Part shown: positions 1 through 64,000 of the stretch, in pieces
Numbering within the stretch: position 1 is the stretch's first letter
Layout of the letters: every line of letters begins with the position of its first letter
Source: Akkermansia muciniphila
GTDB lineage: Bacteria > Verrucomicrobiota > Verrucomicrobiia > Limisphaerales > BJHT01
Assembly (NCBI GenBank): GCA_945861535.1
Contig: CAMAUZ010000002.1
Coordinates: forward strand, 124,001 to 188,000
DNA length: 64,000 nt
Direction: 5' to 3'
Position numbers and translations under genes: made by a program
Notes under the pieces: generated by a model
Told to the model about the DNA's origin: nothing
Seen by the model: the letters and a program-made list of their open reading frames with translations, nothing else
Databases searched by the model: none

Positions 1-1
1 C

Positions 2-1789
2 GACGGCAAATCCATCGGCGGCGGCCCCGACCTCGGCTTCGAATCGCAGAGCCTCGGGAAACCGCCCGCCACGCCGTGGTTCGCCGCCGGTCCGAATCAG
101 ATTCTCGCCGCGGCGCAAAGCCCCTTCACGCACATCCACCCCGCCGGCACGCGCGGCGTGCGCGTGGGCAGCGGCGACGCGCGCGACGGCGTGCGCTACG
201 TTTTCGCCCGCCAACTCAAAGGCACTGCGGGCAAGCAGATTCATTTCACCGTCGATTTCCGCACCGTCGCTCCGACCGACAAGACGGGCGCGTATCGCTT
301 CTACCTCGGGCGCGGCGTGGTCCAGTCGCTCGCCGTCGAAGTCAGCGTCACCGCCTCGGAAATCGCCATCCGCGACGGTGCGAAATGGGAGGTCGTCCGC
401 AAGCCCGCGGCTGGCGCATGGCAGACGCTGCGCCTCACGCTCGACTACGCGAAGAAGACCTACTCGGGCGTGGTCGGCGCGCCCGGCGATCTCACCCCGT
501 TTGAAAACAAGGCGCTCGGCCCGACCTGGGACGGCATCGCCGACACGTTCATCTGCGACGCCCTCGGGCACGTCCGCGGCCCCGCGCCCGCGCGCGATCT
601 CGACAATATCGGCCTGCAAGACACGGCGTTCGCCGCGCCCGGCAGCGCGCCCGTCGTCACTCCCGCCGCGCCTCCTGTCGACCTCGTCGATCGCCTCAAA
701 AAGCTCGATGCCGACATCGTCGCCGCGACCAAGCTCCGCGACGCCGAGGCGATGAAAGACCTTTACCCCGTGGCCTACGGCGTCAGCGAAGACAAGCCCG
801 TCAACGTCCGCATCCAGTTGCGCGGCGAACCCGACAAGCTCGGCGACGAAGTGCCGCGCCGCTTTCTCGAAATCCTCGGCGGCGACAAACTTCCTGCCGG
901 CTCGACCAACAGCGGCCGCCTCGAACTCGCCGACTGGCTCACGCGCCCGACCAACCCGCTCACCGCCCGCGTGTTCGTGAACCGCGTCTGGCAGTGGCAT
1001 TTCGGCCAGGGCCTCGTCCCGACGCCGAGCGACTTCGGCCTGCGCGGCGATCCGCCCACGCACCCCGAATTGCTCGACTGGCTGACGTCCGAATTCATCG
1101 CCTCAGGCTGGTCCATCAAGGCGCTGCACCGGCTCATCCTGCGTTCGCAGACCTACCAGCTTGCGAGCGACGACCATGCCGCGAATCTCAAGCAAGACCC
1201 GACCAACCGCTGGCTCTGGCGACACGCCCGCCGTCCGCTCGACGCCGAATCCATCCGCGACGCCATGCTCGCCGTGAGCGGCCGCCTCGACCGCGCCGTG
1301 CCCGGCCCGCACCCGTTTCCCGACGTGCAAAAATGGGGCTACACCATCCACAAGCCCTTCCACGAAGTTTACCACTCCGACCACCGCAGCCTCTACCTCA
1401 TGCTCCAGCGCACGCGCCGTCATCCGTTCCTCGCGCTCTTCGACGCCGCCGATCCGAACCTGAGCGTCGCCGAACGTCTGCCCACCACCACGCCCACGCA
1501 GACGCTTTACCTGATGAACTCGCCCTTCGTGCAAACGCAGTCCGAAGCCTTCGCCCGCCGTCTCCTCGCCACGCCCGGCGACGACACCGCCCGCGTGCGA
1601 CTCGCCTTCGAACTGGCCCACGCCCGCGTCCCCTCCAGCGTGGAAACCACCGACGCCCTCGCCTTTCTCAACGCCTACCGCACCAAACTCACCGGCCTAG
1701 AAAAGCCTCCCGCCGCCGCCGCCGAACTCGCCTGGGCCGGCCTCACGCGTGTGCTGCTGACGAGCAATGCCTTCTTGTATGTGGACTGA
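2..1789 (+). CDS. DUF1553 (PSD1-type) protein, C-terminal part
   Basis: The reading frame is open to the left edge, so the N-terminus lies outside the window. The visible 595 residues begin with a jelly-roll-like stretch (about residues 1-180), pass a Pro/Ala-rich linker, and end with the DUF1553 domain: residues such as ELADWLTRPTNPLTARVFVN, VWQWHFGQGLV and the C-terminal TPTQTLYLMNSPF are typical of this family. DUF1553 proteins in Planctomycetes and Verrucomicrobia usually carry an N-terminal DUF1549 domain and often cytochrome c or LamG modules, and are exported; their biochemical role is unknown. A DUF1501 gene follows on the same strand 180 bases downstream, the standard pairing for this family, which strengthens the call. 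Confidence 0.88.
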   Translation, partial: DGKSIGGGPDLGFESQSLGKPPATPWFAAGPNQILAAAQSPFTHIHPAGTRGVRVGSGDARDGVRYVFARQLKGTAGKQIHFTVDFRTVAPTDKTGAYRFYLGRGVVQSLAVEVSVTASEIAIRDGAKWEVVRKPAAGAWQTLRLTLDYAKKTYSGVVGAPGDLTPFENKALGPTWDGIADTFICDALGHVRGPAPARDLDNIGLQDTAFAAPGSAPVVTPAAPPVDLVDRLKKLDADIVAATKLRDAEAMKDLYPVAYGVSEDKPVNVRIQLRGEPDKLGDEVPRRFLEILGGDKLPAGSTNSGRLELADWLTRPTNPLTARVFVNRVWQWHFGQGLVPTPSDFGLRGDPPTHPELLDWLTSEFIASGWSIKALHRLILRSQTYQLASDDHAANLKQDPTNRWLWRHARRPLDAESIRDAMLAVSGRLDRAVPGPHPFPDVQKWGYTIHKPFHEVYHSDHRSLYLMLQRTRRHPFLALFDAADPNLSVAERLPTTTPTQTLYLMNSPFVQTQSEAFARRLLATPGDDTARVRLAFELAHARVPSSVETTDALAFLNAYRTKLTGLEKPPAAAAELAWAGLTRVLLTSNAFLYVD

Positions 1790-1823
1790 CAGCCAACGAC
1801 ACCCACCGCAATTTTCGGAATGA

Positions 1824-1939
1824 AACGTTCAACGTCCAACGCTCAACGCTCAACGTTCAAAGCCCGCCGCGCGCGCGCCGCGACACCCAAGCGCGAAGCT
1901 CTGAACGTTGAGCGTTGGAAGTTGAACGTTGAACGTTCC
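1824..1939. repeat. Heptad-based long inverted repeat
   Basis: Two arms of about 40 bases (1824-1863 and 1898-1937) are reverse complements with few mismatches and are separated by about 34 GC-rich bases. Each arm is built from variants of a seven-base unit, GTTGAAC/GTTGAGC. The right arm reads in the sense direction towards the DUF1501 start 30 bases downstream. Related T-rich heptads lie ahead of the genes starting at 4608, 18805 and 63233. The element fills most of the 180-base gap between the DUF1553 and DUF1501 genes. Confidence 0.85.
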
Positions 1940-1968
1940 CCCTTCTTTTCCCCCACTTCCCCCTGCTC

Positions 1969-3372
1969 ATGAACTCCGCCTTTCCCTCCCGCCGCGACTT
2001 CCTCCGCCGCGCTTCCGGCGGCTTCGGCGCGCTCGCCCTCGCCGGTCTGTGGCACGAACTCCACGCCACCGCTTCCGCCGCAACCGACCCGCTCGCGCCG
2101 CGCACCGGACATTTTCCCGCCAAGGCCGACCGCGTGATTTTCATCTACTCGACCGGCGGCGTGTCGCACGTGGACACGTTCGACCACAAGCCGCAGCTCA
2201 TCCGCGACCACGGCAAATCCATCACCGCGTCGCGCTGGTTGAACAAGCCCGGCAAATTCGAACGCTTCCTCATCAAGCCCCGCTGGAGTTTCAAGCAATA
2301 CGGCCGCAGCGGCGCCTGGGTTAGCGACCTCTTCCCGTACCTCGGCGGCGTGATCGACGACATCTGCCTGCTCAACGCCATGCACTGCGACAGCGACGGC
2401 CATGACAAGGGCACGCTCGCCGCGCACAGCGGCTCCGCACAGGCCATCCGCCCGAGCGTCGGCGCGTGGGTCAGCTACGGACTCGGCACGGAAAATCGCA
2501 ACCTCCCGTCCTTCATGGTCCTCGCGCCCGCGGCTCCCTATGGCGGCGCGCAAACCTGGGGCAGCGATTTTCTCCCCGCCTGTCACCAGGGCACGCACGT
2601 CGTCCCCGGCAAGGAACCACTCCCGAACCTGAAGCCCAACGCGCCCGCCGAGGAATTGCAGGCGATGGAACTCGCGCTCCTCGGCAAACTCAACCGCTCC
2701 CATCTCGAAACCCGCGCCGCCGACGCCGCGCTCGACGCCCGCATCCGCTCCTTCGAGACCGCTTTTGGAATGCAACGCGAAGCCCCCGAAGCCTTCGACC
2801 TCTCGCGCGAATCCGACGCAACCCTCAAGCTCTACGGCCTCACGCGCGGCGCGAACACCGGCTTCGGCTGGCAATGCCTCGTCGCGCGCCGCCTTGCCGA
2901 ACGCCGCGTGCGCTTCCTCGAACTCATCGACGTCGGTTCCAGCGCCAACTGGGATTCCCACGGCAACATGGGTGACCACGAAAAACTCGCCAAAGCCATT
3001 GACCAGCCCATCGCCGGCCTCATCGCCGACCTCAAGCAACGCGGCATGCTCGACCGCACGCTCGTCGTGTGGACCACCGAGTTCGGCCGCACGCCCTTCA
3101 ACGCGCAGGCCAGCCACGCTGGGCGCGAACACCACAACCTCGTCTTCACCTCGTGGATGGCCGGCGGCGGTGTCAAAGGCGGCCTCGTTCACGGCCAGTC
3201 CGACGAACACGGCATCCGCCCCGGCACCGGCGCCGTTCATACCCACGACCTCCACGCCACGATGCTGCACCTCCTCGGCATCGACCACGAACGCCTCACC
3301 TACCGCTACGCCGGCCGCGACTTCCGACTTACAGACGTGGCGGGCGAAGTCGTGCGCCCGATCCTTGCGTGA
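1969..3372 (+). CDS. DUF1501 family protein, Tat-exported
   Basis: 467 residues. The N-terminus SRRDFLRRASGG followed by a hydrophobic stretch is a twin-arginine signal, so the folded protein is probably exported. The body is a DUF1501 domain, a relative of the alkaline phosphatase/sulfatase fold: VIFIYSTGGVSHVDTFDHKP near the start, a WDSHGNMGDHEKLAK block in the middle and TEFGRTPF plus GREHHNL towards the end are the conserved metal-site-like blocks of the family. Length is normal (about 450-480). It follows a DUF1553 gene, the usual partner, and the pair is presumed to work together on an unknown periplasmic substrate. The ATG at 1969 gives a canonical Tat leader, so the start is secure. 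Confidence 0.92.
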   Translation: MNSAFPSRRDFLRRASGGFGALALAGLWHELHATASAATDPLAPRTGHFPAKADRVIFIYSTGGVSHVDTFDHKPQLIRDHGKSITASRWLNKPGKFERFLIKPRWSFKQYGRSGAWVSDLFPYLGGVIDDICLLNAMHCDSDGHDKGTLAAHSGSAQAIRPSVGAWVSYGLGTENRNLPSFMVLAPAAPYGGAQTWGSDFLPACHQGTHVVPGKEPLPNLKPNAPAEELQAMELALLGKLNRSHLETRAADAALDARIRSFETAFGMQREAPEAFDLSRESDATLKLYGLTRGANTGFGWQCLVARRLAERRVRFLELIDVGSSANWDSHGNMGDHEKLAKAIDQPIAGLIADLKQRGMLDRTLVVWTTEFGRTPFNAQASHAGREHHNLVFTSWMAGGGVKGGLVHGQSDEHGIRPGTGAVHTHDLHATMLHLLGIDHERLTYRYAGRDFRLTDVAGEVVRPILA

Positions 3373-3405
3373 ACGGGCGCGGGACTTACCGCTGTAATGA
3401 ATTGA

Positions 3406-3475
3406 TGGTAAAAAATGGGGGGTAAAAGATGGGAACCAGCCGATGTCTTTATCTTTTACCCCCCATCTTTTACCA
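3406..3475. repeat. Left flanking repeat of GxxExxY cassette
   Basis: Arms 3406-3430 and 3451-3475 (25 bases each, one mismatch) flank a 20-base loop. Each arm is a tandem of a 14-base unit of the form GGTAAAAGATGGGG. A second, shortened copy in the same orientation lies at 4276-4331, directly after the GxxExxY reading frame, so the two act as direct repeats bracketing it. An ATG inside the loop (3443) opens the frame of the following gene, but the residues it would add are encoded by the repeat. Confidence 0.88.
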
Positions 3476-3490
3476 AAGATTCCCGCAGCC

Positions 3491-4275
3491 ATGCCAATCC
3501 ACTGTCCCATCGCCACCCAGCGCATCACGCAAGACGAGTTCAAGCACCTCGCCAGCGAGGTCATGCACCATGTGTTCGGCATCCATAACGAGTTTGGCCG
3601 CTTTTTTGACGAACAGATTTACAAGAAGGAACTCGCGAATCGCATGAAGAATGTGGCCTTGGAATTGGTGGTCACCGTGACTCACGGCACCTTCTCCAAG
3701 GCCTACCACGTTGATGCTCTCGTCAACAGCAGCGGCCTGTTCGAGTTCAAAGCTGCAGAGACCATCCATCCGCGCCATCGTGGGCAAACGCTGAACTACC
3801 TCCTTCTGCTGGACCTCGGAGACGGCAAGGTGGTCAATGTCCGACCCGAGTCGGTCGGTCATGAATTCGTGAACTGCCCGAAGCGACTCGTTGATCTGCG
3901 AAATCCAGCGATCTGCGAACAGCGCTGGGACGCGCGGGTTGCCGGTGCAGACATGTTTCGAGATCAGCTCCTGCCGCTGGTCGCCGATTGGGGTGCGGGA
4001 CTAGAGATAGGATTGTACGAGGAGGCGGTAACACATTTTCTCGGTGGTGAAGCGCCGGTTCTCCTGCCGGTTCCAGTGATGGGAAGGCGGGGCATCTTGC
4101 GGATCAGCGCATGAGAATGGTTGCGCCGGAAGTCGCTTTCAAAATCACGGGGCTGCTGGATCGGCTCGATGAGTTTGAGGCGCAGGCAAGAAAGCTCATC
4201 CAGCACACGACACTCAAAGCGCTCCATTGGGCGAACATCACGCAGGAATCGATCACCTTCTCGACACTGAAGTGA
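3491..4275 (+). pseudogene. GxxExxY protein, PD-(D/E)XK-like, with -1 frameshift
   Basis: Residues 1-207 (3491-4114) carry the family motif GIHNEFGRFFDEQIYKKEL, a variant of GxxExxY, then VDALV and FEFKAAE, which fit the D...ExK core of a PD-(D/E)XK nuclease fold. The frame stops at 4112-4114. A second frame whose ATG (4111) overlaps that stop encodes 54 residues ending in HTTLKALHWANITQESITF, which is the normal C-terminus of this family. Reading back in that second frame gives HLADQRMRM, so the two parts join cleanly if one G is added in the GGGG run at 4089-4092. The gene is therefore one GxxExxY protein of about 260 residues split by a lost G, either a real mutation, programmed slippage or an assembly error. 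I chose 3491 rather than 3443 because the extra residues derive from the flanking repeat. Function of the family is unproven. Confidence 0.8.
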
Positions 4276-4331
4276 TGGTAAGAGATGGGAAAGTTCTGAT
4301 GTCTTCATCTTTTACCCCCCATCTTTTACCA
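4276..4331. repeat. Right flanking repeat of GxxExxY cassette
   Basis: Shortened copy of the element at 3406-3475 in the same orientation. Inverted arms 4276-4289 and 4318-4331 match over 14 bases with one mismatch; the left arm lacks one 14-base unit present in the first copy. It begins one base after the stop codon of the downstream GxxExxY frame. The rest of the gap up to 4562 shows no coding signal or structure I recognise. Confidence 0.85.
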
Positions 4332-4562
4332 AAACAATTTGAGGGTGCCCGCGCGAGCTGCCATCCGGCCCTCGCGGAGTGATAGCCATTGAAGCCATCA
4401 TCTGCTGAACTACAGGCCATGCCCGACTTGCAAGACATTGTCTTTATTGCCACGCCTGCCTTTTCCGACGTCAACCTCTTCGCCGTCCCCCTTCCGCGAG
4501 TGCAGAATCGCGGTCCATTCCGCGACCCAAACCCCCGTCGTGAACCTTGATACTTGTTCCTT

Positions 4563-4596
4563 CCCTTGAGCTTTGAACTTTGAGCTTTGAGCTTCC
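4563..4596. repeat. T-rich heptad repeat before MFS gene
   Basis: Four tandem variants of TTGAGCT/TTGAACT preceded by CCC, ending 12 bases before the ATG at 4608 and reading in the sense direction. The same element, also in the sense orientation, lies just before the iscS-like gene (18825-18857) and the Gfo/Idh/MocA gene (63323-63355). A TTG inside the repeat (4587) would extend the MFS frame by seven residues, which I consider spurious. Confidence 0.85.
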
Positions 4597-4607
4597 TCGC
4601 GCGCCCC

Positions 4608-5912
4608 ATGCCAACCACCCCTTCCACCCCTCCGGCCCCCACGCGCCAGGCCCTGCTGCTCGTGGCCTTCATGTGGTTCGCCTACTTCCTGAATTACTGC
4701 GACCGGCAGGCGGTGTTCTCCATGTTCCCGGTGCTCAAGGCCGACCTTGGTTTCACGGACCGGCAGCTCGGATTCGTCGGCGCGTATTTCCTGTGGGTCT
4801 ATGGCGTCGGCAGTTTCTTCGCGGGACAGATTGGCGACCGGGTTTCCAAGCGCCGGCTCATCATCTGGAGCCTCGCCCTGTGGAGTCTGGTCACCATTGC
4901 GACCGGCCTCGCGACCTCGCCGAACATGGTGCTGGCGCTGCGCGCGCTCATGGGCATTTCCGAGGCGCTCTTCATGCCCGCCGCCATCGCGCTCACGGCG
5001 AATGCCTTCCCGCCCGCCACGCGCTCGCGCGCCATCGCCGCGCTTTCGACCGCGCAGATTTGCGGCGTCATCGGGGGCGGATGGTTTGGTGGTTGGATGG
5101 CCCAGCAGGGACAATCCCAGCCCGCGCTGGAGACCGGCGGCTGGCTCCTGAGCTGGCTCGCCGCCCACCGCAACTGGCGCGGCGCGTTCTTTATCCTCGG
5201 CGCGGCTGGCCTGATTTTCGCGGTGCCCTACTTTGCCTTCCTGCGCGGCGTCAACGAGGAGGCGCAGGTCGAAACCAAGAAAGGCGGCGGTGCCAACACC
5301 CTCGCCGGGTTGGTGCGGACGCCGACCTACTGGCTGCTTTGCGTGGTCTTCCCCGTCTTCGTCTTCGGCCTGTGGCTGCTCTACGGCTGGCTGCCGAATT
5401 TCTTGAAGGAGAAGTTCGCGCTCAATCTCACCGACGCCGCCTTCAACGCCACCGTCTTCCTCCAGGGCGCGACGCTCGTCGGCATGCTTTCGGGCGGTGT
5501 GCTGGCGGACGTGCTCTACCGCCGCACGAAGGCCGCGCGCCTTTGGCTCCTCACCGCGAGCCTGCTGGGCTGCGCGCCGTTCCTGCACTACCTCGGCAAC
5601 AGCGACACGCTCGTCGCCACGCGCGTTGCCGCGATGGGCTTCGGCCTCTTCAGCGGCTTTTTCATGGGCAACATTTTTCCCTCCTCGTTCGAGATCGTCC
5701 CCGCCGATGCGCGGGCCTCGGCCGTGGGCGTGTTGAACTTGTTCGGCGCGGTCATCTCCGGCTTCGCGACGCTGGCCGGTGGCGCGCTGAAGCAAAGCGT
5801 CGGCATCAACAACCTGCTCACTTACACCGCGCTGGCCTACGTGCTGGCGGGGTTGGCGGTAATCGCGGGTATCCGGTTTCTTTTCCCGCGCGATTATGAG
5901 CGGGTTCACTGA
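4608..5912 (+). CDS. MFS transporter, anion:cation symporter-like
   Basis: 434 residues with about twelve hydrophobic segments. After a short Pro/Thr-rich N-terminus, the first helix ends in YFLNYCDRQAVFSMFPVLKA, a variant of the helix-1/loop motif of sugar-acid and organic anion importers in the major facilitator superfamily. The loop between helices 2 and 3 has GQIGDRVSKRRLI, the MFS DRxGRR-type motif. The central cytoplasmic loop (KKGGGANTLAGLVRTPTYW) separates the two six-helix halves. The ATG at 4608 is preferred to an upstream TTG encoded by the heptad repeat. It lies 12 bases before a large exported hydrolase/dehydrogenase fusion on the same strand, so it may import a product of that enzyme; substrate is unknown. 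Confidence 0.88.
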   Translation: MPTTPSTPPAPTRQALLLVAFMWFAYFLNYCDRQAVFSMFPVLKADLGFTDRQLGFVGAYFLWVYGVGSFFAGQIGDRVSKRRLIIWSLALWSLVTIATGLATSPNMVLALRALMGISEALFMPAAIALTANAFPPATRSRAIAALSTAQICGVIGGGWFGGWMAQQGQSQPALETGGWLLSWLAAHRNWRGAFFILGAAGLIFAVPYFAFLRGVNEEAQVETKKGGGANTLAGLVRTPTYWLLCVVFPVFVFGLWLLYGWLPNFLKEKFALNLTDAAFNATVFLQGATLVGMLSGGVLADVLYRRTKAARLWLLTASLLGCAPFLHYLGNSDTLVATRVAAMGFGLFSGFFMGNIFPSSFEIVPADARASAVGVLNLFGAVISGFATLAGGALKQSVGINNLLTYTALAYVLAGLAVIAGIRFLFPRDYERVH

Positions 5913-5924
5913 CAGCCTACTCCC

Positions 5925-8900
5925 ATGAACCAATCTTTCGTATCCAACTGGCTGCTGCGCCTTGGTCTGTTTCGGCAGAGCGCAGCGGCGACGACGCTTG
6001 CTGCGAGGAGCGAATCAGCGAGCCAACCCAACTCCGCGTGGGAAGTGCCGGAGACTCTGCGCCTCGCAGTGACTCCGAAAGTGGCGTCGCCGCTGCGCTC
6101 TGCCGCCGCACTCCATAGGGCCGCACGGACTCCGCTGCCTTGCGCGTGGACGACGCTCCTCGTGGTCGCCGGGAATGCGGTGCTTGCCGCCGCGCCGCTC
6201 TCCGCCGCCGACCAGCCGTTCCGCGCGGGCGCGGCCGTGGTGGACATCACGCCGCTGAAGTTTCCGGTGATTGCCAACGGCATGTTCACGGAGCGGCTGG
6301 CGACGCAGGCGGTGGACCGGCTTCATGCGCGCTGTCTCGCGCTCGATGACGGCTCCACCAAGCTCGCCCTGTGCGTGGTGGACATCTGCCTGATGCCTCG
6401 CGACGTGGTGGACCGGGCCAAGGACATCGCGGCCAAGGCCACGGGACTCGGCCCCGAGCGGATGATGATTTCGGCCACGCACACGCACAGCGGCGGGTCG
6501 GTGATGGGCTGCCTGGGCAGCCGCGCCGATCCTGATTACACGACCTGGCTGCCTGCGAAATTAGCCGAGGCCATCGTCGCGGCGCTGAAGAATCTCCAGC
6601 CGGCGCGTATCGGCTGGGCTTCGGTGGATGACTGGGAGCACACGCACAACCGCGTGTGGATTCGCCGGCCGGAAACGATGCTCGTTGACCCGTTCGGCAA
6701 CCGGACGGTGCGCGCGATGATGCAGCCGGGCTACCTAAGTCCAGACATCATTGGGCCGTCGGGCCCGGTGGATCCGGGCTTGAGCGTGCTCGCCGTGCAG
6801 ACGCCGGAGGGCAAGCCGCTCGCGCTGATGGGGAATTACTCCCAGCATTACTTCGGGTCCCCGCTCCTGTCGGCGGACTGCTACGGCGCGTTCAGCCGGC
6901 ACATCGCCAAGCTGCTCGGTCAGGCGTCGAGCGAGGGTCCGTTCGTGGCGATGCTTTCCCAGGGCACCAGCGGCGACCTCATGTGGATGGACTTTGGTTC
7001 ACCGCGAAAGCCGGAACTGACGCTCCAAACCTACTCGGAGGCCCTCGCGCAAAGGGGCTTGGAGGCTTACCAGCGCATCGTCTGGCACCACCATGTGCCG
7101 CTCGGCATGGTGCAGAAGGCCGTGCCGTTAAACTATCGCGTGCCGGATGCGGAACGGCTGGCGTGGGCGAAACAGCGGGTCGCGGCGCTGCAAGGCAAGT
7201 TGCCCACGAAGCTCCCCGACATTTATGCGCACGAGGCAATCCTCCTCCACGAGAAGCAGAAGACCACCGTCCTGCTGCAGGCCATCCGCATCGGCGACTT
7301 GACCATCAGCGCGCTGGAAACCGAGACCTACGCCATCACCGGTTTGAAACTCAAGGCGCAGGCTCCGCTGGGCGCGCACTTCAACATCGAGCTGGCCAAC
7401 GGCGAGGAAGGCTACATCCCGCCGCCGGAGATTCATCCGCTCGGCGGCTACAACACCTGGCCCGCGCGCTCGGCGGGGCTGGAAGTGCAGGCCGAGACGA
7501 AGATTGTCGAGGCGATGCTCGGTGCGCTGGAGGAAGTCACCGGGCGGAAGCGCCGCGTGCTGCGCGACGAACATGGGGCCTATGCCAAGGCGGTTTTGGC
7601 CGCGAAGCCAGCAGCCTACTGGCGGCTCAACGCCATCGAGGGAACGACCGCCGCGAATGCCGTGGCCGGCGGACCGCCCGCCAGTATCAGCAAAGGCTTC
7701 GGCTGGTATCTGCCCGGCGTCGGCAGCGGCACGGGCATTGGCGCGGGCGAGAAGCTGACCGCCTCCGCCTTCTCCGGCCCCAATCAAATCAACCGCGCGG
7801 TGCATCTCGCCGGCGGCGACCTTCGGGCCGACCTCGGCGGGTTGGGCACGAGTTATTCCATCGCGCTGTGGTTCTGGCTCGGCGAAGCCAGCGGCGCGAC
7901 GGAGCGCACCGGCACGCTCGTGACGGGCCCCGGCGGCGAATCGCTGACGACCCGGCAGGCCAAGGACCATCGCGTGCAACTGGTGCTCAACGGCGCGGCC
8001 TCGCAGCTCGGGCTGCGCGCGGACGACTGGCACTTCGCCGTGCTGGTGCGCGACGGCAATGCGGTGCGCGTGCATTGGGATGGCGGGGAAAAGCCGGAAC
8101 TCAGCGCGCTGCTGCCGGCGCAGACAGCCAAGCCGAACTTGGTTTTCGGCCACGACTTGCAGGGCAAGCTCGATGAAATCGCCGTCTTCAATCGTGCCCT
8201 CGCGCCCGCCGAAATCGCCGCGCTGTGGAAGGTGTCCGGCCAGTCTTCGGTCGTCGCGCAGGCTGCCGCCCCGCCCCAGCCCAGGCCGGCGAGCGAGCCG
8301 CTTGCGCCCTTGGAGTCGCTGAAGAAAATCCACGTGCCCGCCGGCTTTCGCGTGGAGCTGGTCGCCGCCGAGCCGCTCGTGCTCGACCCCGTGGCGTTCG
8401 ACTGGGACGAGCGCGGACGCCTGTGGGTGGTCGAGATGGCGGACTATCCGCTCGGCATGGATGGCAAGGGCAAGCCCGGCGGGCGCGTGCGCATCCTCTC
8501 CGACACCGACGGCGATGGGCGCTACGACCACGCCACGCTCTTCGCCGACGGGCTGAACTTTCCCACCGGCATCATCACCTGGCGCGACGGCGCGATTGTC
8601 ACCGCCGCGCCGGAGATTTTGTTTCTCAAGGACAGCGACGGCGACGGCAAGGCCGACGTGCGCGAGCCGCTGTTCCAGGGCTTCTCCGAGGGTAACCAGC
8701 AGCTCCGCGTCAACGGCCTGCGCTGGGGACTCGACAACTGGATTTACTGTGCCGCCGGCTCGCACCACGCGGGCTACGCCGCCGCGACGAAGCTCAAGTC
8801 CGTCCGCACCGGCGCGGAGTTTCAGGTGGGCAGCCGCGACTTCCGCTTCCGCCCCGACACGGGCGAACTCGAAGCGCAGAGCGGCCCCTCGCAGTTCGGC

Positions 8901-11153
8901 CGCAATCGCGATGACTGGGGCCGGTGGTTCGGCACGCAGAACATCCGGCCGCTCTGGCATTTCGTGCTCACGGACCATTACCTGCGGCGCAACCCGCACG
9001 TCGCGGCACCGAACCCGACCCGGATGGTGGTCGTGCCGTTGAGTCCCAAGGTCTGGCCGGCCAGCCCGCAGGAGAAACGCTTCCACAGCTTCAACGAGGC
9101 GGGCCACTTCACCTCCGCGTGCGCCGGGATGATTTACCGGGACGAGCTGCTCTTCGCGCGCAACGCCGAGTCGCACGCGTTCACCTGCGAGCCGTTTCAC
9201 AATCTGGTGCAGCACAATGTCCTCACGGACGACGGCGTGAGCTTCACGGCGCACCGCGCGCCGGGCGAGGCGACGCGCGACTTCTTCGCGAGCGAGGACC
9301 GCTGGTGCCGCCCGGTGATGACGCGCACGGGACCCGATGGCGCACTCTGGGTGGCCGACATGTATCGCTACATGATTGAGCACCCGCAGTGGCTGCCGCA
9401 AAACGGCAAGGACGAGTTGCAGCCGCACTTCCGTCTCGGCGACGACCGCGGGCGCATCTACCGCGTCGTGCCGGCGAATGCCCCCGCGAGGCAGTTGCCT
9501 ACCCTCGACCGCCTCGAAGCGGCGGGACTCGTGGCCGCGCTCGATTCGCCGAATGGCTGGCAGCGCGACAAGGCGCAGCAGCTTCTCCTCTGGCGCAACG
9601 ACCGCGCCGCCATTCCGCATCTGGAAGCGCTGGCGGTGAACAGCGGGAACCCCCGCGCCCGCCTGCATGCGCTCTGTGCGCTGGATGGGCTGGGCGCGTT
9701 GTCGGCGGAACTCGTCGAGCGCGCACTGGCCGACGCGCATCCCGGCGTCCGTGAAAATGCGCTGCGCCTCGCCGAGCCGCGCGGCACGCCGTCCGTGGTT
9801 GCCGCCGCCGCGCGGCTCGTGAGCGACGGCGACGCGAAGGTCCGCCTGCAACTCGCCTACGCGCTGGGCCAGTGGAGCGACCCGCGCGCCGGGGCCGCGC
9901 TCGGCCAGCTTGCGGTCGCCAACCACTCGGACCATTTCCTCACCGCCGCCGTGATGAGTTCCGCCCTGCCGCACGCGCGGGCGATGGTGGAGGCGGTCGC
10001 GAAGGCCGGCGGTTCCGCGCTGCCGGCATTGCTGGAACCGTTGCTCAATCTTGCGCTCGGACTGAACGACCGGGTTGCCCTCGCGCGCCTGGTGCAGCCG
10101 GTGCTGACCTCGGCGGGCCGCTTCTCGCCGGAGCAGGTCGGCGCATTTAGCCGCCTGCTCGACGCTCTGGCGCAGCGCAAGTTGTCACTCGCGGAATTGC
10201 GCGGCACCGGCTCGGATGAGTTGTCCCAACTCCTCGCCAACGGCGACGCGCTGCTGGCGCAGGCCCGCGAGTCCGCCACGCAGGCTTCACTGCCCGCCGC
10301 CGACCGCATCGCGGCGGCGAGCCTCTTGAGCCGCGACCCCGTGCGGCGAGTGGAGGCGAGCAACCTGCTCGCTGGCTGGCTCACGCCGCAATCCCCTGCC
10401 GACGCCCAGCCGCCCGCCATCCGCGCCCTCGCGGCCACGGGCGCGGCGGATGTCCCGGCGCGCTTCGCGAAGGCATGGCCCGCCCTTGGCCCGGCCGCGC
10501 GGCAGGTGCTGCTCGACGAATGGCTCGCGCGCGAGCCGTGGGCGCTGAATCTTTTGCAACGCATCGAGAAGGAGGAACTGGGCGCGGCGGCGATTGACCC
10601 CGCGCGCCGCGCGCGGCTGTTGCGCCACGACTCCGGGCGCGTCCGCACGCTCGCAGGCAAGGTGTTCGACGCCGCCGCCACGCCGAGCCGTGCGAAGGTG
10701 GTCGAGAACTTCAGTGCGGCGCTGAAGCTAGCCGGCCAAGCCGCGAAGGGGCGCGAGATTTACCTGCGTGCGTGCGCCGTGTGCCACAAGCGCGGCGCGG
10801 AGGGCAAGGAGGTCGGCCCCGATTTGCTTTCCGTCGTCATCCATCCGCCGGAGAAGCTGCTCCTGAACATTCTCGACCCGAACATTGACATCCAGCCGGG
10901 CTTCCACGCCTACACCTGCGTGCTCGGGACCGGCGAGGAAATCTACGGGCTGGTCGTGGCCGAAACCGGCAACAGCATCACCATGAAGCTGCCCGACGGC
11001 ACGGCCCGCACCGTTACGCGCAACCAGATTGCCTCGTTGCGCGGTGGCAACCTCTCGCTCATGCCCGAGGGCCTCGAAGCCGGCCTCACCAAACAGGACA
11101 TGGCCGACCTCATTGCCTTCTTGCGCACGCCGGAGCCGGGCGGGAAGCGCTGA
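5925..11153 (+). CDS. Ceramidase-like / LamG / PVC dehydrogenase / HEAT / cytochrome c fusion
   Basis: 1742 residues. Order of parts: residues 1-97, an unusual leader containing a palindromic repeat (about 16-65) and then a hydrophobic signal-like stretch ending in PLSAA; about 98-540, neutral/alkaline ceramidase N-terminal-type domain with SATHTHSGG (zinc-site histidines) and LSQGTSGDLMW around the expected nucleophile; about 555-770, a LamG/concanavalin-like domain; about 790-1185, a PVC-type membrane-bound dehydrogenase propeller with two SDTDGDG/KDSDGDG calcium-like loops; about 1195-1590, HEAT repeats; about 1605-1735, cytochrome c with CAVCH (C1617, C1620, H1621). The last three parts are a common PVC architecture; the ceramidase-like and LamG parts in front of them are not. 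The protein should be exported to acquire heme. True ceramidase activity is unproven, since many PVC homologues act on unknown substrates. A CocE-type hydrolase follows 33 bases downstream. Confidence 0.9.
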   Translation: MNQSFVSNWLLRLGLFRQSAAATTLAARSESASQPNSAWEVPETLRLAVTPKVASPLRSAAALHRAARTPLPCAWTTLLVVAGNAVLAAAPLSAADQPFRAGAAVVDITPLKFPVIANGMFTERLATQAVDRLHARCLALDDGSTKLALCVVDICLMPRDVVDRAKDIAAKATGLGPERMMISATHTHSGGSVMGCLGSRADPDYTTWLPAKLAEAIVAALKNLQPARIGWASVDDWEHTHNRVWIRRPETMLVDPFGNRTVRAMMQPGYLSPDIIGPSGPVDPGLSVLAVQTPEGKPLALMGNYSQHYFGSPLLSADCYGAFSRHIAKLLGQASSEGPFVAMLSQGTSGDLMWMDFGSPRKPELTLQTYSEALAQRGLEAYQRIVWHHHVPLGMVQKAVPLNYRVPDAERLAWAKQRVAALQGKLPTKLPDIYAHEAILLHEKQKTTVLLQAIRIGDLTISALETETYAITGLKLKAQAPLGAHFNIELANGEEGYIPPPEIHPLGGYNTWPARSAGLEVQAETKIVEAMLGALEEVTGRKRRVLRDEHGAYAKAVLAAKPAAYWRLNAIEGTTAANAVAGGPPASISKGFGWYLPGVGSGTGIGAGEKLTASAFSGPNQINRAVHLAGGDLRADLGGLGTSYSIALWFWLGEASGATERTGTLVTGPGGESLTTRQAKDHRVQLVLNGAASQLGLRADDWHFAVLVRDGNAVRVHWDGGEKPELSALLPAQTAKPNLVFGHDLQGKLDEIAVFNRALAPAEIAALWKVSGQSSVVAQAAAPPQPRPASEPLAPLESLKKIHVPAGFRVELVAAEPLVLDPVAFDWDERGRLWVVEMADYPLGMDGKGKPGGRVRILSDTDGDGRYDHATLFADGLNFPTGIITWRDGAIVTAAPEILFLKDSDGDGKADVREPLFQGFSEGNQQLRVNGLRWGLDNWIYCAAGSHHAGYAAATKLKSVRTGAEFQVGSRDFRFRPDTGELEAQSGPSQFGRNRDDWGRWFGTQNIRPLWHFVLTDHYLRRNPHVAAPNPTRMVVVPLSPKVWPASPQEKRFHSFNEAGHFTSACAGMIYRDELLFARNAESHAFTCEPFHNLVQHNVLTDDGVSFTAHRAPGEATRDFFASEDRWCRPVMTRTGPDGALWVADMYRYMIEHPQWLPQNGKDELQPHFRLGDDRGRIYRVVPANAPARQLPTLDRLEAAGLVAALDSPNGWQRDKAQQLLLWRNDRAAIPHLEALAVNSGNPRARLHALCALDGLGALSAELVERALADAHPGVRENALRLAEPRGTPSVVAAAARLVSDGDAKVRLQLAYALGQWSDPRAGAALGQLAVANHSDHFLTAAVMSSALPHARAMVEAVAKAGGSALPALLEPLLNLALGLNDRVALARLVQPVLTSAGRFSPEQVGAFSRLLDALAQRKLSLAELRGTGSDELSQLLANGDALLAQARESATQASLPAADRIAAASLLSRDPVRRVEASNLLAGWLTPQSPADAQPPAIRALAATGAADVPARFAKAWPALGPAARQVLLDEWLAREPWALNLLQRIEKEELGAAAIDPARRARLLRHDSGRVRTLAGKVFDAAATPSRAKVVENFSAALKLAGQAAKGREIYLRACAVCHKRGAEGKEVGPDLLSVVIHPPEKLLLNILDPNIDIQPGFHAYTCVLGTGEEIYGLVVAETGNSITMKLPDGTARTVTRNQIASLRGGNLSLMPEGLEAGLTKQDMADLIAFLRTPEPGGKR
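5970..6118. repeat. In-frame palindromic element in fusion-gene leader
   Basis: Perfect 21-base inverted arms at 5973-5993 and 6085-6105. The right end continues with GCCGCACTCCATAG, the same terminus as the intergenic copy at 33025-33138. Inner shorter complementary segments (6001-6008 with 6062-6069) suggest a branched hairpin. The element lies inside the reading frame of the 1742-residue protein and adds about 50 residues, rich in Ala, Ser and Arg, before the hydrophobic part of the signal peptide. Confidence 0.85.
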
Positions 11154-11186
11154 ACCCCTGCGACCGAAACATCCCCAAACACGACT

Positions 11187-13028
11187 ATGAAAATCCCCTT
11201 GCGCCTGTGCCTCACGTTGCTTGTCGCGGGTGCGAACGGTTTGGCCGCCGAAGCACCGCCGACTAACCAGGCTCCCAATCCGGGAGTGTTTTCGGCTGAG
11301 CAGTTCGAGGTGAAGGCCACGCGCGGGCACAAGGCGCGGATGCGTGACGGGGTGCGGCTTTCGGTGGATGTGTTCCAGCCGCGGGCCGCGGGAAAATTCC
11401 CCGCGATCCTGATCATCACGCCTTACAGCAACAATCCCGGCTATCTGGCGCGCGGCAGTTGGTTTGCGAAGCGCGGCTACGTGGTGGCGGTGGCGGACTC
11501 GCGCGGGCGCTTCGACTCGGAGGGGGAATGGGATCCATTCGATCCAACGCACAAGCTGGATGGCCATGACCTCGTCGAGTGGCTGGCAGCGCAGCCGTGG
11601 TGTGATGGCAAGGTGGGCATGATGGGCTTGTCCTACATGGGCTGGACGCAGTGGTGGACGGCCACGCAGTCACCGCCGTCGTTGAAGGCAATCGTGCCGG
11701 AGGTTGCGCCGCCCGATCAGTTCTACAACCTGCCTTACCAAAACGGCGTGCTCGTGGGGGTGATGCTGGACTGGGCGGGGGGCGTGGCCGGGCGCGTGGC
11801 ACAGACCATTGGCCCGGGGCCTTACGGCGGCTTCGGGGCCAATGACCGGCGGCTGAACGACTACATGCAATTGCCCTATCTCAAGCTCAACGAACGACGT
11901 GGTGCGCTCGATGCACCGTGGTTCGAGAAGTGGATTCGCGGCCACACGGCGAGCGACCCGTATTGGCGCGGCATCGCCTACCAGACGCCGCAGTCCTACG
12001 CGAAGGTGAAGGTGCCGTCGCTCGCCGTGACCGGCTGGTTCGATGCCGATTTCAACGGCTCGCCGATGAACTACCTGGCGATGAAACAACACGGCGCGAC
12101 GCCCGACGCCCGCCGGCCGCGCATGGTCATCGGCCCGTGGCCGCACATCTTCAACCAGAACCGCAAGGTGGGCGCGTTCGACTACGGCACCGAGGCCGTG
12201 ATCAACTGGGACGGCTACGTCTGCCGCTGGTTCGACCACTGGCTCAAGGGCCGCGACAACGGCGTGATGAGCGATCCGCCGGTCCATGTCTTCGTGATGG
12301 GCCGCAACCGCTGGCACGCCGAGCAGGACTGGCCGCTGCCGCAGACCCGCTGGACGAAGTATTTTCTGCACAGCGGCGGCAAGGCGAACTCCGCCGGCGG
12401 CGATGGCGTTTTGAGCACGGTGCCGCCCGCCCCGTCGGGGGCCGCGCCGTTCGACACTTACACCTACGATCCCGCCCAGCCGACGCGCTCGCCGTTCACC
12501 GGGGGCCACTTGGAAGACGGGGCTGCCGACACGCGCAAGTCATCGAGCGGTCCCGATGTGCTGGTCTATACCACGCCGCCCTTGGAGGCGGAGGTCGAGG
12601 TCACCGGCCCGATCACGGCCAAGCTTTACGCCGCCACCTCGGCCCGCGACACGGACTGGATGGTGCGGCTGATTGATGTGCGGCCCGATGGTTTTGCCGC
12701 GATGCTCTGCGAGGGCGTCATGCGCGCCCGGCATCGCGACCCCGCGCGTGCGGGAGCCTTCAACCCCGACCAACTCAGCGTAATCGAACCCAACCAGGTG
12801 CTCGAATACACCATCGAATTCTGGCGGACCACGGCCAATGCCTTCGCGCAGGGCCATCGCATCCGCGTCGAGATTTCCAGCAGCTACTTCCCCTACTACC
12901 TGCGCAACCTCAACACGGGCGCGGACAACATTGGCCTCGAGACCAACTCCATCGTCGCCACGCAAAAGCTGATGCACACGGCCGCGCAACCATCCCATCT
13001 CGTCCTCCCAATCATCCCGCGGCGGTAA
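11187..13028 (+). CDS. CocE/NonD family hydrolase, secreted
   Basis: 613 residues. Signal peptide in residues 1-21 (MKIPLRLCLTLLVAGANGLA). The alpha/beta hydrolase core carries GLSYMG with nucleophile S149, TGWFDADFNG with the catalytic Asp D286, and GPWPH with H320, the Ser-Asp-His set of the X-Pro dipeptidyl-peptidase S15/cocaine esterase family. The C-terminal third (from about residue 420) is the jelly-roll domain of CocE enzymes (VTGPITAKLYAATSARDTDW). These enzymes cleave esters or N-acyl bonds; substrate here is unknown. It sits between the ceramidase-like fusion and a double hydrolase, so the three probably form an operon of exported acyl- or ester-cleaving enzymes. Confidence 0.92.
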   Translation: MKIPLRLCLTLLVAGANGLAAEAPPTNQAPNPGVFSAEQFEVKATRGHKARMRDGVRLSVDVFQPRAAGKFPAILIITPYSNNPGYLARGSWFAKRGYVVAVADSRGRFDSEGEWDPFDPTHKLDGHDLVEWLAAQPWCDGKVGMMGLSYMGWTQWWTATQSPPSLKAIVPEVAPPDQFYNLPYQNGVLVGVMLDWAGGVAGRVAQTIGPGPYGGFGANDRRLNDYMQLPYLKLNERRGALDAPWFEKWIRGHTASDPYWRGIAYQTPQSYAKVKVPSLAVTGWFDADFNGSPMNYLAMKQHGATPDARRPRMVIGPWPHIFNQNRKVGAFDYGTEAVINWDGYVCRWFDHWLKGRDNGVMSDPPVHVFVMGRNRWHAEQDWPLPQTRWTKYFLHSGGKANSAGGDGVLSTVPPAPSGAAPFDTYTYDPAQPTRSPFTGGHLEDGAADTRKSSSGPDVLVYTTPPLEAEVEVTGPITAKLYAATSARDTDWMVRLIDVRPDGFAAMLCEGVMRARHRDPARAGAFNPDQLSVIEPNQVLEYTIEFWRTTANAFAQGHRIRVEISSSYFPYYLRNLNTGADNIGLETNSIVATQKLMHTAAQPSHLVLPIIPRR

Positions 13029-13053
13029 GCCAGCCGGGGAACCACTCAAAATC

Positions 13054-15879
13054 ATGACAACCACGACCGCCACTCTTGCCCTCGTCCGCTGGCTTAGCTT
13101 CTCCGTCGCCACCTTCCTCGTCGCGCTGAACCACGCCGCGTTGGCGCAGGCTCCGCTGGACCTGGAGTTTCGCGCGAAGGCCGACGGCTCAATGCAACGC
13201 TACGTCGAGTTGCTGCCGCCGGGCTTCAATGCCGCCGTGCAGCACGATGTCCTGCTCGCCTTCCATGGGCACGGCTCGGATCGCTGGCAGTTCATCCGCG
13301 ACGGGCGGGGCGAGTGCAAGGGTGCGCGCGAGATGGCGGCGCGGTTCGGGATGATTTTCGTTTCGCCGGATTATCGGGCGAAGACCTCGTGGATGGGGCC
13401 GCTGGCCGAAGCGGACACCGTACAACTCATCGCCGAGCTGCGGCAGCGGCACAAAGTCGGGCGCGTGTTCCTCGTGGGCGGCTCGATGGGCGGGACGGCG
13501 GTGCTGACCTTCGCGGCCTTGCACCCGGAGTTGGTCGCGGGTGTGTGCAGCCTGAACGGCACAGCGAACCATGTGGAATACGACAAGTTTCAGGACGCCA
13601 TCGCCGCATCCTTCGGCGGCACGAAGGCGCAGGCGCCGGAAGAGTATAAGAAGCGCAGTGCCGAGCTGTGGCCGGAGAAATTTACGATGCCCGTCTCCTT
13701 CACCACCGGCGGGCGCGACACGTTGGTGCCTCCGCAGAGCGTGCTGCGGCTCGCGGAGAAACTGAAGCAGGCCGGACGCAAAACGCTGCTGCTGCATCGC
13801 GAGACGGGCGGAAACGCGACGACTTATGAGGACACGGTCGCGGCGCTGGAGTTTGTGTTGCACGCCGCGGGAGTGGTGGCGACGAGTTCGGCGAACACAC
13901 TCTCTGCACCCGCCGCACTCACCGCACCGGCCGGCGAGGATCAGCCGTTGATTGTCTCCGCGGCGAAACAGTTGCAGGAGAAACTGACCCGCCTGCGTGC
14001 GGGCTTTGATCCGCTCTTGGAACCCGCGAAGGCCGATCGCTTCGCCGACGCGGATGTGTTTCACAAAGGCATCACTTGGGCGCTGCGCTACGAAACCAAG
14101 CTCACCACTAACGACCTCGCCCTGCTCAAGAAAGCCCTCACGCGCGGCCAGCAGCGTGCCGACGCCTTGTCGGCCAACACGCAGCCTTGGGCCGCACGCA
14201 AAGGCAAAGTCGTCCGCGGCTTCATCTCCGCCGTGGACGGCTCCACGCAGCCCTATGGCGTCATCATCCCCGCGAGCTACGACGGCACGAAACCCATTCG
14301 TCTCGACGTCGTGTTGCACGGCAGCTCGAAGCCCGTGGGCATGAGCGAACTGCGTTTTGGCGCGCGCTTTGACGAGGGCGATGACGCCGCGAAAACCGCG
14401 CCGGACGTGGACTTCATCGAGTTGCACCCGCTGGGCCGCGTGGAGAACTGCTACCGCTGGGCGGGCGAGACGGACGTGTTCGAAGCCATCGAATCGGTGT
14501 GTCGCAATTACAAGATCGACCGCGACCGCATCGTGCTGCGCGGCATGAGCATGGGCGCGTCGGGCACGTGGCATCTCGGGCTGAAGCACCCGAGCCGCTT
14601 CGTCGCGCTCGGGCCTTACTGCGGTTACGTGGACACGCATCGCTTCTCCGAGACGCCGATTGCCAGCTTCATCAAGGTCGGCCCGCTGCCCCCGCATCAG
14701 GAGCGCGGGTTGCACATGCTCGACTCGATCGACTACGCGGCCAACGCCGCCGTCGTGCCCGCCATTGGCGCCATCGGCGACAAAGATGTGTTCTTCCAAT
14801 CGCACGTCCACATGCAGGAAGTCATGGCGAAGGAAGGCCTAAAAATGGTGAATCTCATCTCGCCCGGCACCGGCCACACGATTGATCCGGTGACGCATCG
14901 CGAACAGATGCGGCGCATCGGCGAACACGTCACCAAGGGCCTCGACCATGCGAAGCGCGACCTGCGCTTCGTGACGTGGACGTTGAAATACAACCGCTGC
15001 CACTGGCTGGAATTGCTCGCACTCGGCGAGCACTACGAGCGGGCGGAGATTGTCGCGAAGGCCGCAGACGATGGCTCGGTGGAGGTTAGCCTGGCGAAGA
15101 ACATCACGCAGTTTTCTATTCACCCGCCAATGCTGGAGTCGTCTACCGCGAAGGTCCGCATCGCCGGGGCGGAAGTCACCTTGCCGAAGCGGGCAGCAGG
15201 CGAGCCGCAGCCGCTGGTCTTCACGTTGGAGCAGGGCCAATGGAAGTTCGCCGGCCCGCGTGCGTCCGTCGCGCTCGCCGGCAAACGCCCCGGCGTGCAG
15301 GGGCCGATCGACGACGCGTTCGCCTCGCCGTTCCTCTGCGTGCGCGGCACGGGCACGCCGTGGAACCCCGCCGTGGGCGCGTGGGCGGTCGCGAACTTGC
15401 GGCGCTTCTCCTACGAGTTCGCCCGTTACATGCGCGGCGACTTGCCGGTGAAGAACGACACCGAAGTCACCGAGGCCGACGTGCGCAGTAAAAACCTCAT
15501 CCTCTTCGGCGACCCCGGCAGCAACCCGTGGATCGCCAAGGCGCTACCCAAGCTGCCGGTCACCTGGACACGCGACACGGTGAAGCTCGGCACGGACAGC
15601 CACGCCGCGAAAGATCACGCGCCCGTCCTCATCGGCTCCAGCCCGTTCCCCGGCGCGGGCGACCACTACATCGTCATTAACAGCGGCCACACCTTCCACG
15701 AGAAGGAGTTCGCCGCGTTCAACTACCTGCTGTTTCCTCGGCACGGCGATTGGGCGGTGATAAAGATCGGTCCGGGTGCGGAAACATGGCTGCCGACCTC
15801 GCCTCCCTTTGCCGAGGAAGCAATCCGCGCGGGCTATTTCGATGAAAAGTGGAAGCAGCCGGTCGGAGCCAAACCGTAG
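13054..15879 (+). CDS. Double alpha/beta hydrolase, secreted
   Basis: 941 residues with a signal peptide (residues 1-31, ending NHAALAQA). The first esterase-like domain (about 35-275) has VLLAFHGHGSDRW for the oxyanion region and GGSMGG with S144. The second (about 380-640) has VVLHGSS, GMSMG with S499, and GTGHTID near the position of the catalytic His, and resembles prolyl-oligopeptidase-like esterases of PVC bacteria. The remaining 300 residues are beta-rich, contain LKYNRCHWLEL, and may bind substrate. Two complete nucleophile elbows in one chain are unusual. It starts 25 bases after the CocE gene stop and is the last gene of the + strand block. Substrate unknown. Confidence 0.85.
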   Translation: MTTTTATLALVRWLSFSVATFLVALNHAALAQAPLDLEFRAKADGSMQRYVELLPPGFNAAVQHDVLLAFHGHGSDRWQFIRDGRGECKGAREMAARFGMIFVSPDYRAKTSWMGPLAEADTVQLIAELRQRHKVGRVFLVGGSMGGTAVLTFAALHPELVAGVCSLNGTANHVEYDKFQDAIAASFGGTKAQAPEEYKKRSAELWPEKFTMPVSFTTGGRDTLVPPQSVLRLAEKLKQAGRKTLLLHRETGGNATTYEDTVAALEFVLHAAGVVATSSANTLSAPAALTAPAGEDQPLIVSAAKQLQEKLTRLRAGFDPLLEPAKADRFADADVFHKGITWALRYETKLTTNDLALLKKALTRGQQRADALSANTQPWAARKGKVVRGFISAVDGSTQPYGVIIPASYDGTKPIRLDVVLHGSSKPVGMSELRFGARFDEGDDAAKTAPDVDFIELHPLGRVENCYRWAGETDVFEAIESVCRNYKIDRDRIVLRGMSMGASGTWHLGLKHPSRFVALGPYCGYVDTHRFSETPIASFIKVGPLPPHQERGLHMLDSIDYAANAAVVPAIGAIGDKDVFFQSHVHMQEVMAKEGLKMVNLISPGTGHTIDPVTHREQMRRIGEHVTKGLDHAKRDLRFVTWTLKYNRCHWLELLALGEHYERAEIVAKAADDGSVEVSLAKNITQFSIHPPMLESSTAKVRIAGAEVTLPKRAAGEPQPLVFTLEQGQWKFAGPRASVALAGKRPGVQGPIDDAFASPFLCVRGTGTPWNPAVGAWAVANLRRFSYEFARYMRGDLPVKNDTEVTEADVRSKNLILFGDPGSNPWIAKALPKLPVTWTRDTVKLGTDSHAAKDHAPVLIGSSPFPGAGDHYIVINSGHTFHEKEFAAFNYLLFPRHGDWAVIKIGPGAETWLPTSPPFAEEAIRAGYFDEKWKQPVGAKP

Positions 15880-15983
15880 CCGGCCCGTCGAACTCGAGCA
15901 CGAGCTTCGGCGGCAGGATTTCAAGACACTCCAGCCTGAGGCATTCGGCCCGGCAAACCTCCACAGGCGCGGCGTGGGAGCAA

Positions 15984-16256
15984 TCACCGCAAACTGATCT
16001 TGAGGCCGGGTTGAACTTTGACCGGAGGTTCCGTCTTTTTCAGGAAAACCTTGCGGCCATCAGGGAATACTTCGCAAATCCCGCCTGCCTTGGTCTGTAG
16101 CACACTCTGCCCGGCGGCCAGCACCCGTTTACGGGCATCCTGAAAGGCCACCCCCGCACAAAGCGGAAACTCCTCCTCCAACCGTTCGATCTGATCGTCT
16201 GCTTCCGCCGCAAAATCACCGGGAGCCAAGTCCCAGTTCGCCCATTTACGGCTCAC
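15984..16256 (-). CDS. Small hypothetical protein
   Basis: About 90 residues starting at GTG 16256 (MSRKWANWDLAPG). Acidic N-terminal half, then FQDARKRVLAAGQSVLQ and a C-terminal segment EVFPDGRKVFLKK followed by a basic, Pro-containing tail. The composition is that of a folded small protein and its codon positions are GC-rich as in neighbours, so I consider it real. It lies 79 bases downstream of dnaN on the same strand and could be co-transcribed. No function is recognised. The 100 bases between it and the hydrolase gene hold nothing I can name. Confidence 0.55.
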   Translation of the reverse strand: MSRKWANWDLAPGDFAAEADDQIERLEEEFPLCAGVAFQDARKRVLAAGQSVLQTKAGGICEVFPDGRKVFLKKTEPPVKVQPGLKISLR

Positions 16257-16335
16257 CAAAACCGCGCTGTCCCTGCGGGCAACCCGGTCAGCCCCAAGCC
16301 CTGCCCTGCCCCGTGCCTGACGGCACGACGGCCGC

Positions 16336-17445
16336 TCAACTCATCCGCATTGGCATCAGCACGTAGAGGAACGGGCCGTTGACCTTGATCACACCGGGGC
16401 TGAGTTCGTCGGTCAACTCGAGGAAGACCTCGTCGTTTTCCAACGCCCGCAGCGGGTCCATGATGTAGGTCGGATTGAACGCCACCGCGAAGTCTTTGCC
16501 CTTGTAATTGACCGCGATGCTTTCGCGACCTTCGCCCACCTCGGGCGTGTTGGCCATGATCGTCAGGTTGTTCTTGGTAAAGCTGAGCTTCACCGAGTTG
16601 GCCTTGTCGCTGGTCATGAACTCGGCGCGCCGCAAGGCCGCCAAAAACTCCTCGCGCGCCAAGGCGATGCGTTCCTTCGACTCCGCAGGAATGACCTGCC
16701 GATAGTTCGGATAGTTGCCTTCCACGAGCTTGGAAATGAGCAGCACGTTGAAAATGCCCTCGCCGCCCATCGTGAACGCAACCTGATTGTCGGTGAACTT
16801 GATCTCCACGTCGCCCTTGGGCAGCAGCAGCCGGGTCAGTTCGTTGATCGCCTTGGTCGGCACGATGAACTCGCCGGTCAAATCCTTGCCCAGCCCCGCT
16901 TCTTCTTCCGCCAACGCCAGCCGCCGGCCGTCTGTGGCGACCATCGTTACCTTGTCCTCGCGAAGGCTGATGAAGATGCCGTTGAGCACGTACCGCGTGT
17001 CATCCGCGGAAATGGCGTACGAGGTCTTCCGCAGCATGGCTTTCACCTTTTCCTGCGGCAGCGTGACCTTCTTGTTCTCCTTGAACTGCGCCAGCGGCGG
17101 GAACTCCTCGGCGGCAATGCCATGGATTTTGTAAAACGACGGGCCGGCTCGGAGCGAGCACAGGTTCTTCTCATCCACCTCGATCTCAATCTCGGCGGTC
17201 GGCAGTTCCCGGATGATGCCGAAGAAGCGTTTGACCGGCAGGGTGGTTGACCCCGGCGTTTCGACCTTTGCCTCGACCGAACACGAAATCGTGACATCCA
17301 GGTCGGTGGTGGTGAACTCCAGCTTCGAACCTTCCGCCTTGAGCAGAACATTCGACAGGATCGGGAGGGTCGTTCGTGACCCCACAATGTTTTGAACCGC
17401 CTGAAGCCCGTTGATTAACTGCTCTTTGGCAATGGTGACCTTCAT
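16336..17445 (-). CDS. dnaN: DNA polymerase III sliding clamp (beta subunit)
   Basis: 369 residues, the normal length. It opens with MKVTIAKEQLINGLQAVQNI and SRTTLPILSNVLLKAEG, the classic first strand and helix of DnaN, has FIVPTKAINEL and MVATDGRRLALAEEE in the middle domain, and ends VNGPFLYVLMPMRMS, the C-terminal strand of the third clamp domain. The protein forms the dimeric ring that tethers replicative polymerase to DNA. It is not next to dnaA, recF or gyrB here; the upstream neighbour is an iscS-like gene, separated by about 200 bases that contain a consensus DnaA box. Confidence 0.98.
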   Translation of the reverse strand: MKVTIAKEQLINGLQAVQNIVGSRTTLPILSNVLLKAEGSKLEFTTTDLDVTISCSVEAKVETPGSTTLPVKRFFGIIRELPTAEIEIEVDEKNLCSLRAGPSFYKIHGIAAEEFPPLAQFKENKKVTLPQEKVKAMLRKTSYAISADDTRYVLNGIFISLREDKVTMVATDGRRLALAEEEAGLGKDLTGEFIVPTKAINELTRLLLPKGDVEIKFTDNQVAFTMGGEGIFNVLLISKLVEGNYPNYRQVIPAESKERIALAREEFLAALRRAEFMTSDKANSVKLSFTKNNLTIMANTPEVGEGRESIAVNYKGKDFAVAFNPTYIMDPLRALENDEVFLELTDELSPGVIKVNGPFLYVLMPMRMS

Positions 17446-17497
17446 ACTCTCTTAATAGACTTCTGGAAGACTTGAATCTAACCGTATTATTAAGGGT

Positions 17498-17636
17498 TGT
17501 GGATAACGAAAACAACCGGCGGTGTCAAGGTAAGCACAAGCACTTGCGCCGGATTTTTCGCGCCAAGAAAATGCCCAGCCGTTTGGGAAAGCTTCCGGTT
17601 CCCGGAGTTGTTCGCGTTGTTCACAAGTCATTCACA
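17498..17636. promoter_or_regulatory. DnaA-box group upstream of dnaN
   Basis: In the gap between dnaN and the iscS-like gene, 17498-17506 reads TGTGGATAA, a perfect DnaA box on the minus strand (TTATCCACA), preceded by the AT-rich run TATTATTAA. Two near matches, TTGTTCACA (17617-17625) and TCATTCACA (17628-17636), lie 110-130 bases away. The group could autoregulate dnaN or be part of an origin. Three sites, two of them imperfect, are not enough to call oriC. Confidence 0.45.
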
Positions 17637-17650
17637 CGAACCTGGGGGCT

Positions 17651-18805
17651 TCATTCAGACCGGCGAATCTGCGCGATGATCTCCGGCAAGACCCGGCCGA
17701 CCCGCTCGACCTCATCGGCGGTGGAATCGCGACCCAACGAGAAGCGGATGAGCGAATTGGCCTCGGCAGCCGCCACCCCCAAAGCGAGCAGAACATGGGA
17801 CGGTTCGAGCGATCCCGCCGAACAGGCCGATCCGCTCGAGGCGCAGATGTTTTTAAGGTCCAATCCCGCCATCAAAACGATGCTGTCGCAGCCCGTCACC
17901 GATAAAGCCATGGTGTTTGGCAGCCGATCGGCTTGGGAACCGCGAATGGTGACCCCGGGAAGGAGCGCGATCAGTTCGTGCAGTCGGCGGGTTAGACTCC
18001 ACATCCGCTCGGAGGGGAACACCGGCGACCGCAGAAAACGCTCTGTCGCCTCGGTGAAGCCGATGATCGCGGGCAAATTCTCCGTGCCCGCCCGCCGTTC
18101 GTTCTCATGCGCCCCGCCAAAGACGATCGGGTCCGGCAGCAACGGCGAGCGTATATACAGTGCCCCGGCGCCTTTGGGACCGTGAAACTTGTGCGCGCAG
18201 ATTGACACAAGGTCGGCATGGAACTGCCCGATGCCGGTGAACGGGAGCTTGCCAAAGACCTGCACCGCGTCGGTATGAAACACCACGCCGCGTGCCCGGC
18301 ACAGCGCCCCGATCTCGGCGACTGGCTGGAGCGTGCCCAGTTCGTTGTTGGCGGCCATCACCGAGACGAGCGTCGTGTCCGGGCGCAGCGCGCGCTCGAC
18401 GGCGCTCACGGACACCTGCCCGGCGGCGTCCACCGGCAGATACGTCACCGTGAATCCCTCGTGCCGCTCCAGATATTGAAAACACTGCAACACCGCGTGG
18501 TGCTCGATGGTCGAGGTGATCAGATGCCGGCCCTTGGCGCGCAAATGCCGCGCGGAGCCGAAAATCGCGAGGTTGTTGCTCTCCGTGCCGCCGCTGGTGA
18601 AGACCACCTCGCTCGGTTTGGCCCCGAGCACGGTCGCGACCCGGTCCCGGGCGTCGTCCAGCAAGGCGCGCGCGCGCCGGCCGATTTGGTGAACGCTCGA
18701 CGGGTTGCCCCAGATGTCCCCCAAAAACGGCAGCATTGCCTCCCGCACCGCCGGATCGAGCGGCGTGGTGGCGTTGTAATCGAAATAAACCGGCGGCACG
18801 GACAA
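17651..18805 (-). CDS. Cysteine desulfurase, IscS/NifS type
   Basis: 384 residues. A PLP enzyme that removes sulfur from cysteine as a persulfide for Fe-S clusters, thiolated tRNA or other uses. SGGTESNNLA (71-80) and H-T-D-A (177-180) line the cofactor site, K206 in CAHKFHGPKG is the Schiff-base lysine, and C328 in SSGSACSAGSLEPSHV is the persulfide cysteine in the long flexible loop of group I enzymes. Length fits NifS/IscS rather than SufS. No iscU or other cluster gene is adjacent. It starts with ATG 20 bases after a sense-oriented heptad repeat, which also occurs before two other genes here. Confidence 0.94.
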   Translation of the reverse strand: MSVPPVYFDYNATTPLDPAVREAMLPFLGDIWGNPSSVHQIGRRARALLDDARDRVATVLGAKPSEVVFTSGGTESNNLAIFGSARHLRAKGRHLITSTIEHHAVLQCFQYLERHEGFTVTYLPVDAAGQVSVSAVERALRPDTTLVSVMAANNELGTLQPVAEIGALCRARGVVFHTDAVQVFGKLPFTGIGQFHADLVSICAHKFHGPKGAGALYIRSPLLPDPIVFGGAHENERRAGTENLPAIIGFTEATERFLRSPVFPSERMWSLTRRLHELIALLPGVTIRGSQADRLPNTMALSVTGCDSIVLMAGLDLKNICASSGSACSAGSLEPSHVLLALGVAAAEANSLIRFSLGRDSTADEVERVGRVLPEIIAQIRRSE

Positions 18806-18824
18806 GCGATAGCGGGCGGGGGGG

Positions 18825-18857
18825 AAAGCTCAAAGCTTAAAGCTCAAAGCTCAAGGG
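18825..18857. repeat. T-rich heptad repeat before iscS-like gene
   Basis: Minus-strand copy of the CCCTTGAGCTTTGAGC-type repeat found at 4563-4596 and 63323-63355. It reads in the same direction as the gene and ends 20 bases before its ATG. On the plus strand it appears as AAAGCTCAAAGCTTAAAGC followed by further AAGCTC units. Confidence 0.85.
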
Positions 18858-19227
18858 AATGGCCAATTGCCAAGCTCCGGATGGGACTGGCGGAGGCAAA
18901 TATTGGCTGCTCGGGAAATCTCAGTTTCAGGCCCATCTCAATGGCCCGACTTCCTATACTCGCCTGTTTTTTGGAGTCGGAACCGGGGATTTCCCCGGTT
19001 GTTCGCGGGGCGGGGTCAAAGGACCGTCACAGCATTTGCGTGGCGCCGGGTTCAGTTCGTCAGGGTTTTTTGCGCGCTCAGGCGCGGCGTCAGGCGCCTG
19101 GGCGGCTGGGCCGGTAATCCTCCTGCTGCAGGGACAGCGACGGCGGAGCGGGTGGGGTCGGCGCGTCCGCTGCCGAAAACAGATTTGGCGTGGCCGGGTA
19201 CGGGCGCGGCCGCAAAACAACGGCCAC

Positions 19228-19440
19228 GGAGAGCGGTCGTCCCCGGCCGCCGCGACGTCCGCTCGCCCGGGACGGTCGGAATGGGGAACATCGCAGCGCG
19301 CTCCACCTTGCTGCGCCCGCGGACGGGCGCACTCAGGAGAGCGGCCGTCCCCGGCCGCAGCGACGCCCGCCCGTCCGGGACGGTCGGAATGGGGAACATC
19401 GCAACGCGCTCCAACTCGCTTCGCCCGCGGATGGGCGCAC
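19228..19440. repeat. Tandem 108-base duplication with GC-rich hairpins
   Basis: Two copies, 19228-19332 and 19336-19440, repeat with a 108-base period and few differences. Each contains GCGGCCGTCCCCGGCCGC-like hairpin arms and the block GGTCGGAATGGGGAACATCG. Long frames across it on both strands give low-complexity Arg/Pro-rich translations that simply repeat, so I regard the whole 18858-19468 stretch as non-coding. It separates iscS-like and trpS, both on the minus strand. Similar hairpin sequence occurs at 46247-46350. Confidence 0.8.
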
Positions 19441-19468
19441 GCCGCTGGCGGCTCCACCGCCGCAGTGC

Positions 19469-20431
19469 TTACTCCAGCCCGCTGGCCAGTTTCGCACGCT
19501 GAAGCACCGTCGTCGCGAGGGCACGCGCGCGGGTGGCCCCGGCGCGGAGCACGCCGTGGACATGATCGAGATTGGCGGCCAGTTCGGCGCGGCGGACGCG
19601 GGCGGGTGCAAAATATTCCCAGTAGGTCTCGAACAGTTTCTTCTTCAGGTCGCCGTAGCCGAGGCCGCCGGCGCGCAGCTTTTCCTCATACTCGGCGCCG
19701 AGCTCGGGACGGATGACCTTGAGCAACTGGATCGCGAGATTTTTGTCGGCGTCGGGTTTGGGTTCCTGCGGCGTGCGGCTGTCCATGACGATGCCCATGA
19801 TGCGTTTCCGCGTGGCTTTTTCCTCACCGAAGATCTCGATGGTGTTGCCGTAGCTCTTGCTCATTTTCTGGCCGTCGATGCCCGGCACGGCGGCGACGTC
19901 GTCGCGGATGCGCGGCTCGGGGACGACGAAGGTGTTGCCGTATTGCTCGTTGAACTTGATGGCGATGTCGCGCGTGACCTCGACGTGCTGCTTCTGATCG
20001 CGGCCCACCGGCACGACATTCGAGTCGAAGATGAGAATGTCCGCCGCCATGAGCACCGGATAGGCGAAGAGGCCGTGATTGGGCGAGATGCCCTTGGCGA
20101 CCTTGTCCTTGTAGCTGTGGCAGCGCTCGAGCAGGCCCATCGGCGTGAGCGTCGAGAGCATCCAGGCCAGCTCGGTGACCTCGGGCACATCGGACTGGCG
20201 CCAAAAGACGGACTTCTGCGGATCGAGGCCGCAGGCGAGGAAATCGAGGGCGACATCGAGGGTGTTCTTGCGGCGCTCGGCGGCATCGTAGAGCGAAGTC
20301 ATCGAGTGGTAATTGGCGATGAAATAAAACGCCTCGCCCTGCTCCTGCAGTTCGATGGCCGGGCGCATCATCCCGAAATAATTGCCGAGATGCAGCGCGC
20401 CGGAGGGTTGGATGCCCGAGAGAATTCGCAT
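19469..20431 (-). CDS. trpS: Tryptophanyl-tRNA synthetase
   Basis: 320 residues. Class I aminoacyl-tRNA synthetase that charges tRNA-Trp. MRILSGIQPSGALHLGNYFG contains the HIGH-type signature (H14 to N17) and KMSKS is at 189-193, followed by YGNTIEIF. DACGL-like and PVGRDQKQHVE segments belong to the Trp-specific pocket. The frame extends upstream past 20431, but that extension is encoded by a dispersed palindromic repeat, so ATG 20431, immediately before the canonical MRILSG, is the start. Length is normal for bacterial TrpS (about 320-335). Confidence 0.97.
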   Translation of the reverse strand: MRILSGIQPSGALHLGNYFGMMRPAIELQEQGEAFYFIANYHSMTSLYDAAERRKNTLDVALDFLACGLDPQKSVFWRQSDVPEVTELAWMLSTLTPMGLLERCHSYKDKVAKGISPNHGLFAYPVLMAADILIFDSNVVPVGRDQKQHVEVTRDIAIKFNEQYGNTFVVPEPRIRDDVAAVPGIDGQKMSKSYGNTIEIFGEEKATRKRIMGIVMDSRTPQEPKPDADKNLAIQLLKVIRPELGAEYEEKLRAGGLGYGDLKKKLFETYWEYFAPARVRRAELAANLDHVHGVLRAGATRARALATTVLQRAKLASGLE

Positions 20432-20522
20432 GGCGCGGACGCTAACAAGCGGCTGCGGTGGGTTCAACGGTTTTGCCCCGGAGGAGCGCGCAGGAGCGCG
20501 GGCGGCCCGCCCGCGAGTGCGC

Positions 20523-20702
20523 TTGTAGGAGACGACGTAAGGAGACTCTAACCTCCTTTCGCGAGAGGCCCGCCCAAAACCAACCCGAGCCGCGTCTTGC
20601 AACCGAGTTCCGGTGCCACACGCCTTATCCAAGTCAGCCCCCGAGACTCAGGCCGCTGCTCGCGCTGGAAAGGTCAGAGTCTCGTTACCTCGACTCCTAC
20701 AA
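20523..20702. repeat. TTGTAGGAG-type dispersed repeat, inverted pair
   Basis: One copy begins at 20523 (TTGTAGGAGACGACGTAAGG and onward to about 20559) and a second, inverted, occupies 20671-20702 (reverse strand TTGTAGGAGTCGAGGTAACG). A third copy lies at 63691-63739. The pair fills most of the 336-base gap between trpS and the small helical protein; the bases between the two copies show no coding evidence. Confidence 0.8.
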
Positions 20703-20767
20703 AGGTGGGCGGATCGGGCGCTGGGCGCGGGCCTCCGCCTTCTCACGTCGGCGGCTACATCACGGCA

Positions 20768-20980
20768 TCACGTCAGCGGCGTGTCCTGACCGGAGTGGAG
20801 TTTGCCGATGCGCTTCTTCACGATCTCGAGCTGCTTGGTCAGTTCGTAGATGGTCTTGTACAACTCATCCTGCACCTCCTTGTCGCCCAGCGCGGAGACG
20901 GCGGGATTGAGGCGCATCATCTCCTTCGAGAGGTTGTTGCAGGCGGAGCGAATTTGTTCGATGGCGGCGGCGCGATCCAT
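20768..20980 (-). CDS. Small helical protein
   Basis: 70 residues from ATG 20980. The sequence is almost entirely amphipathic helix: IEQIRSACNNLSKEMMRLNP, a short turn, then DKEVQDELYKTIYELTKQLE and IVKKRIGKLHSGQ. No Cys pair, signal or membrane segment. It looks like a two-helix hairpin or dimeric coiled coil. It lies 38 bases downstream of the SDR gene on the same strand and is probably co-transcribed. I do not recognise a named family. Confidence 0.7.
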   Translation of the reverse strand: MDRAAAIEQIRSACNNLSKEMMRLNPAVSALGDKEVQDELYKTIYELTKQLEIVKKRIGKLHSGQDTPLT

Positions 20981-21018
20981 GGCGGTGAGGAGAACGCTGT
21001 TTGTGAAGAGCGTCGGGA

Positions 21019-21771
21019 TCAATACGTCGCGCGACCGCCGGAGAGATCGAACGTCGCGCCGGTGCTGAAGGAGCAGTCCTCCGAGCACAGCCACGCGACC
21101 AGCGCGGCGGCCTCCTCCTTTTTGCCAAAGCGGCCCATGGGGATTTTCGAGAGCATGTAGTCCACGTGCTGCTGCGTGATCTGCTTGAGGATGTCGGTCT
21201 CGATGACGGCGGGCGTGACGCAGTTTACGAGGATGCCGTTTTGCGCGAGCTCCTTGCCGAGGGATTTGGTGAGCGCGATCACGCCGGCCTTGGCGGCGCT
21301 GTAGTGCGACGCGTTCGGATTGCCCTCCTTGCCCGCGATGGACGCGATGTTGACGATGCGCCCGTAGCGGTTGGGCAGCATCAACGGCACCACCGCATGG
21401 CAGGTGAGGAAAACGCCGAAGAGATCGACCTTCACGACGTGCAGCCATTCGTCGGGGGTGAGTTCCCAGGTTTTCTTCGTGGCTCCGGCGATGCCGGCGT
21501 TGTTCACGAGAATGTCGAGACGTCCGAAGCGGGCCTGCGTGGCGGCGGCGGCGGCGGCGACCTCGTCGGGTTGGGTGAGATTCAGGACGTGCGTGTGGAC
21601 TTCGCCCGCGCTGGCGAGCGTGGTGGCCGCCGAGGCGAGCGCGGCGGCGTCGAGATCCCACAAACTCACGCGCGCGCCCGAAGCGAGCAGGCGTTCTGCA
21701 ATGGCGTAACCGATGCCGCGCGCGCCGCCCGTGACGATGGCCGCGCGGCCTTTCAGATCAATGGTGTTCAT
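21019..21771 (-). CDS. Short-chain dehydrogenase/reductase
   Basis: 250 residues, classical SDR. TGGARGIG (14-21) binds NAD(P), NNAG (90-93) is the structural motif, and S144, Y157 and K161 (HYSAAKAG) form the catalytic set. The sequence most resembles 3-oxoacyl-ACP reductase/FabG-like and sugar-alcohol dehydrogenases; nothing nearby settles the substrate. Asp at the end of strand 2 (WDLDAAA) suggests preference for NAD. The gene is divergent from the VanZ/comEC block, with a palindromic repeat between. Confidence 0.92.
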   Translation of the reverse strand: MNTIDLKGRAAIVTGGARGIGYAIAERLLASGARVSLWDLDAAALASAATTLASAGEVHTHVLNLTQPDEVAAAAAATQARFGRLDILVNNAGIAGATKKTWELTPDEWLHVVKVDLFGVFLTCHAVVPLMLPNRYGRIVNIASIAGKEGNPNASHYSAAKAGVIALTKSLGKELAQNGILVNCVTPAVIETDILKQITQQHVDYMLSKIPMGRFGKKEEAAALVAWLCSEDCSFSTGATFDLSGGRATY

Positions 21772-21840
21772 ATCGCGCGCGGTGTTAGCGGGTCGTCGCG
21801 GAAAAGGGAAGCTTCGGCGAGCGACGCGGCATCGCCGCCG

Positions 21841-21946
21841 GGAGCGCGGCGTTTACGCCGCAGAGGCGTGGAGCGGGAGGGGGCGCTGGATCGTTCGGGC
21901 GCGCCCGTTGCATGGGGACGTCTCTGCGGCCTGAAGGCCGCGCTCC
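21841..21946. repeat. Double-hairpin palindromic element (GCGGC family)
   Basis: Arms 21841-21865 and 21922-21946. Each arm is itself a hairpin: GCGGCGTTTACGCCGC in the left and GCGGCCTGAAGGCCGC in the right. Related elements lie at 34266-34369, 35123-35280, 39177-39273 and 47494-47591. Intergenic here, between the divergent SDR and VanZ-like genes. Confidence 0.88.
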
Positions 21947-22006
21947 GGGAAAAATCCCCGCATTCGCGGCTTGCCTCCGTTAGCACGCCGCGCATTTCAT
22001 CGCCGC

Positions 22007-22465
22007 GTGTCCAAGCTTGGTTATTTCACCCGCTACTGGCTGCCCGTGTGCGCCGTGATGGCGGCCATTTTCCTCGCCTCGACGGACTTCGGGGCGTCGC
22101 ATCGCACGTCGCGTTTTCTCGGACCGTTCCTGCGGTGGTTCAATCCCTCGATCGCGGAGGAAACAATTCGCGAGATTCAGTATTTCATTCGCAAATGCGG
22201 CCATCTCTCCGAATACGCCGCGCTCGGAATCCTCGTGTGGCGCGCCCGCCGGCGACCGATGAAGGCTGATTCGCGGCCGTGGGATTGGGAGGAGGCGGCC
22301 TTCGCGATCGGCTGCGCGGCGGCCTACGCGGTCAGCGATGAAATGCACCAGGCGCTGGTGCCGTCGCGCGATCCGTCGCTGCTTGATGTGCTGATCGACA
22401 CGAGCGGCGCGACGTTCGGCGTGCTGGGCGTCTGGGCGGTCGGGCGACTCCGAAAGCAATGGTGA
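22007..22465 (+). CDS. VanZ-like membrane protein
   Basis: 152 residues from GTG 22007. Four hydrophobic segments: YWLPVCAVMAAIFLAS (first helix), then IQYFIRKCGHLSEYAALGIL with the conserved K-xxH-xxEY of the VanZ-like family, FAIGCAAAYAVSDEMHQ with SDExHQ, and the final DTSGATFGVLGVWAV. VanZ-like proteins are small integral membrane proteins; VanZ itself raises teicoplanin resistance by an unknown mechanism. Six bases before comEC, same strand, so an operon is likely. The frame continues upstream through the GCGGC palindrome, which argues for the GTG start. Confidence 0.85.
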   Translation: MSKLGYFTRYWLPVCAVMAAIFLASTDFGASHRTSRFLGPFLRWFNPSIAEETIREIQYFIRKCGHLSEYAALGILVWRARRRPMKADSRPWDWEEAAFAIGCAAAYAVSDEMHQALVPSRDPSLLDVLIDTSGATFGVLGVWAVGRLRKQW

Positions 22466-22471
22466 GGGCGC

Positions 22472-24907
22472 ATGGAGCATCCGCTGGCGCGACTGGCATT
22501 GGCTTACAGCGCGGGACTAGTGCTCGCGTTCTGGCAGCTCTTGCCCCTGGCGCTCGGTCCGCTGCTGCTGGTTACGCTCGCGCTGGGCTGGGCCGGTCTC
22601 CGCGTGGAAAAATTTCGCCCGTGGTTGCTCTGGCCGTTTCTGGTGCTCTGCGGCTGGACCAATCTCGAGCTGCAAACCGCGGTCATTTCCCCCGCCGACC
22701 TGCGCGTGCTCAATGACGGCCGCGACGAACTGGTCACGCTGCACGGCACGCTGGCCGAAGCCCCGCGCCAAAGCATCGTGGTGCGGCGCGGCGATGAAAC
22801 GGTCCGCACGCTCGCGATCCTCGAGGCGACCGAATTGCAGCGCGGCACGAACCGCGAACCGGCGTTTGGGCAGGTGCTCGTCAACACGCCGGGCGTGCTC
22901 GGAGCGGAGTTTTTCACCGGGCGCGCGGTGGTGTTGCACGGCGTGCTGCGCGTGCCGCGCGGCCCCGTGGCGGAGGGCTTGTTCGACTACCGGCGGCATC
23001 TGGCGTGGCAGGGAATTCACCGACAGCTCGTTGTCGCGGAGAGCAAAGACTGGCAGTTCGCCGAGGGCACCGACCACGCCGCGCGACCGCCGCTGGCGGA
23101 TCGTTTCCAGAAGTGGGCGATGGCCACATTGGCGCGCGGACTGCCGGTCGAGGATGCCGAGTTGCGGCTGTTATGGGCGATGGCGCTGGGCTGGAAAACG
23201 GCGCTCACCGACGAGGTGACCGAGCCGTTCATGCGCTCGGGGACAATGCACATCTTTGCCATCAGTGGGCTGCACATCGCGCTGATCGCGGGGATTCTCG
23301 TGAGCCTGTTGCGCGTGCTGCAACTGCCGCGCGGCGCGTGCGGCTGGATCGTGATTCCGCTGATCTGGTTCTACACGCACGCCACCGGCTGGCAGTCCTC
23401 GGCGATCCGCTCGACCATCATGATGACCGTGATCATCGCGGGCTGGATGCTGCACCGGCCGGGCAACCTGCTCAATTCGCTCGCGGCCTCCGGGTTCATC
23501 ATCCTGCTCTGGGAACCGCAGCAATTGTTTCAGGCGAGTTTCCAGCTTTCGTTTTTTGTGGTGTTGAGCATCGGCCTCCTGCTGCCGCCATTTGAAAAAA
23601 TCCGGCAGCGCCTGCTGCGGCACGATCCGCTGATCCCCCACGACGCACTGCCGCGCTGGCGGCGCTGGGTCGAGCCGCCGGTGCTGTGGGTCACGGCCAG
23701 CCTCGCGACCTCGCTCGCGGCGTGGCTGGGATCGCTGCCGCTGATCGCGTGGTATTTCCACATGGTCACGCCGGTCAGTCTGCTGGCGAATCTGCTCGTC
23801 GTGCCGCTCAGCAGTCTCGCGCTGATGTGCAATCTGGGCAGCCTCGCCACCGGCGCGGCGCTGCCGTGGGTCGCGGAATGGTTCAATCACAGCGCGTGGT
23901 TTTGGATGCACCTGATGATTCGCGCGAGCGACTGGACGATCACGCTGCCCAGCGCTTTCTACTACGTGCGGTCGCCGACGGCGGCGCAATTCCTTCTCTT
24001 CTACTCCGCGCTGCTGGCCGTGACAGCCGGCTGGCTGGCGGACGCGCGGCGGCGCTGGTGGGTCGGCGCGGGGCTGGCGGTGGTCGTTTTTTTTTGCGTT
24101 TGGGAATGGAATGCGGAGCAGGACCGCTTCGAGATCACCGTGCTGGCGGGCGCGACGGCGGTGTACGTGGATGCGCCGGGAACGAAAGAAGACGTGCTCG
24201 TCGATTGCGGCACCGAGTCGTCGGTGACGCAGGTCTTGAAGCCCTTCCTGCGCGCCTGTGGGGTGAACCGTCTTCCGGCCATGGTGCTCTCGCATGGCGA
24301 CCAGCGGCACGTCGGGGGTGCGACGAATCTGGCAGAACTGTTCGCCGTGGAGCGCGTCGTCGTGAGCGAATCGCCGAGCCGCTCGCCCGCGTATCGGCAG
24401 GCGCTCGCGGCATTCACTAATGAAGCGCCGCGGATCGATAGGATCGCGCGCGGCGGGCGGGTGCAAGAATGGGACGTGCTGCATCCCGCGGCAGAGGACC
24501 GCTTCGCGCAAGGCGACGACAACGCCGTAGTGCTGCGCCGCAAGATTCGCGGGACGCGCGTGCTGCTGCTCTCCGATCTCGGCCGCCTCGGGCAACGTGC
24601 GCTGCTCGAACGCGCGAGCGCGAGCGAGTTGCGCGCGGACATCGTTGTTGCCGGTCTGCCGGCGCAAGGCGAGCCGCTGAGTCCGCAATTGCTGGCGGCA
24701 ATTCAGCCGCGCGTTGTGATCATCCATGACACCGAGTTTCCGGTCAGTCGCCGCGCTGGGGTGAAACTACGCGAGCGCCTCAAGCAAGCGGGCGTGCCGG
24801 TCCTGTTCACCAGCGACAGCGGGACGGTGAGTCTTGCGATCACCCAGAAAGGCTTGGAAGTGCGGGCGATGAACGGAGAGCGAATCGAAGGATCACCAAG
24901 CAGATAG
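22472..24907 (+). CDS. comEC: ComEC/Rec2 DNA-uptake channel
   Basis: 811 residues. N-terminal helices and a DUF4131-type soluble domain (about 25-220), then the Competence domain with many transmembrane segments (about 225-540), including the conserved HIFAISGLHIALIAGI at the start, and a C-terminal metallo-beta-lactamase-like domain (about 560-800) with SHGDQRHVGG in place of the usual SHxDxDHxGG. The protein forms the inner-membrane pore for single-stranded DNA import in natural transformation. dprA, which protects the incoming strand, is at 60748-61869. The first Asp of the metal motif is shifted, so nuclease activity of the last domain is uncertain. Confidence 0.95.
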   Translation: MEHPLARLALAYSAGLVLAFWQLLPLALGPLLLVTLALGWAGLRVEKFRPWLLWPFLVLCGWTNLELQTAVISPADLRVLNDGRDELVTLHGTLAEAPRQSIVVRRGDETVRTLAILEATELQRGTNREPAFGQVLVNTPGVLGAEFFTGRAVVLHGVLRVPRGPVAEGLFDYRRHLAWQGIHRQLVVAESKDWQFAEGTDHAARPPLADRFQKWAMATLARGLPVEDAELRLLWAMALGWKTALTDEVTEPFMRSGTMHIFAISGLHIALIAGILVSLLRVLQLPRGACGWIVIPLIWFYTHATGWQSSAIRSTIMMTVIIAGWMLHRPGNLLNSLAASGFIILLWEPQQLFQASFQLSFFVVLSIGLLLPPFEKIRQRLLRHDPLIPHDALPRWRRWVEPPVLWVTASLATSLAAWLGSLPLIAWYFHMVTPVSLLANLLVVPLSSLALMCNLGSLATGAALPWVAEWFNHSAWFWMHLMIRASDWTITLPSAFYYVRSPTAAQFLLFYSALLAVTAGWLADARRRWWVGAGLAVVVFFCVWEWNAEQDRFEITVLAGATAVYVDAPGTKEDVLVDCGTESSVTQVLKPFLRACGVNRLPAMVLSHGDQRHVGGATNLAELFAVERVVVSESPSRSPAYRQALAAFTNEAPRIDRIARGGRVQEWDVLHPAAEDRFAQGDDNAVVLRRKIRGTRVLLLSDLGRLGQRALLERASASELRADIVVAGLPAQGEPLSPQLLAAIQPRVVIIHDTEFPVSRRAGVKLRERLKQAGVPVLFTSDSGTVSLAITQKGLEVRAMNGERIEGSPSR

Positions 24908-24937
24908 CGACGGCGGAGCGGCGCAACGCTCGGTCGC

Positions 24938-25123
24938 GCAGGCGTCCTCGCCTGCGAGTTCGGCGGCGTCTCGCCGCCGGAACCCGGCGACCGGGGCGGG
25001 ATGCCCCGCCTCGAGTTTGAACCTTTTCTTTCGGTCCCGGCCGTGCTCCCGGGCGTGCCTCCGCGTCGTGCCTCCGGCACGAAGCGGTGACGGAGATGGG
25101 CGCATGGGGCGGGACGCCCCGCC
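24938..25123. repeat. Cluster of short hairpins
   Basis: Between comEC and the beta-helix gene, a 360-base gap without genes holds small hairpins: GCAGGCGTCCTCGCCTGC (24938-24955), GGCGGCGTCTCGCCGCC (about 24962-24978), GGGGCGGGATGCCCCGCC (24993-25010) and GGGGCGGGACGCCCCGCC (25106-25123). The last two are near-identical and lie about 95 bases apart, probably ends of one element. Confidence 0.7.
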
Positions 25124-25269
25124 AACTCGCAGCCGAGGACGGCTGTGGTACCCGGAAGGGCGCCCCCGCGGATTCATCCAAGCCTGCGGGGTCAGAAGAA
25201 TTGCCTCGAAAAAACTTTGGGAAAGAACCGGTTCTCATTCCTCACCCGTGCGTCAAACCGTCAACTCGC

Positions 25270-27042
25270 ATGAAAACCCCGATTCTCTCCAGCTCTCGCC
25301 GCCTCGGCTTTCTCGCGGTCCTCACCCTGCTGGTTGGTGCTGCGTCACCCGCGCTCGCCAAAACCCTCCACGTCCCCGCCGAGCACGCGACGATTCAGGC
25401 GGCGGTCAATGCGGCGGCGGCGGGCGACACGGTGTTGGTGGCGGCAGGCACTTATCGGGAACGGATTCGCCTAAAGGAAAACGTGACGCTCCAGAGCGCG
25501 GGTGACGACACGCGGGGCAAGCTCGGACTGGCGCGCGCCGAGGCGACGATCATTGACGGTGGCGGGAAACAGGGCGCGGGCGCGGGCGTGGCGATGGCCG
25601 AGGGTGCGGTGCTCGATGGTTTCACCGTGACCAACGTGGGCGTGTACGACGATGCCGAGTGGACGCGGCACCACGCGACCTACGGCAACGAGCAGGCGCA
25701 CGAGCACATCGGCCAGCCGGGCGTCGCGGGCGTCGGTGTGGTCGCGGTCAACTGCACCATTCAAAACAACATCGTGCATCGCATCGGCTACACGGGCATC
25801 GCGATCACGGGGGCCGAGGGCAGGCGCTGTTCGCCGCGCGTCGTGCGCAATGTCTGCTATCGCAACATGGGCGGCGGGATCGGCTCGATGCGCGGCTCGA
25901 CCGCGCTGATCGAGGAGAATGTCTGCTTTCAAAACTTTTACGCTGGCATCGGTCACGAAGGGGCCAGCCCGCTCGTGCTGCGCAATGTCTGCTACGAAAA
26001 CATTCGGGCGGGCATCGGCATCAGCGAAGGTGCGCGGCCGATTGTTCGCGGCAACCAGTGCTATCGCAACCGGCGCGCGGGCATTGGGATTCGCACCGGC
26101 GCGGACACGAGCCCGGTCATTGAGGACAACGACTGCTACCGCAACGACATGGCCGGCATCGGCTGCGAGGAGGAGAGCACGCCCCTCATTCGCAACAACC
26201 GCTGCTATGAGAACACCCGCGCGGGCATTGGTTCCCGTGACCGCGCCCGGCCGGTGATCGTGGGCAACCAATGCTATCGCAACCAGGCGGCGGGCATCGG
26301 CAGCGAAGCTGGGTCGCGGCCGCTTATCGCGAACAACGAGTGCTACGAGAACGCCTCGGCGGGCATCGGGCAGCAGGGCGACACCGAGACCGTCCTGATC
26401 GGAAATTATGTGCATCACAATCTGGCCACGGGCCTCGGCTTCGCGGGAACGGAGAAGGGGCGGGCGGAGGTGCTGAACAATCGCATCGTGGACAATGCGA
26501 ATGTGGCCATTGGGATTCAGAGCGGCTGGAAGGTGCGGCTCGTCGGCAATGAACTGTCACGCGACGGCGGGATGCCGCCGATCGTGATGGTGTTCAAAGG
26601 CGCGGAGGCCGAGTTCACCGACAACACGATTCGCGGCAGCGGCGTCGCGGGCATCCGCACCGAGGGCGTCGTCCGCGCGATGCGCAATCGCTTCGAGTGC
26701 CCGGCGCTGCGCGAAGGCGGCGGCCCGCCGCAGTTCGCGGTCTGGGGTCTGCCCGGCGCGGACATCGTTTTCACCGGGAACACAGTGCGCGGCTGGCGCA
26801 ACGCCCTGGCCGCCGACAAGGCGACCGTCACGGCCCGTAACAATCGCATCGCCCACTACGGCACGGTGGGCATCAAGCTTGACCAACCCGTCGGCAAGGC
26901 CGTCATCACGGGAAATGTCTTCGAGAGCGACCGCGACAAAACCGGCTTCACCGTTTCCGGCGGCGAGGCGGTGGTGGAAGACAACCGCGTCGAGCGCGGC
27001 AAAGAAGCCAAACCGGCGGGGGAGAAGAAGGAAAAGCCGTAG
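25270..27042 (+). CDS. Secreted right-handed beta-helix protein
   Basis: 590 residues. ATG 25270 gives a clear signal peptide (to about residue 30, SPALA). KTLHVPAEHATIQAAVNAAA and GDTVLVAAGTYRERI are the standard cap of pectate-lyase-like and NosD-like parallel beta-helices. From about 170 to 400 it consists of very regular coils of 23-24 residues with the pattern N-x-CY-x-N-xx-AGIG, for example RNNRCYENTRAGIG and GNQCYRNQAAGIG, with Cys-Tyr at the same place in each coil. The final coils lose the Cys. Basic C-terminal tail (KEAKPAGEKKEKP). Such proteins bind or cleave polysaccharide; catalytic residues cannot be assigned. Confidence 0.85.
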   Translation: MKTPILSSSRRLGFLAVLTLLVGAASPALAKTLHVPAEHATIQAAVNAAAAGDTVLVAAGTYRERIRLKENVTLQSAGDDTRGKLGLARAEATIIDGGGKQGAGAGVAMAEGAVLDGFTVTNVGVYDDAEWTRHHATYGNEQAHEHIGQPGVAGVGVVAVNCTIQNNIVHRIGYTGIAITGAEGRRCSPRVVRNVCYRNMGGGIGSMRGSTALIEENVCFQNFYAGIGHEGASPLVLRNVCYENIRAGIGISEGARPIVRGNQCYRNRRAGIGIRTGADTSPVIEDNDCYRNDMAGIGCEEESTPLIRNNRCYENTRAGIGSRDRARPVIVGNQCYRNQAAGIGSEAGSRPLIANNECYENASAGIGQQGDTETVLIGNYVHHNLATGLGFAGTEKGRAEVLNNRIVDNANVAIGIQSGWKVRLVGNELSRDGGMPPIVMVFKGAEAEFTDNTIRGSGVAGIRTEGVVRAMRNRFECPALREGGGPPQFAVWGLPGADIVFTGNTVRGWRNALAADKATVTARNNRIAHYGTVGIKLDQPVGKAVITGNVFESDRDKTGFTVSGGEAVVEDNRVERGKEAKPAGEKKEKP

Positions 27043-27431
27043 CTCTGGTTCGCATTCCAGAGCACGATCGCGGCGCAATCACACACTCGATGCCAACGCA
27101 CGATTCTTCCTCCGCCGACCCCGGCCACGTGTCCGGGTCGCTCGCGACTGATGCGAACCTTCGGCAGACTGGCACCGCTACCAGCCGCCGCGGACCCAAG
27201 GGGATTGGCTCGCTGGTCAAGCCGATGGCGGGGCCAGACCGGATTCGACCGAAAGACGAGCTGGGCAATCGGACCGACCGTGATTCGCACTCGGTTCCGG
27301 AAGTTGCAGCTAAACGGATGTCACCCCCGGCGTGCGTTTCTGCGGCCGCGATCAGCCAGCCGGCTGCGGAACCCGAGGTTCATCCGGCAGTGGTGCCCCA
27401 CCCGCTGGCCTTTCGGGACAAATATTGCGCC

Positions 27432-27827
27432 ATGTGGCGGATCAACCGCCAGGCGTTTGGCCGTCACCTCTTTGTCCGCTGTGTCCCGCCCTGGACGATA
27501 CCGTTTCTCGGAATCTTGTGGGCCTTCCACCGACGCACACTGGCGAACGACTTGCGGTTGATCAACGACCTCGCCGAGGTCACGACCTATCGGGAGTTCC
27601 TCGGAGCCGTGGAGACCTTCACCTATGCCAACCGCGAGAGCGGCTTCTTGCGCGAAACGCTGCGCATTCGGATTTCGGCCAATTTGATCCTGCGATTCGG
27701 ATCGAAACTCTTGCGGCACACTGATGCGCCGGGAGTGCCGGCAAGATCGGAACCGCAAATACCGCTGGGAAACCCTGTCGCTTCCTCTGGAAGCGGACGG
27801 CGCGGGCGAAACGGCTCCAAAACTTAG
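27432..27827 (+). CDS. Hypothetical protein
   Basis: 131 residues from ATG 27432; the frame is open upstream to 27090. WRINRQAFGRHLFVRCVPPW, one hydrophobic segment (TIPFLGILWAFH), then an acidic, helical part (DLRLINDLAEVTTYREFLGA) and a Gly/Arg-rich tail. Third codon positions are GC-rich in this frame over the part I start with and less convincing upstream, so the upstream extension is probably not translated. I do not recognise a family. The preceding 390 bases hold nothing else. Confidence 0.4.
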   Translation: MWRINRQAFGRHLFVRCVPPWTIPFLGILWAFHRRTLANDLRLINDLAEVTTYREFLGAVETFTYANRESGFLRETLRIRISANLILRFGSKLLRHTDAPGVPARSEPQIPLGNPVASSGSGRRGRNGSKT

Positions 27828-27997
27828 CCGTAACTCTTCAGTCGGAGCGCGGGCTTCCACCGATTTCGGCGTCGCGATGCGCTAAAACTCCCGTAAATCC
27901 GCATTTCCCAGCGCCTCGGGATGGGTAGTGAAGCCCCAGCTCCTTCGCGGCCCCGCCCGCCTTCTGGCATCCTCGTCGCCGTGGGTAACTCCGCTCG

Positions 27998-28750
27998 TCA
28001 CCGCGTACTCGTCTTTCGCAAAAACTCCCGCGTCCGCTCGTTTTGCGGCGCGAGGAAGATTTGTTCCGGCGTCCCCGCCTCGGCGACCAGGCCGCGGTCG
28101 AAGAACACCACACGATCCGCCACGTCGCGTGCGAACTGCATTTCGTGCGTCACGACGATCATCGTCATGCCCTCCTCGGCGAGCCGGCGCATGACGCCGA
28201 GGACCTCGTCGCGCAACTCGGGATCCAGCGCGCTGGTCGGCTCATCGAAGAGCATCACCTCGGGCTGCATCGCCAGCGCGCGGGCGATGGCGACCCGTTG
28301 TTGCTGACCGCCGGAGAGCTGCCCGGGATGCGCGCCGGCCTTGTCTGCAAGGCCGACCTTGGCCAGCAATTCGCGCGCGGTGGCTTCCGCCTCGGCGCGG
28401 TTCGCGCCCTTCACGATCGTCGGCCCGGCCGTCACGTTCTGTAGCACGGTGAGATGCGGGAAGAGGTTGAACTGCTGAAACACCATCCCGGCGCGCCGCC
28501 GCAACTGCCCCTGCCGCTCGCGCTCCTCGCGCGTGCGTGGCGCGTGCCCGCCCTCGACCGTAATGTCGCCGATGGTGATGCGTCCCGAGTCGGCGATCTC
28601 GAGCTGGTTCAGGCAGCGCAGGAACGTGCTCTTGCCGCAGCCGCTCGGGCCGATGAGCACGACCGTCTCGCCGCGCGCCTGCGCGTGGTCGATGCCGTGC
28701 AGCACGCGCGTGGCGCGATACGATTTTACGAGGCGTTCAACGGCAATCAT
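27998..28750 (-). CDS. Polar amino acid ABC transporter, ATPase
   Basis: 250 residues. Walker A GPSGCGKS at 34-41, Q-loop, signature [14 protein letters not shown] and Walker [15 protein letters not shown] followed by the H-loop TH. Closest to GlnQ/HisP/ArtP ATPases that energise uptake of polar amino acids. The ATG at 28750 lies inside the end of the permease gene, a 14-base overlap, so the two are translationally coupled. An upstream in-frame ATG (28780) would add ten residues belonging to the permease coding region in another frame and is not needed. Confidence 0.94.
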
Positions 28751-30251
28751 GGCCCAGTTTTTTCTCCAGCCGGCTGGCAAATATCGAAGCGGGATAACTC
28801 AGCGCGAAATAAATCCCGGCCGTCATCACGCCCAGTCCGATGTAGTCGTACGTGGACATCGCGAGCATCCCATAGACCTTCGTCAGCTCGACCATCGTGA
28901 TCACGGACACGATCGACGAGTCCTTGAACAGCGCGATGAAGTCGTTCGTGACCGGCGGGATGACCAGCCGCAACGCCTGCGGCAGCACGACGTGCCGCAG
29001 CGCCTGCCAGCGGTTCAAACCCAGCGCCAGCGCGGCCTCCATCTGCCCGTGGGGAATCGCCTGAATGCCCGCGCGGTAATTCTCCGCCTCGTTCGCCGCG
29101 TAGTTGAGGCCGAGGCCGAGCACCGCGGCGGCGAACGCATTCAGCCGGATGCCCACCTCGGGCAGCCCGTAGTAAATCAGGAAAAGCTGGATCAACAGCG
29201 GCGTCCCGCGAATCACCTCGATGTAAGCCGTCGCCAGCCAGCGCAGCGGCGCGACACCGAACAGCCGTGCCAGCGCCAGCCCCAGCCCCGCCACGACCGC
29301 CAGCGCCATCGCGAGCACTGAAAGCTCGACCGTCGTCAGTGCGCCGCGCAGGAGCAGCGGCAGATATTTCGGCCATTCGCGCAGCGTTGAGATCGCCGCC
29401 TTTTGCTCCACGACCTCGGCCTGGAAATCCTTCAGCCCGCTCTGGCGCTCATCCCACACGCCGTATTTCTCGTAGATGCGTTGGAGCGTTTGGTCCGCCG
29501 CGAGCTGTTCGATGGCCTGATTCAGCGCGGCGAGCAGCGCCGCGTCCCCTTTGCGTACGCCGATGGCGTAATAGCCGGGCGCGAAGGCCGGGCCGGCAAG
29601 TTTCAGCGTCGCGTCCGGCTTCGCGTAATGAATCGCGATGGGCAGATCGAGCACCACGGCCTCGATGCGCAGCGCCTTGAGATCGCGGAAGCTCTCGACG
29701 TTGCCGGGATAAATCTTCAACCCGGCAATGCCCGCCTCCTCGGCGAGCCGTTGCGCGACCGAGGACGACAGCACGCCGACCGCCTTGTCCTTCAGGTCCT
29801 CGAGCCGCGTCAGGCCTGCAGTCTCCTTCCGCGTCACGATCTGCTGCGCATACACAAAGTAGGGCCGCGACATCGCGATGCGCTGCTGGTTCTCCGGCGT
29901 GAGTTCGAGGCCGTTGAGGATGAGGTCGAAGTTGCCCCGCAACAGCGCGGGCGTGAGCTGATCCCACTGGTTCTGCACCATCTCCGCCTTCACGCCGAGC
30001 TTCGCCGCGAGCGTGACGGCCAGCTCCGTCTCGAAGCCGATGAGCTTCTCGGGCTGCTGCGGATCGGGAAAAACAAACGGCGCGCCGCCCTCCGCATCCG
30101 CGCCCCACTTGAGCACGCCCCGCGCCTTGATCGCGGCGAGCGTGTCCTCCGCGCCCCACGCCGACGCTGCCCCTGCGAGCAACGTCGCGAGCGCCGTCGC
30201 GGTGAACAGGGTGCGGAGCATTCGGCGGCCAAGGCCGGACACGGTGGACAT
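28737..30251 (-). CDS. Fused amino acid ABC substrate-binding protein and permease
   Basis: 504 residues. Signal sequence (residues 1-34, [20 protein letters not shown]), a family 3 solute-binding domain (about 36-265; [45 protein letters not shown]) and then a His/Glu/Gln-type inner-membrane permease (about 285-500) with the EAA-loop [22 protein letters not shown]. Fusions of binding domain to permease are known for glutamine-type transporters; the binding domain stays tethered in the periplasm. The ATG at 30251 ([10 protein letters not shown]) is preferred to an upstream ATG since it leads directly into the signal. It precedes and overlaps the ATPase gene. Confidence 0.94.
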
Positions 30252-30322
30252 GGGCCGGGACGGTAGGGAGGTGCGTGCGGATTTTCTATGGAATTCCCGC
30301 GCTGCTGGAGCGCCCATGTTCC

Positions 30323-30460
30323 TGTGGGTCAGGCATCCTTGCCTGACGGTTCACGGGGCATCCTTGCCCCGTGTTCCCACTCGCGCTTGGCGGCCGCCGT
30401 GGGTTGCAGCGGGCGGCAGGGATGCCGCCCGAACCGTCAGGCAGGGATGCCTGACCCACA
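30323..30460. repeat. GGCATCC-type palindromic element
   Basis: Arms 30323-30352 and 30431-30460 are reverse complements over 30 bases with one mismatch. Each arm holds a hairpin of the form CAGGCATCCTTGCCTG; a second pair of inner hairpins follows, CGGGGCATCCTTGCCCCG and GGGCGGCAGGGATGCCGCCC. Stems differ while the loop ATCCYT is kept. The element ends one base before the stop codon of the first YfhO gene and lies upstream of the amino acid transporter operon, filling the gap. Confidence 0.88.
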
Positions 30461-30461
30461 G

Positions 30462-32903
30462 TCACGCCGCAGACTTTGTTGCACTCCCCACTTTCACGCG
30501 CCGCGCACGCCCCAGCCACCCCGCACACGCGAAGCCCGTGAGCGCCGTCATCGCCAAGCCCGCGCGGAAAGCTTCGTCCTGATAAACGAGCGTCACGCGG
30601 CGCGCGCCAGCGGGCAGGACGACGGCTTGGAACGCGTGGTTGGCACGGAGCACAGGGGCGGGCTTCCCATCAATCTTCGCGCGCCAGCCGGGATAGAACG
30701 ATTGCGCCACCACGAGCATCGTCGGTACGGAGGTCTCGACTTCGAGTTCGATCCGCTCGGCGGAGAAACGCTGTGCGACGAGGCGCGCGTTGCCCCCGCT
30801 CGGCGTGGCCGCTGAGTCTGGCGTGATCTGCGCCGACACCGCACTCCGCGTTTCCTCCGGCAGAAACACCACTTCGCGCGGGTTGAAATTGGTCGCCCGC
30901 AGACCGTGCAACGTCGCGTCCGCATCCGCAAAGACCGGCCGCTGTCCGAGTGTCACGAGCGGTAGCGCGGTCGGCCGCGCCTGCCAATGGAAAATGTTCG
31001 TCGCCGACGGCATCGCTGCGACGCCGATGAAGTCGAGTAGCGCGCCGAGATTGCGATTGGTCGGCGAGAAGTACAGCACGGACCAGACCTGATGGTGCTC
31101 CTTCAAATAGAGGGAATAGAAGCCGTCGGCGAAGGGCACGTTGTCGAGCAGATGGCTGTCGGCGAACTGCGCGAGGCGGTGGCAGAGATAATCGTTGCCC
31201 GCATCCGGCACCATGCGCTTGAGCAGCACCTCGTAGGCAGGCGCGGGCGTCCACGCGCGCAGCCCGCCGGGCGCGATCTCGCGGGGCACCAGGAGCGCGG
31301 GCTGCCCGTCGGCCGTGACCGACGCGCCGAGTGGGTCCGGCGTGCTAGCGAGGTCCAGCCCCGACTGCTTCCAATGTTCGCGCAGTAATCCGGGCGCGTA
31401 GAGGTCCGGGTTGATGCCCGGATTCTGTTGTCCCGTGTGCGTCAGGCCGTCGCCCGCCACGGCGAGCGCCAGGGCCAGCGCCAAACCCAATCGCTGCACA
31501 TGCGGCGACGGACGACGCAAGGCCAGCACGAGTTCCAAAATCGCCACGAGAAAAAGCACGCGCCCCACCCCGTGCTGCCAGCTCGCCGTGAACGCCTCGC
31601 CCCGCAACGGCAGCGCGTACGAGCACGCCACGATCACGACCACCGCCACTCCCAGCGCGACGCCGACGCCCAGCAGCGCGCGACGCAGCGTGCGCTCCGG
31701 CATCCGCCCCGGCTCGGTCAGATGCGCCACCGCAAACGCCGCAAGCAGCGGAAAACAAAACGTCGCGAGCACCACGAACTTCACGGGGAACCGGAAGAAA
31801 CCGATGGGCGGAAAAACTTTGCGCAGCAGCGGATACACGAAGCTGTTGTCGCCGAGCGCGAGCAGCAGGCTCAACGCAAGCAGGCCGCCGAGCAGCCACG
31901 TCCGCCATTGGCGCACGAGCGCCGCGCCAAGCAGCGCCAGCGCCAGCACGCCGATGCCGGGGTAATACGAAGTCGTCCAGTCCTGCCCGGCCTGAAAACA
32001 CACGCCGACCGCGCTGGCGAACGAGCGAAACCGCGGCACGACCAGATTCGCCCAGCCCCATGCGGGCATGGACCACATCGCCGCATCGGCCTGGCCGGTG
32101 CTGCGGTGCGAGTGGCGGATCAATTCGAGAAACGGCAGCAGTTGCAGCGACGCGAGGCCCGCGACGATCACGCCCACGAGCGTGAGGCGAGCCAGCGGTG
32201 TCCACATCGCACGGCCCGCGCGGCGTTCCTCCCAGCTCCAGCCGATGGCGAACAAACCGAGCACGCACCAGGTGAACAGGATCACTTCCGGCGCGCCCGT
32301 GAGCATCTGCGTCGCGCCGATCAGCGCGGCCACGATCACAGCCCGGCCATCGCCGCGGAACGCGCGTTCGCCGAAAAGAATCACGAAGGGCATCCAGCCG
32401 AGCGCGGCGATGTTGTTCGGCCACATCAGGCAGTTCAGCGTGAGGCCGTTGAAGGCGAAAGCCATGCCGGCGACCGCCCCGGCGAGGCGGCTGCCGGTCC
32501 ACCGTTGCGCCAGCAAATACATGCCCGCGCCGGCGAGGACCTGGTGCAGCAGACAGAAGAGATTCAGCGACCACGGCAGCGGCAGCAGCAGGTAGATCAG
32601 CGAGCCGGGATAGAACACGAGCGTGTTCCACTGCGCGGCGAACGGCAGGCCCATCATGCTCAGCGGATTCCACTGCGGGATTTCGCCGCGCCAGAAACAT
32701 TCGCGATGATAATGCGCCAACGGATAGCCGAAGTAGGCGAAGTCGCGGATGTAAAACGTCTCCCAGCCGAGCAGGATTCTCGGATACGCCACCGCCACCA
32801 GCAGCGCGAGCAGGCCGACAAACCGCAGCGGCGTCAGGCCCGCGGGCAGCTCAAGCGCGGGCGCGACGGCGCGGGCGGATGCGGGATGCGTGGTGACGGT
32901 CAT
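30462..32903 (-). CDS. YfhO family membrane protein (copy 1)
   Basis: 813 residues from ATG 32903. A short soluble N-terminus is followed by the first helix and WETFYIRDFAYFGYPLAHY, then PQWNPLSMMGLPFAAQWNTL, the conserved periplasmic acidic/aromatic loop of YfhO and related polyisoprenol-linked glycosyltransferases. About twelve hydrophobic segments follow to residue 480, then a soluble C-terminal domain (about 500-790) and a last helix. YfhO proteins attach sugars from undecaprenyl carriers to cell-surface polymers or proteins. A longer paralogue lies immediately upstream on the same strand. This copy has no internal repeat insertions. Confidence 0.85.
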   Translation of the reverse strand: MTVTTHPASARAVAPALELPAGLTPLRFVGLLALLVAVAYPRILLGWETFYIRDFAYFGYPLAHYHRECFWRGEIPQWNPLSMMGLPFAAQWNTLVFYPGSLIYLLLPLPWSLNLFCLLHQVLAGAGMYLLAQRWTGSRLAGAVAGMAFAFNGLTLNCLMWPNNIAALGWMPFVILFGERAFRGDGRAVIVAALIGATQMLTGAPEVILFTWCVLGLFAIGWSWEERRAGRAMWTPLARLTLVGVIVAGLASLQLLPFLELIRHSHRSTGQADAAMWSMPAWGWANLVVPRFRSFASAVGVCFQAGQDWTTSYYPGIGVLALALLGAALVRQWRTWLLGGLLALSLLLALGDNSFVYPLLRKVFPPIGFFRFPVKFVVLATFCFPLLAAFAVAHLTEPGRMPERTLRRALLGVGVALGVAVVVIVACSYALPLRGEAFTASWQHGVGRVLFLVAILELVLALRRPSPHVQRLGLALALALAVAGDGLTHTGQQNPGINPDLYAPGLLREHWKQSGLDLASTPDPLGASVTADGQPALLVPREIAPGGLRAWTPAPAYEVLLKRMVPDAGNDYLCHRLAQFADSHLLDNVPFADGFYSLYLKEHHQVWSVLYFSPTNRNLGALLDFIGVAAMPSATNIFHWQARPTALPLVTLGQRPVFADADATLHGLRATNFNPREVVFLPEETRSAVSAQITPDSAATPSGGNARLVAQRFSAERIELEVETSVPTMLVVAQSFYPGWRAKIDGKPAPVLRANHAFQAVVLPAGARRVTLVYQDEAFRAGLAMTALTGFACAGWLGRARRVKVGSATKSAA

Positions 32904-33024
32904 GGGCGAGCCGCAGACGCGGGGGGCCACGCGCGGCGGGAAGTCGGGCGCGGCGCGACAGAGTACAGGCGAAGCAACAACATCTCTGAACTATCGGGAG
33001 TTGGCGGGGGAACTTGACCGGAAC

Positions 33025-33138
33025 CTATGGAGTGCGGCGGCAAGCGGAGCGCGACGCCGCTTTCGAATGGCGTGCGGTATCCAGCTTTGCGGACGGTCGA
33101 AAGCGCCGTCGCGCTCCGCTTGCCGGCGCACTCCATAT
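33025..33138. repeat. CTATGGAGTGCGG-type palindromic element
   Basis: Arms 33025-33066 and 33097-33138 pair over 42 bases with two or three mismatches. Ends read CTATGGAGTGCGGCGGC and its complement. The same terminus and a related arm are found inside the 1742-residue fusion gene (5970-6118). Intergenic here, between the two YfhO genes. Confidence 0.9.
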
Positions 33139-33189
33139 AGCCCTCGGCCTGCCGTGCTCCGTCAGCCCACCGTGCGGCCGCGCCCGCGT

Positions 33190-33330
33190 CTGTAGCGCAG
33201 GCTTCCAAGCCTGCTGTGTCGCAGATTTCCAAATCTGCGTACGGCGGAATCGACTGGGGCGCTCGGACTTTCCAACGCCCTGCCGACTTGGAAGTCGGCG
33301 ACACAGCAGGCTTGGAAGCCTGCGCTACAG
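33190..33330. repeat. TTCCAA-hairpin palindromic element
   Basis: Perfect 33-base arms at 33190-33222 and 33298-33330. Within them are hairpins CAGGCTTCCAAGCCTG; between them CAGATTTCCAAATCTG and CCGACTTGGAAGTCGG. A related element lies at 40943-41101. The right arm contains the stop codon (33325-33327) and last codon of the second YfhO gene. Confidence 0.9.
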
Positions 33331-36159
33331 GTCTGGCGTGCGCCGTCGCCGACCCGCAACAATCCACCCGGCCGCACACGCGGCGAGGGTGATGCCCGAG
33401 ATCCCGAGGCCGGCGAGGAAACGGTCGTCGCGGTAGGTGAGCGCGAGGCGGCTGCGGCCGGCGGGCACGGGGACGGCCTGGAAGGCGTGGTTGGCGCGCT
33501 GCACGGGGACCGCGCGGTCGTTCACCGTCGCGCGCCAGTTGGGATGAAAGGATTGCGCGAGCACGACGACCGTGGGCGCGGTGGCTTCGACTTCGAGATT
33601 CACGGTGGTGGCGCTCCATTGCTGACCGAGAAAACGCACGCTGGCGGGGTTGTTCGTGGTGATGGTGTCGCGCGCGGTCGGCGCGAGAAAGACCGTTTGG
33701 CGGCTGTCGAAGGCGGGGTTCGCGAGCGCGGCGAGGGTTTGCTCGTCGGGGACGAACTGGATGCGTTGTCCGCCGGTGACCGTGGGCAGCCAGCCGGGGC
33801 GCGCGGTCCACTCGACGAATTTGCCAGGCGCGGTGAGATGCGCGATGCCGAGGAAATCGAGCAGCCCCGCGGGCGGCGCGTTGGTGCTGCCGTAGAGCAG
33901 TCGGTGGATGTCGGCTTGCGGACGGAGGTAGAGCGAGAAGACGCCGTCGGCCTTGGGCAGGGCGTCGAGCAGGTTGCAATTGTCGTAGAGCGCGACGCGT
34001 TTGAAGAGGTAGTCGCGGGACGGGTCGTTGATCGAGCTGGTGTGCAGTTCCAGCAGCGCGGCGCGGCTCACCATCGCGCGCGATTCGCCGTGGCGCGGAC
34101 GCGGATCGAGCGCGACCTCGCGCGGCGCATAGACCCACGCGGCGGCCGTCGGGTTCTGCCACGGCATGTGGGTGAGGATGTCGAGGAGCAGGAGGAGAAG
34201 GAGCAAGAGGGGTAGGGCTTGGGCGAGCTTGGCGTGGAACGGCACAGACGGCGACCAAGCGCCCAGGAGCGCGGCCTTCAGGCCGCTTCGGCCTCCTTCG
34301 TCGAGCGGTGTGGGAATAGCCTGGCCCGCTCGCAGTTCGCACGTCGAAGCGGCGTGAACGCCGCGCTCCGCCGCGCTGGCCGCGTCGCAGGCGCGCCGCA
34401 GCGCCACGCACGCGGCGAGAATCAATCCGAGCAGGACGGCGCGGCTGAGGCCGCTCTTCCACGTCGCGGACCACACGTCGTCTGCGAGCGGATAAAAGCG
34501 GGCGACGGCGAGAATGACGGCGATGAGAGCGAGCGCTGCGGTGCCGATGGCGAGTAGGGAGCGCGGGGCGGCGAGCACGCCAGCGCCGGATTGGCTGTCG
34601 GGATTTTTCAACAGATGTGCAACGCCGATCGCCGCCAGCAACGGCAGCGTGAAATTGGCGAGCAGCACGAATTTCACCGGATAGCGCATCACCTCGATGG
34701 CGGGGAAAACGCGGTGGACCCAGCCGTAGAGCAGCCCGGCGTCGCCGAGCGCGAGGAGCAGGCTCGCGGCGGTCAGCGTGGCGAGCACCCACGCCCTCCG
34801 GTCGCGCACGCGCACGATGGCCCAGAGCGCGAGCACCAGAACGCCGATGCCAGCGTAATACGAACTGGTCCAGTGCTGCGTGGTCTGCGCGAACACGCCG
34901 TGATGCGACGGGAACGCGCGAAAGAGCGGCACGAGCAGGTTCGCCCAGCCCCATGCGGGCATGGGCCATTCGCTTCCCGCATAGCCGCCGGTGCCGCGCT
35001 GGGACGCGCCGAGGAGTTCGAGGAAGGGGAGCAGTTGCGCGGCGCTGAGGAGCGCGACCAGGCAGACGAGAAGGAATCCGCGGGCTGCGACCACGAGCGC
35101 ATGGCGGGCGCCCGATTCGTCAGGAGCGCGGTCTTCAGGCCGCAGCGGCGCGGGCTGGCAATCGACGTCGGAGGCAGCACCGGCAGCGGTCAGCGGCGCG
35201 GGCTGTGGGGAAGGGGACGGCTTGGGTTCTTCGTGCGGGCCTTGCGATTCCACACCTCTGCGGCCTGAAGGCCGCGCTCGGCGCGACAGCGCCGCGGCCA
35301 CCCACAGCGCGCCGATCAGCGCCCAGGTGAGGAGGATGACCTCGGGCGCGCCGGAGAGCATTTGCAGCGCACCGACGAGCGCGGCGAGGAGCAACGTGCG
35401 ACCGCCTTCATTCACCGCGCGGCTGGCGAGGAGGACGAGCCACGGCATCCAGCCGAGCGCGGCGAGGTTGTTCGGCCACATCAGGCAGTGCAGCGTCAGG
35501 CCGTTGAAGGCGAAGGCCAGGCCCGCGACGGCCGCTGCCAGCGGGCGCGCGGTCCAGTGCGCGGCGAGGGCGTACATGCCCGCGCCCGCAAGCAGCAGGT
35601 GCGCGAGGCAGAAGACATTGAGCGACCACGGCAGCGGCAGCAGGAGGTAGATCAGCGACGGCGGGTAGAGCGTGAGCGTGTTCCATTGCGCGAGAAACGG
35701 GATGCCGAAGTTGTTCAGCGGATTCCACAGCGGCCATTCGCCGCGCCAGAAGGCCTCGCGATGAAACTGCGCCAGCGGATAGCCGAAATAGCCGAAGTCG
35801 CGGAAGAAGAACGATTGCGAGCCGACGAGCACGCTCGCGAACAGGACGCCGATCAGAACGGCGAGGAGCGCGGTGAAACGGCGGGGCGTGAGCCAGTCGC
35901 CCGGGGCCGGCGACGTGCTGGCGGGTGGATTGGAGCGCCGAGCCTTGCTCGGCATGACGGAGTCGGAGCCGTCGCTGCCGAGCAAGGCTCGGCGCTCCGG
36001 GGCGGCATTTTCCTCAAGCTTTGCGCCGGAATCCCGATGCAACACTGGCTCCATTTTCTCCGCCAACGGTTTTGGTCCGCGCCGGTTGAGCGGGAAAATC
36101 CAGCGCAGCCACGCAGGCGGGCGCGCGGTGGTGGCGGCGATATTTTTGAAGCTCGTCAT
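33325..36159 (-). CDS. YfhO family membrane protein (copy 2) with repeat-derived insertions
   Basis: 944 residues from ATG 36159 (an upstream ATG at 36186 adds nine). The core matches the 813-residue neighbour block by block: SFFFRDFGYFGYPLAQFHRE, PLWNPLNNFGIPFLAQWNTL, FAFNGLTLHCLMWPNNLAAL. Three stretches absent from the paralogue coincide with palindromic repeats in the DNA: about residues 54-76, 294-346 and 597-632, in the N-terminal cytoplasmic part and in loops between helices. They explain most of the 131-residue length difference, and the frame stays open through all of them. The stop codon itself lies in a fourth repeat. Role as for copy 1: membrane transfer of sugars from a polyprenol carrier. 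The gene is divergent from the methyltransferase-glycosyltransferase fusion with only about 32 bases between starts. Confidence 0.85.
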   Translation of the reverse strand: MTSFKNIAATTARPPAWLRWIFPLNRRGPKPLAEKMEPVLHRDSGAKLEENAAPERRALLGSDGSDSVMPSKARRSNPPASTSPAPGDWLTPRRFTALLAVLIGVLFASVLVGSQSFFFRDFGYFGYPLAQFHREAFWRGEWPLWNPLNNFGIPFLAQWNTLTLYPPSLIYLLLPLPWSLNVFCLAHLLLAGAGMYALAAHWTARPLAAAVAGLAFAFNGLTLHCLMWPNNLAALGWMPWLVLLASRAVNEGGRTLLLAALVGALQMLSGAPEVILLTWALIGALWVAAALSRRARPSGRRGVESQGPHEEPKPSPSPQPAPLTAAGAASDVDCQPAPLRPEDRAPDESGARHALVVAARGFLLVCLVALLSAAQLLPFLELLGASQRGTGGYAGSEWPMPAWGWANLLVPLFRAFPSHHGVFAQTTQHWTSSYYAGIGVLVLALWAIVRVRDRRAWVLATLTAASLLLALGDAGLLYGWVHRVFPAIEVMRYPVKFVLLANFTLPLLAAIGVAHLLKNPDSQSGAGVLAAPRSLLAIGTAALALIAVILAVARFYPLADDVWSATWKSGLSRAVLLGLILAACVALRRACDAASAAERGVHAASTCELRAGQAIPTPLDEGGRSGLKAALLGAWSPSVPFHAKLAQALPLLLLLLLLLDILTHMPWQNPTAAAWVYAPREVALDPRPRHGESRAMVSRAALLELHTSSINDPSRDYLFKRVALYDNCNLLDALPKADGVFSLYLRPQADIHRLLYGSTNAPPAGLLDFLGIAHLTAPGKFVEWTARPGWLPTVTGGQRIQFVPDEQTLAALANPAFDSRQTVFLAPTARDTITTNNPASVRFLGQQWSATTVNLEVEATAPTVVVLAQSFHPNWRATVNDRAVPVQRANHAFQAVPVPAGRSRLALTYRDDRFLAGLGISGITLAACAAGWIVAGRRRRTPDL
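34266..34369. repeat. GCGGC-family palindrome inside yfhO copy 2 (C-terminal)
   Basis: Arms 34266-34290 and 34345-34369 pair over 23 of 25 bases. The two mismatches are complementary swaps within the inner hairpins, GCGGCCTTCAGGCCGC on the left and GCGGCGTGAACGCCGC on the right, so each hairpin remains intact. Read in frame by the host gene. Confidence 0.9.
35123..35280. repeat. GCGGC-family palindrome inside yfhO copy 2 (middle)
   Basis: Arms 35123-35145 and 35258-35279 pair with one mismatch; inner hairpins GCGGTCTTCAGGCCGC and GCGGCCTGAAGGCCGC. The intervening 110 bases contain the direct repeat AGCGGCGCGGGCTG twice. Translated in frame to a Pro/Glu/Ser-rich loop (PHEEPKPSPSPQPAPL) between two membrane segments. 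Confidence 0.9.
35932..35998. repeat. GGAGCGCCGAGCC palindrome inside yfhO copy 2 (N-terminal)
   Basis: Perfect 23-base arms at 35932-35954 and 35976-35998 with inner hairpin GCCGAGCCTTGCTCGGC in each orientation. Read in frame by the host gene near its N-terminus, giving the RRALLGSDGSDSVMPSKARR stretch. Confidence 0.88.
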
Positions 36160-36191
36160 CAGGCAGTCACTTGGTATATCGGTCAAAACGC

Positions 36192-37586
36192 ATGACTCCT
36201 CGCCAGGAATTCTACGAACACCGCGCGCCCTACCGCGCGCTCGAAAGCGGGAGATTCTACCATCGGCTGGTGAACCGTTTTTTCTCCTACCTCGTGCCGC
36301 CCGGCCAGCGGGTGCTCGAGGTGGGGTGCGGCCTCGGGGATTTGCTCGCGGCGGTGCGGCCGGAGCGCGGCGTGGGCGTGGACTTCAGTCCAGCGACGGT
36401 CGAGATGGCGCGGCAGCGGCATCCGCAGCTCGAGTTCGTCGAGGCCAGCGCCGAGGCGTTCACGACCGGCGAGGCGTTTGATTACATTCTGTTGTCGGAT
36501 CTGGTGAACGATCTGCCGGACGTGCAGCTCGTTCTGGAGCGGTTGCGCGCGGTGTCGCATCCGCGCACGCGACTGGTGGTGAGCTTCTTCAACAACCTCT
36601 GGCGGCCGGTGCTCGATGTGGCGGCGCGACTCGGCTTCAAGGCGCCGACCATGTTGCAGAACTGGCTCTCGGCCTCCGACATGAAGAACCTGCTGCGGCT
36701 GGCGGGGTGGGAGGTCGTCACGCAGCAGACGCGCATCCTGTGGCCGGTGCGCACGCCGTTGCTCGACACGCTGCTGAACCGTTGGCTGGCCCCGGTGCTC
36801 GCTCCCTTTTGCCTGTCGGTCGTGCTCACGGCGCGACCGCGGCCGCTGGCGGCGGTGCGGCGCGAGTTCACCTGTTCGGTCGTGATTCCCGCGCGCAACG
36901 AGGCGGGCAACATCGAGGCGGCCGTGCAGCGCACGCCGGAGATGGGCCTGGGGACGGAGATCATTTTCATCGAGGGCCATTCGAAGGACAACACCTGGGA
37001 GGAAATCCAGCGCGTGGCGGCGAAGTATCCGCAGCGGAAAATCAAAATCCTGAAGCAGCAGAGCAAGGGCAAAGGCGGCGCGGTGCGCGAGGCCTTCGCG
37101 GCGGCGACGGGCGATCTGCTGTTCATCCTCGACGCGGACCTGACGATGCCGCCGGAGCAATTGCCGAAATTCTACGAAGTGGCGCGCTCGGGGCAGGGCG
37201 AGTTCGTGAACGGCGTGCGGCTGGTGTATCCGATGGAAGAGGAGGCGATGCAGTTCCTGAACATGATCGCGAACAAGCTCTTCGGCATCGCGTTCACCTG
37301 GCTGCTGGGCCAGTCGGTGAAGGACACGTTGTGCGGGACGAAGGTGCTGTTCCGGGCCGATTACGAGGCCCTCGCACGCAACCGCGCCTACTTCGGCGAC
37401 TTCGATCCGTTCGGTGATTTCGACCTGCTCTTCGGCGCGGCGAAGCTGAACCTGCACATCGTGGACCTGCCGATCCGCTACCAGGCGCGGACGTATGGCG
37501 AGACAAACATCCAGCGCTGGAGCCACGGCTGGCTGCTGCTGAAGATGGTGGTGTTCGCGGCGCGGCGGATGAAGTTCATCGCATGA
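36192..37586 (+). CDS. Methyltransferase-glycosyltransferase 2 fusion
   Basis: 464 residues. N-terminal half is a class I SAM-dependent methyltransferase (VLEVGCGLGDLL at 41-52, FDYILLSDLVNDLPD as the post-I acidic region). The C-terminal half (from about 225) is a GT-A family 2 glycosyltransferase: CSVVIPARNEAGNIE, an EGHSKDNTWEEI sugar-nucleotide site, LFILDADLTMPPEQLP with the DAD metal motif, and KDTLCGTKVLFRADY, as in dolichol/polyprenyl-phosphate hexose synthases. A polyprenyl-phosphate sugar made here could feed the adjacent YfhO proteins, which use such donors. ATG 36192 is preferred to a TTG seven codons upstream. A short soluble C-terminus means no membrane helix is obvious. Confidence 0.88.
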   Translation: MTPRQEFYEHRAPYRALESGRFYHRLVNRFFSYLVPPGQRVLEVGCGLGDLLAAVRPERGVGVDFSPATVEMARQRHPQLEFVEASAEAFTTGEAFDYILLSDLVNDLPDVQLVLERLRAVSHPRTRLVVSFFNNLWRPVLDVAARLGFKAPTMLQNWLSASDMKNLLRLAGWEVVTQQTRILWPVRTPLLDTLLNRWLAPVLAPFCLSVVLTARPRPLAAVRREFTCSVVIPARNEAGNIEAAVQRTPEMGLGTEIIFIEGHSKDNTWEEIQRVAAKYPQRKIKILKQQSKGKGGAVREAFAAATGDLLFILDADLTMPPEQLPKFYEVARSGQGEFVNGVRLVYPMEEEAMQFLNMIANKLFGIAFTWLLGQSVKDTLCGTKVLFRADYEALARNRAYFGDFDPFGDFDLLFGAAKLNLHIVDLPIRYQARTYGETNIQRWSHGWLLLKMVVFAARRMKFIA

Positions 37587-37686
37587 GCGGGCGAAGGTTT
37601 CAGCGCGGAGAAATGCCGACGGAATCGGTTGTCGCCACGAGGAGCCGCGTCTTGCCCGCCGTGGGTGCCGCCGATAATCTTTTGCA

Positions 37687-37947
37687 ATGAGCACACTGGC
37701 CGAAATCGAAACCGCCACCGACGCACTCCCGCGAGAAGAACTGGAGAAGTTGCTGCGATTCGTCGCCATGCGGCTCCGGACGGTGAATCAACCAGCGCCG
37801 GCCGCTGCCAAAAGCAAAAGGAAGAACCTGCCGCGCAAACCGCGCGCCGCCGCAGCCGATGCAACCGTGTGGCGTCCGCCGGCACCCAAGGCAATGGGCA
37901 AGTTTCTGGCCCCGGAATCGGAGTGGACGGACCTCTGTCACCGGTAG
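37687..37947 (+). CDS. VapB-like antitoxin
   Basis: 86 residues. N-terminal helix STLAEIETATDALPREELEK LLRF resembles the short helical start of antitoxins that accompany PIN toxins in cyanobacteria and PVC bacteria; the centre is Ala/Lys-rich and the tail is Trp-containing (SEWTDLCHR), probably the toxin-binding part. 18 bases before a PIN-domain gene on the same strand. Identification rests mainly on that context. Confidence 0.65.
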   Translation: MSTLAEIETATDALPREELEKLLRFVAMRLRTVNQPAPAAAKSKRKNLPRKPRAAAADATVWRPPAPKAMGKFLAPESEWTDLCHR

Positions 37948-37965
37948 GCGCACGACTTCCGATTC

Positions 37966-38397
37966 ATGCTCTCGTTTGACACCAACATCGCCGTTCACGC
38001 CGCGAACAGCGACTCACCACAGCATCAGGTCGCGGCGGAATTCATCGCATCACTCGCCGCGAATGACGAAGTGGTGATCTGTGAATTGATGCTGGTGGAA
38101 CTCTTCCTGAAACTTTGCAACGAGAAGATTTTGCCCCGTCCGATGAAGCCCGCGCAGGCAGCGGTCCATTGCCACGGCTACCGGCAAAATCCCCACTGGC
38201 GCTTGGTCGAAAACGCGCCGGTCATGGAGACCGTGTGGCGCTGGGCGGCGACTCCCAACCTTGCTTTTCGCAGGATTATTGATGTCCGGCTCGCCGCGAC
38301 GTTACGACATTTCGACGTCACCCGGTTTGCGACGACTAATCTGAAGGATTTTCGCGGGCTGGGTTTCGCCAAGGTTTGGAATCCGCTGCTACCATGA
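37966..38397 (+). CDS. PIN-domain toxin (VapC-like)
   Basis: 143 residues. FDTNIAVHAA at the N-terminus (D5) and E (LMLVELFLKL) plus D (IIDVRLAATLRHFDV) supply the acidic residues of a PIN ribonuclease; TTNLKDFRGLGFAKVWNPL is the typical C-terminal strand. VapC toxins cut tRNA or rRNA when not bound to their antitoxin. Preceded by the antitoxin-like gene and overlapping the following methyltransferase by ATGA. Confidence 0.88.
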   Translation: MLSFDTNIAVHAANSDSPQHQVAAEFIASLAANDEVVICELMLVELFLKLCNEKILPRPMKPAQAAVHCHGYRQNPHWRLVENAPVMETVWRWAATPNLAFRRIIDVRLAATLRHFDVTRFATTNLKDFRGLGFAKVWNPLLP

Positions 38398-39146
38398 GCA
38401 CCCCGCTCGCGCAGCATCAGGTCGAGATCCATGCGAACTTGAAGGCGTGGCAGGGCAAGCCGTTGTTGCGGGAGATTTACGTGGGTTTTTACGAGCGGAT
38501 CGTGGCGCAGATCGACCCGACGATCCCGGGGCGCATCGTGGAAATCGGCTCGGGCGTGGGGAATCTCAAGTCGCGGCTGCCGGCGGCCATCGCGACGGAT
38601 TTGTTTCCGAATCCGTGGCTGGACCTGACGTGCGACGGCTACGAGCTGCCGTTCCGCGACGCGAGCCTGTCGCATCTGATTCTCTTCGACGTGTTTCATC
38701 ATCTGCAAAAACCCGCGCTGTTTTTGGAGGAGGCGAAGCGGGTGCTGGGGCCGCGCGGGCGGGTGATTTTGTTCGAGCCGTTCATCAGCCTCGCGAGCTA
38801 TCCGGTGTATGGGCTGCTGCATCACGAGCCGGTGGCGATCCGCGCGGCGATTGACCGCTCGGCCACGCCGCCGGTGCCGAAGAATTATTACGCGGCGCAG
38901 GGGAACGCGACGCGGCTGTTCTTCCGTGGCGAGACGCCGCCGTGGCCGCCGGGCTGGCGCATCCGGCACGCGGAGGTGTTCGCGGCGTTTGCGTATCTGC
39001 TGTCGGGCGGGTTCAGCAAGCCGGCGATGTATCCGGCGGGCGCGCTGGGGCTGTTGCAACGGTGCGACCGCTGGCTGTCGCGCTGGCCGGGAGCGTTTGG
39101 AGCGCGGTGTTTGATCGCGTTGCAGCGGGAGGCGGCGACGCGGTGA
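38394..39146 (+). CDS. SAM-dependent methyltransferase
   Basis: 250 residues from ATG 38394, overlapping the PIN gene stop. GRIVEIGSGVGNLKSRLP is the SAM-binding loop, LFDVFHHLQKPALFLEEAKRVLGPRGRVILFEP is the motif II/III region of methyltransferase family 11. The C-terminal part (FSKPAMYPAGALGLLQRCDRWLS) resembles enzymes of cell-surface glycan clusters. Together with the fusion gene and YfhO pair it suggests a surface polysaccharide or glycolipid locus into which the toxin-antitoxin pair has been placed. Substrate unknown. Confidence 0.88.
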   Translation: MSTPLAQHQVEIHANLKAWQGKPLLREIYVGFYERIVAQIDPTIPGRIVEIGSGVGNLKSRLPAAIATDLFPNPWLDLTCDGYELPFRDASLSHLILFDVFHHLQKPALFLEEAKRVLGPRGRVILFEPFISLASYPVYGLLHHEPVAIRAAIDRSATPPVPKNYYAAQGNATRLFFRGETPPWPPGWRIRHAEVFAAFAYLLSGGFSKPAMYPAGALGLLQRCDRWLSRWPGAFGARCLIALQREAATR

Positions 39147-39176
39147 TGGTGCCGCGCTCCGGCACGGGCGCGCGCA

Positions 39177-39273
39177 GGGGCGCGGCCTTCAGGCCGCTTC
39201 AGTGTCCGAATGTCGCAGCGTGTTCGCACCTCGCCGCACGCAGCACGCTGAAGCGGCATAAATGCCGCGCTCC
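39177..39273. repeat. Double-hairpin palindromic element (GCGGC family)
   Basis: Arms 39177-39202 and 39248-39273 with inner hairpins GCGGCCTTCAGGCCGC and GCGGCATAAATGCCGC. The closing base pair of the inner hairpin differs between the arms but is paired in both. Flanked by the direct repeat CCGCGCTCCGGCACGGGCGCG, present on both sides (about 39152 and 39265), which could be a target or terminal duplication. Confidence 0.88.
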
Positions 39274-39359
39274 GGCACGGGCGCGAGTACGGAGCGGCTT
39301 CCCGGCTTTCCCTTTCAAGTCAGCGCGGCGTTCTGCCGATGGATTTGCCAAGGTATTTC

Positions 39360-40842
39360 ATGCGGGGTTTTCCAATCCATCCCAACGCCAAGACTTTTTG
39401 TATCCGTAGCCACGCCACGCGAGGGCGGGGCGCGGGTGGCGAACGCGGCTCGGTGATCGCCTACTTTCTCCTCGCGGTGGTGATCATCGGGTCGATCGCC
39501 GCGCTGTTCGGCTACTCGGTACACAACCTGAATCTGGCGCAGCGGCGGCAGGATTTGGTGGCGGCGTATCAGGTGGTGGAGAGCGGCGCGGTGCTGGGCT
39601 GATCTCGAACGGGCGGCGACCAATACCAGCGGCACCCTGGGCGACGCATTGATGAGCCATGTGCCTTCCTATGCCCTGAACGCGACGCTCAGCTCCTCGA
39701 CCGAGGTGGTTTATGAGCGGGTCGTGACGGCCCCGTTCACCAATCAGAGCATCACGGTGAGGATTCATCTCACCAACTCGGCGGCGGTGGCGGGCGCGAA
39801 AATCATGGCGCTGACGCAGCTCGGCACCGTGCGGCAGACGGCGGTGATGCATGCTGAATTGGGCTTCGGCTGGGGCGCGGCGATCCTGAGTGATGCACCG
39901 GGCGACAGCTCGACGGCGGTCACCAAGGCGGCGGCGGTTGCGGGCAACGTTGTATGCACGGGCGGCGGGCTCGGGCCGCTCGTGGTGGACGGGGGCGTGC
40001 TGGCCAACGGGCGCGTGAACACGAGAGGCATCCAGGTTTTGGCGAAGGCGGGCGTGAGCAATCTGCGCGCGGGCCAGGCGGTGCCGCCAGCGTTGTCGAT
40101 GAGCCATCTCCACACCGCGGCGGAACTGCCCGATTACACGGTCAACGGCGCGACCGACCAGCTCTTCGATTTCAATCGCTACCTTGCCGTGGCCAACGCC
40201 TGCGGCACGCACTACGCCAGCCTTGCGGATTTCGTGGCCGCCGGGGCGGGCGGGGCGGTGCTCGAGGGCGTGATCGCCGTGGACATTGTGAAGAGCGATC
40301 CGACGGCGTTGAGCACGACGAATCTGCCGGCGGGCATCAACGTGCGCGGGACATTGCTGTTCAATTTCAGCGCGGAGTTCACGGCCGCGGACAAGCTCGT
40401 CATCACGGCCCCGCTCTACATCAACGCGGCCAATCTCAGCGGCGTGTCGCCGAACAATCCGGAGACGTACACCACGGGCTATCCGCCGGTGTTCACGAAT
40501 CCCGCGCGGCGGCCGGCCAATGTGAACATCAGCGGCGCGGGCTTTGCCAATTTCGCGGCCGGCGACGACCTTCCCGCGCTGCTCTACAACGCCTCGGCGA
40601 TGGACCTCCACGGCGACCTGAACATCTGCGGCGTGGTCTATGGCCCGAGCCTGATCGAGTTGGAAACCAAGGCCGACGGCCAGACGCAGTACATTCGCGG
40701 CGCGCTGATTTCCGGGGGCGGGGTGTATGTCGAGAATCTCCGCGCCGCCACGACGATCGTGAGCTACGACCCGGCGACGGTGAACGCGCTGGCGGTCTCG
40801 GGTGCCAAAGGGCGTTGCGCGCGGATTGTGTTTCGGGAGTAG
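39360..40842 (+). pseudogene. PilX-like pilus assembly protein, frameshifted
   Basis: The 5' part (to a stop at 39600-39602) encodes GSVIAYFLLAVVIIGSIAAL, a PilX-type N-terminal helix, and ends AYQVVESGAVLG. The remainder (in another frame to 40842) matches the intact 472-residue protein at 42348-43766: VTAPFTNQSITVRIHLTNSA, GFGWGAAILSDAPGD, PETYTTGYPPVFTNP and CGVVYGPSLIELETK. The two frames join if two bases are restored near 39601, where GGCTGATC would have been GGCTGCGATC. The intact paralogue has GCAALENAF at this point. The gene is either decayed or affected by an assembly error. The product would be a minor pseudopilin-like or surface-exposed pilus protein of about 490 residues. Confidence 0.75.
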
Positions 40843-40891
40843 CGACCGCGCGGGCGTCGGCGCACGCCGGCCGGAGGGCCGAGTTTTTTAA

Positions 40892-40922
40892 CCACGGATG
40901 GACACGGATGGACACGGATGGG
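40892..40922. repeat. Ten-base tandem repeat (CACGGATGGA)
   Basis: Three tandem units of GGATGGACAC following TTAACCAC. Related to the ACCACGGAGACACGATGAACACAG-like ends at 49219 and 49827. It opens the 436-base gap between the frameshifted PilX-like gene and the PilV-like gene; the rest of the gap is the palindrome at 40943-41101 and an unremarkable leader. Confidence 0.8.
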
Positions 40923-40942
40923 AGCGCATCCGCGCACGGCTC

Positions 40943-41101
40943 CCGTAGCGCAGACTTCCAAGTCTGCTGTGTCGCCGATTTCCAAATCGGCAGCCGCTCG
41001 ACGTTTCGGGCGCGGGTGACAAGTCGAGGAGTCGCGGGTGGCCGAGCGACTCGCAGGTTTGGAAACCTGCGACACAGCAGACTTGGAAGTCTGCGCTACG
41101 G
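40943..41101. repeat. TTCCAA-hairpin palindromic element
   Basis: Arms 40943-40974 and 41070-41101 pair over 32 bases. Inner hairpins CAGACTTCCAAGTCTG, CCGATTTCCAAATCGG and CAGGTTTGGAAACCTG. Same family as 33190-33330, with different stem bases but the same TTCCAA/TTGGAA centre and the same TGTGTCGC linker. Confidence 0.9.
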
Positions 41102-41278
41102 GGGAAGCGCGCGGAGGTTCGACGGCGGCAAGTCGCCTCGGGAAAGCGGTGACCAGTCACCGCACTCCAAAGTTAGCGCCGCGTGCGGAGTTCCGGCTCA
41201 TGTCTCCCGGCCGACCGCCGATAGCCCTTTCGGACCAGAACGGTCTCCCGATTACGAGGACCGCCACCGATTGAGATC

Positions 41279-41719
41279 ATGAACCTGCAACGTCTGCGCC
41301 CTGCCGCCCGCTCGGCCTTCACTCTGCTGGAAGTGTTGATCGCCTCGGGTCTGTTGCTCGGGCTGGTGCTGGCGGGGATGAACGCCGTGTTCGTGTTGGA
41401 CAAATCCTCGCGCCGCCTCGCCGAGCTGACCTCCGCGATGGCGCTGGTGCAGGGCCGGCTCGAGGAGGTGCGGACCTACGACTACAACCCGCCCCTCGCG
41501 CCGTTCGTCGCCGGCGCGACCGTCACGAGCAACGTCGTCAGCATCTCGCTGGACAAAGGCGGCACGCAGTATCAGGTGCCCGGCACGCTCATCACCCGCA
41601 TCGAACCGGTCGCCAGCGGGCATCTCGTGACCGTGAGCGCGAGTTTCAATTCGCTCGGCTCGCCTGTGAAGGCGCAGCTCCAGACCGTGCTCAACAAGTT
41701 CTCGGGAGGTCAGCCGTGA
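41279..41719 (+). CDS. PilV-like minor prepilin
   Basis: 146 residues. Type IV prepilin leader: basic MNLQRLRPAARSA then FTLLEVLIASGLLLGLVLAG, with Phe at the cleavage site, Glu+5 and the hydrophobic helix. The remainder, including VQGRLEEVRTYDYNP, matches PilV/GspI-type minor pilins. Cleaved and assembled at the inner membrane by a prepilin peptidase and pilus machine encoded elsewhere. Its stop overlaps the GTG of the next gene (GTGA), showing tight coupling. Confidence 0.88.
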   Translation: MNLQRLRPAARSAFTLLEVLIASGLLLGLVLAGMNAVFVLDKSSRRLAELTSAMALVQGRLEEVRTYDYNPPLAPFVAGATVTSNVVSISLDKGGTQYQVPGTLITRIEPVASGHLVTVSASFNSLGSPVKAQLQTVLNKFSGGQP

Positions 41720-42327
41720 ACCCGTCCCGCGCCAGTCACCACTCCCGCCGCTTCGTCGTCCGCCGCGCGCGGGCCGCCTTCACCCAGCCCGAACTGCTGG
41801 TCGCCACGGCCATCGCGATGTTCGTGATGAGCGGCTTCTTCGTGTTCTCCGATTTCGCGGGGCGTTCGCTGGCGGGCATCACGCGGCAGAATCTGCTGAA
41901 TCAAAAGGCCGGGTACGCGGCGGACTACATGGTCTCGCGGGTGCGCCTGGCGACGTTTGTCACCAACGACGCGTCGGGCAACACGTTGATCCTCGCCTTC
42001 GATGACGACGTGAACACCGACAGCGACGCCGACGGTCTGCGCGGGAACGACCGCAATCACTGGGAGTTGTTTCAATTCCAGAACGGCGACGGCAGCGACA
42101 CGACGATGGCGGACAACAAGCTCATCTACCGGCCGAACACCAATTCGACCGCCAGCACGACGTTGATCAATGCCAACCTCCGCAAGCTCCCCGGCGTGCC
42201 TGTGTTCACCATCACCAATCAGGCCTCCGTGCTCATCAACTACGGGATGCTCGACAGTGGTGCCGGCGCCCGCAGCCAGACCATCGAGATCCGCACCCAG
42301 GCGGTCCGCCGCAACCGGCCGGACTGA
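41716..42327 (+). CDS. PilW-like minor prepilin
   Basis: 203 residues from GTG 41716. Leader RRARAAFTQPELLVATAIAM with Phe/Thr at the cleavage site and Glu in position 5. The globular part contains YMVSRVRLATFVTNDASGNT and an FDDDVNTDSDADG acidic loop that could bind calcium. PilW-like/GspJ-like position in the operon, between a PilV-like and a PilX-like gene, matches the usual minor-pilin order. Confidence 0.82.
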   Translation: MNPSRASHHSRRFVVRRARAAFTQPELLVATAIAMFVMSGFFVFSDFAGRSLAGITRQNLLNQKAGYAADYMVSRVRLATFVTNDASGNTLILAFDDDVNTDSDADGLRGNDRNHWELFQFQNGDGSDTTMADNKLIYRPNTNSTASTTLINANLRKLPGVPVFTITNQASVLINYGMLDSGAGARSQTIEIRTQAVRRNRPD

Positions 42328-42347
42328 GCCGGCGCCCGTTTTCGCCC

Positions 42348-43766
42348 ATGAATCCATCCTCCCAGAATCGCCGGTCGGAAGCCGGCTCGGTCATCGCCTA
42401 CTTCCTCTTCGCCGTGGTCATCACCGGGTCGATCGCCACGCTGTACGCCTATTCCGTGCAGAACCCCAATCTCACCCACCGGCGGCATGACAGCGCCGCG
42501 GCCTACGCCTACGCGGAGGCCGGGACGGTCATTGGCTGCGCCGCGCTGGAGAACGCCTTCACCAATTCTGGCGGCAATCTCCTCTCGCGGTTGCAGGCCG
42601 CGCCCAACTTGTTCACCAAGAACAACGACCTCAGCACGGCGCAGCAACTGGTCTTCGAGCGCCTGGTGGCCGCGCCTTTCACCAACCAGACGGCCACCGT
42701 GCAGATCTGGACGACCAATTCCGCGGCGCCCAGCAAGGCACGGATTGTCTCGACCGCCAAAGTCGGGAGCATCACGCAGACCAACGCGATGCACTTGGAA
42801 ATGGCCTTCGGCTGGGGTGCGGCGATCATCTCCGACAACCCCGGCAGCACCTCCACGGGCACCTCCAAAAGCGTCGCGCAGGACGGCAACGTGGTGGTGG
42901 ATGGCAGCAGCAGCGGCACCACCATGGTGGACGGCGGCATCCTCGCCAACGGCCGGGCGAACACCAATGCCTGCCGCATCGTCCCCGGACAGATGCGGCG
43001 TGGAGGCCAGCCGTTCACGGCCAGTCTCTCAATGACCAACCGCAGCACTGCCAATCAGATTCCGGACTACACGGATGACGGCTCGGCCGACCAATTGTTT
43101 GACTTCAACCGCTTCATCGCCGCGGCCAAGGCGTCGGGCAATCACTTCACCAATCTCACCGCGTTCGTGAACGTGATGAAAACCGGCGTGGTCCTCGAGG
43201 GCGTGGTCGCGGTGGACATCGCCAAGTCGGGCCTGCCCAGCCTCAGCGACAAGACCCTCCCGTTCGGCATCAACATCCGCGGCACCCTCGTCTTCAACTT
43301 CAGTTCCGACTACGACGCCAGTGACAAGATCGTCAACACGGCGGCCATGAACATCAACCCCGCCAACCTGAGCGGCCTCGTCCCCGGCAATCCCTCCACC
43401 TACACCACCGGTTATCCGCCGGTCTATTCCAACCCGGCCAAGAATCCCGCCAACGTCGATCTCACCAGCCGCGGCTTCGCCAATTTCACACCGTACGACG
43501 ACCTGCCGGCGCTGATGTACAACGTTGGCATACATGGCCCGGTCAACATCTGCGGCGTGGTGTTCAGCCCCAGCTTCATGGAACTCGAAAACAAACAGGC
43601 CGGTCAGATCCAGTACTTCAAAGGCTCGCTGATCGGTGGCGGCGGCATCCTGCTGGAGAACGGCAAGAGCGGGACCAGCATCGTCAGCTACGATCCCAAC
43701 GCGATGGACATCCTCGCCAGCTCCGGCACCAAGGGCAAAAGCCTCAAGGTCGTGTACCGGGAATGA
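42348..43766 (+). CDS. PilX-like pilus assembly protein
   Basis: 472 residues, the intact paralogue of the frameshifted gene at 39360-40842. EAGSVIAYFLFAVVITGSIA is the PilX-like N-terminal helix with Glu ahead of it; AAAYAYAEAGTVIGCAALEN is the conserved AEAG segment. A long beta-rich C-terminal region (about 110-470) includes AFGWGAAIISDNPG, STYTTGYPPVYSNPAKNP and IQYFKGSLIGGGGILLE. It is much longer than classical PilX (about 170-200), so it may combine a pilin-like stem with a surface adhesion domain. 20 bases after the PilW-like gene. Confidence 0.82.
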   Translation: MNPSSQNRRSEAGSVIAYFLFAVVITGSIATLYAYSVQNPNLTHRRHDSAAAYAYAEAGTVIGCAALENAFTNSGGNLLSRLQAAPNLFTKNNDLSTAQQLVFERLVAAPFTNQTATVQIWTTNSAAPSKARIVSTAKVGSITQTNAMHLEMAFGWGAAIISDNPGSTSTGTSKSVAQDGNVVVDGSSSGTTMVDGGILANGRANTNACRIVPGQMRRGGQPFTASLSMTNRSTANQIPDYTDDGSADQLFDFNRFIAAAKASGNHFTNLTAFVNVMKTGVVLEGVVAVDIAKSGLPSLSDKTLPFGINIRGTLVFNFSSDYDASDKIVNTAAMNINPANLSGLVPGNPSTYTTGYPPVYSNPAKNPANVDLTSRGFANFTPYDDLPALMYNVGIHGPVNICGVVFSPSFMELENKQAGQIQYFKGSLIGGGGILLENGKSGTSIVSYDPNAMDILASSGTKGKSLKVVYRE

Positions 43767-43838
43767 GCGCCTCGTTTTGGGCCGGCGCCCCGGACGTGCG
43801 TGCGTGCCATCGCCGCGAACTAAAAACCCACCGATAAC

Positions 43839-44468
43839 ATGAGTTTCCGCTGGCAGATGATCAGTATCGCGACGGCCTGTGCGCTGGCGTTCATCCTCAT
43901 TTACACGCAGCCCGAAACGGCCGCGCCCGGCTACACCACGAGCGAATCGCTGGTCGCGCAGGCGCAGCAGCAGGCCGTCCTCGAGGCCGCCCGCGCCAGC
44001 CAGTTCGTGACGCATGACCGGCAGTTGCGCGAACGCCAGGAGCAGCTCCGGGCCGCCGAAGCCGACCTCGCCGCCAAGGCCCAGGCCGGTGCCAAAATGA
44101 TCGCCAGCCGGCAGATGTTCCAACAATCGAAAGGGGGCGCATGGCTGCAGCTCATCACAACGAATCGGGCGCTCTATCTCACGTTGCGCGCCCAGGCCGC
44201 CAAGCTGCCCGGCGGCGTCACGCCCTGCACGATCTGTGACGGCAAAAGCTATATGCGCGGCTGCGTCGTGTGTGATCATAACGACGGGAAATGCCCGTCG
44301 TGCAAGGGCACCGGCCGCACGGTGAATCACAACTACTGCCCGGTCTGTGTCGGGTCGGGAAAATGTTTTGGCTGCAACGGCATCGGCCGGATGCTGTGCC
44401 CGTTTTGCGATGACGGGATGATTGATGTCCGGCGCGCGCCGCCGGCCACGACGATCCCGATCGAGTGA
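43839..44468 (+). CDS. Membrane-anchored DnaJ-like zinc-finger protein
   Basis: 209 residues. One N-terminal membrane segment (ISIATACALAFILIY, about 8-24), then an Ala/Gln/Glu-rich coiled coil (about 35-95), and at the C-terminus four CxxC-type pairs: CTICDGKS, CVVCDHNDGKCPSCKGTG, CPVCVGSGKCFGCNGIG and CPFCDDG, in the CxxCxGxG style of the DnaJ Cys-rich domain. There is no J domain. It lies directly after the PilX-like gene with 72 bases between, so it is probably part of the pilus locus and may act as a chaperone or scaffold. I know of no standard name. Confidence 0.8.
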   Translation: MSFRWQMISIATACALAFILIYTQPETAAPGYTTSESLVAQAQQQAVLEAARASQFVTHDRQLRERQEQLRAAEADLAAKAQAGAKMIASRQMFQQSKGGAWLQLITTNRALYLTLRAQAAKLPGGVTPCTICDGKSYMRGCVVCDHNDGKCPSCKGTGRTVNHNYCPVCVGSGKCFGCNGIGRMLCPFCDDGMIDVRRAPPATTIPIE

Positions 44469-44618
44469 GCGGGGCGGGGAGCGGGCAGAAAAATAAAGGG
44501 GCAGAAAAATGGGACGGAAAATTTCTATTAACCGGAGTTGGCGCTGGAAATAACCGTGCCTCGTAGCCGCCGACGTGAGGAGGCGGACGGCCGCGTCGAA
44601 CCAGACCGGCTCTGGGTT

Positions 44619-44689
44619 GGGCGCGTCTGTCCCCAGCGCGCCGGTTGCGTGTTCGTAGGGCCAACGGCGCGCTGCGGACAGACGCGCCC
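44619..44689. repeat. GGGCGCG...GTCC palindrome
   Basis: Arms 44619-44643 and 44665-44689 pair over 25 bases with one mismatch. Same family as the perfect 32-base palindrome at 57181-57265. It lies between the convergent zinc-finger and thymidine phosphorylase genes and could serve as a bidirectional terminator; no T-tract is evident. Confidence 0.88.
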
Positions 44690-44707
44690 TACCATCCGCA
44701 CTCCGCT

Positions 44708-46015
44708 TCACCCGATCACTTCGGCGATCAACTGCGGCATCCCCGAGGCCACGTCGCGAATGGCGAAGGCGGCGGCGAGGCGCGTGTTGGCAGCGGCGGC
44801 GGACACGGTGTCTGCGGCGTGGATGAGCGCGAGGACATCGCCGGTGCGCACGCGGGTGCCGGGCGGGGCGAGGATTTCAATGCCGACGTCGGGATTGATG
44901 ACGGTGTCTTTGGTGAGGCGCCCACCGCCGAGGTCGCGGACGATTTCGCCGATGATGCGCGCGTCGCAGGCGGTGACGAAACCGGTGGTGACGGCTTTGT
45001 GTTCGAGCAGGACCGGCGCGGTCTGACCGGCCTGAAGTTTGCGTTTGAATGCGGCGAGGTCGGCGCCTTGGGCGACGAGGAGTTCATCCCATTTTTCCCG
45101 CGCGCGACCGTAGGCGAGACAGCCGGCGGCCTGTTCGCGGGCGGTGTCGAGGCTGCGGACTTTGCCGGAGAGCACGAGGAGTTGGGCGGCGCATTCGAGG
45201 ACGAGCTGGCGGAGATCGGCGGGGCCGCGGTCCTCGAGGCAGGCGACGGCTTCGCGGACTTCGAGCCAGTTGCCGCAGGCGCGCCCGAGCGGCGTGCTCA
45301 TGCCGGTGATGAGGGCGCGCGTGGGGACGCCGCATTCGCGGGCGAGATTGACGAGCGAGAGCGCAAGGGCGCGGGCCTGGCCGTGGTTGGGCATGAAGGC
45401 GGCGGTGCCAAATTTCACATCCACGACGAGGGCTTGGAGGCCCTCGGCGAGTTTTTTGGAGAGGATGGAAGCGGTGATGAGCGGGATGCTCGGGACCGTG
45501 GCGGTGACGTCGCGCAGGGCGTAAAACTTTTTGTCCGCCGGGATCATCGTCTCGGTCTGGCCGCCCATGGCGACACCGATTTGCTGGACCTGGCGGACGA
45601 GGCGTTCGGGCGCAAGCTGCGTGGTGAAACCGGGGATGGACTCGAGCTTGTCGAGGGTGCCGCCGGTGATGCCGAGCCCGCGGCCGGAGATCATCGGGAC
45701 GCGCAGGCCGAGGCACGCGAGCAGCGGCGCGAGCGGGAGCGAGACCTTGTCGCCGATGCCGCCGGTGGAGTGTTTGTCCACGACGGGGCGGCCGTCGTTG
45801 GGAAATTTCAGCGTCTCGCCGGAATCGCGCATGGCGAGGGTGAGGGCGCGGGTTTCCTCGGTGGACAGGCCGCGGAAGAAGACGGCCATGAGGAAGGCGG
45901 CCAGTTGGTAGTCGGGGATTTCGCCGGCGGTGCAGGCGGCGACGGTCTGGCGAATCTGCGCGTCGGTGAGCGGCAGGCCATCACGCTTGGCTTCGATGAG
46001 CGAGAGAAAGTTCAT
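44708..46015 (-). CDS. Thymidine/pyrimidine-nucleoside phosphorylase
   Basis: 435 residues. Phosphorolysis of thymidine (or uridine) to base and deoxyribose-1-phosphate. LPLTDAQIRQTVAACTAGEIPDYQL is the helical N-domain, KHSTGGIGDK (81-90) the phosphate-binding loop, and LGITGGTLDKLESIPGF the second signature of family 3 nucleoside phosphorylases. The C-terminal domain (from about 345) has GGGRLTKDTVINPDVGI. Length matches DeoA/Pdp (about 430-440). Stand-alone; no deo genes adjacent. DeoA versus Pdp specificity cannot be settled here. Confidence 0.95.
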   Translation of the reverse strand: MNFLSLIEAKRDGLPLTDAQIRQTVAACTAGEIPDYQLAAFLMAVFFRGLSTEETRALTLAMRDSGETLKFPNDGRPVVDKHSTGGIGDKVSLPLAPLLACLGLRVPMISGRGLGITGGTLDKLESIPGFTTQLAPERLVRQVQQIGVAMGGQTETMIPADKKFYALRDVTATVPSIPLITASILSKKLAEGLQALVVDVKFGTAAFMPNHGQARALALSLVNLARECGVPTRALITGMSTPLGRACGNWLEVREAVACLEDRGPADLRQLVLECAAQLLVLSGKVRSLDTAREQAAGCLAYGRAREKWDELLVAQGADLAAFKRKLQAGQTAPVLLEHKAVTTGFVTACDARIIGEIVRDLGGGRLTKDTVINPDVGIEILAPPGTRVRTGDVLALIHAADTVSAAAANTRLAAAFAIRDVASGMPQLIAEVIG

Positions 46016-46246
46016 GGGTCGGGCGGTGGTTTATTCGGAGAGACAGTAGGGACAGCCCCGGGCAAAAGGGAATCACGATAAGCGGGAGAAGCGCCCGGAA
46101 TTTTCGGACCGCTGTCGTGCGGCGGGCGCAAGGGGAGAGGGATGAATTGGCTGGCGGCGCCCGCCGCCGGGGTCGGGGGACACAGCCGAGTTTGGCAGGG
46201 GAATTTGGGGCAGGGGAATGGGAAGGAGACGAATCGGGAACGGGAG

Positions 46247-46350
46247 GAGCGCGGCCGTCCCGGCCGCAGCGGCAACACCAGAGCTAGGGCGTTTGGGTTT
46301 TCCGGCGCTTTCGCGTGTGCGGAGCCGCTGCGGGCGGGGACCGCCCGCGC
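46247..46350. repeat. GC-rich inverted repeat in 600-base gene-free gap
   Basis: Arms about 46249-46273 and 46324-46350, with GCGGCCGTCCCGGCCGCAGC-like hairpin on the left and GGGCGGGGACCGCCCGC on the right. Similar to the tandem repeat at 19228-19440. The gap 46016-46631 also contains, at 46398-46423, a TGTGTTCATGGTGTCGCTGT segment related to the ends of the composite repeat at 49219-49852. I see no gene in this gap. Confidence 0.7.
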
Positions 46351-46631
46351 GCCAAAATCCTCGTGCGCCGCGCTCTGTGGGTGGCGGCTCCGCCGCACTG
46401 TGTTCATGGTGTCGCTGTGGTCGTTTCATCGGTTTCCGCTGCATGGCCACGGCGAAGGGCTGGTGGAAGCGGGGGTTATCATCTGGCGGGTGAACTAATC
46501 GGGGAGGCGACCAACCACGATTCCGCCCCTTGTTTGCGGGCTTTTCGTGCCCTTCGTGTCGTTCGAGGTTCACCTCGGCTGCCGTTTCCAAGTTGAAACT
46601 TCCGCGCGGGATGTTGGACCTTGGCCCGCGC

Positions 46632-47462
46632 ATGAAATCAGCCATCACCCTTTCTCTTGTCCCAGAAGCCCGTGGCGGTCCGTTCGTTTTTTGGGATGAC
46701 CTCGCCGCCGGCTTCGCCGCGGCCGCGCGGCATGGCTTCGATGCCGTCGAAATTTTCCCGCCGGCTGCGGACGCCGTGCCGGTCGCGACGGTGCGCGAAC
46801 TGATGGCGAAACATTCGCTCCAGGTCGCCGCCGTGGGCACCGGCGCGGGCTGGGTGAAACACAAGCTGCGCCTGACCGATCCCGATGCCGCGGTGCGCGC
46901 GCAGGCCCGCGAGTTCATCGGCGCGATCATCGGTCTCGCGGGCGCACTCGGCGCGCCCGCGATCATCGGGTCGATGCAGGGCCGCTGGGAAGGCGCGGTG
47001 TCGCGCGAGCAGGCACTGGCGTGGCTGGCGGAGGAGTTGCGTGCGCTTTCGGAACGTGCCGCCGCGCAGCAGCAGGTGCTCCTCTACGAACCGCTGAACC
47101 GCTACGAAACCAATCTCTTCAATCGCAACGCCGACGCCGTGGCCTTCCTCGGCACGCACGGTCTCGCGAACGTCCGCCTGCTCTGCGACCTCTATCACAT
47201 GAACATCGAGGAGGCTGATCTTGCCGCGTCGCTGCGCGCCACGGGCCCGCGCGTCGGGCACGTTCACTTCGCTGACTCGAATCGTCACGCCATCGGCTTC
47301 GGGCACACGAACGCCGCGCCGATCATCGCCGCGCTGCGCGACATCGGCTACGCGGGCTATTTGTCGGCGGAGATTCTGCCGCTGCCCGATGCGGACATGG
47401 CGGCGGCGAAGACCATCGAGAGTTTTCGGCGGCTGACCGGCGCTGCTCCGCAGGGTCGGTAA
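46632..47462 (+). CDS. Sugar-phosphate isomerase/epimerase-like TIM barrel
   Basis: 276 residues from ATG 46632 (MKSAITLSLVPEARG). AP-endonuclease/xylose-isomerase-like family 2. Likely metal ligands are the Glu of LLYEPLNRYETN, Asp and His of LLCDLYHMNIEE, His of VGHVHFADSNRHAIGFGHTN and Glu of YLSAEILPLPD, the pattern of D-tagatose/D-psicose 3-epimerases and hydroxypyruvate isomerases. Probably cytoplasmic sugar isomerisation. Upstream in-frame codons are not conserved-looking. A fucose-mutarotase-like gene lies 1.2 kb downstream, and the Tat protein and aldo/keto reductase nearby could belong to the same sugar theme. Confidence 0.88.
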   Translation: MKSAITLSLVPEARGGPFVFWDDLAAGFAAAARHGFDAVEIFPPAADAVPVATVRELMAKHSLQVAAVGTGAGWVKHKLRLTDPDAAVRAQAREFIGAIIGLAGALGAPAIIGSMQGRWEGAVSREQALAWLAEELRALSERAAAQQQVLLYEPLNRYETNLFNRNADAVAFLGTHGLANVRLLCDLYHMNIEEADLAASLRATGPRVGHVHFADSNRHAIGFGHTNAAPIIAALRDIGYAGYLSAEILPLPDADMAAAKTIESFRRLTGAAPQGR

Positions 47463-47493
47463 ATGATGTCTTTGCCGTTGGCGCGCGGCAGCA

Positions 47494-47591
47494 GGGGCGC
47501 GGCATTTATGCCGCTTCAACGTGGGCCGCTCCGGGTGCATCCGAACCGGCGGTGACGTGCGGACGCTGAAGCGGCGTGAACGCCGCGCCCC
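47494..47591. repeat. Double-hairpin palindromic element (GCGGC family)
   Basis: Arms 47494-47518 and 47567-47591, inner hairpins GCGGCATTTATGCCGC and GCGGCGTGAACGCCGC. Both are perfectly paired although they differ in the closing pair and loop strand. Fills the gap between the epimerase and DUF433 genes. Confidence 0.88.
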
Positions 47592-47666
47592 GTCGGCACC
47601 GCGACTGACGGCCCGCCAAAAGCCCGATTGAATCGGATGCTTGAACCGCTAGTTTCCAGCCTCGAC

Positions 47667-47984
47667 ATGAAACCGAATGAATACGTGGAACCGCATGGCG
47701 CGGGCTGGCGCGTGCGGAGCAGCAGGGTCTCGTTGGACTCGGTCGTGGCGGCCTTCCGCGGCGGTCTCTCGCCGGAGGCCATCGCTCGCGAGTGTTTCCC
47801 CACGCTCTCACTGGAGCAGGTCTATGGCGTCATCACTTTCTATCTCGCCAACCGGGCCGAGTTGGATGCGGCCGGTCAAGCATTGCAGGCGGAGGGCGAG
47901 GCTTGGCGGCAGCAGCAGCGGGCGGGCGAGCCGGGGTTTGTGGAGAAAATGGCGCAGGCTCGTCGTGAGTTGCTGGCCGCGTGA
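47667..47984 (+). CDS. DUF433 antitoxin-like protein
   Basis: 105 residues from ATG 47667. [46 protein letters not shown]-like content is the DUF433 helix-turn-helix, typical of antitoxins that accompany DUF5615 PIN-like toxins. Here no DUF5615 gene follows; the next gene is an MNT nucleotidyltransferase whose alternative GTG start (47981) overlaps this stop. It may be an orphan antitoxin, or its toxin may have been replaced by the MNT/HEPN pair. Confidence 0.8.
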   Translation: [105 protein letters not shown]

Positions 47985-48025
47985 AAGTGAATCCCGATGG
48001 CAAATGCTTACCTTCTCCTTGCGAT

Positions 48026-48334
48026 ATGAAGCTCCAATTTGATGCCGAAGCCGTGAGGCAATTCTGCCACGCACGCGGGATTGCGCGGCTCGAATTGTTC
48101 GGCTCCGCCCTGCGCGATGACTTCCGCCCGGACAGCGACGTCGATCTGCTCTGCACTCTGAAGTCCGATGAGGATTGCTCGCTGCTGGGCTGGGCGGACA
48201 TGCAGTTCAGGCTGGAGGAAATTTTCGGCCGGCGGGTGGACCTGGTCAGCCGCTGGGCCATCGAGCGAAGCAAGAACCGATTCCGCAAGCACGCAATCCT
48301 TTCGACGGCCACGCCCATCTATGTCGAAGGATAA
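48026..48334 (+). CDS. MNT nucleotidyltransferase antitoxin
   Basis: 102 residues from ATG 48026 (GTG 47981 is possible). LELFGSALRDDFRPDSDVDLL is the GSx10DxD motif (G26, S27, D38, D40) of MNT-type minimal nucleotidyltransferases. In MntA-HepT systems this enzyme adds AMP to a tyrosine of the HEPN toxin and neutralises it. The downstream gene, overlapping by 14 bases, is a HEPN protein, so this is a standard pair. Confidence 0.9.
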   Translation: MKLQFDAEAVRQFCHARGIARLELFGSALRDDFRPDSDVDLLCTLKSDEDCSLLGWADMQFRLEEIFGRRVDLVSRWAIERSKNRFRKHAILSTATPIYVEG

Positions 48335-48689
48335 CGCTTATCTTGAAGATATCCGGAACGCCGCCCGCGCGGTCCGGCGGTTCGTGGACGGAGTGTCGAA
48401 GGAACAATTTCTCGCCAACGAGGAGAAATACGAGGCGGTCAATCGGAAGTTTGAAATCATGGGTGAGGCCGCGCGGCGCCTGTCACCGGCAGCCCGCCAG
48501 CAGTTTCCCGGCATTCCGTGGCGGCTGGTCACGGCCATGCGGAACATTCTCATTCACGACTACGACGACGTGAATTTGAACGTTGTCTGGAAAGCAGCCC
48601 AGGAGGACCTGCCTCCACTCATCAACGCCCTCGACGCCTATCTCAGCACGATCCCCGACGACCCCGACTCCACTGCATCCGCTCGATAA
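48321..48689 (+). CDS. HEPN toxin, HepT/DUF86 type
   Basis: 122 residues. All-helical protein with MRNILIHDYDDVN: R74, H79 and Y81 match the Rx4HxY active motif of HEPN ribonucleases, with Y81 the expected AMPylation site. KFEIMGEAARRLSP is the conserved DUF86 helix. Overlaps the MNT gene. Predicted RNase toxin held in check by the MNT enzyme. Confidence 0.9.
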   Translation: MSKDNAYLEDIRNAARAVRRFVDGVSKEQFLANEEKYEAVNRKFEIMGEAARRLSPAARQQFPGIPWRLVTAMRNILIHDYDDVNLNVVWKAAQEDLPPLINALDAYLSTIPDDPDSTASAR

Positions 48690-48705
48690 AAACCAAATCA
48701 CCACC

Positions 48706-49152
48706 ATGCTCAAAACCCAACTCATCCACCCCGACATCCTCCGCGCCTGCGCACGCGCGGGACATCACGCGAAAATCCTGATCGCCGACGGCAATTATCC
48801 GGCCTCGTCGAAGAAGGGGCCGAACGCGGAACTCGTCTGCCTCAATCTCTCGCCCGGTTGCGTCACCGTCGCGCAGGTCCTGCGCGCGCTCCTCAGCGCG
48901 GTGCCCGTGGATTTCGTGAACACCATGGGCATCCCCGCTGATGATCCCTACGCGCAGCAGGGCGATCCGCCGGTGTGGAAGGAGTATCGCAAGGTGCTCA
49001 AGGAATCCGGCGCGACGATCAAGCTCGAGCCGATTCTCAAATGGGATTTCTACAAACACGTCGAGTCGCCCGATCACGTCCTCACCATTCAGACCGGCGA
49101 TCAGGCGCTGTGGGCGAATGTGCTGCTGACGCTGGGCTGCAGGACGAGTTGA
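48706..49152 (+). CDS. RbsD/FucU family mutarotase
   Basis: 148 residues from ATG 48706. MLKTQLIHPDILRACARAGH, ILIADGNYPASS and VPVDFVNTM match the RbsD/FucU family, which catalyses interconversion of sugar anomers (fucose or ribose). The His in GHH and Asp in ADGNYP are the expected active-site residues. It begins 16 bases after the HEPN gene, so it may be read through from the toxin-antitoxin operon. Fucose versus ribose cannot be decided; length agrees with FucU (about 140-150). Confidence 0.88.
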   Translation: MLKTQLIHPDILRACARAGHHAKILIADGNYPASSKKGPNAELVCLNLSPGCVTVAQVLRALLSAVPVDFVNTMGIPADDPYAQQGDPPVWKEYRKVLKESGATIKLEPILKWDFYKHVESPDHVLTIQTGDQALWANVLLTLGCRTS

Positions 49153-49218
49153 TGGCCTTGCCGCTGGCCACGCCCTCGCGCTCGGGGCCGTATTTTTTCA
49201 GTCGGACGGATTATTTTG

Positions 49219-49852
49219 ACCACAGACACACGATGAACACAGAGAAAATCAGGGTTGCGCTGGTCGATCATCGTTCACCGATTGGTGACTTCCTGACACC
49301 GACGTCGTCCCTCGTTTTTCTCCGTACTGCAACTCTGCAAAATCCTCGCACGCCGCGAGGATATTGCCCCTGCCGGAGCGTCGGCCGCGGCCTGAAGAAT
49401 TGTCGCCAACGCTTTGCTCTTTGTCCCGGAGGGACTCCGCAGGAAATTAGCCGGGGGCAAGCCCGCACAGCGGGCGCGGCCCCCGGTTGCGCCGCCGAAC
49501 GGGCCAGGCCCCAGCGGGGCATCGAAGAAGTTTTTGGCGGCGACATCCCCGCAGCATTTCCGCCGCCGCCCGTCGCCTCGGGCCATTTTCTCCGATGCCC
49601 CGTTGGGGCACAGAGCCAAATGGCACGGTTTCCGGGGGCGGCGTCCGCTGAGGCGGACTTGCCCCCGGCTAATCTCCTCCGGCGTCCCTTCGGGACAAGG
49701 ACCTGGCGTCCCTCATCGCGGCGCGGATGGAGTGTGGAGGTCGTCGAAATTTTCCGTCGCTTCCTTTCCATTTCACGCACTGCGACCGGAGACCGGTTGC
49801 GCTCCGCTTTGGTTGCGGCTTTGCCGCTCTGTGTTCATCGTGTCTCCGTGGT
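49219..49852. repeat. Composite repeat bounded by ACCACxGAxACACGATGAAC ends
   Basis: Outer arms 49219-49244 and 49827-49852 are reverse complements over 24 of 26 bases. Nested inside is a second long inverted repeat, 49421-49466 with 49653-49698, containing TTGTCCCGGAGGGAC and TTAGCCGGGGGCAAG. The whole 760-base gap between the RbsD/FucU gene and the Tat-exported protein is occupied by it. No open frame inside has coding character. Partial relatives of the outer ends occur at 40892-40922 and 46398-46423. Confidence 0.8.
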
Positions 49853-49914
49853 CTTATTTCCCGGTTCAACTCAATAGACACGACCCAGTCAATCAACCAC
49901 CACCCGCCGAACCC

Positions 49915-51318
49915 ATGAGCACAAAAGCCCTCTCTCGCCGCCGTTTCCTCCAATCCGGCGCCGTTGGTCTCGTCGGCGCGGCCCTGACGTTGCCTCGCCT
50001 GGACGCGCTCGCCCAGGTCGCGCCGAGCGGCGAGCGTCCGCCACGCGCGGAGGGCGTCACGGTCATCAACCCGCGCAGCCGCGTGCCGGTGGGCCTGATC
50101 ATTGATGACTCGACGTGCCTGGTGAACTTGAACCGCTTCGCGATGCCGCAGTTCAACGAGGTGTATCTCGGCGCGAAGGAAGTTTATCGCCGCAACTGGC
50201 GCGACTGGCCCGTCGAGATTCCCGACAAGTTTCTCCGCGCCTTCAACGACTGGGCCGTCGGCGCGGGGGTGCGCGGCAAGTTCAGCATCGTGCCCTTCCC
50301 CGCGTGCGTGGGCCGGCTCGACCGCGAGCTGCCCGGCTGGACGCGCCGCGAACTGGCCGACAGCCTCAAGCTTGTCCGCGAAGAGATGGCGCCCCACTGG
50401 GACATCACGCCCGAGATGGTCACGCACACGCGCGTGATTGATTTGAAGACCGGCCATCCGTATCCCGAGCTCACGCCGAAGTTCATGGAGAACTGGGAGT
50501 GGACCACTGGCAAGAGCACCGACGAAATCGGCGCCTACCTCGCCTACGCGCTGCAAATCTTGAAGGACGCCGGCCTGCCCGCCGACGGCATCACCACGCC
50601 CGGCGGCTTCGGCAAGAAGGCGCGCCCGCAGATGGCGCAGGCGACCTTGCAGGCGTGCCGCGACGTGTGCGGCACGGAGATTCCGCATTACTTCACCGAC
50701 CTCTTCACCGAGCCGGGCCGCAGCGTCGCGCCCGTGGTGCAATACGCCTCGGGCCTCGACGGCCCCGACCCGCGCTGCGTGGTCTATGTGCCCGGCTGCA
50801 CGGGCGATTGGACCGCCGGCTGGGACTGCACGAACCCCGGCGGCGCGGACAAATTCATCACGGCCGACGGCAAGAGCGGACGCATGGTGGAGGTCATCCA
50901 AAGCGGCGAGCCGGCGCTGATGTTCGGCCACTGGACGGGCATTTACTTCAACGGCTACGAGATCGGTTTCAAGATTCTGCAAGACGTGGTGAAGCGTCTG
51001 CAGGCTCGCTTCGACAACTTGCTCTGGATGAAAAACAGCGAGGTGGCCCGCTACTGGGCCGCAAAGGAACTCACGCGCCTCGAACGCGCCGGCAACACCG
51101 TGAAACTCCGCGCGCCCTACGCCTGTCCCGACTTCACCTTGCGCATCGCCGCCCGCGCACAGCAGCCCCCGCAACTCCGCGTCGCCGCCGAAGCCAAACC
51201 GCTCACCGAAGTCGCCGCGCCGCTCAAGCTCCAGCCCGGCACCTGGTGCCGCGACGGCGAGGCGACGCTCGTGTGCTTTGCGCTCAGCAAGGGACAATCG
51301 GAACTCGTCGTGGTGTAA
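49915..51318 (+). CDS. Tat-exported hypothetical protein, polysaccharide-deacetylase-like
   Basis: 467 residues. Tat leader MSTKALSRRRFLQSGAVGLV. The mature protein begins with VPVGLIIDDSTCLVNLNRFA; an early Asp-Asp and later GKFSIVPFPACVGRLDREL and HTRVIDLKTGHPYPEL are arranged like the barrel of carbohydrate esterase 4-type or glycoside-hydrolase-like NodB relatives, but the metal His pair is not obvious, so I do not assign an activity. The C-terminal part (from about 370) is a small beta domain. The family occurs widely in PVC bacteria. Neighbouring sugar isomerase, mutarotase and reductase genes suggest carbohydrate metabolism. Confidence 0.7.
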   Translation: MSTKALSRRRFLQSGAVGLVGAALTLPRLDALAQVAPSGERPPRAEGVTVINPRSRVPVGLIIDDSTCLVNLNRFAMPQFNEVYLGAKEVYRRNWRDWPVEIPDKFLRAFNDWAVGAGVRGKFSIVPFPACVGRLDRELPGWTRRELADSLKLVREEMAPHWDITPEMVTHTRVIDLKTGHPYPELTPKFMENWEWTTGKSTDEIGAYLAYALQILKDAGLPADGITTPGGFGKKARPQMAQATLQACRDVCGTEIPHYFTDLFTEPGRSVAPVVQYASGLDGPDPRCVVYVPGCTGDWTAGWDCTNPGGADKFITADGKSGRMVEVIQSGEPALMFGHWTGIYFNGYEIGFKILQDVVKRLQARFDNLLWMKNSEVARYWAAKELTRLERAGNTVKLRAPYACPDFTLRIAARAQQPPQLRVAAEAKPLTEVAAPLKLQPGTWCRDGEATLVCFALSKGQSELVVV

Positions 51319-51390
51319 ATCCGGCGCGCACCGCGGAAGGCTGCGCGCTCGCAATTTGCCAAACTTGCGCCCGCTTCGTACGATCACCAC

Positions 51391-51639
51391 ATGACAACGC
51401 TCTCCATCACCCTTGATGACGCGGCTGCGAACCGGGTTCAAACCGTCGCGCGGAAGAACCACACCACCGTCGAGCGGTTGTTCGTCTCCTTCGTCAGCAC
51501 TCTTGGCGGTCAGGATGCCAACGAAAGCCGCGACACGAATGACGAAGCCGCGGCCCGGCTCGTCCGCACGTTTCAAACGTTGAGCCGCCCGCTGGGTGGC
51601 AAGGGCTACGTCACCCGCGACGAGTTGTATGAGCGTTAG
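51391..51639 (+). CDS. VapB-type antitoxin
   Basis: 82 residues. MTTLSITLDDAAANRVQTVA is a ribbon-helix-helix DNA-binding start; the C-terminal ETLSRPLGGKGYVTRDELYE-like segment is the usual toxin-contact tail. It overlaps the PIN gene by 11 bases. Likely represses its own promoter as a complex with the toxin. Confidence 0.85.
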   Translation: MTTLSITLDDAAANRVQTVARKNHTTVERLFVSFVSTLGGQDANESRDTNDEAAARLVRTFQTLSRPLGGKGYVTRDELYER

Positions 51640-52063
51640 CCGTTTCTTGGACACCAACGTGATCGTCTATGCCTACGACACGAGCGATCCGATCAAACAA
51701 GCCAAAGCCCAAGCACTGTTGACTGCTGCCATGCGCCAGCGTGATGGCGCAATCTCCACCCAGGTGCTCGGCGAATTCTTCCACACCGTTGTCATCAAGC
51801 GGAAGCTCATGCCTGCCAGCGAAGCCGTGGAGATCATCAACGCACTGCGGGCCGGCCTGTCGGTCGCAGGCATTACGCTGGGCATTACGCTGGAATTGGT
51901 CATGGACGCCATCGCCATCCATCAGCGCGAGCAACTCCGGTACTGGGACGCGCTCATCGTCGCCACCGCCAAGAGCGTCGGTTGCGCTGAGATTGCGTCC
52001 GAGGACTTGAACGACGGTCAGGACTATGGCGGTGTTATCGTGGCGAATCCGTTTAAGGGCTAA
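51629..52063 (+). CDS. PIN-domain toxin, VapC type
   Basis: 144 residues from ATG 51629, overlapping the antitoxin gene. SRFLDTNVIVYAYDTSDPIK (D8) starts the PIN fold; QVLGEFFH supplies Glu; LRYWDALIVATAKSVGC and SEDLNDGQDYGGVIVANPF are the conserved third acidic motif and C-terminal strand. Predicted ribonuclease. Confidence 0.92.
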   Translation: MSVSRFLDTNVIVYAYDTSDPIKQAKAQALLTAAMRQRDGAISTQVLGEFFHTVVIKRKLMPASEAVEIINALRAGLSVAGITLGITLELVMDAIAIHQREQLRYWDALIVATAKSVGCAEIASEDLNDGQDYGGVIVANPFKG

Positions 52064-52214
52064 CTGGCGGCGACACCGTCCTGCTTTCCGGGCACCGCTC
52101 AACTGCATTGGCAAACCGCTGGAAAAACCGCCTGTCTTTTCTCGCTCCGGTTGCCCCAAACTGCCCGCGTTGACCGAAGACCAATCTGCAAGACACCTGA
52201 CCCAGCCTGCCACC

Positions 52215-53147
52215 ATGCAAACCCGCCCCCTCGGCCGCACCGGCCTCCAACTCCCCATCCTCAGCTTCGGCGCGTCGTCGCTCGGCGCGGAGTTCCGCAG
52301 TGTGAAAATTGACGAGGCCCTAGCCAGCGTCCGCGTCGCGCTCGAGTGCGGGCTGAACTTCATCGACACCTCGCCGTTCTATGGCCGCGGCATGAGCGAG
52401 GTGCTGCTCGGCATCGCGCTCAAGGGCGTGCCGCGCGACAGCTACACGCTCTGCACCAAGCTCGGCCGCTACGACCTGTCGCACTTTGATTTCTCCGCGA
52501 AGCGCGTCGCCGAGAGCGTGGACGTGAGCCTGCACCGGCTCGGCACCGACCACCTTGACATCATCCTCTGCCACGACATCGAGTTCGTGCCGATGCAGCA
52601 GATTGTGGACGAAACCCTCCCGGCGCTGCGCAAGATTCAGCAGTCCGGCAAGGTGCGCTTCATCGGCTTCAGCGGCTATCCGATGAAGATTTTCAAATTC
52701 ATCCTCGACCAGACCGACGTGGATTGCGTGCTCTCCTACAACCAATACACGCTCCAGAACACGCGCTTTGCCGACGAGGCCGTGCCGTATCTCAAGGCCA
52801 AGGGCGTGGGCGTGATGAACGCCGGGCCGTTCAGCGCACGCCTGCTCACCAACGCGCCGCTGCCCGCGTGGCTCAAGGAACCCGAGTCCGTGAAAGCCGC
52901 CGCCCGCGCCGCCGCCGCGCACTGCGCCAGCAAGGGTGTGGACATCGCCAAGCTCGCGCTCCAGTTCAGCCTCGCGAACCCCGACATCGCCACGACCGTC
53001 AGCGGCAGCGCGAATCCGAACAACATCCGCAACTGGGCCAAGTGGGCCGCCGAGCCGCTCGACCAACAGCTCCTCGCCGAGGTGCTGGCGATCTTCGCCC
53101 CGGTGAAGAACCTCGGGCACAAGGAAGGGCTGTTGGAAAATAATTAG
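52215..53147 (+). CDS. Aldo/keto reductase, L-galactose dehydrogenase-like
   Basis: 310 residues from ATG 52215. MQTRPLGRTGLQLPILSFGA is the AKR start; DTSPFYGRGMSEVLLG holds the catalytic Asp and Tyr, TKLGRY the Lys and ILCHDIEFV the His. Sequence blocks RVAESVDVSLHRLGTDHLDI and GFSGYPMKIFKFIL match the L-galactose/L-fucose dehydrogenase group of AKRs. This would fit the fucose-mutarotase-like gene 3 kb upstream. Cytoplasmic NAD(P)-dependent oxidoreductase. Confidence 0.9.
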   Translation: MQTRPLGRTGLQLPILSFGASSLGAEFRSVKIDEALASVRVALECGLNFIDTSPFYGRGMSEVLLGIALKGVPRDSYTLCTKLGRYDLSHFDFSAKRVAESVDVSLHRLGTDHLDIILCHDIEFVPMQQIVDETLPALRKIQQSGKVRFIGFSGYPMKIFKFILDQTDVDCVLSYNQYTLQNTRFADEAVPYLKAKGVGVMNAGPFSARLLTNAPLPAWLKEPESVKAAARAAAAHCASKGVDIAKLALQFSLANPDIATTVSGSANPNNIRNWAKWAAEPLDQQLLAEVLAIFAPVKNLGHKEGLLENN

Positions 53148-53156
53148 CCCGTCCCC

Positions 53157-53690
53157 GTGGACATCACCGATTTCATCAAGCTGGCCGCACAGGAGCCACC
53201 GCTGCCGTTCCTGATCATCGGCGGCTATGCGGTCGGTGCCCATGGTCACACGCGGGCGACGTTCGACGTGGATTTCCTCGTTCGCGCGGCGGACCGGGAG
53301 ACTTGGCTGGGGCGACTGGTAGCGGCGGGGCTGAAGCTGTTCGCCCAGACGAAGTCCTTCGCTCAATTCAGCCAGCCGTCCGCAGGCGATGGACTGGATC
53401 TTATGTTCGTGGATGACGCGACCTATGACCGAATGTGGCAGGCGGCGGAGCTGCGCGACTTCGGCGGAGTTCCGGCCCGCATTCCCTGCTTGGACCACGT
53501 CCTCGCCCTGAAGCTCCATGTGCTGAAGCAGGCGCTGCCGCATCGCACGTCCAAAGATGCCGAGGATGTGGAAATGCTGGTGCGTCGTAACGAACTGAAC
53601 CTGCTCGACCCGCGCTATGAAACGCTCTTCCTCAAATATGGAACCCGTGAAATTTACGACACCTTCGTCCGCATCCTGCGTCATCCGTGA
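53157..53690 (+). CDS. AbiEii-like nucleotidyltransferase
   Basis: 177 residues from GTG 53157. FLIIGGYAVGAHGHTRATFDVDFLV is the GG...DxD nucleotidyltransferase core in the style of AbiEii/DUF6036 proteins, and LDHVLALKLHVLKQALPHRTSKDAEDVEML is the conserved KD.ED segment of that family. Such enzymes act as toxins in type IV toxin-antitoxin pairs or as antitoxin-like modules. Two small genes follow, the first overlapping its 3' end by about 50 bases. Confidence 0.8.
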   Translation: MDITDFIKLAAQEPPLPFLIIGGYAVGAHGHTRATFDVDFLVRAADRETWLGRLVAAGLKLFAQTKSFAQFSQPSAGDGLDLMFVDDATYDRMWQAAELRDFGGVPARIPCLDHVLALKLHVLKQALPHRTSKDAEDVEMLVRRNELNLLDPRYETLFLKYGTREIYDTFVRILRHP

Positions 53691-53874
53691 TGCGCCGCTG
53701 CCGAGTCTGGATTTGCACCTCCCCGAGAGCGATGGCTTCGACCCTTTGCCACCGCTCGTCTCGCTGGACACGATGACCGCGCGCAGCCGGCAGTTGCGCC
53801 AATGGTTTCCGCACGGCATCCGAACCGAGGAAGAGCGCTGGCAGGCCAAGTCCACCGCACCGTTTGTCATCTAG
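53638..53874 (+). CDS. Small hypothetical protein following nucleotidyltransferase
   Basis: 78 residues from ATG 53638, overlapping the previous gene by 53 bases in another frame. Pro/Leu/Asp-rich first half, then LDTMTARSRQLRQWFPHGIRTEEERWQAKSTAPFVI, a compact, charged helical segment. The overlap and shared strand suggest a functional partner of the nucleotidyltransferase, possibly its antitoxin. Family not recognised. Confidence 0.6.
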   Translation: MEPVKFTTPSSASCVIRDAPLPSLDLHLPESDGFDPLPPLVSLDTMTARSRQLRQWFPHGIRTEEERWQAKSTAPFVI

Positions 53875-53901
53875 CCTCCGGTGCGCAGGCCCGTGAACTT
53901 T

Positions 53902-54144
53902 ATGAACGCGTCCTCCAAAGACTCGCCTGACTCACCTGCGAACCGCCCCGCGGCCGCGCGCGAAACCTCGCCCGACTTGCAGTTCGATCTCCCAGTGGTG
54001 CCGGGCTACCGGGAACGTCCGCCCGCAGGCAGTTGGGAAGCCGGCTACTGGCTCAGGCTGGCGGCGCTGGAGTTGGTGAAGAACCGGCCCGAAGTTTTCG
54101 CCGAGCGCGACCGGCAGATGTGCGATGTGGAGTTCAAGGCGTGA
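53902..54144 (+). CDS. Small hypothetical protein
   Basis: 80 residues from ATG 53902. Disordered, acidic N-terminus and a C-terminal half with PGYRERPPAGSWEAGYWLRLAALELVKNRPEVF. Third gene of the nucleotidyltransferase cluster, 27 bases after the previous stop. No family recognised. Confidence 0.5.
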   Translation: MNASSKDSPDSPANRPAAARETSPDLQFDLPVVPGYRERPPAGSWEAGYWLRLAALELVKNRPEVFAERDRQMCDVEFKA

Positions 54145-54300
54145 GCCGCTGAAGGGCGCTGCGATTCGCAGATTACCCGCGCGTCGCGTGGAACACGTCG
54201 GTGGAATCAGCGGGCGGACCTGAGCAAGGTAGTCCTACCTTTTTCAATCATGAGTGCCAGCTCCGTGACGTGATCCCGCACCGCCGGCCCCGGAAAAGCA

Positions 54301-54332
54301 CCGGGCCGGAAGGATCGCTCCCTTCGGCCCGG
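54301..54332. terminator. Hairpin downstream of prepilin gene
   Basis: Stem CCGGGCCGGAAGG (54301-54313) pairs with CCTTCGGCCCGG (54321-54332), loop of seven. On the minus strand it is followed by GTGCTTTTCC, a weak T-run. It lies about 28 bases past the stop of the minus-strand prepilin gene and at the end of the plus-strand small-gene cluster, so it may end both. Confidence 0.45.
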
Positions 54333-54359
54333 CAGGGTCCGACTGACCGACCGGGAAGA

Positions 54360-54707
54360 CTACAGCGTGTGTGCGCCGCCGGTGGTGCAGGTGGGCGCGC
54401 TGCTCACGGTGAAGGCCGTGTTGTAATTGCCGCCCGCCGGACACGTCGGCACCGTGCTACCCTTGATGTAATCGGTGATCAGCGCGGCGCTCACGGTGTC
54501 CGTGCCGGACTTCTTGTTCTCGAGCGCCCATTGCTGGGCCGCGCCGTCGAGTTGTTTGAGGTTGGCGATGCACGAGTTGACCTGGGCGGTCGTGCGGGCC
54601 TTGACGAAGTTCGGAATCGCGATGGCGGCCAGCAGGCCGATGATGGCGACGACGATCATGATTTCCACGAGGGTGAACCCCGACTGGCGATGGGTGGTGA
54701 TTTTCAT
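54360..54707 (-). CDS. Type II secretion/type IV pilus prepilin (PulG-like)
   Basis: 115 residues. Leader MKITTHRQSG with cleavage after G, then FTLVEIMIVVAIIGLLAAIAIPNFVKAR, the canonical class III prepilin helix with Glu+5. The C-terminal half has TCPAGGNYNTAFTVSSAPTC, the disulfide-like end of PVC-type PulG pseudopilins. Lone gene, not adjacent to the pilus locus at 39-44 kb. Confidence 0.93.
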   Translation of the reverse strand: MKITTHRQSGFTLVEIMIVVAIIGLLAAIAIPNFVKARTTAQVNSCIANLKQLDGAAQQWALENKKSGTDTVSAALITDYIKGSTVPTCPAGGNYNTAFTVSSAPTCTTGGAHTL

Positions 54708-54777
54708 ACGGTTTTAACTTCCTTTGCTCTGCGGCGTGAACTGGGCGAAAGCCGGTTTACGAATTTATTAACTTAAG

Positions 54778-55437
54778 ACTGCATAGCGTTCACTGTTTGG
54801 CTTTCGCGAACCGCAAAACCTTGGGAAGCAATCATGATGCCAGCACATTTTCCGCCACGCAGCGCGACTGGCGAACACGCCGATGTCAGGGCGAAATGGT
54901 GGCGCTGGTCCGTGGTGGGCGGGTGCTGAGGAAACGCCAAATGGGTTGCCTGCATTGCCGTTAGAAAACCGCGAGCCGCTCGGGGCGAACCGGGGTGAAC
55001 GGTGTTGGTTGGGAGTCGGGGCGGGACGAAGTGGCGGGCCGCAGCGAATTGGCCGCCGTGCTTCCGGCGCTGGATTGCGCGGCGACAGCCGGCCATTTAC
55101 GGGAGGGTGGCGACGCTCAGGTTGCGCACGAAGCGACGGCACGGGTTGGGCCGTCCGCCCGCCACAGGATCCACCGGGAAGCACCACCACCGTCTCCATT
55201 CGTGCGGCAGTGTGTCCCACAATGGGACAATCACCACGGGGCACCCGCCGCGGTTTTGCGGAGCGGGGCGTCCCAGGCCGGAAGCGGGGCTGATTCTTCC
55301 GCCAGCGCCGGGGAACGCGGCGGCGGGCGCGCGGGAGAAGTGCCCTTGACGGTGTTCGGGGGCGCACCCACTATCCCGCCGCGTTAAGCCGTCGGGCGAG
55401 AAAGGCCAGTGGTGGCGGCGATACATTCCCATCAAAC
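54778..55437. other. Gene-free stretch
   Basis: 660 bases between the prepilin and Sel1-repeat genes. Several overlapping frames exist on both strands, but their translations are Arg/Pro-rich and of low complexity. No palindrome of the families found elsewhere stands out. It should hold the promoters of both flanking genes, which diverge from it. Confidence 0.5.
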
Positions 55438-57108
55438 ATGAAGCGTTTCACTTGCTGCCGTCGATTGCCGGGGCGTTGGATTTGGATCTTGGTCGTCGCG
55501 CTGGGTGCGGCGTTGTCGCCGGAGCGGGGCGTGGCACAGGCGCCGCCGGGGGGCGCATCGGCGGTGAATTGGGCGACGAAGACGATGGATGAAATCCGGC
55601 AGGGAGCCGAACGCGGGGATGCGGTGGCGCAGCGCGTTTTGGGCAATGCCTGCCTGACCGGTCAGGGGATGCCGCAGAATCTCCCGCTGGCGGTGCAGTG
55701 GTTTCGCAAGGCCGCGGAACAAAAGGATGCGCTGTCGCAGTTCGCCATCGGGATGTTGCACGACGAAGGCAAGGGCGTGCCGCAGGATCGCAAGAAGGCG
55801 GCGCGTTGGTTCCGGCTGGCGGCGGATCAGGGCCTGCCGGAGGCGCAGTACAATCTCGGGGTTTGCTACGCGGAGGGCGAGGGTGTCGGGAAGGATGAAA
55901 TCGAGGCGGTGAAGTGGTTCCGCCGGGCCGCCGAGCAGAAGGATGTGCAGGCGCAGGCGTATCTCGGGCTGGCGCTCCGCGAGGGCAAAGGGGTCGAGAG
56001 AAATCCGGCGGAAGCGGCGAGCTGGCTGCTGCGCGCGGCGTACAACGGCGACATGGTCGCGCAGTTTTTCCTCGGCATGATGCACCGCGACGGCGACGGC
56101 GTGGCGAAGGATTTGCCGGACGCGATCAAGTGGGTGCGGCGGTCCGCCGAGGCCGGCTATGCGGAGGCGCAATATTTCCTCGGGACGGCGTATTTCAGCG
56201 GCGAAGGCCTTGAGAAGGATCAGGCGTCGGCGGTGCAGTGGTTTCAGAAGTCGGCCGCGGGCGGGCATCCCCGCGCGATGGCCGCGCTCGGGCAGGCCTT
56301 TGGCAAGGGCGAAGGCGTCAAGGCCGACGCTGCGGAGTCGCTCAAGTGGTATCGGCTGGCGGCGGAGAAAGGCGATGCGAGCGCGCAGTATCAGCTTGGG
56401 CTGGCGTTCCAAAGCGGGCGCGGGGTGAGCGCCGATCCGGCCCAGGCGCAGCAGTGGCTGCAGAAAGCCGCCGAGCAGGGGCATTCGCAAGCCCGGGCGC
56501 TGCTGGTGGGCACGGGGGCGGCTCCGGGTCCGGTGGCCAGCAAACCGGCGCCGGCCAATCCCGGTACCAACGCCATGATCAAGACGTTTCCGCCGCCGCC
56601 CGGAGTGCGCGAGGTGCGGGCGCCGGAGACGGCCGCCTTTCCGTCGCCGCCCGCGCCGGGTGGCACTCCGCCGAAGCCGCTGCCGACGACGACGGGGGAA
56701 GCAGGCGCGGAAAATCCTCAGTCGTTGGCGGCGGGCAAAACGGAGCGCGGGGGGGGAACTGACCGGCTGGCGGGCCTGTCGTTCGGGGGCGAGCCGCGCT
56801 ATAACCTGTCGGCCTTGCTGGCGATCCTCGCGATCGCGTGCGGCGTGATGGCAGTCACGGGCCTGGTCGCGCTCGTATATGTGCGCGGTCGGATGGCGAG
56901 TTTGCAGGAGGAAATTCAGGAGACCAAATACGAGCTGGCCAAGGCCAACGTCAGCCTCACGATCATCCAGCGCACGGTCGAGGAGATGGCTCTGGAAGCG
57001 CGGTTGCACGCGCCCGACGCGAATGATCGCGCCGGTGCCGGCGCGGCCGCACCGCGGCAGCCGGAAGCGGTGTCGTTCCGTCCGCAGCGCACGCGATCGG
57101 CGGTTTGA
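55438..57108 (+). CDS. Sel1-repeat protein with membrane anchor
   Basis: 556 residues. N-terminal signal or anchor (WIWILVVALGAALS). About nine Sel1-like repeats (about residues 45-350) of 36 residues, with the pattern AxxWFRKAAEQ...AQFxLGxxYxxGxGVxxD, for example AVKWFRRAAEQKDVQAQAYL. Then a Pro/Ala-rich linker, one membrane segment (LSALLAILAIACGVMAVTGL, about 460-482) and a coiled coil. Sel1 repeats form solenoids for protein-protein contacts; here exposed in the periplasm with the coiled coil in the cytoplasm, or the reverse. Partner unknown. Confidence 0.9.
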   Translation: MKRFTCCRRLPGRWIWILVVALGAALSPERGVAQAPPGGASAVNWATKTMDEIRQGAERGDAVAQRVLGNACLTGQGMPQNLPLAVQWFRKAAEQKDALSQFAIGMLHDEGKGVPQDRKKAARWFRLAADQGLPEAQYNLGVCYAEGEGVGKDEIEAVKWFRRAAEQKDVQAQAYLGLALREGKGVERNPAEAASWLLRAAYNGDMVAQFFLGMMHRDGDGVAKDLPDAIKWVRRSAEAGYAEAQYFLGTAYFSGEGLEKDQASAVQWFQKSAAGGHPRAMAALGQAFGKGEGVKADAAESLKWYRLAAEKGDASAQYQLGLAFQSGRGVSADPAQAQQWLQKAAEQGHSQARALLVGTGAAPGPVASKPAPANPGTNAMIKTFPPPPGVREVRAPETAAFPSPPAPGGTPPKPLPTTTGEAGAENPQSLAAGKTERGGGTDRLAGLSFGGEPRYNLSALLAILAIACGVMAVTGLVALVYVRGRMASLQEEIQETKYELAKANVSLTIIQRTVEEMALEARLHAPDANDRAGAGAAAPRQPEAVSFRPQRTRSAV

Positions 57109-57180
57109 TGCGGTGTCCTCCGAAGTTCTCGGGAGTTTCGCCCACCAGTTTTGCCCACGCAGTGGGGAGGTGATCCGCAG

Positions 57181-57265
57181 TGGGTAGGGCGCGGCTGTCC
57201 TCAGCGCGCCGCGAACCGTGCGAACGTCCCACCGGCGCGCTGAGGACAGCCGCGCCCTACCCACC
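57181..57265. repeat. Perfect 32-base palindrome
   Basis: Arms 57181-57212 and 57234-57265 are exact reverse complements. Contains GGGCGCGGCTGTCCTCAGCG. Same family as 44619-44689. It lies between the convergent Sel1-repeat and NicO genes, as its relative lies between convergent genes, which suits a terminator role. The following 200 bases to 57460 hold no other recognisable feature. Confidence 0.92.
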
Positions 57266-57460
57266 AAATTCAGGGAAGGCGAAACCATCGGCGCGAACGA
57301 CGCGCGCTGCGTTCACCCAAAGCGGCGCAGCAGACGCAGAATGGCGTGTCGGGGCGTTGCCGCCGCCACTTTGTCAGTTGAACCTAGCTTTGGCAAAGAC
57401 GACGGCGCGCTGGCGGAGGTAGAATGCGAGGAGGCGGTCAGTCATGCCAGCGGGGTGGAT

Positions 57461-58552
57461 TTAATGAGCGAGGTGGCGGATGCCTTGGATGGCCACCAGC
57501 AGACCGATGACGGCGAGCAGTCCGCAACTAGCGTAGGGCAGTTTGCGCGTGAGTGGGCCAAGCCAGGCCAGCCGCTGGGTCGCGTGCTTCACGGACAGGG
57601 CGGCTAGCGTGCCCACGGCGACAAGCGTGAGCGCCAGCCCGAGGCTGAACGCGAGGACGATGGCGAAGCCGAGGGTGAACTCCTTCATTTGCATGCAGAC
57701 CAGCAGGACCGCGAAGGCGGAGGGACAGGGCAGCAGACCGCCCGTCAGGCCGAAGAGGACGATTTGCCACGTTGTCACGCGGCGGTTGGCGAAACGCTTT
57801 TCCAATTCAGCGGCGTGCTCGCGGGCGTGGGCGTCGTCGTGACCGTGGTCATGGTCGTGATCGTGATGGTGCGCCTCGGTGAACTGGGTTTGCAGGATTT
57901 GCGTTCCGCCCGCGCGGGGCAGGCGGAGTTCCACGGCGAACTCGTGCGGTTCGGGAATGTCCGTCGCGGACGCGATGAAGTCGCCGCGCGTCACGAAGGC
58001 GAAGGTCTGCCGGGCACCGTCGGGCCGCAGCGTGGCGAGCGTGACGGACTCCGCCGCCAGCGGGGCCACGGACTTTCCCTGGCCGTCGCGGAAATGCAGC
58101 TCGAAGTGCGGCGGCACGCCTGCCTCGAAGACGGCGATTTCCACGTCGCCGCGGTCCAGCTTGAGCAGGGTGCCGCCGTGCGGCCCGCGTTCGGCCTCGG
58201 GCTTTGCCTGGGATTGCTCGCGGCGAATGCGCCAGAACATCCATCCGGCCATCGCCATGACCATGAGCCCGGTGGCCAGCGCAAAATATGGTTCCGCCTC
58301 TTCGACATTGAAGCGGCCCGCGTAGCGCAGCCCGACCAACGCCAGCACCCAGATGATGGCCGTGTGCGAAAGCGTGGCGGACAAGCCCAGCAACGCGGCC
58401 TGCCGGACCGTGCCCCGGATGGAAATGATGAACGCGGCCATCACCGTCTTGCTGTGCCCCGGCTCCAAGCCATGCAGCGCGCCGAGCACGACCGCGGTCG
58501 GGATGAACAGCCAGGCGTGGCCCTGCGTGAGATACTCTTGGAAGGAGGTCAT
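57461..58552 (-). CDS. NicO-family nickel/cobalt transporter with extra soluble domain
   Basis: 363 residues. Membrane part: GALHGLEPGHSKTVMAAFI (HGLxPGH motif), LSHTAIIWVLALVG, and after an insertion GGLLPCPSAFAVLLVCMQMKEFTLGFAI, as in RcnA/NicO nickel-cobalt efflux or uptake proteins. The loop between the two halves is unusually long (about 115-235) and contains a soluble beta-rich domain (GPHGGTLLKLDRGDVEIAVF and onward) followed by a His/Asp-rich run HHHDHDHDHGHDD that should bind metal. RcnA has only the His-rich loop. Last gene of a minus-strand metal operon. Confidence 0.88.
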   Translation of the reverse strand: MTSFQEYLTQGHAWLFIPTAVVLGALHGLEPGHSKTVMAAFIISIRGTVRQAALLGLSATLSHTAIIWVLALVGLRYAGRFNVEEAEPYFALATGLMVMAMAGWMFWRIRREQSQAKPEAERGPHGGTLLKLDRGDVEIAVFEAGVPPHFELHFRDGQGKSVAPLAAESVTLATLRPDGARQTFAFVTRGDFIASATDIPEPHEFAVELRLPRAGGTQILQTQFTEAHHHDHDHDHGHDDAHAREHAAELEKRFANRRVTTWQIVLFGLTGGLLPCPSAFAVLLVCMQMKEFTLGFAIVLAFSLGLALTLVAVGTLAALSVKHATQRLAWLGPLTRKLPYASCGLLAVIGLLVAIQGIRHLAH

Positions 58553-58630
58553 GGGTGTTGGGGTGTTGCTATTGCTGCCTGCGGTTCCGCTGGCGGCTGG
58601 GCGACGGCGTGACTGGGTAGGGATGCTGGC

Positions 58631-59077
58631 TCATTTTTTTCCCCCGGCGGGTTTCAGCTTGGCTTCCAATGCCAGCACGGCCTCGCCCATTTGCTTCACG
58701 CCAGCCTCAGTGGTCTTCTGCGCCCGCGCGGCTCCCGACTTGTCAATCGCGGCGGCCAGCTTGGTGATTTCCTTGGCGCCGGCCTCGGCGGCGGACTTGT
58801 GCTCGGGCGCGACTTTGGCGGGCAGGGCTTTCACGAGGTCGCGGATGGCGAACGCGTGGTCGTGCGCCTCGCCCAGGTCCTTCCTGGCGACGGTGCTCAC
58901 GAGCCGCGTCTGCTGCTTGTGAATCTCCTGCCAGATACCCTCGACGGTGGCGGGGATCTTTATGAAGTGGCTGTGAGGTTCGCTCCCCTTTTCCTTCGCG
59001 GCTTGGGCGCAGGCGGGGATGGTGGTGAGCGCGACGACGGCGGTGAGGCCCAGCGCGATGAGGATGGTTCTGTTCAT
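58631..59077 (-). CDS. Exported helical protein of metal locus
   Basis: 148 residues from ATG 59077, overlapping the hupE-like stop. Signal peptide MNRTILIALGLTAVVALTT with cleavage near ACAQA. Mature part is helical and Lys/Ala-rich, with a SEPHSHFIKIPATVEGIWQE start and AHDHAFAIRDLVKALPAKV. His in HSH and HDH could bind metal. Similar exported helical proteins accompany metal transport genes in PVC bacteria; no specific function is known to me. Confidence 0.8.
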   Translation of the reverse strand: MNRTILIALGLTAVVALTTIPACAQAAKEKGSEPHSHFIKIPATVEGIWQEIHKQQTRLVSTVARKDLGEAHDHAFAIRDLVKALPAKVAPEHKSAAEAGAKEITKLAAAIDKSGAARAQKTTEAGVKQMGEAVLALEAKLKPAGGKK

Positions 59078-59898
59078 GGTTGTTTTTGTTTGTTTGGTTG
59101 TGGTTCTGATTGGTTTTGAGGCGAAATCTCGGCGGTCGCGCCTGGTTGCGGCTCCGGGTCGCGCGAGCGGTTCATGTCCTGGTGAAGGTGGTAGTGCTCG
59201 TCCTTGTTGAGCGGAAAATCGTCGGCGAACTGCGTGTGCTGATAGCCGTGCAATTGCAGGAGCAGCAGGAGAACCCCCGCGAACAGCAGCGCGACGTTGG
59301 CAACCTTGCTGAATTTCTGGAACGAACTGGTCTTGCGCCAGCTCGACAAGACCACCCACATGGCCGTCAACGCGAGGATCTGGCCGACTTCGACGCCGAC
59401 ATTGAAGGACAGGATACGCAGTACGAGGCCATCGTGCCCGAGCGGAAGCTGTTGCAGCCGGGTCGAGAGGCCGAAGCCGTGAATCAACCCGAACAGCCCG
59501 ACGGCCCCGAGCAAGTTGGGCGGCTCGACGCCAATGTGCTTTCTAAACCCGTCGAGATTATCGAACGCCTTGTAGCAGACGGTCAGGGCGATCACGGCGT
59601 CGATCAGATAGAAGTTGGCCTTGAGGTGCAGCAGCGTGGCGAAGACCAGCGTGAGGCAGTGCCCGAGCGTGAAGGCGGTGATGAACTTCACGATGTCGCC
59701 GAAGCGGGTCAGGAAAAACATCACGCCGAACAGAAACAGCAGGTGGTCGTAGCCCGTGAGCATGTGGCTGGCCCCGAGCTTGAGGTATTCGAGGTTGCCG
59801 CCAGCGAGTATTCCCCGCTGATCGGCGTCGGAGATGCCGTGCGCCGAGGCGGTCAAAGCGAGCAGCAGGTTGGCGAGAAGGAAGGCAACAAACTTCAT
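59074..59898 (-). CDS. HupE/UreJ-like metal permease
   Basis: 274 residues. Signal or first helix FVAFLLANLLLALTASAHGI with His directly after, then GASHMLTGYDHLLFLFGVMF (HxxxGxDH motif), FTLGHCLTLV and GLIHGFGLSTRL, the signatures of HupE/UreJ nickel permeases. Five to six further helices. Hydrophilic C-terminus with DEHYHLHQDMNRSRD, possibly metal-binding. Stop and start overlap with the next gene. Nickel is the best guess, cobalt possible. Confidence 0.88.
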   Translation of the reverse strand: MKFVAFLLANLLLALTASAHGISDADQRGILAGGNLEYLKLGASHMLTGYDHLLFLFGVMFFLTRFGDIVKFITAFTLGHCLTLVFATLLHLKANFYLIDAVIALTVCYKAFDNLDGFRKHIGVEPPNLLGAVGLFGLIHGFGLSTRLQQLPLGHDGLVLRILSFNVGVEVGQILALTAMWVVLSSWRKTSSFQKFSKVANVALLFAGVLLLLLQLHGYQHTQFADDFPLNKDEHYHLHQDMNRSRDPEPQPGATAEISPQNQSEPQPNKQKQP

Positions 59899-59934
59899 GG
59901 CGGATGGGTGGATTTTATGCGGACGCAGTTGGTT

Positions 59935-60081
59935 TTAGTCCTGCGCGGGCGGGACGACGCTGGGAGAGTTGAGGCTGTGGCGGGTGCGGAGGTGCAAATG
60001 TGGACCAATGCCGGCGGCGACTTCGGAATTGCGGCCGATGGCGAGCGCACCGCAGACGAAAAGGGAGAAATTTTTCTGCAT
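59935..60081 (-). CDS. Small ORF in metal locus
   Basis: 48 residues from ATG 60081 (MQKNFSLFVCGALAIG), with a short hydrophobic start and His-containing middle (GPHLHLRTRH). GC-rich third positions support this frame over an overlapping one. It lies between the His-rich protein and the hupE-like gene and could be a small exported peptide or a decayed gene. Uncertain. Confidence 0.35.
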   Translation of the reverse strand: MQKNFSLFVCGALAIGRNSEVAAGIGPHLHLRTRHSLNSPSVVPPAQD

Positions 60082-60215
60082 ATCAAAGTTCATAAGTTCA
60101 AAAGAATTCTGAGTTTGCCGGACAATGTGGGGACCGATCGGCCATCCCAAAAGACAGCCGCGTAAAGGAGAAGCCGACTGGTCTCACGAAGAGGCAGCCG
60201 GAAGGACGAAGGAAA

Positions 60216-60680
60216 TCAAACCACCAGAACGGTGGTACGGAGGGATAGCAGAAGTTCGGAGACCGGCGGCGGTCGCGCCGCGGCCACCGGAGGAATCGCG
60301 GGCCAGGTGGTCAACGTGCCGAGTTGCGCGGTCGGTGGGTAAAGCGTGTCGCCCGGGGTCGCGACCGGGAGGGCGGTGTTGCAGTGTTTCGTGGCCACCG
60401 GACTGGACAACTCGAAGCTAATGACATGGTCACTTTCGGGCGGAGAAGTTTCCGCCAAAGAAACCAGCACCTCTGCGGCCCAGCCATGCTGATGCTGGTG
60501 CGCGTCCTCGTCGTGGTGGGAAAGCACGACCTCCAAATGCCCCGGTGAGGCGCTCACGCTGACGGCATGGTCGCCATCCAGCCACGCGCTGGCCGTCAGG
60601 AGGGCGGGCAGCACAGCCGGGTTGCTCGCTGCGAACCCGAGCAGCAAGAGCACGGCGATCAATGGGCGGGCGCGCTTCAA
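60216..60680 (-). CDS. His-rich exported protein
   Basis: 154 residues. Signal peptide (KRARPLIAVLLLLGFAASNP). VVLSHHDEDAHQHQHGW is a metal-binding-type run; the rest contains SPPESDHVISFELSS and a single Cys. C-terminal hydrophobic LLLSLRTTVLVV. First gene of the minus-strand metal operon, so a periplasmic metal-binding or sensor role is likely. No named family recognised. Confidence 0.75.
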   Translation of the reverse strand: MKRARPLIAVLLLLGFAASNPAVLPALLTASAWLDGDHAVSVSASPGHLEVVLSHHDEDAHQHQHGWAAEVLVSLAETSPPESDHVISFELSSPVATKHCNTALPVATPGDTLYPPTAQLGTLTTWPAIPPVAAARPPPVSELLLSLRTTVLVV

Positions 60681-60747
60681 GTGGGTCGGGTGATAGTGCC
60701 TGGGCAGGTCGGTTGCAAGGGGGATGTTCTATCCGGCGTCTGATCGC

Positions 60748-61869
60748 TCATCGCGCGCGAACAAACACCTTCCCCGGGAGCTGCTTCGTCAGCCGTTTCA
60801 TCTCGAGGCTCAGCAACGCGACGGACACGGCGCTGCTCGGCAGGCCGCTGGCGCGGGTGATTTCGTCGATGGAAATTTCCTCGGCGGCGGGGATCGCGGC
60901 GTAAACTTTCTGTTCGTTCTCCGACAGGCTGGGCGCGGACGGAGCCGCTGTTTCGCCTACGCAGGGGGTTGCGGCGGCGGTGTGGTTGGCGGGCGGAAAC
61001 AGGTACTCGAATTCGCTCAGAATGTCCTCGGCGCTTTCACAGAGCTTGGCGCCTTTTTTGATCAGCTCGTGGCAGCCTTTGCTGCGCGGGGAATCAATGC
61101 GGCCGGGTACGGCGAACACCTGCCGCCCGTTTTCCACCGCCATGTTCGCCGTGATGAGCGCGCCGCTGGTGAGGTTGGCCTCGATGACCACGGTGCCCAG
61201 GGTCATGCCCGCGACGATGCGGTTGCGAATCGGGAAGCTCTGTTTGTCCGCCGGCCGGTTGAAGGGAAACTGCGTCATCACCGCGCCCGTGGCCGCGATG
61301 CGCTCGAACAGCTCGGCGTTCTCTGCCGGAAACACGAGATTTATCCCCGTACCGAGCACCGCGATCGTGCGGCCCTTGGCGGCCAGCGCGCCCAGATGCG
61401 CCGCGGTGTCGATGCCGCGCGCGCCGCCGCTGACGACGGTCACGCCGGCGTAGGCGAGCTGGTAGGCGAAGCGCCGCGCGGTCTCGATGCCGTAGCTCGT
61501 CACCTGGCGCGAACCGACCACGGCGACCGGATTTTTGTCGCGCGCACTGAGCGACCCGCGGACGTAGAGGACAATGGGCGGATCGTAAATCTGCCGGAGC
61601 AGCTCGGGATATTCCGCATCCTCGGCAATCACCACCGAACAGCCGTACTCGCGGATGCTCTGCAACTCGCCGCTGAGGTCCACCGAGTTTTCCCACCCGG
61701 CGATGCTGGCGGCGGTGTCTTCACCGATGCCGCGGACTTGCAGGAGATTGGCCTTGGAGGCGCGGAGAATGGACGGCGCGTCGCCGAAGTGTTCGAGCAA
61801 CTGCCGCACCCGCACCGGGCCGACGCCCTCGATCAGGTTCAGCGCGATGAAGGCTTCGCGGGAATCCAT
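60748..61869 (-). CDS. dprA: DNA processing protein DprA
   Basis: 373 residues from ATG 61869. An N-terminal helix-hairpin-helix part (FIALNLIEGVGPVRVRQLLE), the Rossmann-like DprA core with VAVVGSRQVTSYGIE, VVSGGARGIDTAAHLGAL, VLGTGINLVFPAEN and NRIVAGMTLGTVVIEA, and a C-terminal winged helix (EISIDEITRASGLPSSAVSV). DprA binds incoming single-stranded DNA during transformation and loads RecA. With comEC at 22472 it supports natural competence in this organism. A longer upstream extension of the frame is not conserved-looking. Confidence 0.96.
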   Translation of the reverse strand: MDSREAFIALNLIEGVGPVRVRQLLEHFGDAPSILRASKANLLQVRGIGEDTAASIAGWENSVDLSGELQSIREYGCSVVIAEDAEYPELLRQIYDPPIVLYVRGSLSARDKNPVAVVGSRQVTSYGIETARRFAYQLAYAGVTVVSGGARGIDTAAHLGALAAKGRTIAVLGTGINLVFPAENAELFERIAATGAVMTQFPFNRPADKQSFPIRNRIVAGMTLGTVVIEANLTSGALITANMAVENGRQVFAVPGRIDSPRSKGCHELIKKGAKLCESAEDILSEFEYLFPPANHTAAATPCVGETAAPSAPSLSENEQKVYAAIPAAEEISIDEITRASGLPSSAVSVALLSLEMKRLTKQLPGKVFVRAR

Positions 61870-61922
61870 GAACGAGGGCGCTGGGCGGGCGACGTGACTG
61901 AAACAACGGGGGCGCGCACGGG

Positions 61923-63233
61923 CTAAACCTTCGGCTCCCAGCCGGGGCGATACTCGCGGCCCCAGAGTTTTTCCGCGGCGGGATCGTTGCGGATGTGGCC
62001 GTTCTTCGGGTCGATGTCGAGCGTGCGGCCGGTGCGATAGGCGATGTTGCCGAGGTGGCACATCAGCGCGCCTTTCTGTACGTCGGCGATGTCCGAGTTG
62101 AGTTTTTTGTCCTCGCGAATCGCGTCGGCGAGATTTTGGAAATGCGGCACGTCGCTGGCCGGGGCGCTCTTCTTTTCTTTGTCGAGCGGTTTGCCGTTGA
62201 GGTCGTAGATCGTGTACTCGTTGCCACCGTTCATCGTCATCGACCCTTTGTCGCCGTAGAAGGACACAAATGGCAGCGTCTCGCCCTTGCGCGGGTTGCA
62301 ACTGCTGACATCCCACGACGCGCCGCAGTGGCCGAAGTCGAACACCGCCACGCCGGTGTCGGGCGTTTCCTGATCGTCGTCGTGATGATAGCGGCCGCCG
62401 ACAAAACTCACGCGGCGCGGGAAATCAACACCCAGCCCCCAGCGGCACACGTCGAGCGCGTGGATGCCGTTGTTGGCCAGCTCGCCGCCGCCGTAGTGCC
62501 AGTGCCAGTGCCAGTTGTAATGGAGGAGATTGTCCTTGAACGGCTGCTCCGGCGCCGGGCCTTGCCAGAGCGGCCAGTTCAACCACTCGGGCACCGGCGC
62601 GGGCTTGCCCTTGTTAATCGAGGGCCGTCCGCCGCTGTAATAGCTGCGCGAATACCGCACCGGCCCGATGTCCCCGGCGCGCAGGCGCTGGATGCCCTCG
62701 ATGACCAGCGGATAACTGCGGCGCTGGTTGCCCATCTGCACCTTGCGTTTGTATTTGATCGCCGCGGCCACGATCAGCTCGGTCTCGCGGCAGTTGTGGC
62801 TGCCGGGTTTTTCCACGTACACATGCTTGCCCGCCTGCATGGCGAGAATGGCGGCGGGCGTGTGCCAGAAGTTCGGCATCGCAATGGAGATCACATCGAC
62901 GCTCTTGTCGTCGAGGATGCGCCGGAAATCGTCCACGGCCTTCACCGCCGGCTGCTGGAGCTGCTTGCTGACGAGCGTGTCCGTGACCCGCTTGGCCCCG
63001 TTGGCCGCGCGCCGTGTGTCCACGTCGCACACGTAGCCGACCTCGACGCCCTTCACCGCCAGATGCCCCGCGACATGCGCCATGCCGCGCGACAATCCGA
63101 TGACGCCCGCGACGATGCGATTGCCCGGACTGTCCTGCCCGCGCACGGCGGGCAGGATGCTGAAGGTCGCCACGGCGGCGGAGGCGGACGCGGAGCGGGA
63201 GACGAATTGCCGGCGGTTGAGCGGGGTGTTCAT
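61923..63233 (-). CDS. Gfo/Idh/MocA oxidoreductase, Tat-exported
   Basis: 436 residues from ATG 63233. Tat leader NTPLNRRQFVSRSASASAAV. IVAGVIGLSRGMAHVAGHLA is the dinucleotide-binding fold, VYVEKPGSHN contains the EKP lysine motif, and GSHNCRETEL and WHWHWHYGGGELANNGIHALDV with the final histidine form the catalytic region of the C-terminal domain. Exported oxidoreductases of this family are a hallmark of Planctomycetes and Verrucomicrobia and carry their cofactor out folded. Substrate presumably a sugar or inositol. Confidence 0.94.
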   Translation of the reverse strand: MNTPLNRRQFVSRSASASAAVATFSILPAVRGQDSPGNRIVAGVIGLSRGMAHVAGHLAVKGVEVGYVCDVDTRRAANGAKRVTDTLVSKQLQQPAVKAVDDFRRILDDKSVDVISIAMPNFWHTPAAILAMQAGKHVYVEKPGSHNCRETELIVAAAIKYKRKVQMGNQRRSYPLVIEGIQRLRAGDIGPVRYSRSYYSGGRPSINKGKPAPVPEWLNWPLWQGPAPEQPFKDNLLHYNWHWHWHYGGGELANNGIHALDVCRWGLGVDFPRRVSFVGGRYHHDDDQETPDTGVAVFDFGHCGASWDVSSCNPRKGETLPFVSFYGDKGSMTMNGGNEYTIYDLNGKPLDKEKKSAPASDVPHFQNLADAIREDKKLNSDIADVQKGALMCHLGNIAYRTGRTLDIDPKNGHIRNDPAAEKLWGREYRPGWEPKV

Positions 63234-63322
63234 GAAGCGGTGCGGTGTTTTTTTGTGAAAATCGGGACGCACACTTTGGAACAAACGCGTGCGTACTAAA
63301 CAAGCGCAAACTGCGAAACGGC

Positions 63323-63355
63323 GAAGCTCAAAGGATAAAGTTTAAAGCTCAAGGG
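63323..63355. repeat. T-rich heptad repeat before Gfo/Idh/MocA gene
   Basis: Minus-strand CCCTTGAGCTTTAAAC-type heptads, reading towards the gene start 90 bases away. Related to 4563-4596 and 18825-18857. Confidence 0.8.
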
Positions 63356-63450
63356 AAGGGACAAGAACCAGGACTGCCGCGGCGGGATGGGTGCATCTCC
63401 GTTTCCTGCATGCCCTGTGGTTCCTATCCTCAGCCCAGCGGGCGAAAGAC

Positions 63451-63601
63451 AATAGCCCAGCACTTCAGTGCTGGGTCGGGGGCGGTAGCGAACCAAGTCC
63501 CGGAAGCAACGAAAGAAAGGGTGCGTCGTCGCGCTTCTTTGGTCCCTGCGGGACTTTCCGTTTCCCCGGCCGGCAACCCAGCACTGAAGTGCTGGGCTAT
63601 T
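63451..63601. repeat. CCCAGCACTGAAGTGCTGGG palindromic element
   Basis: Perfect 26-base arms at 63451-63476 and 63576-63601; each arm contains the palindrome CCCAGCACTTCAGTGCTGGG. The intervening 100 bases include CCCTGCGGGACTTTCC, and CCCTGCGGGACGGCC follows the element. It lies between the oxidoreductase and kinase-like genes. Confidence 0.92.
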
Positions 63602-63690
63602 TTCGGTCGTCCCTGCGGGACGGCCAAAACCGTGCCGCGTCGCTGCAAGAAACTGAGATGCGCCCCTAAGCCGTAACTACGACTTAGCGC

Positions 63691-63739
63691 GGCCCTCTCG
63701 CAGAAGGAGGTTAGAGTCTCGTCACCTCGACTCCTACAA
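63691..63739. repeat. TTGTAGGAG-type dispersed repeat
   Basis: Reverse strand reads TTGTAGGAGTCGAGGTGACG then AGACTCTAACCTCC, close to the copy at 20523. It overlaps the last codon and TAG stop (63734-63736) of the kinase-like gene. Confidence 0.88.
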
Positions 63740-64000
63740 GCCCGGGGTCGCGGGCGCGAGAATGCGCAACGCCCGCGGAAGCACCCGGCAACTGGCGGGA
63801 AGCTGTCCGACTGCGTCGCCCTCGATTTCGAGCGGCACCCGCTCTTCACTCGCCAACGTGAACGCAGCGCTTTGCCAATGGGAAAAGCCGGTCTGGCGTT
63901 CTAGCCGTCCCGTCGCAATGCCCCACACAAAGCGCAGCAGCGCCATCCAGGTAACGCGCTCGATCAGACACAGATCAAACCGTCCATCCTCCATGCGCGC
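63734..64000 (-). CDS. Diacylglycerol kinase-like (LCB5/YegS) protein, C-terminal part
   Basis: 89 residues visible; the gene continues beyond the right edge. MEDGRFDLCLIERVTWMALL, GIATGRLERQTG and PLEIEGDAVGQLPASCRVLP match the C-terminal domain of DAGK_cat/LCB5-type lipid kinases, where DGxLDLCLI and the final E/DG...P segment are conserved. The stop lies in a dispersed repeat, so the last residues (ATPGL) may be repeat-derived. The identification rests on the C-terminal domain only. Confidence 0.75.
   Translation of the reverse strand, partial: ARMEDGRFDLCLIERVTWMALLRFVWGIATGRLERQTGFSHWQSAAFTLASEERVPLEIEGDAVGQLPASCRVLPRALRILAPATPGL

Follow-up and report, generated by a model that had tools for sequence, protein, structure and literature searches.

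The window analysed here, a stretch of 64,000 nucleotides of the forward strand of contig CAMAUZ010000002.1 from an uncultivated member of Verrucomicrobiota, contains two adjacent genes encoding YfhO-like membrane proteins. One of them carries three palindromic elements (P1, P2 and P3) inside its reading frame. The features of the locus and the related intergenic copy are as follows:

30462..32903, minus strand: neighbouring YfhO-like paralogue of 813 aa, from which the P1, P2 and P3 segments are absent.
33325..36159, minus strand: YfhO-like membrane protein gene (944 aa, open frame), host of P1, P2 and P3.
34258..34377 (core 34266-34369), minus strand: P1, family-B REPIN-like element encoding about residues 597-632.
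35123..35280, minus strand: P2, family-B REPIN-like element with a long spacer, encoding about residues 294-346.
35932..35998, minus strand: P3, complete family-A REPIN-like element of 67 bp (two inverted 22-nt REPs and a 23-nt spacer), encoding about residues 54-76.
39170..39274, plus strand: intergenic family-B copy (G000:C2:163170-163274).

The 944-residue protein matched the PF09586 (YfhO) profile in its C-terminal part only, with a score of 38.4 bits at a Pfam gathering cut-off of 28.5. Its orthologue in the genome of the sister species (LBMAG_Verrucomicrobia_hypo.bin2, DNA identity about 90%) is 83% identical at the protein level. A model of coding potential, with the present genome as its training set, gives the gene a strong signal in a single frame that is interrupted at the elements: the score is zero or negative at P3, P2 and P1 and becomes positive again on either side, in the same frame. 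The original prediction placed the palindromes inside an open frame and described the neighbouring paralogue as lacking the corresponding segments; the positions were borne out to within a few bases, and the segments are missing from the paralogue for all three elements. In addition, a GTAG-tagged palindrome pair (33190..33330) overlaps the end of the gene, and its TAG is the YfhO stop codon; the arrangement is identical in the sister species.

Comparison of the arms showed a match of 85% for P1 (34258-34290/34345-34377), 82% for P2 (35124-35161/35242-35279) and 100% for P3 (35932-35954/35976-35998). In P3, GGAGCGCCGAGC-N-TTGCTCGGC is present twice, in inverted orientation, on the two sides of the 23-nt spacer; the arms of P1 and P2 belong to family B (GGAGCGCGGCCTTCAGGCCGC and GGAGCGCGGCGTTCACGCCGCTTC). 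The predicted RNA fold of P3 has an energy of -61.5 kcal/mol. The folding z-scores were -10.3 for P3, -5.2 for P1 and only -1.8 for P2, the spacer of which is long.

An AlphaFold model of the YfhO-like protein (20 sequences, mean pLDDT 77.7) places P3 inside the disordered residues 18-81, and P2 in a low-confidence stretch (300-336) between the helices 272-295 and 348-371. P1 lies between the helices 563-609 and 641-662, directly at the point where a long predicted helix ends. The expectation that the insertions would map to the N-terminal region and to loops, not to membrane helices, is supported by the disordered and low-confidence stretches of the model, but P1, abutting a long helix, does not occupy a simple loop.

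Both families are dispersed in the genome. The family-A 22-mer (no more than one mismatch) had 133 matches in this genome (7.9 Mb) and 72 in the sister genome, both of which are fragmented draft assemblies, whereas the reversed control of this 22-mer gave no matches in the genome search. In a 1.235-Mb sample, 18 of the 19 family-A REPs were arranged as nine inverted pairs, each 66-68 bp in length, the spacers of which are unrelated. The two family-B arms were found in 88 and 39 copies, respectively (no more than two mismatches, 2.43 Mb). Chance palindromes are ruled out by this copy number together with the reversed-pattern control. Two of the three elements had been assigned to a family that is intergenic elsewhere in the window, and the family-B copy at about 39170-39274 agrees with this; P3 belongs to the other family, found elsewhere in the genome.

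By definition, a REPIN is a pair of inverted REPs around a short and very diverse spacer (PMC8049555), and REPs are defined by a GT(A/G)G tetranucleotide (PMC3686654). Since the tag of families A and B is GGAG (the elements end in GGAG/CTCC), they are referred to here as REPIN-like, a variant of the type; other REP families in this genome begin with GTAG. As for the RAYT transposases, nine Y1_Tnp matches were detected in this genome. A protein encoded on contig C94 (G000:C94) scored 83.3 on the NF047646 model (REP_Tyr_transpos, cut-off 80), and its gene has a full family-A element on either side. According to a reading of the frames, this gene (L168) seems frameshifted near its N-terminus, between 'GFLGW' and 'ERGYLPH', so that it is only a putative active copy. 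A RAYT-like gene on contig C34 lies between elements of a different REPIN family, and no RAYT linked to family B was found. Another RAYT-like gene (C118) has the REP GTAGCTCGACATTCCAATGTCGAG on its flanks; the same REP occurs within three genes (G000:C4:168458, C5:85907 and C10:38091), where it is each time read as LDIGMSSY.

A census of dispersed repeats was made in 2.43 Mb with 1426 called genes. Only 2982 of 58070 repeat bases (5%) lie in called genes, which cover 78% of the sequence; the share of 95% outside genes was obtained with k-mers selected as mostly intergenic, and without that selection it was 93%. In about 20 of the 1426 genes, repeats lie internally and in frame, flanked on either side by coding DNA, and several of these genes have more than one; the count is approximate because the gene caller was home-made. 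The requirement of mostly intergenic copies dropped the cytochrome-like coding motif CARCHDHK, which mimicked a repeat in the first census. The hosts include UvrA (three sites), IspG/GcpE, an MFS transporter, a CMAS methyltransferase, a DUF1365 protein and an AcrB-type transporter, and in IspG, MFS, CMAS and AcrB the Pfam match is broken into two stretches. GTAG-tagged GTAGCCGCCGACGTGAGGAGGCGG elements lie wholly inside ORFs of more than 120 aa in MFS, FtsX-like, cytochrome and PSD1-like genes. The YfhO elements are tagged GGAG and so fall outside the GTAG class of intragenic REPs.

Three of the host genes may be described individually. The uvrA gene (L220, G000:C16:74115-77786) has three in-frame inserts, the third of which belongs to family B here and is GTAG-tagged in the sister species. 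The ispG gene (GcpE; L104, G000:C3:127279-129132), usually essential, contains a GGTAGGGCGCG REPIN here and an array of the ATTTGAA type in the sister, both in frame. In the PSD1-like gene (G000:C5:88009, sister L139), 7-nt arrays are of the GAGCTTT type here and of the GAAATTT type in the sister.

The comparison with the sister species covered 18 sites in 13 genes; C19, C10:37756 and others, which had no usable sister match or lay outside the query, were excluded. All 18 sites are occupied and open in both species. The length differs at 10 sites (3, 63, -78, -18, -48, 6, -72, -3, -12 and -21 nt), and every difference is a multiple of three, for which the chance probability is (1/3)^10. Clean empty sites were searched for in the sister genome at the 18 sites, and none was found, so that no dated insertion event was seen. 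With about 20 host genes in 2.43 Mb and the frame kept at 18 of 18 sites, the proposed in-frame extension of protein genes by mobile palindromes in this lineage is supported.

All three YfhO sites are occupied in the sister species. P3 is the same element there, with a 3-nt indel and the frame kept; its arms differ symmetrically, being CCTTG/CAAGG here and CATTG/CAATG in the sister, where they have the form of the family consensus. At P1, the sister has a shorter, chimeric element (the difference of -78 nt was measured with unique 12-mer anchors). At P2, it has two tandem GGAGTGCGGCCGTCCCCGGCCGC elements in frame, as opposed to family B here; this GGAGTGC family has 452 matches in the sister genome and 115 in this one. 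Directly upstream of P3, 57 nt (36005-36061) are identical in both species, against a difference of about 10% in the gene; this stretch may contain the promoter of a divergent gene starting near 36192. Its assignment to a larger mobile unit was rejected for this genome, where only the ~70-bp element recurs.

It can be supposed that P3 is not translated, the true start being located downstream and P3 being a repeat of the 5' leader. The N-terminal ~85 residues of the protein, and not P3 alone, are missing from the homologues examined and have no counterpart outside the genus among these sequences, which would fit such a supposition, and Di Nocera et al. caution that many N-terminal REPs are extragenic (PMC3733652). 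However, the two species share no in-frame ATG, GTG or TTG in the stretch from the second REP arm to the first membrane helix, and the frame is conserved across P3 with a 3-nt indel. An untranslated P3 seems unlikely.

In elements shared by the two species, divergence was 2.8% in the arms (9/319), 10.0% in the flanking coding DNA and 15.5% in the spacers. Such values, together with the symmetric changes in the P3 arms and the strong predicted fold of P3, could be expected if the elements were RNA or DNA hairpins regulating the host gene, with translation a by-product and the arms kept by selection. Most elements were, however, chosen in this genome by their match to the consensus, which lowers the expected arm divergence; the low value is for this reason only suggestive, and selection is not claimed. 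The functions of the host genes are also unrelated, and the content differs at several sites. Regulation by hairpins is considered an improbable account of the elements.

The content of the site was unrelated between the two species at four to five sites, namely, YfhO P2, the third UvrA site, DUF1365 and IspG, with a change of array type in the PSD1-like gene. Bacterial strains commonly exchange tracts of DNA, and short tracts acquired from other lineages by homologous recombination could produce differing contents with no new insertion; the flanks do remain alignable. Nevertheless, the identity of the flanks is about 88-95% up to both element borders, so the exchanged tracts would have to end near the element edges; this explanation seems very unlikely. 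Unrelated repeats at the same spot in sister species point indirectly to mobility and suggest an ongoing rewriting of protein loops by mobile DNA. Excision of REPINs was seen in reads of P. fluorescens SBW25 (PMC3116915), which makes turnover at a site plausible.

Taken together, the palindromes are most probably (probability about 0.8) REPIN-like non-autonomous mobile elements that are copied by RAYT transposases and kept in frame in flexible loops, which stay tolerant slots. RAYT transposases of the HUH/Y1 family would copy the elements around the genome, as the RAYT gene flanked by family A suggests. For an insertion inside a gene to survive, its net length would then have to be divisible by three, its sequence to be free of stops and its position to be in a flexible loop; frame keeping is observed at the compared sites, and survival in loops alone is presumed. 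The loop would continue to serve as a tolerant slot, where elements may diverge, become duplicated and give way to other repeats; the content differs between the species, and replacement is the proposed route. The host protein is probably translated through the elements, as judged from the conservation of the frame.

In homologues of the YfhO-like protein elsewhere in the order, including those of named Pedosphaera and Verrucomicrobia genomes, the loops at the P1 and P2 positions are mostly short, and no homologue aligning around P3 was found outside the genus among the sequences examined. It had been proposed earlier that gaps in orthologues coinciding cleanly with the borders of the repeats would be a sign of insertion. 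Such gaps are present only at P1 and P2, and there in distant homologues. In the closest orthologue all three positions are filled, and P3 has no aligned outgroup. In addition, YfhO-like genes of four genomes from three other families of the order (G052, G104, G110 and G125) contain in-frame palindromes in the P2 loop or in a loop near residue 520. The inserted DNA represents in each case dispersed repeats of the respective genome; G104 has an element of 150 bp tagged GTAG, for instance, and G110 a pair of 70-130 bp, with dozens of copies apiece.

These data may be understood in two ways. Certain loops could simply be permissive, each lineage having received independent insertions in the same few tolerant loops and lost the older ones. 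The occurrence of unrelated repeats in the same YfhO loops in several families, with many empty homologues between them, requires repeated independent hits, and Di Nocera et al. likewise favour neutral insertion in linkers and loops (PMC3733652). On the other hand, only about 20 of 1426 genes have internal repeats, yet all 18 sites are filled in both species; had the hits been independent, the majority of sites should be vacant in one of the two. At most of the 18 sites, moreover, one and the same element can be recognised. Independent insertion without any memory of the site is a substantial possibility, not far short of even odds. Alternatively, certain loops in the order might be lasting landing slots, opened by a REPIN, in which the occupant is swapped for that of an active family, so that surface loops, including those of usually essential enzymes, would be continuously rewritten. 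The idea of lasting slots is put forward tentatively, with the odds somewhat against it.

As regards known systems, the REPIN/RAYT system of Pseudomonas and Stenotrophomonas (PMC3116915, PMC8049555, PMC3686654) is considered the closest parallel; a RAYT gene flanked by family-A elements was found. The two share the inverted REP doublet, the short variable spacer, the high copy number, the mostly intergenic location and a RAYT flanked by its own elements (family A here). They differ in that families A and B are tagged GGAG instead of GT(A/G)G, many families coexist in one genome, and copies are present in frame inside genes. Replacement of one REP class by another over time in related strains has been described as the REP orthoswitch (PMC3686654), which concerns REPs flanking orthologous RAYTs, whereas the difference observed here is at fixed sites inside other genes.

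Rickettsia palindromic elements (RPEs) insert in frame in protein genes. They had been offered as the parallel in the original prediction and share in-frame palindromic insertions in many unrelated proteins (here 18/18 sites in 13 genes), but they are second best: RPEs end in CGTC and have no dedicated transposase (PMC3733652), whereas the present elements have GGAG at their ends, and a RAYT is associated with one of the families.

Intragenic GTAG REPs, most numerous in Opitutus terrae, which likewise belongs to Verrucomicrobia, and present in other bacteria, were reported by Di Nocera et al. in 2013 (PMC3733652), so the core finding is of a known kind. In O. terrae, uvrA genes have two inserts each, REP dimers code for 20-30 residues, and neutral insertion in linkers or loops was considered. 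Common to both cases are REP dimers in reading frames within the same phylum, some genes with two inserts, and uvrA as a host. The present genome differs in having non-GTAG families as well, three elements in one YfhO gene, and unrelated occupants at some orthologous sites of the sister species. Neither unrelated elements at one site in sister species nor a recurrent occupation of particular YfhO loops by different repeat families within an order was found in the open-licence literature, which is weak evidence of novelty. The newer parts are the GGAG-tagged elements and the exchange of content at fixed protein loops.

The elements described represent a route by which non-coding mobile repeats may become protein sequence in bacteria outside Rickettsiales. 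The sister species, at about 90% DNA identity, allows the fate of the insertions to be followed: the frame is kept, the arms remain recognisable, the spacers drift, and several contents are unrelated. This makes it possible to test the reuse of old insertion sites by mobile repeats and whether the additional loops are tolerated or put to use by host proteins such as UvrA, IspG and YfhO.
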